Shown: positions 1 to 64,000 of the stretch, one piece after another | Layout of the letters: each line of letters starts with the position of its first letter | Numbering within the stretch: the first letter of the stretch is position 1 | Assembly (NCBI GenBank): GCA_964035015.1 | Contig: OZ036012.1 | Span: 932,028-996,027 of the forward strand | Source: Corallium rubrum | Taxonomy: Eukaryota > Cnidaria > Anthozoa > Scleralcyonacea > Coralliidae | Direction of reading: 5' to 3' | Length of the DNA stretch: 64,000 bases | Translations under genes and position numbers: made by a program | The notes under the pieces: model-generated | Told to the model about the DNA's origin: nothing | The model's database searches: none | Seen by the model: only the letters and a program-made list of their open reading frames with translations

Positions 1-172
1 CCATATTCATAAATGGCCATGGAATTAAAATTTCTTTATCTACATATAAATTAGCCCTTATGACTCGTTTTCACGTGTGAAATTCAAAAATTTTTTTACT
101 CGGTCGTAATGGCTAATTTATATGGGCATAAAAGAATTCTAATTCGGCGGGCATTTTTGAATAAGGTCTATA
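1..172. mobile_element. Palindromic MITE, family A, copy 1
   Basis: The two halves are imperfect reverse complements: the left half reads CATAAATGGCC then ATATAAATTAGCC, and the right half reads GGCTAATTTATATG then CATTTTTGAATAAGG. There is no coding capacity. The same family recurs at 2,394-2,550 and 3,777-4,075, so it is a dispersed non-autonomous element. The left end may run off the window. Confidence 0.6.
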
Positions 173-374
173 TGTGGTCACCCATCCTAGCACTAACGGC
201 AACGTGTTTGAACGATAGAATTCATATACAAAGAGCTTTTGCAAATGACGATCTCAAGGGTAATTTCCATGCCTTCTTGGCTCTGTTGACAACCAGCCTG
301 ATTCCCAGGCCTCTCTTTTTAACGTCGTGCGGCAGACCGAAATTGTGAGAGGCCTGGAATAAAATGTTTTGCTT

Positions 375-466
375 GGCCCCAAAACTGGCCCCAAATCAAT
401 CTCGTCCCCGGAGCCAAATTGCCCCGCGCGACCGGGGCAATTTGGCTCAGGGGACGAGATTGGCCC
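375..466. repeat. Near-perfect GC-rich hairpin
   Basis: An inverted repeat of about 38 bp per arm (GCCCCAAATCAATCTCG against CGAGATTGGCCCC, with CCAAATTGCCCC against GGGGCAATTTGG) surrounds an 8-base loop. It is probably a small fold-back element. No gene is supported around it. Confidence 0.6.
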
Positions 467-544
467 CAAATTATACAGGCACCAAACGGCCGTTAGGCGG
501 AAAACTAAGGCAGATAACACTCACGTCGGTCTGCACAATTCTTT

Positions 545-1160
545 ATAACATCATATAGCAAGGTTGGTCTACTGCCGAAACGTTAAAATAGCATATTTCG
601 ACTTGTATAAATGTGTTTCAACACAATCACTTCCTACGCCGAACACTACTTTATAAAGCCTCGTATGTAACAACCTTTTAACGTAATGTAAAACAAAGAA
701 ACCTACTCGTTTGTTGTCTGCTCTCAAGAAGAAGTTTGTTTAAGTGCCCTCGTTGATAAAGATGAGAGAATCCGAGCTCCAGCAGGATTTATGATAGATA
801 AAGATGAACATTTTCCGCTAGTCCTCTCGCTCGATCCCTATTCCGTGACGTCACCAAAATAAGTTCGAGAGAAAAGAGGACTAGGAACTAGTCTGGTTGA
901 CAACGTAGAAAAAGCATTTTGACGTTGTAAATTCAACGCGGAACCGGAGTCACTACACTGAGAAGCCTTAGAAAAGCTTAACATTACTCTCGCGACTGCC
1001 ATAGATTGAACAAGTGTTTTTCTTCAACAATTTAAGAACAAAACGAGTCCGTGCGATTATGTATCTTGAAATTTGAATGTATAAATACACCACCATTTAA
1101 TACCACTGTTAAACTCTCTACCTCAGCCGTAGTCCGTTGTCTGAATCTTAAAGTCCCTAC
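545..1160. other. No recognisable feature
   Basis: I see no gene, clear repeat or RNA in this stretch. Confidence 0.4.
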
Positions 1161-1164
1161 CCAT

Positions 1165-1729
1165 GCATCCTCGTTCCCAGGGCCTCCTCGGTACCCTGGG
1201 AAATCGGAGGCCCTGGTCAGATGAAAACGATTGAAGCGTGTGATTGGCTGGACGAAGGTTGTCTAAAACAGGACGTGGGCAAATATATTTTCAACTGTCA
1301 AACAACGAACACCGAAAAAATCTACAAATAGAGCCAACAAAGTAGGATGCGATGAGTTTCATCATTTAACTCTCAAAATCGAACGATTTTAGATATAGCG
1401 TGACTCGGTGACGGTCATTCGTTGCGACGGCAAATTATATTCGTAAACAACCTACGTTTGAAAAGCATTTTGGTAAGCGAAATTGTGAATATTTTGTCCA
1501 GCGGGAAGAACAGTAAACACCAAACCTTTCGGACGTCATAACAAGGCAACTTTTCTTGAAATAGTGGAGTGTATCTCGTTTGTTTCGTTATATAATGTCC
1601 ATTGTCGCACCCAGGGCGATGTGATGTAGTCAATAACTCAATGTCCTAGAATCTAGGACACCCGGTTTTCATCTGACCAGGGCCTCCGATTTCCCAGTGT
1701 ACCGAGGAGGCCCTGGGAACGAGGATGCC
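1165..1729. mobile_element. Long-TIR non-autonomous DNA transposon
   Basis: Terminal inverted repeats of about 60 bp bound the element: the left begins GCATCCTCGTTCCCAGGGCC and the right ends GGCCCTGGGAACGAGGATGC. Both flanks carry ACCCAT (1,159-1,164 and 1,730-1,735), a candidate target-site duplication that continues as GCA on both sides. The interior is non-coding. The superfamily is not assigned. Confidence 0.65.
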
Positions 1730-1814
1730 ACCCATGCATGTATACACCAAATCGTAGTTTCATTTAGGCCCACATGAAAATTAATTTCCTATTCAATTTG
1801 GACCTCTATTTAAC

Positions 1815-1918
1815 AATTAGATTATGAGCTCGAAATTTCTATGAGTGAATAGTTGACGAGAGCCGAGCTCGAGTCAGCTATCATCTCATAGAAATTGAGA
1901 GCAAATAATCTAATTGTT
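1815..1918. mobile_element. Short palindromic MITE
   Basis: CAATTAGATTATGAGCTC at the left and GCAAATAATCTAATTG at the right are inverted repeats, extended inward by ATTTCTATGAG against CTCATAGAAAT. It is about 100 bp and non-coding. Confidence 0.55.
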
Positions 1919-2393
1919 TTAGTAGAAACTAACTTGTGTACCTTAGTTCTTCCAAATTATTTCAAAAAACGAAGCATAACCGTTGTTTTTGTGCGAAAAC
2001 CAAGGCAAAACAATCTTTCCTCCTCGTGTCCTCCAACTGCATGGCCGCGCGAGTACTGGTACTCAATTTGCTACTCGCTATCTATTGACGAATAGATATG
2101 AAGTAGAGTAGCCGATCAGATTGCACTAATAAAGCATAACGGGAAGATAACATAATTAAGCTGCGACTGTTTTTTTCATGTTTTGAGTTCGTTACTTTTA
2201 GATACTACGTTTAGGATTATTGTCAAGGACAATTGATAAGCAAATTTTATCCTTATAGAATACCCAAACATTAAAAAGTTTCTGAAATCAGAAATGTTAT
2301 GTTTACTACGGCTGCTTCAGCCTCATGTTAGAAATGAACTACGTTTTATCCCGACTCAGATTGTATGCTCAGCCGAAACTTCGATTTCGTGTA

Positions 2394-2550
2394 TAGATCT
2401 TAGTCATAAATGGCCGACGATTTAAAATCCTTTTATGTGCATATAAATTAGCCCCTCCGACCTCGTTTTAGTGTAAAGATTCTTCAGAGAGGCTAATTAA
2501 TATGCACATCAAAGAATTTTAATTCGGCGGCCATTTTTGAATAAGATCTA
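2394..2550. mobile_element. Palindromic MITE, family A, copy 2
   Basis: The ends TAGATCTTAGTCATAAATGGCCG and CGGCCATTTTTGAATAAGATCTA (each given only to show the ends) are inverted repeats. The body matches copy 1, with ATATAAATTAGCCCC facing GGCTAATTAATATG. It has no open frame. Confidence 0.65.
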
Positions 2551-2589
2551 TTAGCTTCACGTGAAGACTTATTGGTTCTCTCTTGCATG

Positions 2590-2657
2590 CCTTGATGGTT
2601 TAATTTTTCAACGGGTTCTCCGGTTTTCCTCCCTCCACAAAATCAACACCATGAGTT
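2590..2657 (+). mobile_element. Fragment of 5S-SINE body
   Basis: GGGTTCTCCGGTTTTCCTCC followed by CTCCACAAAATCAACACC matches the body of the 5S-headed SINEs at 7,090 and 35,745. The 5S-like head is missing, so this is a truncated copy. Confidence 0.5.
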
Positions 2658-2677
2658 TCCCCAGTTTAATGTACTAA

Positions 2678-3108
2678 GGGGATGTTTATATGGAGGCGAG
2701 CCAGCCCGCTTACTGGGATAGCTCGATAAGCGGGGGTGATTTCTGGCTCGTGTTTATATGAACGAATTTCATCCCGCCTACCGGGATGATTTTACAACAA
2801 GGACAATAGACGGTAAGCTGGCCAGCCCGACTAGCGACTGTTTACATGTGAAATTTTCATCCCGCTTATCGAGATCTCGCCTCTTTCAAGTGAGATCTCG
2901 CTAACCGGGATAGCCCGCTTGGCCATATAAACACAGAGGAATTTTTAACAGGAAAATAACTACATAATGAGATCTCGCTAACCGGGATAGCCCGCTTGGC
3001 CATATAAACACAGAGGAATTTTTAACAGGAAAATAACTACACAGTGAGATCTCGCTTACCGGGCTATCCCGCTTACCGGGCTGGCTCGCCTCTCATATAA
3101 ACAGCTCC
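2678..3108. mobile_element. MITE, family F, with 77-bp internal duplication
   Basis: The termini (GATGTTTATATGGAGGCGAG and CTCGCCTCTCATATAAACAG) are inverted repeats of about 30 bp. Inside, a 77-bp unit starting TGAGATCTCGCTAACC occurs at 2,891 and again at 2,968, with a third partial copy near 3,045. A diverged relative lies at 30,018-30,356. It is non-coding. Confidence 0.65.
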
Positions 3109-3159
3109 TAACTTGTTCTATCGAGGAGTGAGGGCCATTGGGATATAATCAGTATCTAA

Positions 3160-3288
3160 GGCTATGTGCACACGGTAACGTTTCCGAGCGTTTTCGTATT
3201 GTTCACTGTTCTCAAGGGAATCGAGAACAATCAGCTCATTACTTGAAACAATACGAAAACGCTCGGAAACGTTACCGCGTGTGCACAT
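3160..3288. mobile_element. Palindromic MITE, family B, copy 1
   Basis: Arms of about 45 bp (GGCTATGTGCACACGG, then CGAGCGTTTTCGTATTG) face their reverse complement with few mismatches. The GGC-type ends flanked by TAA/TTA are compatible with a PIF/Harbinger-type MITE. The second copy is at 3,908-4,038. Confidence 0.65.
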
Positions 3289-3776
3289 AAGTATAGGTTA
3301 GATAATGAACTCGAGTGTTCTATGGGATATAGTGCCGAGCATAGATAGAAAGCCACGAGGGCCGCAGGCCGAGTGGCTTTCTATCTATGCGAGGACACTA
3401 TATCCCATAGGACACGAGAGTTCATTATCTAACCGACTTAGAATATGATCATACCCCACTGAGCTAATTCTGTGGAAGAATCTATATTCTATGTTTCTGG
3501 CAGAAAATGTATGCTTTTATTGGGTTAGAAAGAACAGATTTTTTTCGTTTTTGTTGATGTTTGCATTATTTTTTGGTTATGAATATCTTCTAGTGAGTTT
3601 ATGTAATAATTAGTATGCTCTATACACTCATTAGTATGCTCTATATAGAGCATACTAATGAGTGTATAGAGCATACTAATTAGTTACATAAACTCACTAG
3701 TGAATACTATGGAATAGAGCATGAAAATTCTGGGCGCTGATTGGCTGAGTGGGTATGATCATATTCTAAGCCTCAA

Positions 3777-4075
3777 TAGACCTCTTTATAATAGCGACGA
3801 ATTTTAATATTCTTTTATTACATCTTAATAAGCCTTTCTGGCCTCGTTTGTTTTTCTTCAATTCAAAAGAATGTTTGCCTCATAACGAGGCCAGAAAAGC
3901 TAATTTAGGCTATGTGCACACGGTACCGTTTCCGAGCGTTTTCGTATTGTTTCAAGTAATGAGCTGATTGTTTTCGATTCCCTTGAGAACAGTAAACAAT
4001 ACGAAAACGCTCGGAAACGTTACTGTGTGCACATAGCCTTATAGATGCACATAAAAGAATATTTAAAACGTCAGC
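3777..4075. mobile_element. MITE family A, copy 3 (interrupted)
   Basis: The left part has CGACGAATTTTAATATTC and the right part GAATATTTAAAACGTC, matching family A ends. It is split by a family B copy at 3,908-4,038, and the whole sits in the centre of the surrounding fold-back. Confidence 0.5.
3908..4038. mobile_element. MITE family B, copy 2
   Basis: The ends GGCTATGTGCACACGG and GTGTGCACATAGCC are inverted repeats. TTA lies next to both ends, consistent with a 3-bp target duplication. The interior is inverted relative to copy 1. Confidence 0.65.
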
Positions 4076-4674
4076 AAGAGATTCACCAAGCGGAAAACGA
4101 AATCTTATTATAATTAGAATATGATCATACCCACTCAGCCAATCAGCGCCCAGAATTTTCATGCTCTATATTCCATAGTATTCACTAGTGAGTTTATGTA
4201 ACTAATTAGCATGCTCTATATACTCATTAGTATGCTCTATATAGAGCATACTAATGAGTGTATAGAGCATACTAATTAGTTACATAAACTCGCTAGAAGA
4301 TATTCATAACCAAAAAATAATGCAAACATCAACAACAACGAAAAAAATCTGTTCTTTCTAACCCAATAAGAGCATACATTTTCTGCCAGAAACATAGAAT
4401 ATTAGATTCTTCCACAGAATTAGCTGAGTGGGGTATGATCATATTCTAAGTCGGTTAGATAATGAACTCTCGTGTCCTATGGGATATAGTGTCCTCGCAT
4501 AGATAGAAAGCCACTCGGCCTGCGGCCCTCGTGGCTTTCTATCTATGCTCGGCACTATATCCCATAGAACACTCGAGTTCATTATCTAACCTATACATAT
4601 AAGTGCCCAGCACAAAACACGAATAAAAGCCATGAACAAAAGGACATAAAAAACATAATATTTAATAATCTAAC

Positions 4675-4704
4675 GTTTCGTTGTTTATGCTACAACATCT
4701 TCAG
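4675..4704 (-). ncRNA. Hammerhead-like motif (PLE tail)
   Basis: On the minus strand the order is CTGAAGA, a hairpin with stem GTTGT/ACAAC, then GAAAC, fitting the hammerhead core CUGANGA-stem II-GAAA. Stem III after GAAAC is poor, so activity is doubtful. Confidence 0.45.
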
Positions 4705-5138
4705 AGATAATGATTACAAGATATTAATTTACAGGGTATACAATAAACAGAATTCTAATTACATACATATATATATATATATATAGACCAATAAAAATAA
4801 AGAACTAAAAATACATATTACAAGCTAATTATAGGTTAGGAGGTGAGGTAACACTGAATGTGTCAGGAGGTAAGAGAAAATTAAAATAAGTAGAGCGGTG
4901 CTGATCCAATATTGCCGTTGAGATGAGGTTTAAGTTTGTTAATTAAAAGACTTTCCTTTTTTTTTTTTTTACTTTTCTCTTACCTCCTGACACATTCAGT
5001 GTTACCTCACCTCCTAACCTATAATTAGCTTGTAATATGTATTTTTAGTTCTTTATTTTTATTGGTCTATATGTATGTAATTAGAATTCTGTTTATTGTA
5101 TATATATCCTGTAAATTAATATCTTGTAATCATTATCT

Positions 5139-5168
5139 CTGAAGATGTTGTAGCATAAACAACGAAAC
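5139..5168 (+). ncRNA. Hammerhead-like motif (PLE tail)
   Basis: This is the mirror copy of the motif at 4,675-4,704: CTGAAGA, stem GTTGT/ACAAC, GAAAC. The core bases are conserved but stem III is imperfect. Confidence 0.45.
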
Positions 5169-5363
5169 GTTAGATTATTAAATATTATGTTTTTTATGGC
5201 CTTTTGTTCATGGCTTTTATTCGTGTTTTGTGCTGGGCACTTATATTTATAAAAAGAATATTTAAAGTGAAGGCCTTAATGAAAGTGGTCTATACTGCCA
5301 TATATGTTACCCTCAATAAACAAAAGTTGCTTTTACCTTGAATATATTAGAGGTTTTAAACTG

Positions 5364-5905
5364 AGGCCGTGTTTGCATGAAGTGGATTGACAGTCCAATC
5401 GGATCGAAAAACGCGAGCGAAGTCAATCCGGGCACATGTTTACATGGAGAATCCAAACTGCTTGGAACATTGTTTTCAGTTTTGGAACACTATTTTGTGT
5501 GCTCCCCTCAATGTCTGCCATTTTAATAGCACGACACGCACCAACTTCACTCATGCGTATCAGGTCATTTTCCAGTCAAACCGTGTTTAGATGAATCATA
5601 TTGGAGACATTCAAGTCGATCCTTGCTTGAATCTCAGACCCCGCGCGTTTACACTATAGCAAAAGTATCCGGATTCACATTGTTTTTTATTCCCATGAGG
5701 TTGAAACACAATGTGAATCCGGATGCTTTTGCTCTAGTGTAAACGGGGTCTCAAGTCAATCCACTCCACTGCGTTGGATTGACTTCAGCCATCCGTTTCG
5801 ATCAGATCGAAAACTTTCAATCTTCTTCATGCAAACACAACAAGGAGAAACAACATGCGAGATTTGACTCGAACACTCAATCCGCTTCATGTAAAAACAG
5901 GGCCT
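5364..5905. mobile_element. Long-TIR MITE, family G
   Basis: The ends AGGCCGTGTTTGCATGAAG and, on the other strand, AGGCCCTGTTTTTACATGAAG are similar. Internal inverted segments are built from GATTGACTTC-type words and GATCGAAA. A shorter internal hairpin (AAAGTATCCGGATTCACATTG) lies near 5,660-5,730. It is non-coding. Confidence 0.5.
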
Positions 5906-6267
5906 GACATCATATTGATACACGATAAAAAAGCAAGTTCGTCGTTTCTATGTCATTTTTGTAGCCATGTTTACTGCAGGTCAGGGCGTGATATTGACCC
6001 GTTGTTTATGAATGGTAGAGCAATTAAATTATCACTATAAACAATGAAAATTTAAAAGAAAACTGCCATTTTTTTTCTCTAAAACTCTAATTGATAGTTC
6101 AGCTCGTAAAGATAATTGTAACTGGTTTTTTTCAAACTTCTATTCCTTGTATTTTATAGAATGTCGCGATGCTAAAGGGATATTTGTTGTTTTTATATTT
6201 TCAGTAGTTATGTTTACTGCAGGTTGACTCGGTTGTTTAAGAATGGTTGAGTAATCTTACATTGACA

Positions 6268-6450
6268 ATGGTCGTTTTCACTCACGCGATCAGTAGCCCC
6301 ATTGGGGTGGTGAAACAATACGAAATTTTTGAATAAGAATAGAGTTAAATTCCCATAGGATAAAGATGGTACACCAATATGGCCGCCATTTCATTGTTTC
6401 GGTACACCAATATGGCCGCCGTGACGCCAGTTAAAAACGTTCTATATCCG
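6268..6450 (-). mobile_element. MITE family H, copy 1
   Basis: One end has TTTTCACTCACGCGATC. The body has two copies of GGTACACCAATATGGCCGCC. It matches the element at 7,712-7,882 in the opposite orientation and a partial copy at 15,392. Confidence 0.6.
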
Positions 6451-6880
6451 GACATGGGACATGAAAGAATATGAAAGCAATTTCCTTGTATGTATTATAC
6501 CACGTATTCAGTCAAGTTAATAATTGATGAGTTAATTAGCCAATCAGAGAAAAATATTTGGTCACGTGTATGAGTTTTCAAACCAGGTAAATGTCGCGCT
6601 AACTGAATTTATGATTAAGAAATCAGATAATAAACGATACAAATAAAGAACCGTTTATTACCACATTTCTTAATTATAAATTCAACGTGAAACCATTGTC
6701 TATAAATCTAACCCTCTACTAAAAACCCGTTAATCGTGTTATTACTAGGGAGGGATTTCAAACTCGAGAACAACAAAAATCACTCGGCCTATTACCTCGT
6801 AATTTTCAATGTTCTCTCGTGTTCGTAACCCCTGGTAAAACTGACATTCCAACTCGTTTATGAAGTATTACATAATATAT

Positions 6881-7075
6881 CAATCTACAGACACGCACGC
6901 GTGTACTACGTGTAGTACAATAAGTGTAGCTTAGAACAATCTAAATGTGAGAACACCACGTATAGCAATCGTCGGTGACAAATGCTTCTGAAACAATAGT
7001 AGTAGTGCGCACAGCATCCAGAGAGCATAAGGTGGTATATAGGGCCAGAGTGCTCGAATTGCAACAATATATGGC
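6881..7075 (-). repeat. Decayed hammerhead-repeat monomer
   Basis: On the plus strand CAATCTACAGACAC, TGTAGCTTAGAACAATCT, ATCGTCGGTGACAA and CCAGAGTGCTC occur in the same order and spacing as in the ribozyme repeat at 17,838-18,060. The central core is mutated: the position of CTGATGA now reads CTTATTG on the minus strand. This is a second, inactive locus of the same repeat family. Confidence 0.55.
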
Positions 7076-7089
7076 ATATATGCCATGTA

Positions 7090-7430
7090 TGTGTGCTGTT
7101 AGGGCGCTGCCTCTCACCAAAAGTTCCATGGGGTTAGTACTTGGATGGGTGCCCGTCTGGGAATAACCCCGTTCTCGAGCTTGGAACACTCACGTGAGTA
7201 GAGTTTAGTTTGTCTCCCCTGTGCTTCGAGGGTTTTTTGCTGGGTTCTCCGGTTTACCTCCCTCCATAAAATCAACACCTAGGTCTGTGATTCATGGTCT
7301 GACATGTGGGTCATAAATGTGTCGTAGGGCGGCTGCTTCGAGCGCCTTTAATACGCCTTCGACTCGACCACTTGAAATTTAGTAACGTAAATTGCTCTTG
7401 AAAAGCCCCTTGTGGGAAGAAGTAATTAAA
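7090..7430 (+). mobile_element. 5S-rRNA-derived SINE, copy 1
   Basis: GTTAGTACTTGGATGGGTG followed by CCGTCTGGGAAT matches the 3' half of eukaryotic 5S rRNA, which includes internal control box C, so the SINE head derives from 5S. The body (GGGTTCTCCGGTTTACC, AAATCAACACCTAGG, GCGGCTGCTTCGAGCGCC) is shared with the copy at 35,745-36,139. 5S-headed SINEs are an established class transcribed by RNA polymerase III. Confidence 0.7.
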
Positions 7431-7711
7431 ATCTGTATTCTGTATTCCATATGGTGGTGCGCAGATCAAGTAACAACTAAAACAAGTTACATTTTTCAAA
7501 ACATGTCCCACTTGTTATATTATACCCAAGCAGTTGGACTTACAGTTTCAGGAATTCACTTAATTTGGATGGGTTTTGTGCCTAGGATACGGGAGTCTTT
7601 TCTATAGGACGGGGTATTTTCAGGATAGAGATTTATTTAAATACGGTAGTTACATCAGTAAAAATAGGTACGCAATGCGTACATGTGACTACCGCTATTA
7701 AGCACAAAGAG

Positions 7712-7882
7712 ATATAGAGCCTTTTCATCTTACGTCACGGCGGCCATATTGATGTACCAAAACAATTAAATGGCGGCCATGTTGGTGTACGGTATGGGAA
7801 TTAGCTCTTTCTTATTCAAATATTCCGTACTGTTTCACCACACCAATGGGCCACCGATCACGTGAGTGAAAACACTCTATAG
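7712..7882 (+). mobile_element. MITE family H, copy 2
   Basis: The ends TATAGAGCCTTTTCATC and GAGTGAAAACACTCTATA are imperfect inverted repeats. Two inverted GGCGGCCAT-type blocks fill the body. It is about 170 bp and non-coding. Confidence 0.6.
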
Positions 7883-10430
7883 GCTTAATAAGCAATGCAT
7901 GAAAATGTGTGAAAAGCACACAGACACACAAAAAAGGGTTATTTTAAATCATTTTATACATGTGTTGCTAATTTGAACATGGCACATACCATACATACAT
8001 CTTTACTGGCTGTTTCCACATATTAATATATGGCATAGCATATATTAACCCCAGTTTTTTTACTGTATAACCGAGAGAAAATGAAGCTGAATTTGGTGAA
8101 CTGGGTTGCAAAACCAGCTTGAAATCAAAGAAAAACTAAACTTGTTAACCACTTCTAGGCTTAAATGAAATTCCAATGTACCGTAGAGTAGGTGAACACT
8201 GACATGATGAGTAAAAACAAGGAAAACAGTAAAAATATAAGCTCTCAAAAGAAAGTCAACAATACGCAACCAAATTTGCCATTGGTTTGGACAAATATAA
8301 AGAAAATACATGTGAAACCCAGGTTTAAAGTGAAGAGGTTGTTTATAAAAACAGTTGGGTTTTAAATTACTCAATTTTCAGTAGGGAAAAAAAACAAAAT
8401 GCACTTTACCGTGTGCTATTACAGCTCTGGAATTACTCTTCGTATCGAAAAATGTCAGATTTAGCCTTTCCACAGCTGAAACTTGAGTTAAAGCTATAAT
8501 TTAGCACTACCTTATTACTAATTCTTGGCAAGACAACCTTCAAACGTTTGAGATAACAAAGAAAAATAAAAGAAACCTGCATTTTCCCATACGAGTTAAC
8601 GACTCGAATTTTGCTTTTGTTCGGCAGATATTTCGTCGTCATTCAATCCATTTTCGTATGTAGAAATTGTTCAGGTACAAGGCCGATAAGCTCAATACAT
8701 ACTATCTTCTTTGTTATCATCCATAAAAAACTTTAGGTCTAAAAAATGGTTATTTTTGGCAGCGAGTTTTCAGTTTTTCATTGTGCCCTTCATAGGTTCT
8801 GTTGACGTCAGACGTGCAATGGTTACCCCCAGCGGCCGGACGTTTGACTCCACCCGATCATAGGGCCTGTCTTATGGAGTTAACGTTCCAGTCACTGAGC
8901 TCTATATAAACTGGATGGGCCCTTGTGCCGGATTTTGTGTGCCAGTTGTATGATGACGTGACCACTACACAAGATGGCTTTCGCTGAAGTTCATAGCTTT
9001 CGTAGATTGAGAACAGACAAAAAGAGTTATTTTAAGAAAATTTAAACGAATGTAATGACACAAGAAGTACTTAAAAAGGTTTAAAACGTTAATTTCTTGT
9101 ATTTGTTTCTGTTACTGAGCTATAAAACCTTTAAATTTCGTTGTTTTTCTTCAGTGCCGACAACGAAAAAACTTCACGATAATAAAAACTGAAAAACAGA
9201 CTATAAAATCTATGAAGAATTCAATTTCAAGTCTTTTATAGTAATCTTAATGCCTTAACAATATTTCGTGTTGTGTACTTGCTATCGTTTGACTGTAGTT
9301 GTTGTTAAACAGTGAAAACTAAACGAACCGGCATCTGTTGTTTGCTTTACGGCTTTTTCGACTCCCCCGGCAATGCACATTCACATAATATTCCTACCCC
9401 CGGATAATATGACCGTGCTGACGTCAAGATTACTTATGCCAGTCAACTTTAGGATTGGGAACAAGTTCTAAGGCCGCAATGCCTCATATGTTCCGCTACG
9501 TAAGATGGCGGCGACTGCCACGAAATGTTTGACTGCTGGCCATAGGGAAAGGCCTATCCAGTTTATTTAGAGATCAGTGGTTCCAGTTTATTTAGAGTTC
9601 AATGCCTATAGATGCCGCCATTTTGAATCTGAAAATGGTCACACATTTTTGGGCAGCACCACTGACCTATTACAACTGGACTGCGGGTGTGGAACACTTC
9701 GCTTCAAGGAGACCGTCAAAAAGCCGCCAAAATTCCTCGCGTCAAAAACATCGCTTCCGTTCTCAATGCGACAATATCAGAGCGCGTATTAATTCTGCGC
9801 AAACTTACAAGCAAAAGTATAAAGCTGATAGTTAGCACGTCAGAACACCACAAATATATCTACCGGAATGCTCCATGCTTTTCTTCACAAATGTGATGTC
9901 GTCCTAAAAGCCGCCAAAATCCTTGTCGTCAAAAACGTCGCTGATATTCTACAAAAAAAAGTGACAACGAGCCAGCCACTCAGCAGCTACTCATCAGACG
10001 TCAGGGCACCGCAATGTTGCTGTCATTGCTGGGTTAGAACTGTTTCATTTATGAAAACATTCGTTTATATGCACATCAAATTTTAGATCTATATATTGGT
10101 GATATTTCACCAATAGAATAGACTGCTGGACAAGATTATTACTCTGTCTTGACTGTTTACTCGGGCCACTTGTGGTGGACGAGTCTAGGTTTACCGATTC
10201 TTTTTTTTCTTTTTTTTTTGTGTCGCGTTATTAGTCCTCCGCGCGGCCGCTGGCGATTTGACCAATAAGCTTTGCGAAACTGAGGCATGTGACGAGTCGG
10301 TTTTCTTTGATCATGCTTTGATGTACCGCGGGCATGACATGTGGCATTGTGGATTTGTGGCCTTCTTTCTTTCCGACTGAGTGGTTCGAAGTGTTCTTGC
10401 CTGCTTGCTTAGAATTGTCTGGGATCAGTT
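7883..10430. other. No recognisable gene
   Basis: There are only short unsupported frames. A TATATAAAC string at about 8,903 precedes a 23-codon frame starting near 8,974, which is too little to call. A diverged block AAAGCCGCCAAAAT plus GTCAAAAAC is repeated near 9,720 and 9,910. Confidence 0.35.
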
Positions 10431-12142
10431 ATGTGGCTGGCAAGTATCTTGTTCTTTATAAATACGCTCACAATACTTGCAATACTTACAACTGCACCCG
10501 ACGACACTATCGATCGCATTGAACCTACACTAAAATATGAGCAATTTCGACACGGGTTATGCGATCAACTTACTATGAATGCCAACTTACAAATGAATGC
10601 CAAGTTATCTATGAATGCCAACAGTACTTATTTGAATGCCAAAAGTATAAACAATCCAAGTTATATCAATACAAAGTTCATTTTATCAAAAACTGGAAAG
10701 TATTTATACCTTAATGAAGCTGAATGTCCAAGTCTTACAGTCCTGAAGTTGATAACTGACAATTCACACAACAACTTAAACGAAAACTTGAATTTAGAGG
10801 TCATGTATATTTTCAAGCTGTTCGTCCTCAGTTCATTCTTGATGCACTTAACTGGCTGAAATTAAACAATCCATTGTATAATAATATTACAATTAATATA
10901 AACAATATCAGTGCTAACCTTACAAGTTTAGAACAAGATGACAGTGTTTCAAGCCAACATTTTGATAAATATGAAAAATCCTCAATGGATACCGACAAGA
11001 AACAAATAACGAATAATGAGGATACTGAAGAAAGGGATGACCCATTGAATGAATATAGACAAGCAACTAATCAAACATGTTTACAGTCTGTTTTACCAGA
11101 TTACCCTGTAACAATACAAAATAATAAAAATTCACTAGGGAATGAAGTGTACAATATTGCACCTGGAGAAAACAAGAATCCTGTATCAATAATGATAGAC
11201 ACAAAATGTGAAACGCTTGCATTTCCAGTATTGTTACCAAAAGGACAGTTTGGGTAAACAGATGAACGGGAGATTAAATTGTCACCAGTAAAATACTTCA
11301 ATGCTCGTCTTTTACATTATAGTGGTAGGTTTGCAACAAATCCAGAATATCTTTTCTTTGCACAATTTATAATGGAACAAAAAAGGTATCAGATAGTATT
11401 AATGTAGCCTTAAAAAAATTCAAGGCTAACCTGTCACTGCATCACAAATAAAGGCAGATGTAAACAAATTAAAAGGCTTAATTTGTCAAGATAGCATTGT
11501 TTTAAGGCAAATTCCAGGCACGCCACCCTACTGGAAAACATTTATATATGAAGTAGTAGCCATGGTTAAACAACTTGGTATCCCAACATGGTTTATGACG
11601 GTATCATGTGCTGATCTAAGATGGCCTGAGTTATTTCAGATTAAGCTAGAACACAAGGCAAAAATATGACTGATGAGGAGGTTGAAGCTTTGTCTTACAA
11701 TGAAAGATGCTCAATGCTAAACCTTAATCCTGTTGTTGTTGCTAAGCACTTTCAGCATAGAGTTGAAACATTTTTCACTGAGGTTTTACTTAATAAACTT
11801 AACCCTATTGGAAAAATAATCTATTATGCACTGCGTATTGAATTTCAAATGAGAGGATCCCCTCATTTACATGCATTAATATGGACTTCTGATTGCCCCA
11901 AACTTACGTCTGACAACAAAGAAGCTTACATACAATTTATAGATAACCACGTGCAAGCCTATCTTCCAGATGAGGAAACAGAACCAGAATTACATGAGTT
12001 AGTTAAAACTTATCAAAAGCACAATCATTCTAAAACCTGCAGAAAATACAAAAATATCAGTTGTAGATTTAGTTTTGGTCAATTTTTCACCAAAAGAACA
12101 ATTGTAGCAGAACCTCTTGATAATGATCTTGATATGAGGTAA
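10431..12142 (+). pseudogene. Helitron Rep (HUH endonuclease), broken 5' part
   Basis: This is the remains of a rolling-circle transposon Rep protein. Parts lie in several frames. 10,431-10,795 leads into a frame that reads on past 10,874 to 11,257 and contains AFPVLLPKGQFG. Around 11,560-11,650 comes PTWFMTVSCADLRWPEL. 11,666-12,142 (158 aa) contains EFQMRGSPHLHALIW, whose HLH is the HUH metal-binding motif. These blocks are characteristic of Helitron Rep. The catalytic tyrosine motif and the Pif1-type helicase are absent because the frame stops at 12,142. At least three frameshifts or stops are present, so it cannot encode an active protein. No Helitron end (TC...CTRR) was identified with confidence. 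Confidence 0.75.
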
Positions 12143-13050
12143 TTAAGACAAATATACTTGATCGATGAACACAGATTTTGACCTCAGTCAAACAGAAAAT
12201 TGATGAAGTATTAAATCCATCCAAGCCAACCTTAGTTTCAATTGTATGCCATAAACTCAACAACTAATCGAAATAACAAGCCTCACAGGGGTAACTTTTT
12301 CTTTTGATATGTCTTCTTTGAACTATAATTGAATTTATTTGAACTTGTTGCTGGTCCAATCTTGCACCATTTGAACTGACATTTTTAGCCACCTCTTACT
12401 ACTCAACTCATGATTTTAGCCCTCAAAATATCAATCAGCTATTTCCCTTAAATCACTGTAAAAATAACAATAACAGTACACTCTACTTCTAGTTAAGCTC
12501 TAGTTCAGTTCCATTCAGTTTTTTTGCCAACTCATGATTTTAGCACTCAAAATATTGAAGCAATGTCATGATGGCTTTCAGTAAGCTTATATAAATTCTA
12601 TGTTGTCCCAATCTATGTTTTCTATGCATGTATAATAGTGTAGTCAATAAAAATTTGTTTTTTGTAAACAAGTGAGTGTTCTAATATGCCCTTCAACACC
12701 ATGCCCATTGCCCATGCATCACTGCATGCATGACCAGTGGCCCGAGTTAACGCCTAGCGGGCGTCTTGTTTCAATATGAAAAAGGTTGTAAGGAACTATT
12801 AAAAAAAATTTCTCACCACTTACATCTTATCAAAAGAAGGTTAGAATACTAGTGAATACATATGAATTAAAAAATTGAGCACGGAAACTTAGCTGAGTCC
12901 GAAATATTTCTTTTCCCCGAGCCGGGCGTAGGGCCGAAGGCCCGGAGCCCGGTGAGGGTGCTAATCTCGACATGCGTGGAGTCCACTTTACACGCGTGTT
13001 AAAATGCGAATCAGTTTGAGCGATCTGAATATTTGTATATACATTTATAA
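12143..13050. other. Non-coding, short direct repeat
   Basis: AACTCATGATTTTAGC followed by CTCAAAATAT occurs at about 12,404 and 12,530. A GC hairpin lies at 12,916-12,958. Nothing else is supported. Confidence 0.35.
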
Positions 13051-13051
13051 C

Positions 13052-13490
13052 ATAACAGGTATGCTACGCACGCTCTGATTGGACGAGAGCCATTTTCACT
13101 CAGAGTACAGAGACACGTTTGACGTCATTTTCATTTTATTTTGTGCAACGCATGCTCTGTTTGGTTAAATCTCACGTAATCACTGGCGTATTTATTTGAT
13201 TACGCCATCATTCGTCAGCTGAGTCTCGGTCACTTGGTGGTTTCTCCTTGGTTTTTTACCTCGTAAAACGATTCGTTATCTTATAAAACAAATAGAAAAT
13301 CGCTTTTATGACTCTGTACTGTGATACAAACACGAATGACGCAATTTCAACCGGAAAAAATGTGTGAAAACACTCGGCTTCGCCTCGTGTTTCCAGTAGG
13401 CATTTTTTCCGGTTGAAATCACGTCATTCGTGTTTGTATAACAGTACAGAGACAGGCAAGCGATTTTCTATTTGTTAAATATATGTGTGG
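13052..13490. mobile_element. Palindromic element, copy 1
   Basis: Arms of about 95 bp at 13,270-13,365 and 13,385-13,480 (CAAATAGAAAATCGCTT, CAAACACGAATGACG, TTCAACCGGAAAAAATG) are reverse complements. The leader GCACGCTCTGATTGG is shared with the similar palindrome at 23,308-23,660. Confidence 0.55.
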
Positions 13491-14309
13491 ACGGACCACG
13501 CGCGGTGAAGATTGTGGGGCACTGGAAACAATATAGTTCTTGACAAAATAGATTTGAAAAATATTTGATATTACTCTTGACAAAAAGACTTGAGAAAGGA
13601 GTTTTTTGGATACGTATCCTTTTCAAAAGAACAGAAACAAATCAACGTTTACGTATATAAAGTCTTCAGACTTGACTAAAAGGAAACCCGTCAAACCAAA
13701 ACTCGAAAGAAACGAAGACAAAGGCCGAAAAGTTTATAAAGCTACGGTAAAAATATAGAGCAGTCGCTCTCAGTACGTAATCACGAACACTTAGTAGCAA
13801 AACTGTTGAGTTTCCTGTTTACATCTATCACTGTTAATTTTGTTTTATATTTTGTGTGTCCTTGAAGTACGTATCAATGTATCATATCCATTGCATGTTT
13901 TTTCTTGCCAATGCCCCTTACGTTGTATTTTTTACCTGTGGCTGCCGTCTTATCTCCTTTTAAATGGCTTTCTTATTGTAAAACTACATATGACTTACCG
14001 GTTGTTTATGATTTAGCATAAAAATGGAGAAGGAACATTTCTTCTTTTGTAAAACGTACAAAGACTACAAATGCTGTTGAAATATTTATTAACATGTATG
14101 TGAAAACATTTTCAGCAATTCAGATTTCGAAATGAAAAATTGTTTTTGTTATATTAGTTTAAATAAATTTAAAATGCCATAAATGAATATAGTTTGAGTA
14201 GCTTTCAAAATGCAAATATTTTTAGATACCAAGCGATGTTCTTTGTAAACATGGGAAGAAAGAACTGTAAAGTATAACCCTAATATTTTAATAAAATTCT
14301 GATGCCTGC

Positions 14310-14375
14310 TTCAGTAGTGTGGTGGTAACGTCGTCGGTTTGCACGCGAGCAAGATTGAGTTCAAACCATGGAGGC
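14310..14375 (+). repeat. Possible tRNA-like SINE head
   Basis: GAGTTCAAACC fits an internal box B, and a GTGGTGGTAACG block stands about where a box A would be. No full cloverleaf could be drawn, and no tail or target duplication was seen. Confidence 0.25.
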
Positions 14376-14606
14376 AACGTGCAACTTTCTTCATCTCAAT
14401 ATATTTTACGAAATATTATCCTTAAATTTTTCTTTGTTTTTCGTGGCATTTTTCTTCAAAAAAATAGAGTGTTTTTGTTTCTTTTTCAAATATCCTACCA
14501 TAATTATAACTATATTTTCATCGTTCCGACCATTAGCGAGGGTCTGGCTACCAGAATGCGTTCCGAAAGGAGTAGCTATTTCCAGGCCTCCAATAAAAAA
14601 GAGTGG

Positions 14607-14626
14607 AAGGGGGGGGGGGGGGGGGG
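14607..14626 (+). repeat. Poly-G run
   Basis: An uninterrupted G tract of about 20 bases. Confidence 0.8.
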
Positions 14627-14741
14627 GGTTGCTGTAAAAGCGGGCGAGGGGATATTGCATTTATGTATTTCTAGTATATCTTTACTTCAGCAAAGAGAGA
14701 CCTTTCCTAAGGGAAGCAAAATCAATTTAGTTATAAGCTGA

Positions 14742-14992
14742 TGGATGGATGGATGGATGGAATTTGGGTGGATGGATGGATGGATGGATGAATGGATGGA
14801 TGGATGGATGGATGGATGGATGGATGGATGGATGGATGGATGGATGGATGGATGGATGGATGGATGGATGGATGAATGGATGGATGGATGGATGGATGGA
14901 TGGATGGATGGATGGATGGATGGATGGATGGATGGATGGATGGATGGATGGATGGATGGATGGATGGATGAATGGATGGATGGATGGATAGG
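14742..14992 (+). repeat. (GGAT)n microsatellite
   Basis: About 60 GGAT units with a few GAAT variants. It is open in all frames, so the WMDG-type frames here are artefacts. Confidence 0.95.
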
Positions 14993-15237
14993 TAAATAGG
15001 TAGTTAGGTATATAGGTAGCTAGATAGCTACAATCAGTGGCAAAATTGTTGGGACACTTCAACTTAAAAAGCAACATTTTCCGTTTTATGTTCCCCCGAC
15101 CCACCTGTTCAATGTTGGTGACTACTTAAGCGTTCATTTTCACGTTCACAGCGTCCCTTATTTCCTAGTCAACATTGTAAAGGGAGGGGGAGGGAGGGAT
15201 ATTCATAAATTCTATCACGAGAAAAAATGTAAGATGT

Positions 15238-15391
15238 ATAGAGGATATTACACGGCGGCGCGAAGATATGAATTTTATCTTCGAGTGGGGGAAAACAATA
15301 ATTACTAATGAGCGTAGCGAATGAGTGAAATATTGTTTTTGCCACGAGCAGATAAAATTCATATCTTCAAGCCACCGTGTAATGTTCTTTT
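15238..15391. mobile_element. Palindromic MITE
   Basis: ATTACACGGCGGCGCGAAG then ATGAATTTTATCT faces AGATAAAATTCATATCTTC then CACCGTGTAAT. It is non-coding and directly abuts a family H fragment. Confidence 0.6.
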
Positions 15392-15510
15392 TATAGAGCG
15401 TTTTCACCTTACGTCACGGTGGCCATATTGGTGTACCAAAACAATGAAATGGCGGCCATATTGGTGTACGGTATGGAATTAGCTCTTTCTTATTCAAATA
15501 TTTTGTATTA
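15392..15510 (+). mobile_element. MITE family H, copy 3 (partial)
   Basis: TATAGAGCGTTTTCACC, CTTACGTCACGGTGGCC and GTGTACGGTATGG match the copy at 7,712. The right end is lost near 15,510. Confidence 0.55.
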
Positions 15511-15999
15511 TTATACAATACTGATACAATCTCGATTGTGATTGGCTAACAACCTACAGATAATTCTTGATGTCTTGCCTACAAAATATCAAAAATTATA
15601 TGTAGCTATGACGTGCTGACCAGCGGTTTGAACAAAACAAACATGGCGACCGTCCTTAGGAGTGAAGATCAGAAGCGGATTAATCCAGCGGATTTGGCAC
15701 GTTTTGTTGACGCTAAAACCACCAAGAAAAAACAAGCGAGCTACACATACAGCTCTTAGAGTTTAAAGCAGTGTTTGAAAGAGAAAATTGTATTTGAAAG
15801 CGAAAAAAGTTAGCGAACCTCGAACTGAAGACGGTATGAATATTTACTATTTTTACCAAACTTTGTAAAAAACTTTCTAAAGGCTTCTACATTTATAATT
15901 ATACTAGAAGTTACTACCGCAAGTGAAGTGCTGCCTCAGGGACAAAAACCTTTAACCTACTCCACAGGCAAAAATCTGCAGTCCGTGACCAATGTGACA

Positions 16000-16365
16000 C
16001 CCCTCTTGCCCACTCCACCCAAGATTACCCACACCACCCAAGATTGCTCACACCACTCAAGACTGCCCCCTCCACCCAAGATTACCCACACCACCTGAGA
16101 TTGCCCACTCCACCCGACATTGCCAACTCCACCCAAAATTGCCCACTCCACCCCAATTGCCCACTCCACTCAAGATTGCCCACTCCACCCAAGTTTGCCC
16201 ACTCCACCCGAGATTTCCCACTCCACCCGAGATTGGCCACTCCACCTGAGATTGTCCACTCCACCCAAAATTGTCCACACCACCCCCGAGATTGCCGACT
16301 CCACCCAAGATTGCCCACTCCACTCGAGATTGCCCACTCCACCAAAGATTGCCCACTCCATCCAA
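16000..16365 (+). repeat. 19-bp minisatellite
   Basis: About 19 diverged units of the type GCCCACTCCACCCAAGATT. A period of 19 is not divisible by 3, which explains open frames in several phases on both strands. None is a gene. Confidence 0.9.
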
Positions 16366-17487
16366 TTTTTTCTCACCTCTTCACCATAAGAACCCGCAGA
16401 GTTGCCTGCGAAGAAGACTGGGAAGTCCAAAAATGTAATATTAATTACAACAGCCAGAGTTTTTACACATCTCTTCTATATTTTTTAATTACAAGATTGA
16501 AAACAACAAGGGTTTTGACGTGATATACACACAATTAAATAATCAAACCTCTTGCACTGATGCTGTGGCAAAATTGCCAATGCAATTCCAAGTGCTTAAT
16601 ATGTTTTGACAAATCTAGAGCTTTAATAAAATTATACAGCAATGTACCGTTGAGCCCATCACATTATTTTGTAGAATTTGTATAAGTCAAAACACACACA
16701 CGCAGATAGTAGCGTCTGATCAGAACGCCACACCAATATACACCTAAAAATAGAATAAAACAACTGAAATCTCCTAGAGGGAATCATTCCAAATGTGTGT
16801 TTGATATTGTATAGAAATTGATATCTTACTTCGACAAGATAAACTCTCGATAAATAAATAAATAAATATTAAATAAATAAATATTAAATAAATAAATAAA
16901 TATTATATAAATAAATATTTTCAACCAGAGAACGTCTCCAAAATCATCAAGATAAACTCTCTCCACCGAAATTGTAAGACAGTTCACAAGTGTGTTCAGA
17001 GGTTAGAGAACAAGGAAGATTCATTGCCAATTTAGAAAATCCATCGCCGTCGTTGTGCTTACCACTTCAAACTTACATGCAACTTGTATGAGCAAATCCT
17101 TCTGGCGTATGTGATGTAAGTTGTGGGAAGAAACTTCCTACGTCACAAAACCTCATCATTAATATGATCAACATCCCTCAGTATTGCCTATTTCGATTCG
17201 TTGACGACTATACATAGCTCGGCAAAGAGGCCTGGACATGAGACACAGGTAACCCATGTCAAGATTAGTTTGCTGCCTAATTCGGCAGCAATAATAAAAC
17301 AATTATTGAATTCGGTTATCGCATGATATCAAGAATTATCTAGGTCTCTGTTTGTATTATCCGCCTCAGCCTTCGGCTTCGGCAGATAACACAAACCTCG
17401 GCCTTCAAAGTTCTTTTGGCTTATTTTAGGTTCTAAGTTCTTTTAAGATGTCTGATATTCCTATTCCAGGCGTAGAATTTGGCTAAT
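16366..17487. other. Non-coding with (AAAT)n
   Basis: An AAAT-rich microsatellite lies at about 16,852-16,920. A small inverted word pair (TTATCTGCC / GGCAGATAA type) lies near 17,355-17,390. No gene is supported. Confidence 0.4.
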
Positions 17488-17729
17488 TTATGCGCCCGCG
17501 ATGCATTGCGCTGACTGTCCCTCATTTCTGGCCATGGTGTTGTTGAGCACTCTGTGAAGTTGCCGTGGGTACCTATTAGCGAATGCAACGCTCACTATCC
17601 TTGTGGAAGTTTGAGCACTCTGGGCCCATGCGCACTTCACGCTATCTGAATGTACTTCACCACATGCGGTTGTCACCGACGATTGCATGTGTATAAGTAA
17701 TTGATGAAATTCATTCAGATTGTTCCAAG

Positions 17730-17771
17730 CTACACTGATGAGCTGTGGTACAGCGAAACACGTGTCTGTAG
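17730..17771 (+). ncRNA. Type I hammerhead ribozyme
   Basis: All invariant bases are present. Stem I is 17,730-17,734 CTACA with 17,767-17,771 TGTAG, extended outward by TTC(C)AA against TTGAA with a bulge. The core CTGATGA is at 17,735-17,741. Stem II is GCTGT (17,742-17,746) with ACAGC (17,750-17,754), closed by GGT. GAA is at 17,755-17,757. Stem III is AC/GT with loop ACGT (17,758-17,765). Cleavage is predicted after C17,766 in a GTC triplet. The short stem III and open, bulged stem I are typical of metazoan repeat-encoded hammerheads. Confidence 0.85.
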
Positions 17772-17867
17772 ATTGAACTATGTATGCTCCTTCACTTCGG
17801 TGTTGTTGAGCACTCTGTGAAGTTGCCGTGGGTACTGGCCGAACTGAAGCAGCATACATAGTTCAAT

Positions 17868-17909
17868 CTACAGACACGTGTTTCGCTGTACCACAGCTCA
17901 TCAGTGTAG
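17868..17909 (-). ncRNA. Type I hammerhead ribozyme (mirror copy)
   Basis: This is the reverse-complement copy in the second arm. TCATCAG on the plus strand (17,898-17,904) is the CTGATGA core on the minus strand, with the same stem I (TGTAG/CTACA), stem II and GTC cleavage triplet. The core sequence is identical to the plus-strand copy. Confidence 0.85.
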
Positions 17910-18060
17910 CTTGGAACAATCTGAATGAATTTCATCAATTACTTATACACATGTGATCGTCGGTGACAACCGCATGTGGGACAGCATTGGTGAAGTACAT
18001 TCAGATAGCGTGAAGTGCGCATGGGCCCAGAGTGCTCAAACTTCCACAAGGGTAGTGAGC

Positions 18061-18063
<3 letters not shown>

Positions 18064-18115
<52 letters not shown>

Positions 18116-18144
18116 CTGATATATATAACTGATATATATATAAC

Positions 18145-18203
<59 letters not shown>

Positions 18204-18218
18204 CTGAAAGTTTATGTA

Positions 18219-18272
<54 letters not shown>
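18064..18272. repeat. (TA)n tracts with fold-back
   Basis: Two long TA runs are separated by GAAAGTTTATGTAGTC, whose reverse complement GACTACATAAACTTTC follows the second run, so this segment is itself an inverted repeat. Confidence 0.85.
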
Positions 18273-18274
<2 letters not shown>

Positions 18275-18438
18275 TACATAAACTTTCAGTTCAATTTTCT
18301 CACCAAATATCATTCCCATCTTTAAGATTATTGACGAATACGAACGTTTACACCCATTCGCATCACAAGCACTTTACAACATTCGTGTCCGTTTTGTATT
18401 GGATATACAATCTTTCGCCTTCGGCTCGAGCTTAAATA

Positions 18439-18439
<1 letters not shown>

Positions 18440-18513
<74 letters not shown>
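18440..18513. repeat. (TA)n microsatellite
   Basis: An uninterrupted TA run. The IYIYIY reading frames across it are artefacts. Confidence 0.95.
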
Positions 18514-18515
<2 letters not shown>

Positions 18516-18547
18516 TATATATTGGATATTATATTTTGGATATTTTT

Positions 18548-18755
18548 GCAGGAGATTTTGTTGATAAACAAGACTGATGTAGTAGAATAACTAGATACAT
18601 TTTTGCTTATTTACTATATTTAAATATTTGAATATTTGTTTATAGTTTAAGTCGGCTTACCACAAAATGTTCAGTGTCGCAACTGTCAGTTTCACGCGGA
18701 TCGATCTTCAGGCAACTGAGTAGTTTCGATTCGTGGGCCACTTAAATGGTTTTGG
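18548..18755 (-). repeat. Penelope-like element: inverted terminal segment (left)
   Basis: This 208-bp segment is the reverse complement of 23,052-23,247 (GCAGGAGATTTTGTTGAT, GTCGCAACTGTCAGTTTCACG, shown in parts). A hammerhead-like core lies on the minus strand, with GAAAC at 18,693-18,689 and CTGAAGA at 18,711-18,705. Stem II is degenerate. An inverted tail on the 5' side of a truncated copy is a known Penelope-like arrangement. Confidence 0.55.
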
Positions 18756-18799
18756 TCAAAAGATTTAATTTAATTCCTGATTGAAATTACATACAGCAA

Positions 18800-19376
18800 A
18801 ACCCACAACAACCACGCAAAAACCGACATCGCAATATCATTTGGTTCAATCCACCATACAACCAAAACGTAAGATCAAACATAGGACGCAGCTTTCTTAA
18901 CCTAATCGACAAACATTTCCCACCAGAAAACAAACTCCATGAAATGTTCAACAGAAATACAGCGAAAGTCAGTTACAGTTGTATCAACAACGCGAAGTCC
19001 ACGGTCATGTAGCACAACGCACACATACTTAAAAAAAATCGGGTACAAAATGAAAGCACAGCCAGCTTCATGGACAGTCCCTAACAAATGGCATAGTATA
19101 CCAAGCAACTGTTTGCACAAGTAACATAAATAACACCAAACACTACATTGGCATGACAGCAAACAATTTCAAAGAGCGATACAGAAATCACACTAAATCT
19201 TTTCAAAACAAAAAATATTCAAAAGAAACCGAACTTTCGAAACACGTCTGGGATTTAAAAGAAAAGAAACAAAATTTCAACATAACCTGGTCTATTTTAA
19301 AACGCGCGGCTCCCTACTCAGGAGGATCAGGCAGATGCAATTTATGTTTGAAAGAGAAAGTTTGTACCATGAAAGC
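18800..19376 (+). pseudogene. Penelope-like element, RT-EN linker and GIY-YIG endonuclease (5' part)
   Basis: In the reading frame ending upstream are blocks IIWFNPPYNQNVRSNIG and FLNLIDKHFPPENK, typical of the region between reverse transcriptase and endonuclease in Penelope-like elements. They are followed by VKVSYSC-type sequence broken by stops near 19,010 and 19,085. The endonuclease frame (about 19,060-19,376) contains GIVYQATV, HYIGMTANNFKERYRNH, ETELSKHVWDLKEK and a terminal RCNLCLKEK. This is the GIY-YIG nuclease that nicks target DNA. The reverse transcriptase itself is missing. The frame is cut at 19,376 by insertion of a TIR transposon and resumes at 22,853, where the same 8 bases ATGAAAGC stand on both sides. 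Confidence 0.65.
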
Positions 19377-20003
19377 TAGCCTGCGAGCAGGCTCTCTCAA
19401 CGCGGCGCTGTGAAATGAGAGCCGGCAACAATCCTAGGGGTAAATCGATAACGCCCACTTAATTAATATGCAAATGTCGCGAATCAAACCAATCACATTC
19501 TTCCCGAAGTCTGTGTAAAAACCCTCATTCAAAGCACAATCCGAAGATGTAAATTTCACACTATCAACTATACTCGTTACTGGAAACCAAAAATCTGTTT
19601 ATAAGAAAGCCAGAAGCAATGTAACGCATCTAACGATTATCGGGTATGTAGTTAGGAGTTCAAAATATTCAACTTTAGACTAAAAACATGTAGCGAAACG
19701 GTTTAGCGATGCATGCTAACGTCTCAGATTGAATCAAATTGGATGTACTTAAAGATTGGGTCATGACAACCTCAGATCTTAGCTTTATAAGTTTGCTATC
19801 TCTAATTTGTGGAAGACGAACATAATTTTGATTTTGCACAGAAACATTGACAAATCGTTATTCGAGATTAGGTGTTTGTGATTCACTGAACGGCATTCAC
19901 TGATCCAGGTGATGGCAACAGAATATCGTCAAGATAGCGCTTCTCGTGTAAATGTGCAAGTTGCAAGAGGTCAAAACGAAGACTTTCACGAACTGCTGTA
20001 TAC

Positions 20004-20488
20004 CAGGGGCGTAGCCAAGGGGGGGCGAGGGGGGGCGGTCGCCCCCCCCAATGGTCTCCAAGAACGTTCTCGTGAAAAGTTTAAATTCGTGGAGAAACTT
20101 GTAGGGGGGGGGGGGGTACAGTTGTTTTAAGTCCAAGTGAGTAGATAGTTGATGTGTTATATATATTGCAGGCATGCATATGCTATAAATTACAATAGTA
20201 AGGGTCTATACAAAATGCTTCCAACCTGTTTTTACATTTACAACTTGTTTATAAATAAATCTAAAGATATTCTGACGTACGTGTATCATTCTATGTTCTG
20301 GTTTGATTTCAACAAAATTATGTAATTTATTGCTTTCAGATTACTCTTAAATACTTGCCTCAAAATGCAGGAAATAGTGTTTCCGAGACCCTAGAAATCC
20401 AAAATTTTCCGGGGGGGCATGCCCCCGGACCCCCCAAGGAGACCGAGGTTCTCGCCCCCCCAAACCCAAGACCCTGGCTACGCCCCTG
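20004..20488. mobile_element. hAT-type MITE
   Basis: The 14-bp terminal inverted repeats are perfect (CAGGGGCGTAGCCA and TGGCTACGCCCCTG). A perfect 8-bp target duplication CTGTATAC lies at 19,996-20,003 and 20,489-20,496. Both features define hAT elements. G-rich tracts next to both ends (for example a GGGGGGGCATGCCCCC-type palindrome near 20,410) are shared with the larger hAT-like element at 39,611. Confidence 0.9.
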
Positions 20489-21744
20489 CTGTATACGAAC
20501 GAGCATGAAATGAGTTACGCTCCTTCGTAGCTAGGGAAGGTGCGAAAACCTAACTTAAATGAACATATAGACACTTTCAGACGCTTCCAAAGATAGCCGA
20601 CATATAGAACCAGGTGCGTATCATTATAGTCTAAACGGCGACATATTAATAGTTCAGAAATTCAAGTGTTTTAATCAAATTTAGCAAGACCTTTCCTTCT
20701 GGCTGTCGAGTTAAAAAACTGGGTCATTCTGAACTGAATAACTGGTAGCCTCGAGCCAGTCGGCTTCGATAATATAAATAATACTAGACACACTGGCGCA
20801 CAAATTGGATAATATATTAATTATAAAGTTCCAGACAATAGCACAGACATTTATTAATGGCAGAAAGAAACCTCGTTTGAAAAAGAGCTTACCTCATTTA
20901 GCAATAATCTTTATTACACGAATTAAGTGAATGTGTAATCTCCTCTTATTAATATGTTTTGACGTTTTGAACGGCACATTATTATTGAGTCAAGGCGACA
21001 CACGGGGCTCGATTTGTGATGAAAGTGATGACACTTGCTTCTGTATTATAAAGCCAGACACTGACAGACAGAGAGATTCAAGGAGTTTCAACCCGGATCT
21101 ACTTTGCTATTTCTTTTCTTTTGTTCCACAGCGATGTGTTCTAAAAATATTAAGAGCTAATCGTGGGGCAGATCGCTTTAATAGCCGTCTTGTTGAAATA
21201 TGTCTCACTCCATGCATTGTTGAAGCCTATAAATAGTGCCTACGAAACAATGGCGCGAACTCGAGGTTGACATGAAATCGTAATGCATTAACTATCATCC
21301 CTGATATTCAACCTCGATTTCAAACCATTGTTCATGCCCATTGAAGCAAATTTGGGAAGTGTCTATAGCACTTGTATTACCCTACCTATCATACATTTTT
21401 TGCATTTTTTGTTTGTCGTGTTTACAAGGATGCTAGGGTAACCATGTTTTGTCCCTGTAAATGCATTTGGTAGGGATAACGCGCCTACCTGCCTACTTGT
21501 TATTAGTGCTTGGTAACCAGGTCTAATAAAGTTGACCTCCCTAACTTTGACCTGGGTGCTAGGGTAACCCTATAATAACTAATAAGTGAATGAAATGACA
21601 AGCCAATCCCTTGATCTTAAGGAAAATAAATCGTGGGGCAGATCGTGGTTTATTAGATACAACTTTGTCAACTTACAACAACCTAATATTTAAATAGGCA
21701 CTGCTAAATAAACTTGATTGCTTTAAAAATGTAAAAGAATGCTA

Positions 21745-21918
21745 TAAGGATTTAGGGTGAAGGAAAATTCGAGTGTAGAATATATACATTATAAGACCAA
21801 ACCGGGACCAGTTGCGAAAAATGCAACTACACAGGCCTTCCGGCAGGAATTGAACCCACGACCTTGCGATTCTAGTGCAATGCTCTGACCACTGAGCCAC
21901 GGAGGCCGTTACTTATTA
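21745..21918 (-). mobile_element. tRNA-derived SINE with 13-bp target duplication
   Basis: A tRNA-like head (21,835-21,908, minus strand) has box A TGGCTCAGTGG and box B GTTCAATTC, followed by a tail ending near TTCACCCTAAATCC. The flanks carry TAAAAGAATGCTA at 21,732-21,744 and 21,919-21,931, a perfect 13-bp duplication. This is the single-copy version of the sequence amplified at 52,137-54,632. Confidence 0.85.
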
Positions 21919-22852
21919 TAAAAGAATGCTACCTGTATATCTTGTAAAATACAGTATATACTTGTTATTCTTATTAATAAGGCAGTGAGGTTGTTTACCT
22001 GACATGCATGGCACGTATCTATAAGCTAAATAGAAAAATCCAGTTCAAAATCCTGGATTGTTTATCAGATACAACTTTATACAGCAAGCAGTCAATGAGT
22101 ACATGTGTGTGCTGCTAATAAACTTGATTGCATTAAAAATGTAAAATGATGCTACCGGTTGTGAAATATATCCTTGTAAGTTTCCTCCAGAGAGAATTGT
22201 TTGTCTTCCGAAGAGTAATGTTTGTCACTTGAAGACCACGGTCCTAATTCATAAACAGTTTACACGTGTTGGCCTGAGTCGCCTGACTCGATATAGAACG
22301 CCCAACGAGTTGAAAACCTTTTGTCAACTCTTCAATCGTTCTGTATAACGCACAAAAACTGTGGTAGATCACACTTGCAAGTTTACTATAAGTCATGTTA
22401 AAAATACTTGCCATTTGTATCAGCAATATTGTCTTTCTTCGAAAATAGTGTTGCTCTTTTGATACGGCGACGAAATAAATATTATAAACACGATCGGGAT
22501 TAAAGAATACTTGTTTCCATCGTTCAAACTGACAGCTCGTACGTTGACGCCAAAAAATTCTGAGCTTCGATTGTCCCCGATGTAATTGTCGCGCATTGGG
22601 TAGAGTTGCACCACAGCACACACTACAGGTCAGTGGTTACACAAAAAAGTTAACAGACAAACACACACACAACACGATAGCAATATATCTGCGCAAGCGC
22701 AGATACAAAAATAATTTATTCTGCATTAATTTTGTTCGACCAATAGAAACTCGCGGCCTCTGACGGCCGCGAGTGACGAAAAAACATCATGCTTTGTTGC
22801 AGGCCCACATTGCACAGCAACAGGAGGGCCTGCCCGCAGGCTACATGAAAGC

Positions 22853-23051
22853 AGACAAACACTTTTTACTCAAAAAAGATCAGAAATCATTTCAACATAC
22901 AGGCATAAAAACAAATTTAAAATCAAAAATCTAAACAACAATCAAAACAAGGAAAGTAGTTTGAGGAATACACCGCCAACTCGCCCACCTTTCGACAAAA
23001 CCATCTGAGGGATGCATTCATTGTTTCACCGCCCACACGCCCACCTTTCGT
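22853..23051 (+). pseudogene. Penelope-like endonuclease, C-terminal remainder
   Basis: Reading on from ATGAAAGC the sequence gives a KADKHFLLKKDQ-type peptide that would continue the endonuclease frame interrupted at 19,376. Stops follow within about 40 codons. It leads directly into the right terminal segment. Confidence 0.5.
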
Positions 23052-23247
23052 TCAAAACCATTTAAGCGGCCCAAGAATCGAAACTACTCAGTTGCCTGAT
23101 GATCTCTCCGCGTGAAACTGACAGTTGCGACACTCAACATTTTGTGGTAAGCCCACTTAAACTATAACTAAATATTTAAATATAGTAAATAAGCAAAAAT
23201 CTATTTTTCTACTATATCAGCCTTGCTTATCAACAAAATCTCCTGCT
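23052..23247 (+). repeat. Penelope-like element: terminal segment (right), hammerhead-like
   Basis: This is the mirror of 18,548-18,755. CTGATGA (23,096-23,102) is followed by GAAAC (23,114-23,118), so the invariant core words stand 11 bases apart, but stem II is hard to draw. It ends at ATCAACAAAATCTCCTGC. Confidence 0.5.
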
Positions 23248-23307
23248 TCAGTAAACAAAGGAAAACTGGCCGCCATTTTGTTTTGCCCGCAGGTGAATAG
23301 TGTATGT

Positions 23308-23660
23308 TATAAAATAAGGTGTCCTCTACGCACGCTCTGATTGGCTGGGCTCCGTGCATTTATAAGAGAACATAGATCATGAATGACGTAAAATGCCGTA
23401 GAATGGCGTCAGCTGGCCGTAAAAGCCCGCCAAATTCCAAACCTACCTCACTTTTAGCTTGGTTTTGCTTCTTCTTATTTTATAAAACAAATAAAACATA
23501 TCGCTCCTGTGCATATGTACTCTTATAAAGGTACGTTTGACGTCATTTGAACACGAAAGAAGTGTTCAAATGACGTCAAACGTGCCTTTATAAGAGTACA
23601 TATGCACGGAGCTTTATGTTTTATTTGTTAAATATCCCGAGATTGAGGAGCCAATGAGAT
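23308..23660. mobile_element. Palindromic element, copy 2
   Basis: It starts with CGCACGCTCTGATTGGCTG. Arms containing AAAACAAATAAAACAT, CATATGTACTCTTATAAAG and TTTGACGTCATTTGAACAC face their reverse complement around 23,565. Related to 13,052-13,490. Confidence 0.6.
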
Positions 23661-23689
23661 TGCGTAAAACGCGCTATTCACCTGCGAGG

Positions 23690-23804
23690 TATATACTACA
23701 TACCACATACTACGTCCTACTGCCTACTACCACATACTACGTACTACAAACTACGTACTAAACGCCACACGCCGCACACTATACAGTATACACTATATAC
23801 TATA

Positions 23805-23866
<62 letters not shown>

Positions 23867-23867
23867 A

Positions 23868-23912
<45 letters not shown>

Positions 23913-24360
23913 CATGCAGCATGCAGCATGCAGCATGCAGTATGCAGTATACAGTATACAGTATACAGTATACAGTATACAGTATACAGTATACACCACC
24001 ATACCCCACCATACACCACCATACACCATGCACCATACGGCATACACCATACACCATACAACAAACACCATACATCCTACATCACACGAAACACTATACA
24101 CTAAACACTATACATCTCATATATAATACGTATATATTATATATGAAATCCCAATTTAAGTTATTTTTAGATTTCACGAGGTAATCTCGCGCGTACTAAA
24201 CGCTACACACTACACACTACACACTACACACTACACACTACACACTACACACTACACACTACACACTACACACTACATACTATACACTATACACTATACA
24301 CCACCATACACCATACACTACCATACACCATACACCACCATACACCATACACCATTTCGT
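23690..24360. repeat. Cluster of 7-bp minisatellites
   Basis: In order there are degenerate ACTACATACC-type units, a (GCAGTAT)n array at about 23,803-23,990 with GCAGCAT and ACAGTAT variants, ACCATACACC-type units, a short ATATATAC palindrome near 24,117-24,145, an (ACACTAC)n array at about 24,208-24,278, and more ACCATAC units. Open frames on both strands are artefacts of the 7-bp period. Confidence 0.9.
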
Positions 24361-24693
24361 ATGGCAATTCTTCGACTAAACGTACTTCACTCTGACACTC
24401 CTATGACTTTTCCCCCCCATTTCGTTTTTCCGAAACTAGTAACGTGACTTTTTCCCACCATTTTGTTTTTCCGAAAGTAACGTGTAAACCGCCATGCAAA
24501 ATTCACGATATGTGTCACATGCTATGAGTATCGTTTGATAATTGGCTAAATCTAGATCTAAAAATAACTTAACACTTTGGTGAATAAAATCGTCTGGCAT
24601 TAGTCGGAATAAACCTTAAAGACTCGTCGTCAGGCTTCAACGTGTTAAGAGAAATTAGGATGGACTAGCCCATTACTATACATTCCCTCTCAC
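24361..24693. other. No recognisable feature
   Basis: Probably an intron or 3' flank of the minus-strand candidate gene. No exon was found here. Confidence 0.35.
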
Positions 24694-24789
24694 CTTTCTC
24701 ACAAGTACAGGGTTTATATCCTAGAGGACACGAGCATTCCTTTTGGTAAATGCCATCAATAAGGCATGAAGATGAAGCACATATATTGG
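24694..24789 (-). CDS. Candidate host gene, EGF-like exon
   Basis: On the minus strand a polypyrimidine tract and CAG acceptor (CTTTTTTCAG) precede a 96-nt open exon that ends at AAAG before the donor GTGAGAGG. The exon encodes NICASSSCLIDGIYQKEC followed by SCPLGYKPCTCEK. Its six cysteines and GY before the last pair resemble an EGF-like module. It begins with two bases and ends with one base of a codon, so both introns are phase 1, the usual arrangement for EGF modules. It is in phase with the exon at 27,279-27,413. Later exons were not found. The EGF reading rests on cysteine spacing only. Confidence 0.5.
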
Positions 24790-25559
24790 CTGAAAAAAGA
24801 AAAAGATATTGTAAATGGTAGAACTAAAACAGTTTTGAAAAAAACACATTGACAAAATTTCACCAATTAGTTGGGTGCAAATTATATAGCCAGAATATAC
24901 ACTCTGTATATCTGGGCTGTACACACAGGCTAAAAATATGAGGATTTGAACAGTTTTAATATTCATCTAGTATAAAAATAACAGAACCAAAGACCAGTTG
25001 TTAAAAATGAAACATATATTTGGTCAACATTGGTAATCTCAAATACTATTTGCAAATAAATAATAACTCGTACTTTAGGCTGCGAAAATGAATTATAAAC
25101 TATTAGGACTATATTTGCATAAATTTTAAATGCTGGGAAGAACAACTTCGTTTTAAGTGGTTATAATTTATAAAGTACGTACTTAAAGTGAAAATGGCAA
25201 GAATATGATGTATATCAATAATCGAGAGTACGGATAATATATTACAATTATCTGTTTATTTAAATGATTTATCTGGTTTGCAAAACATGATTCATTTTGT
25301 CCCGTCAGCCGAAAAAGATGGCGGCGATACATTTAACCACAATGTTTTACGACCTCAAATTAGCTTAAGTAACAACTAAACATTGTTTGTCATGCAAAGA
25401 TAGATTAAGTAAACAAGAACTTCATTCCTACCAAAATTGATCTTTTTAAAGACCTATCTCCAAATAATTCTACGTGAAACAAAGGATTGTGGTTAAACGA
25501 TAGCTGATGTTATGGACAAAGATGCAGACATGTACAAGCGCGGAATTTTAAGTAATAAC
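24790..25559. other. Presumed intron of the minus-strand gene
   Basis: AT-rich with no convincing exon. Short open frames at 24,721-24,966 and 24,963-25,145 (minus) run through the exon boundary or into non-coding sequence. Confidence 0.3.
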
Positions 25560-26090
25560 ATAACATAATAAATTTATTCAAGATGTGAAAAAAAAATAAT
25601 TCAAATACAATCTTGAAAAGGAAATCGTGCGGTTAGCCCTATATAACAATTCCCAAACATAAATATACAAAATGAAGAAATAAAAGTCATAAAGTGTATC
25701 AATCAAATTATGCTTCAGCAATTTTTCGTGGAAGATTATTCCACCTATACTTATTATTCGAATAAAAAATGAATACTTATAACAATTTAATTTTTACAGC
25801 TTTAAGGTGCAACTTATACTTGTGGTTTGCTCTAGTACGACAATGTCCTTAACTAGGCACGGGCATTTATATAAGGTTGAAAATACATCTTGATTTTTAG
25901 TGCCAACAGTGCATTTGATTATTCCTAAAACTTTGTTAGCTTTGTTTACCATAATGCTCACAAGTTCACCCCAAGATAAATCCTGTGTAATATTAACTCC
26001 CAAGTCTTTGACGCTATCGACAGACTTGAGATGTTTTCCTAACGAATAGTTAGGTTTAGTTGTGTCCTTTCTGTGTGTTATACGCATGAA
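25560..26090 (-). pseudogene. LINE reverse-transcriptase C-terminal fragment
   Basis: The peptide has SVKDLGVNITQDLSWGEL and VNKANKVLGIIKC, the segment just after the RT palm in non-LTR retrotransposons. Downstream, in another frame, HKYKLHLKAVKINCYKYSFF matches the expected C-terminal region. It is 5' truncated and frameshifted. It probably lies within the intron of the minus-strand candidate gene. Confidence 0.7.
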
Positions 26091-27278
26091 ATAAATTATA
26101 ACATAATGCGCATGAAATATTAATTAAATAATGTGTTAATAGCATGAAATGAGATTTAGTATAGCCACAAAACCTTTACCAGCTTACCATTTAATGATGT
26201 CCATCAAAATTACTCCTAGTTAAGTACCTAGTTTATTTTTTTAGGGAAGCTGCTATAAAATCCTATTTCCAAAGTCCCTGATTAACAGGGACAAACCATT
26301 ACCTTTTTCATTTTTTAGCGCCTGTACCACCGCGAACTATTCCTTTTATTAATATTAAACTATTTTATCTAATTATGTTTGAAATCAATTTCTTTGATTT
26401 TATCAGCATTTGCAAACAATTTTTATAAACATTCATCTCCCCGCCCCCTCTCTCCAGAAAAATAATGGTTTCTCCGATCTAAGCCCACCTGTTTTTAAAC
26501 TCACTTCTTTCATCAGCAAACGCTTTATGGGCCGTTGTACTTCAATTAACACCATATATAGGAGACGTTGTTCGGTTTTGCATTTTGTTGCGTTTTAGAA
26601 AATCTGCACCCTATATGCTTCTATTCGCTTAAGTCGGCGTGTCATTTACGAACTACCAGATTTACGTTAGTGTTTCCGCAATGCGTTAAAAATGAATAGT
26701 TTTTTATTTAAAGTGTTTATAAAATAAAGTACTTGCTGCCATAATGTTTTTTAATAAACAGAAGACCATAATTATGAGGAATATTCACCAAAAGTCCTAA
26801 AGGAATTCGGCGAATTGTCTTCGAGCAATGAACTCTCAAAGTTTGCCATGGTTAATTGTTTTTAGAGAAATCTGGGCCTTCGCGCGCGCGGTAACAATGC
26901 CTTATAACGTATAAGCTGAGTCTAATGATTGTTTGATTTGACATGGACACAAACCTAAACCCCGGCAGAGTATATCATTTCGTTTACACATTGTTAAAAT
27001 TATTTGACATGTTAACAAGTGTTGATATAATCCTCAAACGTGTCAGATATTAAATAAAATAAGGCTAAAAGCAGTTTGTTGCTGTATTATTTAACGTTGG
27101 CACTTTAAGTGAAACGGAAAAATCTCTTCCGAAGACGTCGTCTTTGCGACTAAAAATTACTCTATTTTTTAAAGGAGTCAAAACGACTCTTTCCAAAGGC
27201 ATGATCGTATAAGTTTTGTTACTGTCTAATAGTAGTAATACAACAATTAAGTTTTTCATATGATACAATCAACTTTAC
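26091..27278. other. Presumed intron, no feature
   Basis: No repeat or exon recognised. A (CG)n-like string lies near 26,882. Confidence 0.3.
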
Positions 27279-27413
27279 CTGAGATATGTCTCTTCTTCAT
27301 CAATCCAGCTTCTTCCCCAAATTTAAAAGCGAAATTAGGGACTTCACCATGTTCCGGCTTTATACTCAGGACTAATGCTATAACAGTCGAGAAATTCACA
27401 GGGTCCGATAAAC
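27279..27413 (-). CDS. Candidate host gene, exon 2
   Basis: A 135-nt stop-free minus-strand segment bounded by an acceptor (TTATATTAG) and a donor (CAG before GTAAAG). Joined in phase 1 to the signal-peptide exon it reads on as LSDPVNFSTVIALVLSIK, then EHGEVPNFAFKFGEEAGLMK. It ends in phase 1, matching the EGF-like exon at 24,694. I do not recognise the domain. A subtilisin/kexin-type propeptide is a remote possibility from the FAFKFGEEAGL pattern. The intron to exon 1 would be only 43 nt, which is unusually short. Confidence 0.4.
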
Positions 27414-27456
27414 CTAATATAACTTCAAGTAAATATATATACAGTTAAAGACTTAC

Positions 27457-27511
27457 CCAAGAAGGAGGAAGAAACAAAGTAAAGAAGGAGAATAAATGCA
27501 AAAATATTCAT
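27457..27511 (-). CDS. Candidate host gene, first coding exon (signal peptide)
   Basis: ATG at 27,511 (minus) opens MNIFAFILLLYFVSSSFL, a classic hydrophobic signal peptide, followed at once by a strong donor G/GTAAGT. It points to a secreted or surface protein. A TATA box lies 76-85 bp upstream, so the start is well placed. The exon ends in phase 1. Confidence 0.5.
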
Positions 27512-27586
27512 TGTCCAAGATCTTCAAAGAACTTTTTGATTACTGAGTGGTCGCTGGACATTAATAGAATTCGTTAATATGTCTTG

Positions 27587-27596
27587 GCTTTTTATA
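27587..27596 (-). promoter_or_regulatory. TATA box of the candidate host gene
   Basis: The minus strand reads GGTATAAAAAGCC. Transcription would begin about 30 bp downstream (near 27,560), leaving a 5'UTR of about 50 nt before ATG 27,511. This is normal geometry for a TATA promoter. Confidence 0.45.
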
Positions 27597-27927
27597 CCGT
27601 TAGTGTTTGGTGATTAGACCCATGACACGTGCATGCAAGGGGAGTTGAAGTGTTCTGTTGAAGGGATGTTTGCCAAAAATCACTCATGTATAATCGATGT
27701 CATTTTAGAAAAAATAAGAGCAATATAAGGTGCGATATAATGTGTCACTTAGAGTCACTTGAACTTTTTTAGTCAAACTTAGAAACTTCTGTGTTTCAAA
27801 GGGTTCTTTACTTGCTACTCATTTGTTATTAATTATTCAATACCAAAATAGCGCTGCCGTCAAACTGCCTCCCCTTTTTCTTTTTACTCTTTTTCAAACA
27901 CGCTCAGTGGCATTATAAGTGGGATAT

Positions 27928-28033
27928 ACACTGTAAAAACTGATTGGTTGAAATAACCAATGTAATTGGTTGTCTCAGATTCATTTGAATCCAATTAAGT
28001 TGGTTATTTCAACCAATCAGTTTTTACAGTGTA
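27928..28033. mobile_element. Palindromic MITE
   Basis: ACACTGTAAAAACTGATTGG, then TTGAAATAACC, is mirrored by its reverse complement across about 40 bases. It is 106 bp and non-coding. Confidence 0.7.
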
Positions 28034-28954
28034 CATCTGTACAATACCTGGAAATTATTAATCGATCTTGGACAATGGGTTTAGATTGTAAAGTTTGTGT
28101 ATTAGCAAGTGTCGCCAAAGAAACCCCTATATTATAAGCACATTAATATTTTTAATATTTTGGAAAAATAGGCATTAAAACTTTCAAACTACGGTCACTA
28201 TTCCACTACTGTTGAGCAGCATACCACAGGTTATCAAACTATAAAGGCTTAGCAAGACTGGTTAGATCAATATTCTATCGATTTAGACGTCCTCGTGCTT
28301 CCCTAGAGATTCAACGAAGACGCTAAAAATCGTTTAATTTAATTTTTGCACCCCATGCATCAGTGTGCATTGCGCACACGCTACGATTTTAGTCGGTCGA
28401 TCTGTATTGGCCGACCGTTAAATTAATTTGGGGTTTACGATCAAAATCGTTACGTGTGCGGTGTCAATACAAAGCGATTTTGTTCGGCCGATTTTTGCCG
28501 TAAAATATCAAACTGGTTTGATATTGTCCGATTAAAATTACAGGAATGTCATAATTCGTATGGTAACCTTGAAGCATATGTAAAACTTACGGCGAAAATT
28601 CAAGATATGTTCAAATGATTCATCCTTATTCTAGAATACGAAAACCAGCAAGAAAACGGCCGTCTACATAAAAAGACTGTTTACATGGGAAGCGAGGCGG
28701 GACGTTTTTGGCAAGGTTAGGTACTCAAACCCTCAGAAAAGAACATCCAATATATGCTGTTGTCACGAAGTCTGTATCTATAATTGTTTCAAGGAATCAG
28801 CACAATAAAGACTGCTTTTGTCTTTTTGTCTAGTTCCGACGCGATTAAAGTGCTATCCAACGCTTGAGTTAAAGGATGAGTGTCCAGCTAATGTATTGCG
28901 CGCTAGTGTTTTTGTTTTCATACGGGAAACTGGCAGCAAACTGCCGCAATATAT
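28034..28954. other. No recognisable gene
   Basis: A diverged inverted word set (CGATTTTAGTCGGTCGA / GATCAAAATCG) near 28,380-28,500 suggests an old MITE. Nothing else is supported. Confidence 0.35.
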
Positions 28955-29120
28955 TAAGTCAGTCTAAGGCAGTCTAAATCTGTGTAACGCAGTCTAAGTC
29001 ACTCTAAGTCGATCAAAGTCAGTCTAATTAGTCAGTCTACGTCAGCCTAAATCGGTCTAAGTCAGTCTAAGGCAGTCTAAGTCAGTCTAAGGCAGTCAAA
29101 GAGAGTCTAAGTCGGTGTAA
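28955..29120 (+). repeat. 10-bp minisatellite
   Basis: Units of AGTCTAAGTC/AGTCTAAGGC type, about 15 copies. Confidence 0.85.
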
Positions 29121-29224
29121 GTTTCTCATTGTTTGGTTCTCTGCCGATGAACGGCTTTGATTACAACGGTCTTTCAAGTACATATTTTGCACTTTACAGA
29201 CGGTGCATAACACTTCTGTATGCT

Positions 29225-29570
29225 GCACAGTAAATTCTAATGAGTAGAAATAACTCCATCAGTAGAGTTAAAACTACTCCACCAGTAGGAGTTAAATGGA
29301 GAAGAGTTATTTCAACTCCAAAAATGGAGTAAATTCTAGTGTTGTGGAGTTGAAATCACTCTCGAAAGAGGAGTTGAAATTAATAGATTATAATGTACTC
29401 TTACAGCGGAGTTGATTCAACTACGCATAGTTAAAATAACTCTATCAACGGAGTAATATCAAGTCCATACTAGAGTTGAAAGTAGTCCTCCATGCAACTT
29501 GCTTGCGAGAGTTGATATAACTCCTGAGTAATAGTTAAAATAACTCTATCACCGGAGTAAATGCTAATTT
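29225..29570. repeat. Degenerate self-complementary GAGTT repeats
   Basis: Units such as GAGTTAAAATAACTC and GGAGTTGAAATCACTC are each near-palindromic and occur in both orientations. They resemble, but are distinct from, the array at 32,932-33,615. Confidence 0.6.
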
Positions 29571-30017
29571 TATATTAATTAACAAGTATATTATTTCAAA
29601 TTTTAATCTTCTCATTTGTTCTTCAGTTCAAGTCAGAAATAACTGGATGTTTACTTAATGACTGAAGTGGTCAGAGTACGCGTTAAGATCTACCGGTATA
29701 TATCCTTCACATTGTGGCTTTTTATCCATGCAACAGCAAGCTTACTGAATATACATGTATACAAGTGAGTATATATATTTGTGTTGCATGAAAATTGTTG
29801 TTTGTAAATTAGTCTTTACAATTATTATTAATTTATTGCATGTTAAATATTTATGTACAAGACACAAAATAATGTTCAACACTATGCCAGTCAAATGACA
29901 GGGCAGATGTACATTTTGGCCTTTCTTTGACTGGTATCTGGTTGTTATTTTGATTTCTATACGACTATATTCAGTATCCTGCCATGATGAAAATATTCAT
30001 ACATATAAGGTGGCCGG

Positions 30018-30356
30018 TGTTTATATCAAGGCAAGCCAATCTGGGTACCCAGGCTAGCCCGTTTTGCCGAGACCTGAGTCTTTTCCCAATGTAAACATGA
30101 TTGACCGGGTTGGCTCACCTGCCCGACCTGGCACTAAATTAAAACATTTTTTTCCCTATTTAGAACAATGAGATATTGTGTCTTCCCAGAACTGATAAAT
30201 TATGCAATTAGTGCAACAAGAAAGCCAGCCTGCCTATATGTGAGCTGTAGCATGGCCTTCATGTGCATAGACACAAAAATCATCTCACATCTCACCAAAG
30301 CAGACTAGCCTGGATACCAGGGATGGCTCGCCTCTATATAAAACACTCCCTAAAGT
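30018..30356. mobile_element. Diverged MITE, family F relative
   Basis: GTGTTTATATCAAGGCAAGCC at the left (first 20 bases diagnostic) and GGCTCGCCTCTATATAAAACAC at the right echo the family F ends. GCCCGACCTGG-type words fill the interior. Confidence 0.45.
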
Positions 30357-32014
30357 AGAATATTTTTTTGGATTATATATATATAGTCTAATAGCCAGCA
30401 GATTATCATAATATAATACTTATTAGAACTTAGATTCAAATTAATTCAAATCTAAATACAAGTCCCTTAATTTAAATTTCCCTTTTTGTTTTAGGAAAGC
30501 ATATGATGCCACTTGGTCTACTATGCCTTTCATTTGTGTAAGATATTTACGATCAATTCTACTTGTTGGGGGAAGGGGGGGGGGGGGGATGAACTTGCTG
30601 GAAAACAGTCTGAAACATTTTGACGTATACTGGTCACACCTTTTCTAGTTACGATCAGAATGCCAATTGTGCAACAAATTCTACAAACAGTGTTACAGTA
30701 ATATTTACATGTAGGTAGATTTTACCCCTTCCATTGTTGCATGTCGTCCACCTTTCCCGCCCAATGTGCTGTCGGAACTCTTCAAGTGATTGCACGCATA
30801 TTACCACAAGGGGCAGAGGAGTCAAATATGAGTTACATTTTTTGAACGTCTTACCTTTGAGAACTGATGAGTTAATCCACAAACCTGGATTTTCAACTCG
30901 TACGGCTTGGCAATCCAGATATACAGTAGGCCACATTGTCATAAACGTTAACGCTACACGCCTAACGGGTTAAAAACGCTGGTAACTTTTGCACAAGCTA
31001 TTTCAAATTGCAATCAGATTGTCGATAAATATATTGCAGCAAAATAGCAGCTACCAAATTTAAGCATAAATTGCCAGTGACCGGTGATTAGAATTTACTG
31101 CACGACTATTTAGTATTTAGATTTAGTGTTTAATAAAGGGGTACGCACGTTTACTTCGTGTATATTTAAACAATATTGAAAATTGGCGATTTGAGTGCTT
31201 CGTGGGGAAAAATTAACGCAAAAACCAAATGTATAAAACAGCGCAACAGCAGTCACAACATCACAGCCATACTTCAGCTGAGGAAATATTCGTATCAGTA
31301 TAGCGTTTCTACAAGTTGATTAACAGCGATATTAATTTGAATTCAAAGAACAAACATTCCAGCTCACGGGAAAGTGATCCAAAAGACGATTAAAGACGAA
31401 TCCGACAAAAACCGGCGAGATATACTTCCTGCTCCACAAGTTTTCGTATACTTTTAAGAAGGATAAATAGGCATGGGCGTGCACACGTCCCAATGGTTTT
31501 CCTCCTCCTGCATGATGGCGAAAAACCCTTAAACTCCCCTACTTGCTTATCACAATTTTGCTCTTTTAATTTCTGCCTATATTATAGGATATCTGATGAT
31601 TATAATTAAAGACGGATGTGGCTGTTGTTAATATCGCTCTAATGATTTTCCAATGACGACACTAGCAGTTTGTTCATAAATATTCGTTATAAATTCCATG
31701 TTGTTTTTTTAAATTTTTTAACGACTTATTATGGGATTAATTATATAATGGAAGTATTAGTATATCTAGGCTTGTGGTGCTCTTACCTTAAACAGATATA
31801 ATCATGTGCTGTGCAAAGTCACATTGCTCGCTTGAAAGTCGTATGAGGCGATCGAACCCTCCAATGAGCTGCAAAATATCTGCCCCAGCGATTGCTGTGC
31901 ATTCAAACCGCAGTATTATTGTATTTCGCCGCAGGTTTAGGCATCATGCCTGGTCCCTTGTCGGATGTCAGATGACTCTGGTACAGTACATAGTTACATT
32001 TAGATCATCGCCAA
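30357..32014. other. No recognisable gene
   Basis: It contains a short TATATA run (30,378), a G-run at about 30,571-30,590 and unsupported short frames. A GTTTTAG acceptor-like string at about 30,488 precedes a 43-nt segment ending at GTAAGA, too short to call an exon. Confidence 0.3.
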
Positions 32015-32640
32015 TCGATCTATGGCTACATTGCAGTCTGTGTTCATGGCCTTAGTTCAACCCTATTTTAATTATTGCTGTGTTGTCTGGGACAATTGTA
32101 GTCAAATGTTAGCTTCCAAGCTTCAAAAACTACAAAACCGAGCGGCTAGGGTTTTAACTTTTTCTAGCTATGACGCTGACGCCAACCATTTAATAGAAGG
32201 GCTTGGGTGGAAAAAGCTGAAAACTCAGCGAAATTTCCACAAGGCTGTCATGGTCTTTAAATCTCTTAATGGACTCGCACCTGAGTACATGCGTTCAATG
32301 TTTATAGATCGTGACAGTGTAGCCTCATATTCGCTGAGAGATACTATAGGCAACTAGCTATTCCGAAGCCGCGCACTAACTATCTGAAAAATTGTTTTGG
32401 TTATGCTGGGGCGGTGCTTTGGAATAGTCTACCAGTTGAGTTACGGCAAGCAAGTACTCTAAGTAGTTTTAAAGTGGGCTGTCGTGAATTTTTTTAAGTA
32501 ATTCATGTATATATTTTTAATTCATGTATATATTTTTATCACACGGCTCTCATGGAAAGCAGGTTTATGATTTGTATTTATTTGTATTGTTATTTGTATT
32601 ACCTGATGAGATTTACCGTGTTTAAATAAAGTATTCAATC
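32015..32640 (+). pseudogene. CR1-like LINE, RT C-terminus and 3'UTR
   Basis: The frame at 32,022-32,354 contains PYFNYCCVVWDNC, KLQKLQNRAARVLTF and LNGLAPEYM. After a stop and frameshift at about 32,355 it continues as LAIPKPRTNYLKN and FGYAGAVLWNSLPVELR. The same blocks close the CR1 ORF2 at 43,076-44,686. The 3'UTR has a tandem ATTCATGTATATATTTTTA and ends near AATAAAGTATTCAATC. This is a 5'-truncated dead copy. Confidence 0.75.
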
Positions 32641-32931
32641 AATTGCATGTTGTTCGTCAGGGAATTTGAATGTTAGCATGTGGCGAGACAGCCAGCCAAA
32701 GTAGGCATAGACTCCTCAGTATATGTTTTTTGTTTATTTAAGGTTAGCTATAGGGCAGAAGATTTCTGAAACAAGTTGAAACGATAAAGGTGACAAATTT
32801 AAAATGTGCTAAGCTAAGCAACTAACTTCCTCGATATTTTTCACTTACCTACTCAGTATAATAGAATTCTTAGGTTTTCGAACTCCATTTTTAGAGTCAG
32901 ATTGGCTGCAGTATATAGTTCAAACAAACAT

Positions 32932-33615
32932 TTAGTAAGAGTGTAAATAACTCTTTACTGAGAGTGAAAATAACTCTTTGCTGAGAGTGAAAATAACTCT
33001 TTACTAAGAGTGAAAATAACTCTTTAATAAGAGTGAAAATAACCCTTTAATAAGAATGAAAATAAATATTTAATAAGAGTAAAAATAACTCTTTGATAAG
33101 CGTGAAAATAACTCTTTAGTAAGAGTGAAAATAACCCTTAATAAGAGTAAAAATAACTCTTTACTAAGAGTAAAAATAACTCTTTACTACGGAGTGAAAA
33201 TAACTCTTTACTAAGAGTGAAAATAGCTCTTTAATAAGGGTGAAAATAACTCTTTACTGGGAATGAAAATAACTATTTACTGAGAGTAAAAATAACTCTT
33301 TAATAAGAGTGAAAATAACTCTTTAATAAGAGTAAAAATAACCCTTTACTACAGAGTTATTTTTACTCTTATTATAGTGTTATTTTCACTATTTGTAAAG
33401 AGTTATTTTCACTCTCAGTAAAGAGTTATTTTTACTCTTATTAAAGAGTTATTTTCATTCTCAGTAAAGAATTATTTTTACTCTTATTAAAGAGTTATTT
33501 TCACTATTATTAAAGAGTTATCTTCACTCTTATTAAAGAGTTATTTTCACTCTTAATAAAGAGTTATTTTCACCCTCAGTATAGAGTTATTTTTACTCTT
33601 ATTAAAGAGTTATTT
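32932..33615. repeat. 21-bp minisatellite with central inversion
   Basis: About 19 units of the AAGAGTGAAAATAACTCTTTA type run to about 33,350, then about 12 units run in the opposite orientation to 33,615. Immediately beyond is ATTACCAGAAATTTGGG. Its reverse complement also abuts the related array at 38,974, so the array belongs to a defined mobile unit. Confidence 0.85.
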
Positions 33616-34039
33616 TCAATTAACATTACCAGAAATTTGGGTCATTTGTGCCGCTGCTCTCGATCAGTGGCTATATTCTCCTAATACTAGAAATACATTA
33701 ATGCAAACCCCTCGTGTTCATTTTTTATTATTATTAATGCACTCTGCCTTCAATCCCAGGGAAGGGCTACTCTTTCAAACGCAGGATAGGGGTGTACCAC
33801 TGAACCCTTAAATTATGTTGTTTACTCTAGACAAAGGAATTGGCTTCACACAAAATGGCTAAAAATGGTACCCTGTTCCAAACTGAAAGAAAGGAGTAAA
33901 TGACTGCCAGCATATAAGAACAGACCTTGCACCAGATCAAAAGTGTTTTAATTATTACACCGGTACCCTGTTCCAAACTAAAAATGAAAACCATTCCCTT
34001 TCCAGTGGCATATCCCTGTATAGTCAATATATGTTAAGG
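33616..34039. other. Short dispersed duplication
   Basis: GGTACCCTGTTCCAAACT occurs at about 33,868 and 33,962. No gene is supported. Confidence 0.35.
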
Positions 34040-34580
34040 TCTTGCCAAGATCTTGCCAAGATTTAATATATAATTTTAATTTTATGATATTGCCAAAGTT
34101 TTACAAGGAGTCATAACATATACTATGATCTTGTCATTATATTGCAATGATCTTGCCAATTATTCTATCACACAGGATCTTGGCAAGATCTTGCCAAGAT
34201 CTTTATATGATCTTGCCAAGATCTTGCCAAGATTTATTATACAGTTTTAATATGATCATGCCAAGATCTTTCCATAATCTTGACAAGATCTTGCCAAGAT
34301 TTAATATATAATTTTAATATGATAATTCCAAGATCTTGCCAATGCCAAGATCTTGCCAAGATCTTGCCACGATCTTGCCAAGATCTTGCCAAGATCTTGC
34401 CAAGATCTTGCAAGATCCTGCAAGATCATGCCAAGATCTTGCAGGATTTTTGAAACATCTTGGCACGATCTTGCCAAGATCTTGCAAGATCCTGCAAGAT
34501 ACCATAACAAGATCTTGCAGGATTTTTGAAACATCTTGGCACGATCTTGCCAAGATCTTGCCAAGATCTCGCCAAGATTC
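34040..34580 (+). repeat. GATCTTGCCAA minisatellite
   Basis: Irregular 10-11 bp units (GATCTTGCCAA, GATCTTGCA) run the length, with a longer block containing GGATTTTTGAAACATCTTGG repeated near 34,442 and 34,520. RSWQDLGKI-type frames across it are artefacts. Confidence 0.9.
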
Positions 34581-35744
34581 TCGACCTGGGTGGGAGTCCG
34601 GTACCTCCCATTGTAGCATACCAGTACAAATTATATTGTCTTTTTGCACAAAATACAATATCTTGACAACCCAGTTGTATTGCTGTTTAATTGGCTTATA
34701 CCACAGCAAGTATGTGACGAAATTAGCAACCAGAATTTTTTCAGCTTTAGGTAAACAGTACCTCGAACAGTACTGGAGATAAATGCCCCACTCCCAGGCA
34801 TAAAAAGTTTGCAAATTATGCCTGACATTCCAGGGAGGAATAGCTAGGCATTACACCAATTGATGAATTTATAATAAATCATAATGCATACATCTAGAAA
34901 TATAAAGAGTATGCAAAACAATGTGCAGTACAGTGAATGTATGAAAATGTCAAATACTGTACATGATTGTACAGTACATGTATTGTTTAAATACGTTTTC
35001 TTTTGTTATTAATGAATAAATGTTTTAAAGAATATCTCCGTACCTTCGTACCATCTCTCAGTCACGAATTCAAGTTTTTCTCTTCGCTGTCTCTCTTTCT
35101 CTTGTGCTATTCTTTTTGCTGTGTTTTCTGGCATAATTTCTAGCCTCTCTCTTCGATGTTCCTCTCTCCGCAGTCCGATGCTTATACTGTAGTTCTCCTT
35201 GTATCTTGCTCTGGCCTAGTGCTGTTCGGCCTGTTCCCTTCGTTCGTTCGCGTGTTTCTTTCTCTTGTCTTTCCCTTGAATACGTCTCAACATTTCTAGC
35301 TAGCCTATAGACATTATTTCTTCTCCGAACTTTTGTAGTTTTGTACTCAAACTCGAACAAAAATGATGTTTTTGACATAAAAAACTACACTGAAACACGT
35401 ATACCCTTTTAACCACTATCACCCCACGGATCCCCAACATGGTCTCCGTTGATCATTACATATGAATGAATGAATGATTTATTAAAAACTATCACTTTGT
35501 AAATTCATGAGAATTTAAAAAACGTGATATTACAATGAGCGAGAATTTAAGCAGGGTAAGGAAAAGTTAAATCAAAAACTATTATGTACAAGTTATAAAA
35601 TATAAGACAAAATAAAAACTAAGGTAGATCCCAATTGCTAACGCATTTAGGGATAAAACTGTTTTTTTAAAGTTCAGTTCTACATTTATGTAGTGGGCAA
35701 GTGCGTACGTTTCTCAGACTCCCCTTTAGGGGAGCACGGTTGGC
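34581..35744. other. No supported gene
   Basis: A 102-codon minus-strand frame at 35,070-35,378 encodes a Lys/Arg/Glu-rich peptide from a CTCTCT-rich strand. I do not recognise it and do not call it a gene. Confidence 0.3.
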
Positions 35745-36139
35745 GTGTGCTGTTAGGGCGCTGCCTCTCACCAATAGTTAAGCCCGATTAGACGGAGTTA
35801 GTACTTGGATGGGTGACCGTCTGGGAACAACCCCGTTCTCGAGCTTGAAACACTCATGTGAGTAGAGTTTAGTTGGTCTCTCCTGTGCTCCGAGGGTTTT
35901 CCGCCGGGTTCTCCGGTTTTTCGCCGGGTTCTCCGGTTTTCCTCCCTCCGTAAAATCAACACCTAGGGCTTAGCTGGGATCCGTGGTCTGAACTGTGTCG
36001 TATGGCGGCTGCTTAAAGCGCCTTTGATATGCCTCGACACGGCCACATTGAAAAATCCTTAGAATTTGAATTTGTAACGCTAACGTAATGATTTGTATTT
36101 AGTCATTGTAAATAAAGAGAATTAGAATTAGAATTAGAC
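35745..36139 (+). mobile_element. 5S-rRNA-derived SINE, copy 2
   Basis: The head contains GTTAAGCCCGATTAGACGG then GTTAGTACTTGGATGGGTGA then CCGTCTGGGAAC, which aligns with the 3' half of 5S rRNA through box C. The body carries a small duplication (GGGTTCTCCGGTTTT twice), AAATCAACACCTAGGGC and GCGGCTGCTTAAAGCGCC. The 3' tail is (AATTAG)n. It is the better preserved of the two copies. Confidence 0.75.
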
Positions 36140-36413
36140 GGTACTTGTGGGATGAAGTATTAGGAAGGAGTTTTCTCAACTTGTTATCTGGGTGTTGATG
36201 AATGTTCGTATAAAGTGACAAACACTGATTTTCTCTTCGCTGGAACAATGTACGAAGGCTAGCGTTCTCCAGTGAGGTAGCATATGAGAACTGGGGAAAA
36301 GCGGTCTTTAGTGCACGTTTTTGTATGTGTTCAATTTGGTCAGAGAGAGATTGTGGAAGAGAGAAGTGCCATACGGATGAAGCATATTCCAAGACTGGGC
36401 GAATGAATGCACA

Positions 36414-36415
<2 letters not shown>
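36140..36415 (-). pseudogene. LINE RT C-terminal fragment
   Basis: The minus-strand peptide has EYASSVWHFSLPQSLSDQIE, then HIQKRALKTAFP and LRTLFQRRENQCLSLY, a conserved block downstream of the RT domain in CR1/L2-type LINEs. It is truncated at both ends, tail-to-tail with the 5S-SINE and abutting a (TA)n run upstream. Confidence 0.7.

Positions 36416-36418
<3 letters not shown>

Positions 36419-36467
<49 letters not shown>
36419..36467. repeat. (TA)n microsatellite
   Basis: A simple TA run. Confidence 0.95.
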
Positions 36468-36469
<2 letters not shown>

Positions 36470-36831
36470 AACAAGTGGATACTCCAAACCGCCAACATGG
36501 GTACAATCCCCGACCGGACTTACCGGTCGAAGGGGAATCATGGCGAGAAATGGTGGACATAGAGAGGCGGAGCTAAAGCCCTATTAAACTAGTACCTATG
36601 TCGTGCGATCGTCACAGTTCCGCGGTTCAGAAGAAAAGAGAACAACTAATTTATGCAATGTTGGATGAAATCTTCATTCGATGATCAGAAAATTGTAGCA
36701 ATCGAGGTACCAGGCGGGAATCGTAATCTTGTTATAAAAATTATTGCCCAGCAAATAATTCGTAACAAAGCCATAATAAAATCAAAAGTCGTAAGTAAGC
36801 ATGATAAAAAAATTTTTAATAAAGAACTAAC

Positions 36832-36860
36832 GTTTCGTCACTAACCAGCGACATCATCAG
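36832..36860 (-). ncRNA. Hammerhead-like motif, PLE 3' end
   Basis: The minus strand reads CTGATGA, then hairpin GTCGC(TGGTTA)GTGAC with one G-T pair, then GAAAC and a GTTAGT that can form a 2-bp stem III (AC/GT). The core invariants are present. Stem I is weak in the monomer. Hammerhead motifs in Penelope-like retroelements are established. Confidence 0.6.
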
Positions 36861-36983
36861 AGTGATAAATATTTACTAAAATGTCTCAGCTTTATACCTA
36901 CGCAATTACAAAAATAGATGTGATAGGAGAATAATAGATGAGGGAGACCTCAGAAGTGAAGAGTCACCCGCGAAGGTGAGACG

Positions 36984-37511
36984 TCAGAATAACATTAAAG
37001 GAAAGGATCTAATATTAGCATTAAGTGATGGATTTATTTTTGATATGAGTAAACTTTCTCGGAGAAGGACATTAAATTCTGAATTACCAGATGATAAAAT
37101 AGAAAAGTCATCAAACGAGATAGGATGACCAGTTTGACTCACGTGTGTGGAAATACTAGATAAGGTTGATTGAGAAACTTTGTTTTCGGCGTAAGGTGAA
37201 ATGCCCATATGCTCAGAAGCCCTAATGTGTAAATTTCGGCATGTTTCGCCAATATACAAGGAGTTACATCCTTGGCACGTAAATTTGTAAACCACATGAG
37301 ATCTTAATTGCATAGGAATCCGGTCCTTAAATCGAAAAAAGTTTGAGAGACGGCATGCAGGTCGAAATATAATTCGAAGGTTAATGTGCGGATAGGCTGA
37401 TGAAATTAATCTTCGAAGTTGTGTGCGGATTTGTAAGCCGTGATCACCAGTGAAAGGAAAAAGTATTTCCATAAAAATAGTATTTCCACACACGTGAGTC
37501 AAACTGGTCAT
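36984..37511 (-). pseudogene. Penelope-like GIY-YIG endonuclease domain
   Basis: A 175-codon frame. Residues near 70-100 contain HVVYKFTCQGCNSLYIGETC then RNLHIRASEHMG, giving the VVY (GIY-equivalent) and YIG motifs and the following Arg and His. The C-terminus has HPISFDDFSILSSG. GIY-YIG nuclease is the target-nicking domain of Penelope-like elements. The RT that should precede it is missing. The first codons come from the inverted arm, so the N-terminus is not native. Confidence 0.75.
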
Positions 37512-37652
37512 CCTATCTCGTTTGATGACTTTTCTATTTTATCATCTGGTATTTCAGAATTTAATGTCCTTCTCCGGGAAGGTTTACTCATATCAAAAAT
37601 AAATCCATCATTTAATGCTAATATTAGATCCTTTCCTTTAATGTTATTCTGA
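37440..37652 (+). pseudogene. Inverted duplicate of the endonuclease C-terminus
   Basis: The 70-codon frame repeats HVSQTGHPISFDDFSILSSG and the ending SFNANIRSFPLMLF of the minus-strand endonuclease, on the opposite strand. It is part of the fold-back arm and not a separate gene. Confidence 0.7.
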
Positions 37653-37775
37653 CTTCTCACCTTCGTGGGTGACTCTTCACTTCTGAGGTCTCCCTCATCT
37701 ATTATTCTCCTATCACGTCTATTTTTGTAATTGCGTAGGTATAAAGCTGAGACATTTTTGTAAATATTTATCACT

Positions 37776-37804
37776 CTGATGATGTCGCTGGTTAGTGACG
37801 AAAC
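37776..37804 (+). ncRNA. Hammerhead-like motif, mirror copy
   Basis: CTGATGA at 37,776-37,782, stem GTCGC/GTGAC, GAAAC at 37,800-37,804. Same sequence as the minus-strand motif at 36,832-36,860. Confidence 0.6.
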
Positions 37805-37919
37805 GTTAGTTCTTTATTAAATTTTTTTTTTATCATGCTTACTTACGACTTTTGATTCTATTATGGCTTTGTTACGAATTATTTGCTGGGCAATAATTTT
37901 TATAACAAGATCAGAAAAT

Positions 37920-38973
37920 ACTGAAGCTTTGAGATTGAAAACCGCAACAATGACAAATACAGGCTAGAAATGAAGAATATCATCGAAAAGACGGATGTTT
38001 ATAGTAGCCGAATCAGATCGAAACTTGTACGGAAATAGTATACCTCTGTTTGATTTTCGATAACGTGAGCAGCAAGGTTGGTACAATTTGCGTATTCGCC
38101 ATATTGGCTTATGTTAGACTTGTGCTCAAAATAGTATCTCAAAAACCGCAACGGATTTAATATCTGTGGCATATCGCTCACGATATTTATATCGCAGATG
38201 TGTTGCACTATACGATTCAGATTGAAACATTTGAAATAATTTAAAAATTGACACTGCTACGACGATTGTTTCACTCATCCTCTATGTAAGTCCTATTAAT
38301 CTTGCAGAACTTTTCTAGTCAAAATTTTTGTAAGTGGGCATGCATTACGCGCATGCGTGACCATTATTTTTCGCCATGATAATTATGTATTCTAGAATTT
38401 CTATTGCGTGTGATTCTACTGTATTCTAGTGTTTCTCATTATTCATGTCATTGAGTTCATTAGAGTTTGCCTAAATCGTGCATGTGTGTATATACAAACA
38501 ACATGTAAACGACGATAATGACTGTGAAATCAGGCAAGTTCAAACGCTTTTGGAAGTACTATGCTAGAGACAAATGAAGACCTTTATGTGCTCTCGAAGT
38601 AGACTGACTCATGCCGAATGCAACGCGAGTCGGGCACTTCGCATCGCCCGTAACGTTGTTGGTCAATTTTTCCAATTTCTAGAGCCTGTTTGCAAAGATT
38701 GCTATGGCTAACACTATGGATAGTGGCGCTTTCAGTGCAAAAATAAGACGAGCTAGGGAAGTACTTTTTCGTCGAGGTAAGCAAAGTTTTTTTAGTTATA
38801 ACTGTTCCTTAGTCCATGCTGAAGTCAAATGGAGTCGGGCAAAGAAGAAATATGTCACCGTTTAAGCAAAATTTGAATTATTATGTGCTCTCCTTATTAT
38901 TTACTGTTGAGAATCTCCATTATTATGGTCCTTAATACGCAAGCGCGCCACCATCTTGTCCCAAATTTCTGGT
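37920..38973. other. No supported gene
   Basis: Short unsupported frames only. It ends at CCCAAATTTCTGGTAAT, the flank shared with the minisatellite at 33,615. Confidence 0.35.
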
Positions 38974-39040
38974 AATGAAGAGTTATTTTTACTCTTATTA
39001 AATAGTTATTTTCACTCTTAGTAAAGAGTTATTTTCACTC
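38974..39040 (+). repeat. GAGTTATTTTCACTCTTA minisatellite, left part
   Basis: Three units. The array is interrupted twice by insertions and resumes at 39,588-39,610 and at 60,195-60,315. Confidence 0.8.
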
Positions 39041-39047
39041 TCAGTTA

Positions 39048-39204
39048 TCAATTATTGGACGAGTCGGAGCAAAATATCATGATTTGTCAGTGGCGAGCCA
39101 CTAGTTATTTGCCGATGCCGAAGGCAGAGGCAAATAACTAGTAGCGAGACACTGACAAATCATGATATTTTGCGATAGACGAGTTCAATAATTGATTTAT
39201 CATT
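39048..39204. mobile_element. Palindromic element in the minisatellite
   Basis: TATCATGATTTGTCAGTG, then CCACTAGTTATTTGCC, faces its reverse complement across a GC-rich loop, with TCAATTATTG/CAATAATTGA at the ends. The interruption of the array extends to about 39,587. Confidence 0.65.
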
Positions 39205-41235
39205 CATAAAATAGTTAAAAATTTGAAATGCCTGAAGTAAGATATCGCCACTCTTCTCTCTGTCTTCGGCATACTAAAATCTTCGTAAAACTTACTTTAT
39301 GTTGGCACGAGTCTTGCTTTTTATCGCACTAAAACTTCCTCTTCACTATTTCTTTTCTGAAGTACATTGTCGTTACAGTAAGGATGCTTCCAAATACTCT
39401 CGATTATTTCCTCGGATAGCTGAAGAACTAGCCGCCATGTTTACGAAAATTATTTGCCATCAGCAGTGTTACCGCTAGTGCGCATGCTCATAAAATTTTT
39501 TGCAGCAGAAAATTATTTGCACTCAGTTATTTGCAGGTAAATTAACGAATCAGAATGCCGGATAGAAACGAAATGAATGATAATAAACAGTTATTTTTAC
39601 TATTATTAAACAGGGGCGGATCTAGGAACTTTGATATCTTAGTCAACTTACATTCCTAGGGGGGTCCGGGGGCATGCCCCCCCCGGAATTTTTTGAAATT
39701 TGGATCTCTGAAATGGCATTTCTTGCATTCTGACAGCACTTTTGAGCAAAATTTTAAATGTTTTAAAACATGTTTTTAATGGGACATTTTCTCATTTTTA
39801 AATTTGTCCAAATTGGACTTTGATATTTTCTTGTTGTCTTATAACCTTTGTGACAGTTTGCAAGTGCCTATGACTAAGTTTTTCCAGGAATGGGGGTGGG
39901 GAAACCCATTAAAGAGTGGAGAGATATGTGGGCAAATTCTTTTATAAAAAAGTTGTCTGTTTCACTCATATAAGTTCATCAGCATGCCAAGGAAACATCA
40001 GCCACATTGTTGCAGTCAGTGAATCCGACATGGACGGCGCTACCAACACACAAGTGAAGGTCTAACAGAATTTATTGTTCTGTTTAACCCAGAGCAAGGG
40101 GTTTGAAATCAGAGATTTCCTTCTCTTAGGTGGCTGCCTTCCATGGCTGTTGAGCCCCACCTACCTAGAGCTGTCTGGTTTTCAGACACCTGATACTCAC
40201 CTTTTACACGCCTCAACCCAAGCAGACAATGTCTGGTTAAGAGTCAGAAGAAGCTTTTGTTAATGACCATAATAGGACATTTTATCGACATAGAGGAGCT
40301 CAACTCTCTACATCATCCTGGTCATTCTAACCCCCCATATAATACACCACTACCCATCCCCTACTAACCCATGTTACTATTAGCTGTCTGGTTTTCAGGC
40401 ACCAGCATCCAAACCCAAGTTCAATTCCTGTCCAGTGCAATTATCAGATTAAAATTTCATTTTAGCCTCATTTGAGAAGAATGCTTACTTGGAGGATTTT
40501 AACAATAATACATGGAAATTTGTAGGAACGTCAAGTAGATATTTATTGCTAACTTTCAATCTGTTTCCCCAGACCTTATTGCTTATATGTTTAAAATTTA
40601 TGTTGTTACTTATAATATGTTATATACTGACTCGTAATATGAAATGAGGACGAATGTATTATGTAAACTGTACTGTGGAAAGGCAATCTGACTCTGCATC
40701 ATGATTATGACATACTAGTGAGTATCTTGACTACTTAGTAGTGTTTATAGTACTACATAAAGCATAATAATAGCGTTGGTTATACCAGTGTGCTCAACGC
40801 AGATTATGCTAATATGGAACGGATATCAACAAAGGTTAGGGAAGTAACATGACAACAGACTAACATCGATATATTACTGAATGCATATTGATAAACTACT
40901 GTGCCTATAAGCTTACCTTAGAGCGACATATGGCTTGCTCTTGTCTGCCTTTATGTGCTGTGGTAAATAGGCCATCTTAGCACCGATATCTCGGTATATA
41001 AATGTCTTCCCAATCTTGGGGAAATGCTCTCCCGCCGTCAGTACTCGACAAGCACTGATTCTCGCAGACAAATCACCATAACATACATTTGCCGCAAAAG
41101 GACATCATCGTTGCTTTTTAAAGCAGACAACGCACGATCTAACAACTTGTAGAAGCCATGATCGAACTAATACGGAAGCCCTCGCAGACCGCATTTTGCA
41201 GGCTTCCCGTACGGCATACTTTCGGCAAAGCAATC

Positions 41236-41461
41236 AACCAATCAGATTCAACGATTCGCCTCGTTTTGGCCAATCACAATGGCTAAATCGGCCCAAATCC
41301 GGCAAAAATGTAAACCAGTCAGCGCTCGCGTTTTAGCTGTTTTGGACCAATGAGAATGACTAAATCGGCCTAAATCCTGCAAAAATCTAAACCAGTCAGC
41401 GCTCGCGTTTTGGCTGTTTTGGACCAATGAGAATAGCTAAATCGGCCTAAATCCTGCAACA
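41236..41461 (+). repeat. 77-bp tandem repeat, about 3 units
   Basis: CCAGTCAGCGCTCGCGTTTT occurs at 41,315 and 41,392, with a diverged earlier unit. Each unit includes TGGACCAATGAGAAT and CTAAATCGGCCTAAATCC. It lies inside the hAT-like element. Confidence 0.8.
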
Positions 41462-41567
41462 CGTAACGTTACGTATTGTTACTTCACTTCTAAGCGTAAA
41501 TATAATATAAAATACAATTTTCGCTTAACAATTTTCACGTTAGTCATCTGACTTATTTGACTAACGC

Positions 41568-41703
41568 TGTAACATATTGGCATAAATTAGAATTGGGACC
41601 ATGTAATAGATGTGCATAAATTATATGATCACATGTAGAACCTAGGCTGGCACGTAAAGTGCCAGATACAACTAGCTATTCATGCTGTAGACATTAGTTG
41701 AAT
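41568..41703 (+). repeat. Gypsy 5' LTR, left part (136 bp)
   Basis: It starts TGTAACATATTGGC and matches 60,002-60,137 with about five differences. It is cut at GAAT by the Ngaro-type element. The missing 38 bp resume at 55,338. The preceding AACGC and the AACGT after the 3' LTR are a possible target duplication. Confidence 0.85.
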
Positions 41704-41746
41704 ACCAATTATCACATCGCGGTAATTAAGTTATGGGCGAGATCCG
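41704..41746 (-). repeat. Ngaro split direct repeat B2
   Basis: A 43-bp copy of the B repeat (ACCAATTATCACATCGCGG at its start on the plus strand), at the 3' end of the Ngaro-type element. Confidence 0.8.
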
Positions 41747-41832
41747 CGACTGTCGTGACAAGAGGTAAACAAAGAAAGTTAATGAGGGTGAAGAGTGCCA
41801 CCGCCACCAGGGGAGGGGGGTGGGCAAAACGC

Positions 41833-41923
41833 AACCCTCCAACGTCGTGCGAGGTAATGTGACAAAGAAGGCGTGACGAGTTAATTTATACCGCTCTGAG
41901 CTAATTAATTATTCAGTGAGAAT
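41833..41923 (-). repeat. Ngaro split direct repeat A2
   Basis: A 91-bp repeat, near-identical to 55,247-55,337 (AACCCTCCAACGTCGTGCG and so on, ending GAGAAT). Confidence 0.85.
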
Positions 41924-41944
41924 AGTAATATATCCTCACTGAAT

Positions 41945-41987
41945 ACCAATTATCACATCGCGGTAATTAAGTTATGGGCGAGATCCG
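41945..41987 (-). repeat. Ngaro split direct repeat B1
   Basis: The 43-bp partner of B2. With A1 at the far end, the order on the minus strand is A1-ORFs-B1-A2-B2, the signature of Ngaro-type elements. Confidence 0.85.
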
Positions 41988-42307
41988 TTCCTGTCCCTCC
42001 CCAACGGCACAAGACAGCAGACTCATGATCCCCTAAACCTGGGGCTCCCCAAACCTGTCTATCACTCAAATACCATCACTCAAACGCCATCATCCAAACT
42101 CCATCACTCAAGTCCCACCACAAAAATTCTGTCACTCAAACTACGCTTCACCTCGAGGGCGCATTACTATAAGACTCGTGTAAGATGTGATTATAGCATA
42201 TGCGTATCAAAACCACTACTCAATAAGGCGAGCCAACACAAATAATACATATCATGGGTCGTATTGTAAAGAATAAAGTTGATAATATAACATCAATACA
42301 AACACAA

Positions 42308-42764
42308 TCAAACGTCAATACGCTGCAAATTATCCGGGTTGGTGACGCGTAAGCGAGTCTGAAGGCCAGGCAAGGAGAGTTTGGATGCCAAATTCTCAAA
42401 CAGAGAGAGCACTTCTGGTGTATCTGAAATACGTGAGTAGTGGTCGGCCATAGACGTGCTGCGCCAGCCAATGTACCTAGCCAGTTCATCCGGCGTGCAA
42501 CCCAATTGCTTCAGCGTGTTTGAGAGCCCCACGCGGAAACTGTGCGGCGTCTCTCCCCCGTCAATGCCCGCGTCGCGCAAGTATTTGCGCAGCCGGTTAT
42601 TGACCGCGGAGGCAATGAAAGGCCGGTCGGTAATAGTCATTCGACAGCGCGAAGACCTAAAGAAGTAACCAGACGTGAGCGTAATTCCAAGATCACTGCA
42701 GGCCGCGATGTAGTAGTTAAGCCAGAGCACGGGGCAGACGTCCTTGTGGGGTACAGGAACCAAA
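42308..42764 (-). pseudogene. Ngaro tyrosine recombinase, C-terminal part
   Basis: This is the integrase of the Ngaro/DIRS-type element. The native part begins LVPVPHKDVCPVLWLNYY and carries the catalytic C-terminal motifs: GETPHSFRVGLSNTL (box II HxxR), GWRSTSMADHYSRI with the nucleophilic Tyr in DHYSR. The N-terminal half, with the first catalytic Arg, is at 47,632-48,417. The two halves are separated by the CR1 LINE. The first residues of the open frame (up to 42,808) come from LINE 3'UTR and are not native. The end lies about 300 bp before repeat B1. Confidence 0.8.
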
Positions 42765-42915
42765 GATAGATAGATAGAAACTTTATTTAAACACGTTGAC
42801 CCCGTCAACCGAAGCTGATTTCCACGAGGGGCGTGTGCAAAAGATATTTACATATAAAGGAAAAAGACAAAAAACTAAGAAACTATTTACAAAATTAGAT
42901 ATAACATGTAGTACT

Positions 42916-42990
42916 GTAGCCTGCGTGCAGTCTCCACTCGTCTCCGGAAGATTTTTCTTCCGGAAACGAGCAGAGTCTGCACGCAGGCTA
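42916..42990. mobile_element. 75-bp MITE in the LINE 3'UTR
   Basis: The ends TAGCCTGCGTGCAG and CTGCACGCAGGCTA are perfect inverted repeats, with a longer hairpin inside. The 8-bp duplication GTAGTACT lies at 42,908-42,915 and 42,991-42,998. The ends match the 3.5 kb transposon at 19,377-22,844, so it is probably mobilised by the same family. Confidence 0.85.
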
Positions 42991-43075
42991 GTAGTACTGA
43001 ATTTAACATAACCAACTAGAAAGTAATCAAACTAAAAGTATTTACAGGAAAATCTATATACACTTAATTCAACTT

Positions 43076-44686
43076 TCAAATGTCAATGCAAGCAGCGATT
43101 TTCTTTTGAAAGGAAGTGAGGGATGTACTTCCCCTAATTTCTTTTGGAATGGAGTTCCAAAGGAATGCTCCATCATACATAAAACTTTTTTTCATGTTGT
43201 TAGTACGCGGTTTTGGTAAACAAAGTCTACTTGAAATATCCCGAAGGTTATAGTTTGTTATCTCATTTTTACAAGTGAAAAGGTTAGTGAGTGAAGTTGG
43301 ACCCATGTTATTTAATAGTTTATACATCATTTTCATCTTAGTCTTTTTCCTATCAGCTTTAAGTGGTTCCCAGCACAACTCACGTAAAGCAATAGAATGA
43401 TCTACGTCATTGCTCATATTCGTGATGATTCTAGCAGCTCTATTCTGACGTTTTTGCAGTCGTTTTGATTGCGTTTCACCAAACACATCCCATTCTTCAC
43501 AACAATAATTGAAATATGGGTATACAATTGCATTATACACAGAGAGAAGTGTTTGTTTATCAGCAAAATCTTTTAATCCCCGAAGAGCAGAAATTCCGGC
43601 TGTTATTTTTTTGCAAATATTATCAGTGTTGCTATTCCAAGATAAATGCCTGTCAATTATCACTCCTAGACTTTTGCACTCATGAATTTGTTTAATGGGT
43701 TCGTTGTCAATTTTAATGCTTAGGTGAGAATCTGAAATACTTTTTATCATTGGGTTTGAGCCAATTAATATAAATTCTGTCTTAGCTACATTCAAGCTAA
43801 GTTTATTGGCTATCAACCACTTTCTAAGGTTTTCCAAATCAGAGTTTACTGCAGCTTCAAGTTGAGTTATAGACTGACCCGTAGCTGTTAGATTTGTATC
43901 GTCAGCAAATAGTCGAGGTTTTGTTTTGTTTAGACAGTGGGGCAGATCATTAATATATAATAAAAAGAATAGTGGCCCTAAAATAGAGCCTTGAGGTACC
44001 CCACATCTAATCATTTTCTCTGACGAAATATAATTTTTAATTTGGCATTTTTGATTTCGATTGGTGAGATAAGATTTGAGTAAAGATAGAGCTTGTCCTT
44101 TTACTCCATAGAGCTCTAATTTTTTCAATAGAATTTGATGATCAACAGTGTCAAACGCTTTTTTTAAATCAATTAAAACTACCAGGTTAAACATTTTCCT
44201 GTCTAAATTTATATACCAGTCATTAGTACAGTCCAATAATGCTGTAGTTGTGGAGTGAAATTTTCGAAAGCCAAATTGACAATTACTTAGAATTCCAAAT
44301 TTAGTTAAGTAATTGTATAGTTGATCATATAGAATTCTCTCCATAATTTTGCTAATAACTGGTAGAACTGAAATTGGTCTGTAGTTTTCTGCCAGATTAC
44401 GTTGACCATTTTTAAAGAGAGGTATTACTCTAACCATTTTCCATTCATCAGGAAAAAGGGATAGAGCAATAGTCTGATTAAAAATATAAGTCAGTGAATC
44501 TGAAATAACAGATGCAGCTATCTTAATAATTTTACAAGAAATCTTATCAATGCCAGTGGATTTGTTGCTAGAAAGCCCATGCAGGAGATGGTAGACATTA
44601 CTGACGGTAGTAGCTAGGTTGAAATGCAGCAAATTCTGATTTGGTATTCTTAATGTAATTTTCAAACTCACAATTTGACATTTCAA
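43076..44686 (-). pseudogene. CR1 LINE ORF2: reverse transcriptase
   Basis: The frame of 536 codons covers RT and the C-terminal region. Visible blocks: SSNKSTGIDKIS, NYRPISVLPVISKIMERI, GFRKFHSTTTALLD, VLIDLKKAFDTVDH (first catalytic Asp), GVPQGSILGPLFFLLYIND, RLFADDTNLT with the catalytic FADD near residue 261, then KSLGVIIDRHLSW, PYFNYCCEEWD and AFLWNSIPKEIRGS. It copies LINE RNA at the nicked target. The first about 25 codons overlap the previous segment in another frame, a frameshift near 44,620. The catalytic residues are intact. Confidence 0.85.
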
Positions 44687-45215
44687 TTTTGCTGGCTAAA
44701 TCTGGACCGATATTTGAAAAATAATTGTTAAAGCCCTCTGCAATATCTTCAGGATTTGTTAAAATTTCTCCTCCTATATCTAGTTCATTTACCACTGTTT
44801 GTTTGTTTTGCCTACCTGGTAAATTGTTTATAGTTTTCCAAGCCTGTTTTGGATTATGTTTTTGACCAGCAATTTTTAAGGAATAATAATCTTTTTTAGC
44901 ATTTCTTAGCTCTATATTCACTTTATTTCTAGTTTGTTTGTAATTGAACCAATCTGTTTCAAGGTTTGTTAAAATGGCTTTTCTTTTTAATTTGTCCCTT
45001 TTATTTATAAGTTTCTTTATGTTGCTTGTAATCCAAGGAACCTTTTTTGATCTAATTTTTTTGTGTTGAATTGGTGCATGCTTATCAAGGACTTCTAAGA
45101 ACAATTTTTTCCACATTTCCCACATAGCATTTGAGTCTGCAGCAAAAAAATATATATATTCCCAGTACTGTCTCTGTAGTTCTCTGATAAATTTTTGTTC
45201 ATCAAAATTTTTCAT
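44598..45215 (-). pseudogene. CR1 LINE ORF2: EN-RT linker
   Basis: A 205-codon segment linking endonuclease and RT, with WEMWKKLFLEVLDKHAP, VPWITSNIKKLINKRDKLK and NPKQAWKTINNL, conserved in CR1-type ORF2. It is joined to the endonuclease by a 1-nt frameshift near 45,240 and to the RT by another near 44,620. Confidence 0.8.
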
Positions 45216-45246
45216 GTTCCTAATCTCAATAGTATTTTCTTGTTTT

Positions 45247-45855
45247 TTATATTGAAATTTTCCTGATCACAAATACTAGACTATGGTCACTAATACCGGT
45301 GTAGATGACGCCAGAATCAGATGTTTTCTCTGGTGTATTAGTGACAATGTGATCGATTAGACTGGTAGTTGTCATAGTTATTCGGGTAGTCTGATCGATC
45401 ATTTGTGATAATTGGTATAATTCATATAATGATTTAATTTTCTTTGTTGGTGCATTCAAATCATTATCTGTTTTTAACGTATCACAGTTAAGATCACCAA
45501 GAATATACATTTCTTTATTTTCATCATCAATAGCTTTGATTAGTTTTTCCAAATTATAAAAAAACTCAGAGGGTGCATTGGGTGGCCTATAGACAGTTGT
45601 AACAAGAAATGGTTTGCTATGTGGTTTCATAATTTGAATACAAACAGCCTCAAGTTCAGGTATAGAAACTCCACCCCCATTTCTCGACCTATCTTTTCGA
45701 ATAATGTCATAATTATTAATTTGAACTGTATTATCATTTATACTGGAATCAAGCCGTGTCTCATTGAAGGCAATGAGATCTATATGCTTGCTGGACATTG
45801 AATATCTTATTTCATCAATATTTTTGGGCAGACTAACAATATTTAGAAAAGCCAT
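45247..45855 (-). pseudogene. CR1 LINE ORF2: AP-type endonuclease
   Basis: A 202-codon APE-like nuclease that nicks the target. Motifs in order: LIAFNETRLD (catalytic Glu), VTTVYRPPN, YILGDLNCDTL, SLIDHIVTN and GISDHSLVF (catalytic SDH). An in-frame TAA after VIRKISI results from loss of one base, and the downstream frame continues as the linker. Confidence 0.85.
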
Positions 45856-45937
45856 CTTAAAACCTCTTTTTTGCTAGGAACCGAGTTTAGGCCAGTGAGA
45901 AAATCGCTACTTGCATTGTTTGAGACATTACGACTAT

Positions 45938-47164
45938 CTAATGTTTCATTATCTGATTCACATATTGTAGATATGTTATCCAGTCTCTCTTTTGATTCAG
46001 ACTGTAAACTTGGCGAAAAAAATGGTTATCTGTAGTAACTGGCCCATTGCTATTTACCACTTGAGTAGATTTAAGATAAGTGCAGAATGCACGGCCTAGT
46101 ACCCTATCACCCACTTTATTTAAGTGTAAGTTTGATCTATTTAGAGAGGATTTGTCTATATGATCATTATCGATGAATGTTATATTAAGTTTGGAGCATA
46201 ATTTTTTAACTAAATTGTTAAAATGAGTTATGCTGCTTGGTGCAACACGACCATCATACCTCTTTACGACACTTGATACTGCAACCTTTTTTACTTGTTT
46301 TTTTACGTCAGTAATAAGATCATCCATCTTTGTTGCAACCACCTCAGCATCATCATGGACAAGATCATTAGTACCCACGTGAATGATGACTGTTTCAAAC
46401 TGGTCTTTCGCCATATTTTCTTTAATCTTGGTATTGATTTGATCCAACCTTGCTCCACTATACGAGTGGACAACGGATTGACCACCTGAAGCTCTCTCAA
46501 TTTTCTGTTGATCAATATGCTTCACCATTGAATCACCGATCACCAGAGTTTTCTTCGTTCCTTTACTAGGTTTCTCCTCGGGTTTCTTTGACGTTGTAAT
46601 CATAGATTTGTTGAGATGGGATTTTTGTTTAGGTGCACTTGTTTGCTTCTTTCGAAGACTGTTAAACTTTGATTTTTCCTTTGAACGATATTCAAGGACT
46701 TGGTCATGGATATTTTGATCATTTTCTTGACTTTGTGTGGACTCTGGCGCCGAATCATTTTCATCTTCGAGATTTTCGAATTGATTCTCTATTTGGATTG
46801 GGATACTTGTATCTTTGATTGGTAGATTTTCTTTTGTAGAGTTCGTTTTTCCTTCTATTTTAACCCACTCTGTTTGTTTCATGTCCAGAATGTTCTTTAT
46901 AGCGTTGTTTTCAATTGTTAATTCTGTCACTGTTGCTACGAGCGATTCGATTTCAGCCGCCATTTTGTTCTTGTCTTCGAGCAAGGATTTTATCTTTTCA
47001 TCTGATTCCGCCACTCGAATTTTCGTGTTCTGGTACTCTTCTTCGTGTTTGGATTTAATTTCAGTTATTATGTGCATTACTTTTGAAATTTCATCATCGT
47101 AGGTCTTACAATTCTGACATGCCGACTGTTTTGTTTTGTCATCGGTGACGCCATTGTGAACCAT
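45938..47164 (-). CDS. CR1 LINE ORF1 with SGNH-esterase domain
   Basis: An intact 408-codon frame. Residues about 12-110 are rich in Glu/Lys/Ile and predicted coiled coil, preceded by a CQNC pair. A basic, Ser/Lys-rich linker follows. From about residue 208 comes an SGNH-hydrolase domain: KTLVIGDSMVKHID (block I GDS), SYSGARLDQI, VIIHVGTNDLVHD (GxND) and SNLHLNKVG (block V His; the usual Asp position reads Ser-Asn). CR1 ORF1 proteins with an esterase domain are established, and they bind LINE RNA/RNP. It starts at the first ATG after the 5'UTR and ends 82 bp before ORF2. Confidence 0.85.
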   Translation of the reverse strand: MVHNGVTDDKTKQSACQNCKTYDDEISKVMHIITEIKSKHEEEYQNTKIRVAESDEKIKSLLEDKNKMAAEIESLVATVTELTIENNAIKNILDMKQTEWVKIEGKTNSTKENLPIKDTSIPIQIENQFENLEDENDSAPESTQSQENDQNIHDQVLEYRSKEKSKFNSLRKKQTSAPKQKSHLNKSMITTSKKPEEKPSKGTKKTLVIGDSMVKHIDQQKIERASGGQSVVHSYSGARLDQINTKIKENMAKDQFETVIIHVGTNDLVHDDAEVVATKMDDLITDVKKQVKKVAVSSVVKRYDGRVAPSSITHFNNLVKKLCSKLNITFIDNDHIDKSSLNRSNLHLNKVGDRVLGRAFCTYLKSTQVVNSNGPVTTDNHFFRQVYSLNQKRDWITYLQYVNQIMKH

Positions 47165-47631
47165 GTGTTCGCTCGGTGTTCGCTCTCATGGTTTGTTTTC
47201 ATTTCCATGATTTGTGTCGTTTATATGACCAGCGTAGCTCTTTAGGATTGCCAACAGTTGATTTTCGTCATTATCTTGCAAGATGATTATCTTTTTGTCT
47301 GTTGATCCATGCCATTTTATACAGAATTCAGGATTGCTGAACTGTATTGATTCGCCACGAGGCGACGACCACCGTCCTTTCAGTTGTAAATCGGTTTCTT
47401 TTAACGCTTTTAATGATTATAAGTCACCGTTCCACGACAAGTCATTGATGCACCGACATCATAACTTAGATTTTATAATTTCTGAATGAGTAACGCTGTT
47501 TATTTGTCGAGATAATTGTAAAGATGAAGAGCACACGTTTTTGCTGCCATCCGCCATACTGGAATAAGGGGCGAGTGCGGCCTGGGATAAGGGGCGAGTG
47601 TGAAAGGGCGAGTGCGGCCTGTTGTCGTTGT

Positions 47632-48417
47632 TTTCCCAACGGAGAAATTGAGAAGGTATCCTTCGCGGTCCTTGAGCGTACAAACTTGATCAGTGCAGAT
47701 ACGCCCAAGGTCGGGCGCCCTGTCTCCGGTAAAAAAATCAACGACGAAGAAGGTTGCATCGCGGGCCATTATGTATTTGTCAACGAGACAGAGGCTTGAA
47801 CCACGAACGATGATGTTCCTGAGATGGGATACCAGACACTGGAACTTAGTAAAGAAAAGGGGTATCGTCTGCGAAGGGGTGATAGCGTTTGCCGCTTGTT
47901 CCTCCCGAAACAAGTTAAATATCGCCCGAATTTTTCCCAGCGAAGAGTCAACCGTTCCGGCCGCCAAACGTCGCGGACAAGCGCAGTATTCCCGTGGGCA
48001 TGAGGGACCATAGACAACGGTCTTACCACCGTGATCTCGACTGATGAGGAACTTGATGACATCACCGTGATCTCGACTGATGAGGAACTTGATGACATCA
48101 TCCGCTGTACCGGAAGTGATCGTCTTAGGAGGGACCAGGGATAGCAAAAAGTTGGAGAGATGGCCCTGCATGCTCTGTTTCTGACGTTGATAAGGCTTAT
48201 TGCGAAAAACAGAAGTAAACTCAGTAAAGCGTCTGTTAATGGCGGAATGGTCAATGTGGAGAGCACCAATCCTGGCCGGAGGTGTCTGCTGAGATGCTCC
48301 ACACGCTTGACAGAAGTTGGCGTCCCAATCATTCGGGTACAAGCAAGCCTCACATCTGCGAGCGGCTTTCCAAGGACGTAAAATCTGAAAGCGATACAAC
48401 GAAGTAAGGCCTAGCAA
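47632..48417 (-). pseudogene. Ngaro tyrosine recombinase, N-terminal part
   Basis: The frame begins MLGLTSLYRFQILRPW and has a zinc-ribbon-like CEACLYPNDWDANFCQACG at about residues 22-40. A 12-residue tandem duplication (DVIKFLISRDHG twice) lies near 48,029-48,100. A SAM-like core-binding region (GTVDSSLGKIRAIFNLF) comes next. FFTGDRAPDLGRI carries the first catalytic Arg. The last native residues are LLNFSVGKT, where the CR1 LINE interrupts. The other half is at 42,308-42,764. It directly follows the RNase H-downstream frame. Confidence 0.75.
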
Positions 48418-48963
48418 TCAATCACAAATGTAGCGAAACGCCCACAAAACCCATTGAAGAGGCTTGGGGTAAAACCCAGGAGAGTGACGTAACGGGAAAA
48501 GCAATGTCGTTGTAGACCCTCGAAGGCCAATGCAATATCGGTCGACTGAAACACACTGGAGCAACGCCCACCAATAATGTCGGGGGCGAAGATCGGGAAC
48601 GATCATCGTAAAGCGGACATACCTTTGCTGATCCACGAAGAAGCGCAACAAGAGGCCGACTAATACAACAGGCGGGAAAACGTAGATATTTTCCGCAGCG
48701 GGTACAGGCTGGGCAAACACATTCACACCCGAGGTATGAGGGGACGGCCATGGCGAGAAATGAGGCAGAGGAATTCCGTTATGGTCGCTACGGCAATTAC
48801 TGTCCAAGGCCATAAGGTCAAAGGTGTGTGGACCGAACAATCGCTCGACTAGCACCCAGGCGGACGCGGACAAAGTGCAATCTAAGTCGGAACACTCACG
48901 CGAAGGGTAGTCAGCGGGGTTGTCCCGAGAAGGAACGTAAGCCATCCGAAGTGAAAAGTTCAA
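48418..48963 (-). pseudogene. Ngaro pol, region after RNase H
   Basis: A 181-codon frame with MAYVPSRDNPADYPSR (end of RNase H) followed by ERLFGPHTFDLMALDSNC, a block found between RNase H and recombinase in DIRS/Ngaro-type elements. It is separated from the RNase H frame by a frameshift near 48,965. Confidence 0.7.
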
Positions 48964-49576
48964 GGCTCTCGAGCAACGAAGAACTTAGGAGGACTTTGCT
49001 GTCCGTGCAAACGTCGACTCGCGAATTCTTGATACTCTCTTTGAAGGAATCTAAGACCCGCCACAACGCTTGGGTGTCAAGAACGTTGACGTGAGCAGAC
49101 GAGGGGACGAAGTAATCTCGGATGTGTTGCCGGGACCCATTACGAACCAAAATACCTCCCCAGGCTCTCCGGGAAGCGTCGCAGTATACAGTGACGGCGA
49201 GATGTCGCTCCGACCTCCACGGTAAACAATCCGACCACTGATCAAGAAAACGCCAATAAACAATCTCATCGTACAGCAGCCCCTTGACCGGGACAAAAGT
49301 TTTAGAATTTCTCGTCAGGTTCGACACGGCTTTAAAAATCTCTCGCACATATAACCGGCTCCCCGGGATCGCGAGACTAAAGGAGATGGCTTTGCCCGCA
49401 AATCTCTGCAACGTCCGAAGATCAACCAATTTGGAAGCGAGAATTCCCTCACGGAAACGCCCAAATTTCTCTTTCTTATCCTCGGAGACTCGAAAGGCCT
49501 GATTAACTGAGTCAGAGATAAACCCCAAGAAGCGGACCGAAGTAGACGGCACAGGGTGACTTTTCGCAAGACCCAA
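48911..49576 (-). pseudogene. Ngaro pol, RT thumb and RNase H
   Basis: A 221-codon segment. VRFLGFISDSVNQAF and DLRTLQRFAGKAISF are the RT thumb/connection of DIRS-like elements. TVYCDASRRAWGGIL holds the first RNase H Asp, LDTQALWRVLDSF the Glu-region (here Ala replaces the usual Glu) and VCTDSKVLL a later Asp. RNase H would remove the RNA template. It is joined to the RT by frameshifts at about 49,650 and 49,575. Confidence 0.75.
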
Positions 49577-49608
49577 TCAGAAGGTAACACAGGATATAAG
49601 CAGCGGCT

Positions 49609-50687
49609 TCAGCGTATCGGGCGTCCGGAGGGGGCGTCTTTCCAGGACATAAGAAGCTGGCCCACATGACGGTCGTCTATGTACTGTGAGACAGGAACAC
49701 CGTGGGACCAGGCGGTACTAGACACCACAAAACCAAGATTATGATACAAGTACGCGCTCGCTTTCCATCCGAATGGCAGAACACGGAATGTGAAAAAACA
49801 ATCCTCCCAGGATACACCGAAATAAGTCTCTGAATCCGGGTGGAGCCTAACGTGTTGATACCCACTCTTGTCGTCAAAGACGGTTTGGAAATGTCCGGGG
49901 AACGCATACCTTGGAAGGTCGGGCAAATGGTCTAGTTTAAAAGGGAGGTCCCGTATCCACAAATTCAGGGAACGTTCATCGTGACAGAGACGAGGTTTTG
50001 TTGGTTCGACTGTGAGTGGAAGTAACAAACGAGGGGGGACACAATCGCCCTTGCAGCCATGAAAGGTGAGGGTACCTGCACCGACCCACTCCAAAATAGT
50101 GGTAGATACGAATTGGTGAAATTCAACGCACGATGGAGAGTTGTCGAGACACAGCTTAGGTGGAAGCGCAGAATCGTATTCCGTTCCCTTGAAACCTCCT
50201 TTGAATGGTCTGAAGAAATGTTCAACTCTGACACCCTCGCGTATTATCTGATGGAAATCCACTAGGCCGTGGGTATTACCACAAGCATCGATCATACGAT
50301 CCCAAACGTCGGCGTGGGCATTAAAGCTTCCAGCGGTAAAATAATTGGGGTCTCGAAAGCGGAGCGTTTTAAAATCAGGCAATGAAGGGTTTTGCGCGAC
50401 CATCTCCGGTGGGACTAAGGGGCCAACGAAAGGCTGGGGCTCCCCAAAGATATTGCACCACTTAGTTCCAGGGTCTCTCTTGGTGTGCACAAGGCGGGAG
50501 AAGAAATCCCGAGATGCACCCTGGCGAAAAAACCCAACAAAAAACGCATTAAAGAAAGCGCATGGGTATGAGGGCCCCCAGCCTCCCGTTGACCCCAGGC
50601 TCCAATCATTAGACCATAATTGAGGCACTGAGAAGGCCCCCCTGGAGTCAACAAGGAGCGCGCGTAAGACATGAAACGTTCACTCAT
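49609..50687 (-). pseudogene. Ngaro pol, reverse transcriptase
   Basis: The probable start is ATG 50,687 (MSERFMSYARSLLTPGG), shifting frame near 50,635 into a 340-codon frame. Motifs: CLDNSPSCVEFHQFV, KPRLCHDERSLNLWIRDL, FDDKSGYQHVRLHPDSETYF, FRVLPFGWKASAYLYHNLG and SQYIDDRH (catalytic YIDD, about residue 317 of the long frame). This family of RT is typical of DIRS/Ngaro rather than LTR elements. It stops near 49,609 and continues in another frame. Confidence 0.8.
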
Positions 50688-50758
50688 AGACTAAAGAGAC
50701 AAGGTGAAACAGTGCACACAACTTTATTACGGAACTCAGGTGTTCACAAATTAGTTAC

Positions 50759-51282
50759 TTAAAAATCGGAGTTAGGGCCGCGAAGAGGCCCGCCACGTCC
50801 ACGGCGACAATTTCGTGCATAGTGGCCAATTTGATAGCACCGATAACATCGAGCAGACGCTTCGCCAAACGGGCCATTTCGAGGAGGAAAAGGACGTGAG
50901 CGGCCCGCGTTTGCTGATGGAACCGGCGCCTTGCTGAGATTCTTAAGAATGGTGGCCGAGTCTCGTGCAACCTTAGCTCTGACCGGGTCACCCAATAAGC
51001 CTAATAAGAGACGATGGAGAGAAGCAGGAGGGAGAGAAGAACTACGAGCTTTAACTTCATCCAGTACGGCAGCAAACTCGTTCGCTTTCTCGTCGGCCAA
51101 TTGTCGAGCGATTCTCACTAAGGCTTCCAGGAGTTCGATGGCTTCGAGGGAATCGAAGAGTGAGCTTGGTCTGTTAATGTAGCGGCGTACGGATGCTAGG
51201 ACAGAAGCGACGGTCTCTTCTTTCTGACGGGCTTCAAGTACTCTAATCTTGCCCTCCGATTGTGCAATCCTATCTTGCGGCT
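50759..51282 (-). pseudogene. Ngaro gag with CCHC zinc knuckle
   Basis: The frame has a helical, Lys/Glu-rich N-terminal part (RIAQSEGKIRVLEARQKE at about 51,200-51,280), ARQLADEKANEFAAVLDEV, and the zinc knuckle CYRCYQIGHYARNC followed by a basic RRGRGG tail. It would package element RNA. No ATG opens it. A polypyrimidine tract with CAG at 51,283 suggests a spliced start, and a donor-like GAG/GTAACG stands at about 55,045 on the same strand. That splice is inference. It lies about 70 bp upstream of pol. Confidence 0.7.
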
Positions 51283-52050
51283 GAACAAAGCCGAAGGAAA
51301 ACGAATTAATTAGGCCGACTTAAACAACGCGTGAATTAGGGTGTGGTCATAGAAACAAAGGGCTTTATAATTACCCTTTAAACAACAAAATCCCAAAAGT
51401 TAACCCACTTGGGAAATGTACTGTTAGCAAACACCCATAGGAAGCGAAGAAACAAGGTTCAGACAGTAGGTGAATACACCCTGACCATGCAGCGTGACTG
51501 TCAATTATGCAAACCGATGCGGTATTAGTTAAATCGGTAGTACAATCAGAAAACGACGATAAACTGACTGTTTTAAAACGACTGGCAGAAAACCTACCCG
51601 AAACCACGAGAAATGGTCATAACTGTGGCTCCCGGAGCCGGCGCTATGTCTTCATAGCCATAGAACACCGCTCGCGAGCTCCCGGAGCTCTCATCGTGGT
51701 CGAACCAAATAGCGGAGCTCCCAGAGCTCGAGAAAAGAAGTGTACACAACGAGCTGTCGTCAAGACAATACCGCTCATTACGCCTCGCAAGGCTATAATT
51801 GAAGCTCCCGGAGTCATACTGTACTCGTACCCAAACTCTGTGGTACACTCTATATAAATAACGCCTCTCGAGCGCCCGGGGCTGCCAACGAGAGAACTTC
51901 ACGTACTTGCTTTGGCGTATGCCCGAGGCGAACAACCGAAATCGGCAAGCTCGACAACGAGTGCACATTACACTAGCCGTATCGTATCACCACTCCTCGA
52001 GTGTTAGGACACATACATCGCTCATGCACCGCGTAGCGAGAGGCCACAAC
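51283..52050 (-). other. Ngaro leader with palindromic CTCCCGGAGC words
   Basis: GGCTCCCGGAGCC, GAGCTCCCGGAGCTC, GAGCTCCCAGAGCTC and similar dyads recur about every 50-70 bp between 51,625 and 51,885. The same words continue at 54,665-54,900 beyond the satellite array. No gene is called. Confidence 0.5.
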
Positions 52051-52053
52051 GAG

Positions 52054-52136
<83 letters not shown>
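52050..52136. repeat. (TA)n flanking the satellite array, left
   Basis: A simple AT repeat that directly abuts the first 277-bp unit. Confidence 0.95.
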
Positions 52137-52139
<3 letters not shown>

Positions 52140-53674
52140 CTAAGGATTTAGGGTGAAGGAAAATTCGAGTGTAGAATATATACATTTTAAGACCAAACCG
52201 GGAGCAGTTGCGAAAAATGCAACTACACAGGCCCTCCGGCAGGAATTGAACCCACGACCTTGCGATTCTAGTGCAATGCTCTGACCACTGAGCCACGGAG
52301 GCCGTTGCCGAGAGCTTGATCGCGAGTTCTGTATATATAATAAGGTGGTAATGCCAGGAGAGAATTGGGTATATTATAAATGATATTGGGCATTTCACTC
52401 GATTACATAGCATGTTCTAAGGATTTAGGGTGAAGGAAAATTCGAGTGTAGAATATATACATTTTAAGACCAAACCGGGAGCAGTTGCGAAAAATGCAAC
52501 TACACAGGCCCTCCGGCAGGAATTGAACCCACGACCTTGCGATTCTAGTGCAATGCTCTGACCACTGAGCCACGGAGGCCGTTGCCGAGAGCTTGATCGC
52601 GAGTTCTGTATATATAATAAGGTGGTAATGCCAGGAGAGAATTGGGTATATTATAAATGATATTGGGCATTTCACTCGATTACATAGCATGTTCTAAGGA
52701 TTTAGGGTGAAGGAAAATTCGAGTGTAGAATATATACATTTTAAGACCAAACCGGGAGCAGTTGCGAAAAATGCAACTACACAGGCCCTCCGGCAGGAAT
52801 TGAACCCACGACCTTGCGATTCTAGTGCAATGCTCTGACCACTGAGCCACGGAGGCCGTTGCCGAGAGCTTGATCGCGAGTTCTGTATATATAATAAGGT
52901 GGTAATGCCAGGAGAGAATTGGGTATATTATAAATGATATTGGGCATTTCACTCGATTACATAGCATGTTCTAAGGATTTAGGGTGAAGGAAAATTCGAG
53001 TGTAGAATATATACATTTTAAGACCAAACCGGGAGCAGTTGCGAAAAATGCAACTACACAGGCCCTCCGGCAGGAATTGAACCCACGACCTTGCGATTCT
53101 AGTGCAATGCTCTGACCACTGAGCCACGGAGGCCGTTGCCGAGAGCTTGATCGCGAGTTCTGTATATATAATAAGGTGGTAATGCCAGGAGAGAATTGGG
53201 TATATTATAAATGATATTGGGCATTTCACTCGATTACAAGCATGTTCTAAGGATTTAGGGTGAAGGAAAATTCGAGTGTAGAATATATACATTTTAAGAC
53301 CAAACCGGGAGCAGTTGCGAAAAATGCAACTACACAGGCCCTCCGGCAGGAATTGAACCCACGACCTTGCGATTCTAGTGCAATGCTCTGACCACTGAGC
53401 CACGGAGGCCGTTGCCGAGAGCTTGATCGCGAGTTCTGTATATATAATAAGGTGGTAATGCCAGGAGAGAATTGGGTATATTATAAATGATATTGGGCAT
53501 TTCACTCGATTACATAGCATGTTCTAAGGATTTAGGGTGAAGGAAAATTCGAGTGTAGAATATATACATTTTAAGACCAAACCGGGAGCAGTTGCGAAAA
53601 ATGCAACTACACAGGCCCTCCGGCAGGAATTGAACCCACGACCTTGCGATTCTAGTGCAATGCTCTGACCACTG
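52137..53674 (-). repeat. 277-bp SINE-derived satellite, minus-orientation block
   Basis: Units start with GTTCTAAGGATTTAGGG at 52,137, 52,414, 52,691, 52,968, 53,244 and 53,521, nearly identical. The fifth start is one base early. Each unit contains the full tRNA-derived SINE of 21,745-21,918 plus about 110 bp of former flank. The tRNA-like part (first unit 52,231-52,304) keeps boxes A and B and a near-complete cloverleaf with loop CTAGAAT. The last unit stops abruptly at 53,674 inside the tRNA-like part. Confidence 0.9.
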
Positions 53675-54626
53675 TAGTTGCATTTTTCGCAACTGCTCCC
53701 GGTTTGGTCTTAAAATGTATATATTCTACACTCGAATTTTCCTTCACCCTAAATCCTTAGAACATGCTATGTAATCGAGTGAAATGCCCAATATCATTTA
53801 TAATATACCCAATTCCCCCCTGGCATTACCACCTTATTATATATACAGAACTCGCGATCAAGCTCTCGGCAACGGCCTCCGTGGCTCAGTGGTCAGAGCA
53901 TTGCACTAGAATCGCAAGGTCGTGGGTTCAATTCCTGCCGGAGGGCCTGTGTAGTTGCATTTTTCGCAACTGCTCCCGGTTTGGTCTTAAAATGTATATA
54001 TTCTACACTCGAATTTTCCTTCACCCTAAATCCTTAGAACATGCTATGTAATCGAGTGAAATGCCCAATATCATTTATAATATACCCAATTCTCTCCTGG
54101 CATTACCACCTTATTATATATACAGAACTCGCGATCAAGCTCTCGGCAACGGCCTCCGTGGCTCAGTGGTCAGAGCATTGCACTAGAATCGCAAGGTCGT
54201 GGGTTCAATTCCTGCCGGAGGGCCTGTGTAGTTGCATTTTTCGCAACTGCTCCCGGTTTGGTCTTAAAATGTATATATTCTACACTCGAATTTTCCTTCA
54301 CCCTAAATCCTTAGAACATGCTATGTAATCGAGTGAAATGCCCAATATCATTTATAATATACCCAATTCTCTCCTGGCATTACCACCTTATTATATATAC
54401 AGAACTCGCGATCAAGCTCTCGGCAACGGCCTCCGTGGCTCAGTGGTCAGAGCATTGCACTAGAATCGCAAGGTCGTGGGTTCAATTCCTGCCGGAGGGC
54501 CTGTGTAGTTGCATTTTTCGCAACTGCTCCCGGTTTGGTCTTAAAATGTATATATTCTACACTCGAATTTTCCTTCACCCTAAATCCTTAGAACATGCTA
54601 TGTAATCGAGTGAAATGCCCAATATC

Positions 54627-54632
<6 letters not shown>
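53675..54632 (+). repeat. 277-bp SINE-derived satellite, plus-orientation block
   Basis: The same unit on the opposite strand, beginning within the monomer (TAGTTGCATTTTTCGCAACT) and running through about 3.5 copies. The first copy differs at CCCCCC near 53,815. tRNA-like parts lie near 53,870-53,946, 54,147-54,223 and 54,424-54,500. The 95-residue frames repeated every 277 bp are artefacts. Confidence 0.9.

Positions 54633-54667
<35 letters not shown>
54633..54667. repeat. (TA)n flanking the satellite array, right
   Basis: A simple TA run that closes the array. A similar run closes the left side. Confidence 0.9.
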
Positions 54668-54670
<3 letters not shown>

Positions 54671-55246
54671 TCGAGGCTCGGAGCGTTCGAAATAATTATA
54701 CCGGTCACAAAGTGCCTTTAAAAGGGATAGTCAGCTCCCAGAGCCATAACTAGACTATGTGTTATGCCGTAAAATGATTCCCGAGCATCGTGTCCACACC
54801 GAAATTCAAAAAGCCCTAAATAACTGACCTGCGCTCGAGCGAAACGGCCGAGCTCTCGAAGCGCCATAATCAATGGCAAATCGGCACTCCCTGAGTGTCA
54901 ATAGATATCGCTCACATCATGGCCAAAGTTATTACTCGTTGTTCCCGAAACTGTACGAACCGTACAAGTGTAAAATGACGAAGAACAACAGTCGGTAGGA
55001 CGTACCGAGAAATACATAAAGCAAATATTAACAAGTCGAAACGTTACCTCTATCGCAGGGTTCTGAACTATTGCTTCTGCCGGAGGCGCTTCTGCCTTGT
55101 GCTGGTGCGCTGGAATGGCTTGCTGGATCCGCCAGTGGTGCGGGTCCCTCAGGAACTCACGCTGGTGGTAACTGTAAAGGAGCGGCCATGAGTCTATCCA
55201 AGAAGAAAGTCGAAGCTGGTGGCGGTGGCGAACGGACGAAGAACGT
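54668..55246 (-). other. Ngaro 5' leader, possible first exon
   Basis: A minus-strand segment near 55,045-55,190 is open and Pro/Ala/His-rich, ending at a GTAACG donor. A short ATG frame near 55,190 is broken by TGA. It could encode the gag N-terminus but I cannot support it further. Confidence 0.3.
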
Positions 55247-55337
55247 AACCCTCCAACGTCGTGCGAGGTAATGTGACAAAGAAGGCGTGACGAGTTAATT
55301 TATACCGCTTTGAGCTAATTAATTATTCAGTGAGAAT
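55247..55337 (-). repeat. Ngaro split direct repeat A1
   Basis: A 91-bp copy matching A2 at 41,833-41,923, forming the 5' terminus. GAAT at its edge (55,334-55,337) equals the GAAT at the other junction (41,700-41,703), and no longer target duplication exists, as expected for tyrosine-recombinase integration. Confidence 0.85.
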
Positions 55338-55375
55338 AGACCAAATAAAGGCTTTTATAGATCGAATCTTTTACA
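55338..55375 (+). repeat. Gypsy 5' LTR, right part (38 bp)
   Basis: It completes the LTR begun at 41,568: 136 + 38 = 174 bp, exactly the length of the 3' LTR. It ends TTTTACA. Confidence 0.85.
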
Positions 55376-55393
55376 TGGTGGCAGCGGTGGGAT
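55376..55393 (+). promoter_or_regulatory. Gypsy primer-binding site
   Basis: TGGTGGCAGCGGTGGGAT directly follows the LTR, where a tRNA 3' end primes minus-strand synthesis. The priming tRNA is not identified. Confidence 0.55.
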
Positions 55394-55974
55394 CACCTTA
55401 TGTTGTATAGATTGTTGGAAAGAGCTTTGCAAGTTATTTATAAAGACCAAGAATTAAAAGAAGAAAACTCCCAAATACAACCAGAAACGAAGACGACTCC
55501 TAAACGAAAACAGCCACGACAGACGCAAGTCAGCAAGAAGACGGCAGTAGCCCAAATATCTTGGCTGTATCCTTACAGTATCCTTGTCTTAAAACTTACA
55601 CTTAGTAACTAACGTTCGAAAATTGCACAAATAATATCTTGTGTGCAAGTGCGAACTTTGTACCGCGCTTCGCTTCGGTGAACTTAACACTTGAAAACCT
55701 GTCGCCGATAGAACTCAAATATTCGCGATAGCGATAGCGATAACGTGTATAACAAAATAATAACTGTACAAGTCTAAAGCGACTTTGCAGTTACGGCAAG
55801 AGTGAAATGTCCGCGTCGTTTACACCTCGTGTGGACTGATCAAATCCAGATCAGGGCGGTGCCATTAAAATGTTCAAGCAACAATGCGAGCTCGGTTAAA
55901 GACATAAAGCGAACTTCTCGGTTAAATACATAAATGCGAACTTCTCGGTTAAAGACATAAAGAAAGAAAGGCAA
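55394..55974 (+). other. Gypsy leader
   Basis: Non-coding. A GACATAAA/GCGAACTTCTCGGTTAAA word is tandemly repeated at 55,895-55,965. Confidence 0.45.
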
Positions 55975-56736
55975 GTGGACCATATCTTACTATTCACCGG
56001 CGCTAATGGCATCAAAATGTTTAATTCGTGGAGCCTAAATGAAGCGGATCAAAAAGACCCAGAAATTGTATGGAGCAAATTTATTTCTCAAATTCAACCA
56101 AGAGAATATTTTCGCCCAGCCAGTTTGTACTTACAAAAATTCAGACAACAAGAGAGTGAAAGTATCGATGAGTTCGTGTCAAGATTGAAATTACAAGCAT
56201 TTAAGTGCAATCTACGAGATGAAAAGGAGTTTGAAGATAGAGTGATAGAGCAGTTAATAGCGGGAACGTTTCATAATGAGTTACAAAAGCAGCTCCTAGC
56301 CATGGATCAATTGCTAACACTCGAGAAAGCAATTGAGCTCGGAAAGACGCACGAAGCGACTATCCTACACATGAAGGAGTTAGCACAAGTACAGCGCGAA
56401 GAAGTCATAGTGCATGAAGTGTGAAAAGAATAAAGCTGTCGTAACTGCGGAGGTTACCATTCCAAGTCATCTCGAGATAAATGTCCTGCATATGGAACAA
56501 GATGTCATCGATGCAAAAAGTTGAATCACTGGGGAAAAGTGTGTAGATCTAGATTGTCTGATTTGCCAGCAACAAGCCAATCTTTCCCAAGAAGCCGACA
56601 GAAGCAACTCCGCCAGAAGGGAGATACCGGGCGGGATTTACATGAAGATCAGAAAGAACGAATTTTCCGATTACGAAGATCAATTCGAAGAATTAACAAT
56701 AGAAAGCTTCACGATATCAGACATCAACACTGGTGA
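55975..56736 (+). pseudogene. Gypsy gag
   Basis: The capsid-like part (149 codons) has LYLQKFRQQESESIDEFVSR and FEDRVIEQLIAGTFHNELQ, typical of Gypsy gag. Two in-frame stops (near 56,422 and 56,431) are followed in the same frame by zinc knuckles CRNCGGYHSKSSRDKC and CHRCKKLNHWGKVC. It overlaps the pol frame from 56,642. The N-terminus may be incomplete. Confidence 0.75.
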
Positions 56737-58546
56737 CCAAACTCGTTCAGAAACACAAGATGAAGCGTACACCCATTTGAAAGTCAAATGTAGCGGTAGT
56801 AGAATGCGAGCAGACCACAAAGTAAAAATAGATACAGGCGCGCAAGGCAATATCCTACCAGTGAGAATGTTCAGGGAAATGTTTCCACGAAAACTCGATT
56901 CTGCCGGTCTTCCTCGGAGAAACGCAGTAAAGAACCGACATGTAACCCTCACTTCATATAACGGAACCAAGATACCACAATATGGGGCTATACAACTCCA
57001 GTGCCGATATAGCGGGTATAAATGGGTCAACACCGATTTCTACATTGTAGATTCAGAAGGTCCTGCAATTCTCGGTTTTCAAAGTTATCTGGATCACAAG
57101 CTGGTAACACTTCATTGCGAAATAAACAAGTCTCCAACAGCGTTGCCGAGCAGCACTGCAAAATCAAACGAGAAGAAGCTTGGACGTGTCGACACAGTAG
57201 AAGATTTGAAGGCAACCTACCCCGAGAGATTCGACAAGATGGGAAATTTTCCAGGAATATACCACATCGTTTTGAAAGAAGGAAGTCATCCAGTAATCCA
57301 TGCACCACGAAAATGCTCAATACATCTGAGAGATGAACTGAAAAGTGAGTTAGATGACATGGAACAAAAGGGGGTAATAAGAAAGATAACAGAGCCAACA
57401 GATTGGGTAAACAGCATAGTCATGTCAAGACGACGAAATGGTAAATTGCGCATATGCTTGGACACTAAAGATCTGAATAAGGCCATAAAGCGATGCCATC
57501 ACAAGACTCCAACCCTCGAGGAGATCACACGCAAGTTTTCTGGAGCCAGGTATTTCAGCAAACTAGATGCCAAAAATGGATATTGGTCGGTGTTATTAGA
57601 TGAAGAAAGTTCCCGCCTTACCACGTTTAATAGTCCGTTTGGAAGATACTGTTTTTTAAGAATGCCCTTCGGATTAGTAATGAGTCAAGATGTGTTTCAG
57701 CACAAGATGGATCAAATCTTTGAGAAATGCCCTGGAACAATCAGCATAGCAGACGACATAGCGGTGTGTGGAGAAACGGAAGCTGAACATGACCAGAACT
57801 TGGTTTTCAATAGTGAGAAATGTGAAATCAAAGTTCCGCAAATTAAATTTTTTGGCATGATTTATGACAAGGATGGTGTTCACCCAGACCCTGAAAAAGT
57901 GAAAGTCATTAAAGAAAGACAGTCCCCCGGGAGCAAGACCGAGCTGCAAGAATTCTTGGGAGTTATTATGTACATGTCTACATTCATTCCTGGACTGTCA
58001 GAACAGACCGCCAATCTGCGAAATCTTCTAAAGAAAGACACCGAATTTGCATGGACTGGGGCGCATCAACGAGATCTCGAGAAAATTAAAGATCACATTT
58101 GTGGAGAGACTACTTTGACTTACTTCGATCCGAAGAAAGAAACAGTCATACAAGTTGATGCGTCCGGTAGGGGTCTGGGTGCAGTACTGATCCAAAACAA
58201 TAAGCCAATAGCCTTTGCGTCTAAGTCGCTGAGTGAAACAGAGCCACGGTACGCAAATATAGAGAGAGAACTTCTCGCCGTAGTGTTCGGATGTGAAAGG
58301 TTTCACACGCACGTCTATGGAAAACATTTCATTGTCGAGTCGGATCATTAACCACTTGAGATGATACAACAGAAGCCTCTTACAGCCGCACCTCCAACGC
58401 TACAAAGAATTCTATTACGTCTTCAAACATACGACGTTACGGTTAAATATTTACCGGGAAAAGAAATGCTGGTGGCAGACAGTCTGTCTCGATGTCCAAG
58501 TACGGACAACGCAACAATTGATCTGGATCTTCAGGTCAGTCATGTT
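56642..58546 (+). pseudogene. Gypsy pol: protease, reverse transcriptase, RNase H
   Basis: The protease has KIDTGAQGN with Asp 64 and AILGFQ. The RT has LRICLDTKDLNKAIKR, YFSKLDAKNGYW, RMPFGLVMSQDVFQ and the catalytic IADD at about residue 371. RNase H has VIQVDASGRGLGAVL and ERELLAVVFGCERF. An in-frame gap after HDQNL removes about ten residues before VFNSEKCEI. TAA at 58,349 interrupts RNase H, and the same frame continues with YLPGKEMLVADSLSRCPS to a TAG at 58,547. All catalytic acids are present, but the stops make it non-functional. Confidence 0.85.
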
Positions 58547-58549
58547 TAG

Positions 58550-59494
58550 TTTACACCATCAAAACTTGACCAGATCAAGCAGGAAACAACGAAGGATCCT
58601 ATCCTAAAACAAGTGAAGGAAACAATAGTAGCGGGGTGGCCAGACAAGAGGAGAGATCTACCCAAACAACTTCAGCCATATTGGGCCTTTAGAGATGAGC
58701 TGTCAGTAGAAGATAGCTTAGTGCTAAAGGGTGAACGTGTGATTATCCCAAGCTGTCTAACTCCCTCCATCCTATCTAAGCTTCATGAAGGTCATCAAGG
58801 AGTAGAGAAATCGAAACTCAGAGCCAAGGACTGCGTGTATTGGGTGAACATTAACAAGGATCTAGAGAATACTGTCGCACAATGCCCCGTATGTCAACAG
58901 CACAGAAAGTCGCAGATGAGGGAAACGCTACTCCCTCACGAAATTCCTACGCGCCCATGGCAAGTACTTGGAACAGATTTATTCCAGTTTGATGGAGACA
59001 ATTACTTGGTAATAGCGGATTACTATTCAAAGTTTCCATTCGTAATGAAGATGCCCATCCACTGTACTGCCCAAGCTGTCGTTGACAATACCAAGAAACT
59101 ATTTTCATAGCAAGGAATCCCTCAGAAGGTAGTGAGTGACAATGGACCACAGTTTGGTGCTGCCCAGTACAGCGCATTTGCGGAGAGATGGGGATTTACG
59201 CATGTAACTTCATCACCCCACTACCCCCAATCTAATGGTTTTATAGAAAGAATAACTCAGACCGTGAAATATGCTTTAGAAAAAGCTAAATCGAGTGGGG
59301 ATGATCCGGATATGGCGCTTCTTTGTATCCGCACAACGCCGGTGGACAGCAGTATTCCAAGCCCGGCAGAACTGTTACTTGGCCGCAAATTAAAAGGAAA
59401 CCTGCCTGTTAAAATACGCAATAAAGTGGAGCTGCGAGATGAAGTATATGCACGTCTTGCAGAAAAGAAAGAAAAAACAGAAGAGACATTATGA
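58550..59494 (+). pseudogene. Gypsy integrase
   Basis: In the same frame as the protease/RT. An HHCC zinc-binding head (HEGHQGVEKSKL, then CPVCQQHRK) and a DDE core: GTDLFQFDGDN, VVSDNGPQFG and SNGFIERITQ. A TAG at 59,108 lies between the first and second catalytic Asp. The frame ends at 59,494 and continues in another phase. Confidence 0.85.
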
Positions 59495-59882
59495 CAGACA
59501 TGCCCGAGACCTTTCTCCTTTGAGGCCAGGACAGGACATTCGGATACAGGACCCCAGAACCAGAAAGTGGGCACCAGCTACAGTTCAAAGAGAGTGTCCA
59601 GAACCCAGATCGTATGTGGTGGAGGCGCAGAATGGCGGTTTATTGCGCCGAAATCGACGACACATCCAGCATACTGCAGAGCCCATAAGAAGAAGAACTA
59701 CATCGCAAGATACGGAGCCACAATGGGAACCTGCAGAGACCGTTGGTTGCCAAACTTACAAACAAATAGAACAAGCAATTAGGACCCCACCTACCGGGAG
59801 GCCTCGGATTACTAATCAAGAAGAAATTTATAGAACTCGATCGGGTAGAGCTGTGCGCAAGCCTAATAGATACAGAGAATAA
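59439..59882 (+). pseudogene. Gypsy integrase C-terminal region
   Basis: After a frameshift near 59,450-59,490 the basic C-terminal region follows: YDRHARDLSPLRPGQDIRI and KWAPATVQRECPEPRSYVV, the GPY-like module, and a basic tail ending near 59,882. No envelope-like frame follows. Confidence 0.7.
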
Positions 59883-59988
59883 ACGGACAAGAAAGAAACG
59901 CTTGTATTAAGTGATTGAGAATAGGGTAGGGGAAGGAGAACAAATCTTAGAAATCTTAGACTTTAGTATGCATTTTATCAAAACAAAC

Positions 59989-60001
59989 AAAAAAAGAGAG
60001 A
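59989..60001 (+). promoter_or_regulatory. Gypsy polypurine tract
   Basis: AAAAAAAGAGAGA lies directly before the 3' LTR, the normal plus-strand primer position. Confidence 0.65.
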
Positions 60002-60175
60002 TGTAATATATTGGCATAAATTAGAATTAGGACCATATAATAGATGTGCATAAATTATATGATCACATGTAGAACCTAGGGTGGCACGTAAAGTGCCAGA
60101 TACAACTAGCTATTCATGCTGTAGACATCAGTTGAATAGACCAAATAAAGGCTTTTATAGATCGAATCTTTTACA
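60002..60175 (+). repeat. Gypsy 3' LTR (174 bp)
   Basis: TGTAATATATTGGC to TTTTACA, uninterrupted. About five substitutions from the split 5' LTR give roughly 3 percent divergence by eye. Confidence 0.9.
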
Positions 60176-60194
60176 AACGTTAAATCCGCCACTG

Positions 60195-60315
60195 TATTAA
60201 AGAGTTATTTTCACTCTTAGTAAAGAGTTATTTTCACTCTCAGTAAAGAGTTGTTTTCACTCTTAGTAAAGAGTTATTTTCACTTTTAGTAAAGAGTTAT
60301 TTTCACTCTCAGTAA
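60195..60315 (+). repeat. GAGTTATTTTCACTCTTA minisatellite, right part
   Basis: About five units that would be continuous with 39,588-39,610 if the hAT-like element were absent. Confidence 0.85.
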
Positions 60316-60500
60316 TGTGATAACTCTCAGTATGTGATAACTTTCTAAAAAAAATTGGTGCCATTCTGCGGAATATTTTTCGAGTTACAGAGTGTGAAAA
60401 GATTTATAAATTAACTTGTTTTCTGCGAAATCTGTCGCGCGGTCAGACAGACACTGGTGACGTATGCAGATGGACAGCGCTCGTATTTATTGTTTACAAA

Positions 60501-60790
60501 ATGGCGTCAAGAACGAACTCAACGAAGAACAGGGGAGGGACGTACTGCCTTTGTGGTGCACTGGGTGCTGTTAGTTGCACTAATTCAGCACACACGCCAG
60601 GCATTTCAATGCATAAGTTTCCTAACAAGAGGAAAAACCCAAAAGGGTGGAGAATGTAGACAAGATTTATTCGTAAACATCGCCCCAATTTTCCCCAACT
60701 GAGTTCTCTGTTATCTGCTCAGTCCACTTTGAACCATCTTGCTATTCACAGCGCTATTCTTTTGGTATTCCTTCTCCGCTCAAGCCTAGA
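60501..60790 (+). pseudogene. THAP zinc-finger exon
   Basis: ATG 60,501 opens MASRTNSTKNRGGTYCLCG, with SCTNSAHTPGISMHKFP. After a stop at about 60,657, RFIRKHRPNFPQ follows. A frameshift near 60,699 leads to FSVICSVHFEPSCY. HKFP, the Trp and CxxH-F are THAP (C2CH) DNA-binding features. THAP domains head several animal DNA transposases. It is decayed. Confidence 0.6.
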
Positions 60791-61171
60791 TAAATATATT
60801 TGAATCCAGGATCAGTGCCCTCTGTGGATTCCGTCATTCCCCAAGAATTATTTAAGCTTATTCCTGAATCCGCGCGTCGTCAAATAAAGGTAAGCCGTCA
60901 TTTTAATAAACTGCGTTAATATGTCCTTTTTATGCAGATTTTAATCAGTTAAACTTTGCAGTGCCGTACGAAAAGGAAATGAAGCGTAATCGTTTGGTGA
61001 ATAGTATTTTAATATCGTTTTATCAGTTATTTCGGCTGGAGGAGAAAGCTTAAGAAAGTGCTCAGTTGACGTTGACGTGGAAATAAATTCTTTTGAAGAT
61101 ACAGGACAGGAAGAATCGACTCCATCCTCAACATGCACCACGGCGTCGACATCTTAATGTGATACCACCAT

Positions 61172-61736
61172 CAGACGGGGCATCAGTGTTGACAGTTGTA
61201 CTCTCAAGAGAAAGATACTCGTTCTCAAGAAAACAAATTGGGAGCTAAAACGTCGGTTGATTTCTCGGAATGAACAGATACAAAGTTTTAAAGCGGAGAA
61301 CAATCAACTGAAGGAGGTATGAGTGGACTAGCTAATATAAACACAACATTGTTCATATGCACTGTAGAAAGGTAAACAGTATAAACACACAAATGCTTTA
61401 TGGCTAAGAAATGACCAAAGTTGACTGTATGTTTCTCTTTGCTAATTCAGTCAATAGTTGTGAGCAGTAACAGTGGAGACTGTACTTGGGAAGAAAATGA
61501 AGATTTGGGTAGTGGATCAAAACTGCACAACACTTCTGTGTGTGATATGGATTGTGACAACTATTGTGATGCCGATGATGATGAGCAAGAAGAGGAGAAA
61601 GAACAGCTGGAACAGGATGATCCAGACTAGTATGAAACTGAGGAGGAAGACATGGATAAAGTCGAAAAAGAATCTGTGGAGTCAACATCCAGAAGAGATG
61701 TCAAGTATGATCACATATTAAAATGGGTATCATTTA
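61172..61736 (+). pseudogene. Middle exons of the THAP transposase gene
   Basis: A Leu/Lys-rich coiled-coil-like segment (about 61,190-61,315) ends at a donor GAG/GTATGAG. An acceptor TTGCTAATTCAG at about 61,449 opens an acidic exon (CDADDDEQEEEKEQLEQDDPD) that runs to 61,629. Several reading frames are broken. Confidence 0.4.
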
Positions 61737-61785
61737 TTTAATAACTTAACTGATACAGTATCTGCTCTTTTGTTATTCTTACAGG

Positions 61786-62321
61786 GTGGAACCAGGCACA
61801 TCACATGTGGATGAACCGAAGTTTGTTGTGTTTTACTCAGTGTTGATGTCCTTATTCTCTATGTTATGTTTTAAATGCAAGGGAGAGTCCATCTGTTTCT
61901 ATGAAAGTCCATGGAACTATGGCAACAGTGCAGCAACATTGTAACAAATGTGGTGAAACTTTCAAGTGGCATAGTTAACCCTTAGTACTTGGAAGATACC
62001 CGGCTGGAAATTTACTGTTGAGTTTTGCCATACTCACAGCTGGTGCGTCTGTTAGTAAGATTTTATTAGTATTTAAGCACATGGGACTTGCTGGATATTC
62101 TGCAAGAACCTACTATCACCACCAGACAAAATTCCTTTTCGCTGTTATCTTGAGACATTGGGAAACATGCAAAGCGTCAATGATTGGGATAGTGAAGAGT
62201 ATGACCAACGTCTCCTGGTGTGGTGATGGAAGATATGAGTCTATGGGTCATAATGCCAAATACGGAGCATATAGTTTTCTGTGTTGTGATCTTCAGAAGA
62301 TCGTTCACTTTGAATTACTAC
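61786..62321 (+). pseudogene. THAP-linked transposase core, exon A
   Basis: An acceptor TTATTCTTACAG precedes FVVFYSVLMSLF. After frame breaks the frame from 62,018 has FAILTAGASVSKILLVFKHMG, YSARTYYHHQTKFL and NVSWCGDGRYESMGHNAKYG, giving a first conserved Asp (GDGR). It ends at a donor CAG/GTGAGC at 62,321. The pattern resembles transposases of Kolobok type from memory, but the superfamily is uncertain. Confidence 0.5.
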
Positions 62322-62592
62322 AGGTGAGCTTAACGGTTTTAAAATTCTTGTTCCACTTAACTTATGGCCGACGTGTCATACAAAAATCCGGAAATTTAAA
62401 CATAAGCTTACCCTTTTTCATACCAATAATCTATGTGATGTCATTTCGGGATTTATATGAAACTTCACCTGAACTTCTCCATGTTAGATAACGAATATAA
62501 ATGTAACCATATAATATATAAAAACATAACCATACCCCGCAATGTATTTAACCTATTCTTGCCTAGCATGACCTTAGCCTTTATTCTTACAG

Positions 62593-63060
62593 GCTAACAA
62601 GACTGGCAGTAGCAATGCTATGGAATTGGCTGGTGCAAAACGTAGTTTTGCACACCTGAAGGAATCAGGGGTGAAAATTAAGGTTTTCATTTCTGACCGG
62701 CATCGTGGTATTGCCAAATGGATCAGAACATCTGTAAAAGAGACTACTCACTTCTTTGACATTTGGCACATTGCCAAATCTATCCTTTAAAAGGTAGTTA
62801 AAGCCAGCAAAGAGAGTTCATGTGCTATTTTTAAGGAGTGGACCAAAGCCATCAAGACTCACCTTTACTGGTGTGCAACATCCACAAAGGCAGGTTTCGG
62901 AGATCTAATTGTTGCCAAATGGAAGTCATTCTTGTACCACGTCTGTAACAAACACAAGAACCACCCAGACAAGCTGTACCCTGAATGTGCCCATGGTGAA
63001 CTCCAGCGCATAAAATGGATCAAATATTGTAGGTATATAAAATATGTTCTATTTATAGAC
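62593..63060 (+). pseudogene. THAP-linked transposase core, exon B
   Basis: It starts after acceptor TTATTCTTACAG. Reading through from exon A it gives ANKTGSSNAMELAGAKRSF, VKIKVFISDRHRGIAKWI (second conserved Asp in SDRH) and HFFDIWHIAKSIL. A TAA follows at about 62,788, then VVKASKESSCAIFKEW, HLYWCATSTKAGFGDLI and HVCNKHKNHPDKL. Exon A and exon B flank a 271-nt intron with canonical GT-AG ends. The coding sequence is lost at the microsatellite. Confidence 0.5.
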
Positions 63061-63111
63061 TAAAACAGCTTACTACATGTAAGTAGTCTGCTTGCACTGT
63101 GAGCAGGGTTC

Positions 63112-63112
<1 letters not shown>

Positions 63113-63155
<43 letters not shown>

Positions 63156-64000
63156 GGACGGACAGACGGACAGACGGACAGACGGACAGACGGACAGACG
63201 GACAGACGGACAGACGGACAGACGGACAGACGGACAGACGGACAGACGGACAGACGGACAGACGAACAGACGGACAGACGGACAGACGGACAGACGGACA
63301 GACGGACAGACGGACAGACGGACAGACGGACAGACGGACAGACGGACAGACGGACAGACGGACAGACGGACAGACGGACAGACGGACAGACGGACAGACG
63401 GACAGACGGACAGACGGACAGACGGACAGACGGACAGACGGACAGACGGACAGACGGACAGACGGACAGACGGACAGACGGACAGACGGACAGACGGACA
63501 GACGGACAGACGGACAGACGGACAGACGGACAGACGGACAGACGGACAGACGGACAGACGGACAGACGGACAGACGGACAGACGGACAGACGGACAGACG
63601 GACAGACGGACAGACGGACAGACGGACAGACGGACAGACGGACAGACGGACAGACGGACAGACGGACAGACGGACAGACGGACAGACGGACAGACGGACA
63701 GACGGACAGACGGACAGACGGACAGACGGACAGACGGACAGGCGGACAGGCGGACAGGCGGACAGGCGGACAGGCGGACAGGCGGACAGACGGACAGACG
63801 GACAGGCGGACAGACGGACAGACGGACAGACGCACAGACGGACAGACGGACAGACGGACAGACGGACAGACGGACAGACGGACAGACGGACAGACGGACA
63901 GACGGACAGACGGACAGACGGACAGACGGACAGACGGACAGACGGACAGACGGACAGACGGACAGGCGGACAGGCGGACAGGCGGACAGGCGGACAGACG
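63113..64000 (+). repeat. (GGACAGAC)n microsatellite running off the window
   Basis: It begins as (GACA)n at 63,113-63,152 and becomes an 8-bp GGACAGAC array with GGCG variants in clusters near 63,740-63,810 and 63,965. At least 888 bp; the right end is not in the window. The long RLSVCPSV frame is an artefact. Confidence 0.95.

Follow-up and report, generated by a model that had tools for sequence, protein, structure and literature searches.

A tail-to-tail pair of retrozyme-like copies carrying a hammerhead ribozyme motif in Corallium rubrum DNA

How animal retrozymes re-enter the genome is a question raised by a locus in a window of 64,000 nucleotides of Corallium rubrum DNA (the window being the whole stretch analysed), where what looks like a two-copy retrozyme-like mobile element carries a hammerhead ribozyme motif and has its copies mirrored tail-to-tail. 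What is this element, and how could such a pair have come about? According to the available text of a study of these elements, animal retrozymes are units of 170-400 nt with a GC content below 50% and type I hammerheads that are arranged in tandem copies and are present in cnidarians, sea anemones among them (PMC7229834). The same text describes them as transcribed, self-cut, probably circularised by host ligases and perhaps reinserted by Penelope-like machinery, for which role Penelope-like elements are named as a strong candidate (PMC7229834). Judged from its sequence, the locus represents an animal-type non-LTR retrozyme with a probability of about 0.8, a figure that applies to the identity of the element and not to the origin of the pair.

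Layout of the locus and its hammerhead motif

The unit length of 263 bp is given by the spacing of a 37-bp direct repeat whose two copies are 100% identical (Table 1), and 17660-17800 and 17587-17662 are matched in inverted orientation by 17839-17979 and 17988-18063, respectively, both at 97% identity, the two arms joining at GTAC. Upstream of the unit, positions 17250-17535 align to it no better than shuffled sequence does. The only open reading frame (ORF) of at least 120 aa in 17200-18400 is a 124-aa antisense frame, too short for a reverse transcriptase and a GIY-YIG endonuclease, and the reading of the 263-bp unit as a Penelope-like element was rejected on that ground. That the antisense ORF codes for a protein is also thought unlikely, as it is open in the left unit, meets a stop in the right arm and changes frame in relatives (by eye, in some of them, such as P0135 and P0137). 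The unit and the family of its relatives thus appear from their sequences to be noncoding and non-autonomous. A microRNA was considered as well and rejected, the family rows over 17730-17905 and 18200-18290 being long inverted repeats with scores below gathering. Just to the right of the retrozyme pair lies a perfect 90-bp palindrome around (TA)n, at 18202-18291.

Table 1. Coordinates of the features discussed, as positions of the window
Feature	Positions	Strand	Basis or remark
Complete 263-bp retrozyme unit, left arm, hammerhead sense on +	17536-17798	+	direct-repeat spacing
Unit start, copy 1 of the 37-bp direct repeat	17536-17572	+	identical to 17799-17835
Hammerhead motif with outer stem I (GUUC/GAAC), internal loop and inner stem I (CUACA/UGUAG)	17722-17778	+	sequence
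Type I hammerhead core	17730-17771	+	CTGATGA 17735-17741; stem II and loop 17742-17754; GAAA 17755-17758; predicted cleavage C17766/T17767
Truncated second tandem unit, start only, copy 2 of the direct repeat	17799-17835	+	stops at the GTAC of the inverted junction
Inverted arm, running in its sense direction from near unit position 52 to slightly beyond the unit end, hammerhead sense on -	17836-18063	-
Mirrored type I hammerhead core	17868-17909	-	CTGATGA 17904-17898; predicted cleavage after C17873; sequence equal to 17730-17771
(TA)n-rich microsatellite adjoining the 5'-truncated outer end of the inverted arm	18065-18271
Decayed second family copy, CTGATGA altered and hammerhead core lost	6855-7087	-	nhmmer; TA-rich at both ends (by eye)
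Fragment taken to be Penelope-like, inverted pair aligned over 434 bp at 97%	36726-37911		GIY-YIG-like ORF 36984-37538 (-)

The original prediction had placed complete hammerheads, one the mirror image of the other, inside a 263-bp repeat. Its coordinates are right, and a strict type I descriptor (CTGANGA, then stem II >=3 bp, GAAA, stem III >=2 bp, UH and stem I >=4 bp) confirms them as a fact of sequence, with exactly two matches in the 64-kb window, at 17735 (+) and 17904 (-), and 0 matches in 100 shuffles of the window (mononucleotide, in 500-base blocks). The proposed check with Infernal and Rfam is split. At the gathering score the whole window yielded no hammerhead and nine tRNA matches, an outcome that had formally been named as counting against the prediction. 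In a search of 17200-18400 at E <=10 the only hammerhead was RAGATH-1-hammerhead, in both arms, with 16.8 bits versus 56.3 and an E-value of 8.9, and Hammerhead_1 was absent. In favour of the prediction, Hammerhead_1 matched 17730-17771 over its full length (model positions 1-45 of 45) when 17716-17784 was searched alone with laxer filters, scoring 21.7 bits against a gathering score of 34, with an E-value of 0.0014 for 69 bases that becomes about 1 when scaled by length to the full window. Stem III is very short: the descriptor gives it 2 bp, the Rfam drawing 4 pairs and no loop. Since the Hammerhead_1 score lies below gathering, the covariance model is by itself not proof of a hammerhead, and the case for one is made by the descriptor scan together with the conservation of the stretch in relatives.

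In the modelled structures, folding energy does not single out the hammerhead: the drawn hammerhead fold has -9.7 kcal/mol against a minimum of -12.4 kcal/mol for a 63-nt stretch, and three short single-strand folds were no better than shuffles (z 0.69 to 0.84). Closed to a circle, the monomer is predicted to fold at -81.0 kcal/mol, compared with -64.9 on average (sd 4.9) among 100 mononucleotide shuffles, with 65% of its bases paired.

A dispersed family beside TA repeats

Of 38 candidate ORFs, 24 are related at E <=1 to the left arm's antisense frame, and a profile of six trimmed members recovered 67 of 141 candidates at E <=0.01, 17 of which were already in the first list, giving 74 different related ORFs on public contigs. 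Together with the decayed second copy in the window (nhmmer E 1.2e-12 in a search with the right arm, envelope 7087-6855, aligned 7067-6875), these ORFs show that the retrozyme-like repeat occurs beyond the pair, as a dispersed family. The relatives are known as ORF translations only, a partial view, and the 74 include near-duplicates (for example P0122/P0132/P0133, P0138/P0167 and P0175/P0176), so that counts among them are not counts of independent insertions. Exact hammerhead patterns had 0 matches in viral_contigs and 0 in genome_contigs, and of the 31 and 18 pattern matches, respectively, that profile scans for DNA loci returned from these two collections, tblastn confirmed none.

In a 25-row alignment of the first 24 relatives and the window's own frame, all columns conserved to at least 90% (S17-D19, C21, F22, V24, Q26-W32, N34 and L35 in the numbering of the first row) fall within 17722-17778 or at most two residues away, some of this conservation being selection by the search, as relatives were retrieved partly through conserved words. 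By text patterns, the full set of core residues is kept in 37 of the 74 ORFs and a looser set in 56; the looser pattern also admits two ORFs, P0117 and P0119, in which the first copy is without the stem II segment. A direct tandem junction is seen in 11 of the 74, or in 5 by a stricter count of repeated core starts. Five-residue words unique to the inverted junction occur in 0 of the 74 related ORFs, and words common to the unit itself in 5.

The hammerhead frame is visible in 56 of the 74 ORFs, and at least eight residues upstream of it are present in 46 of these. An alternating Tyr-Ile stretch is the translation of (TA)n. In 39 of the 46, such a stretch, of at least one pair, ends 2-9 residues ahead of the core Cys-Phe, and in 21 the distance is exactly 6; an alternative count of the (TA)n junction over all 56 ORFs gave 38 with it, 8 without it and 10 that were too short. 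Of the seven exceptions, three run on from another unit (P0136, P0156, P0172), three are flanked by other sequence (P0125, P0134, P0177), and in P0180 a Tyr-Ile pair lies 19 residues off. YIYI or IYIY occurs anywhere in 41 of the 74 retrozyme-family ORFs compared with 1 of 115 Penelope-related ORFs from the same database, counts that must be taken with caution since (TA)n is free of stop codons and ORF data therefore favour such flanks. Read back through the window's codons, the 3' edge of the element would be GATTGAAC followed directly by (TA)n, some 12 nt beyond the predicted cleavage site.

At the locus itself the arrangement differs from that of the relatives. Whereas their (TA)n-like translation lies beside the 3' end, the right arm is truncated on its 5' side, at about unit position 52, and it is this side that adjoins (TA)n; the left arm has no (TA)n at its outer end, 17536. 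The less expected features are the mirrored pairing and the TA-repeat neighbourhood of the relatives. At the sequence level several traits of a retrozyme are present, namely a type I motif, a length of 263 bp, a GC content of 46%, a full unit with a further 37 bp in tandem, a non-autonomous make-up with no conserved protein, and a dispersed multi-copy family.

Origin of the inverted pair

Over 209 shared positions the two arms are separated by 5 substitutions (at 17598, 17684, 17685, 17789 and 17795) and one 11-nt indel, the 11 nt after 17659 being absent from the left arm, which has probably lost them to judge from the translations of relatives. At the inner end the right arm reads TTCGGCCA and the left arm TTCGGTG, and the mismatches are concentrated there (2/16 versus 3/193, Fisher p 0.048, with the boundary chosen after seeing the data). 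Because the arms diverge, a sequencing or hairpin artefact is unlikely. The 57-nt ribozyme with its outer stem is identical in both arms, which the original prediction had read as suggesting a recent duplication or selection; this is unsupported, as the arms differ elsewhere and identity over the core is expected fairly often, the chance of seeing no difference being roughly 0.2. The difference at the inner end and the crowding of mismatches suggest that the arms may derive from two variant copies, and a snap-back from one RNA would fit incompletely.

Structure prediction agrees with the long hairpin foreseen for a transcript spanning the two arms: for the + strand of 17536-18063 the predicted energy is -418.7 kcal/mol, and all bases of 17726-17779 are paired to the other arm, that is, the ribozyme is paired to its antisense copy. 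As the ribozyme would be buried in this hairpin in a complete two-arm transcript, the inverted pair is more likely inert than regulated, and on the modelled fold it is probably not selected.

The fragment at 36726-37911 presumably is Penelope-like, a name drawn in part from GIY-YIG matches, and from the direction of its ORF we read its inverted pair as head-to-head, with the 3' ends outward. Out of 172 candidates, 115 are relatives of this ORF, whose own match to GIY-YIG is weak (16.7 bits versus 22.6); one of three relatives scanned for this domain, P0012, passes the cut-off (29.6 bits). Its arms were considered as carriers of a hammerhead and dismissed, showing a weak Hammerhead_3 match only (15.0 bits versus 48.5, E 0.52). 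With other close inverted repeats in the same window, and with inverted arrangements documented for Penelope-like elements in the accessible part of the source (PMC3846280), the earlier view of the mirrored arrangement as special is weak. Mobile-element domains are frequent in the ORFs of the window that were scanned (10 ORFs), the kinds seen being Helitron-like, reverse transcriptase, integrase and RNase H.

Several further repeats were observed in the window. A tandem array of 277-bp units at 52135-54639 contains a tRNA-Ser(AGA)-like gene and flips its orientation at about 53674; its full units are 99-100% identical, (TA)n lies at both of its outer ends, and a single related copy is found at 21745-21910 (98%). 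At 32931-33618 a 23-bp tandem array reverses its direction at about 33346, with related arrays at 38978 and 60198. A close inverted repeat at 3287-4600 aligns over 487 bp at 97.7% and is possibly a DNA transposon, and an array of about 111 copies of the octamer GACAGACG occupies 63113-64000, reaching the window end.

How the pair arose can be put as a conditional sequence of events. Multimeric transcripts would cut themselves and then be circularised, and a reverse transcriptase of the non-LTR or Penelope-like type would copy retrozyme RNA at TA-rich targets, the link of Penelope to retrozyme insertion being suggested by analogy. Copying would start about 12 nt beyond the hammerhead cut, so that the template would have crossed the cut or ligation joint, that is, would have been a circle or an uncut multimer, and a short TATGTAT stretch near the start point could base-pair with (TA)n at a nicked target site. 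The tail-to-tail pair would then be an abnormal product of copying, formed by the joining of two cDNAs, by a template jump or by snap-back of the 3' end of the sense RNA. That the pair is such an abnormal reverse-transcription product has about an even chance, which makes it somewhat likelier than a later rearrangement. The full scheme, in which the family integrates at (TA)n at a fixed point about 12 nt past the cut by target-primed copying of circular RNA and tail-to-tail pairs are products of self-priming on the sense template, is more doubtful and is put forward tentatively.

The main competitor, also compatible with retrozyme identity and carrying a real if smaller share of the probability, holds that two copies were inserted independently in opposite directions, or that an inversion or palindromic duplication at the DNA level followed insertion, in either case unrelated to the chemistry of retrotransposition. 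It would account for the 5 substitutions, the 11-nt indel and the inner-end difference between the arms, and it agrees with the other inverted repeats of the window, including the two tandem arrays that flip; yet if the insertions were independent, only chance would have brought both inner ends to nearly one unit position, within about 40 nt. Far less probable, though again compatible with a retrozyme, is that the inverted pair is a functional two-ribozyme device in which the transcript from each side carries one active ribozyme and one antisense regulator or source of double-stranded RNA. The complete and identical core motif on both strands and the pairing of the arms across the full ribozyme in the predicted fold are what such a device would show, but five-residue words unique to the inverted junction occur in none of the 74 related ORFs (in this partial view), the arms diverge outside a core whose identity needs no selection, and close inverted repeats are found elsewhere in the window.

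Two other explanations concern the identity of the element. A chance occurrence of the motif in a repeat of another kind, a shade less probable still than the device, would agree with an Rfam score below gathering and an unremarkable folding energy, but not with the empty result of 100 shuffles or with the hammerhead motif being the best conserved part of the first 24 relatives. An integrated viroid-like or satellite RNA with ribozymes in both polarities, the least probable of all these readings, is suggested by hammerheads that can be read from both strands of the locus; it is opposed by the presence of one type I hammerhead per arm, and hence on one strand per unit, with none of the other types found by Rfam at the gathering score.

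For the retrozyme reading, a fixed (TA)n junction just past the cut, if confirmed on DNA, would mark the start of copying and reveal a template that runs across the ligation joint. The inverted pair also offers a natural case for the effect of an antisense copy in cis on a ribozyme.

Comparison with known systems

Viroid-like circular RNAs with hammerheads in both polarities, as presented in the available part of PMC7761336, resemble the locus in that a hammerhead can be read from both of its strands, but differ in that the 263-bp unit has, by the type I scan, a hammerhead in one polarity only. Penelope-like elements are closer in several respects, since they share hammerheads, direct and inverted repeat arrangements and AT-rich targets, as far as the accessible text goes (PMC3846280, PMC11167929). 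One such protein, studied in purified form, favours AT-rich DNA and initiates reverse transcription within its RNA (PMC11167929). In rotifers, the available part of the source reports Penelope elements with inverted parts and palindromes at the join, most frequently head-to-head, and its authors state that self-priming on the sense template would yield the tail-to-tail form (PMC3846280). The pair described here is tail-to-tail, in contrast to that most frequent head-to-head form (PMC3846280, in the same part), and whereas Penelope elements encode a reverse transcriptase and a GIY-YIG endonuclease, the 263-bp unit cannot.

The words 'inverted' and 'microsatellite' occur 0 times in the main text of PMC7229834, and no inverted animal retrozyme was found in the literature searched, which is not proof of absence. 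The animal non-LTR retrozymes described in the available text of that study, from Acropora, mussel, jellyfish and sea anemone, are like the locus in having a small unit with a type I hammerhead, direct tandems, a GC content below 50% and a self-paired monomer (PMC7229834). To this common plan the locus adds the tail-to-tail inverted copy, and its relatives add (TA)n beside the 3' side.
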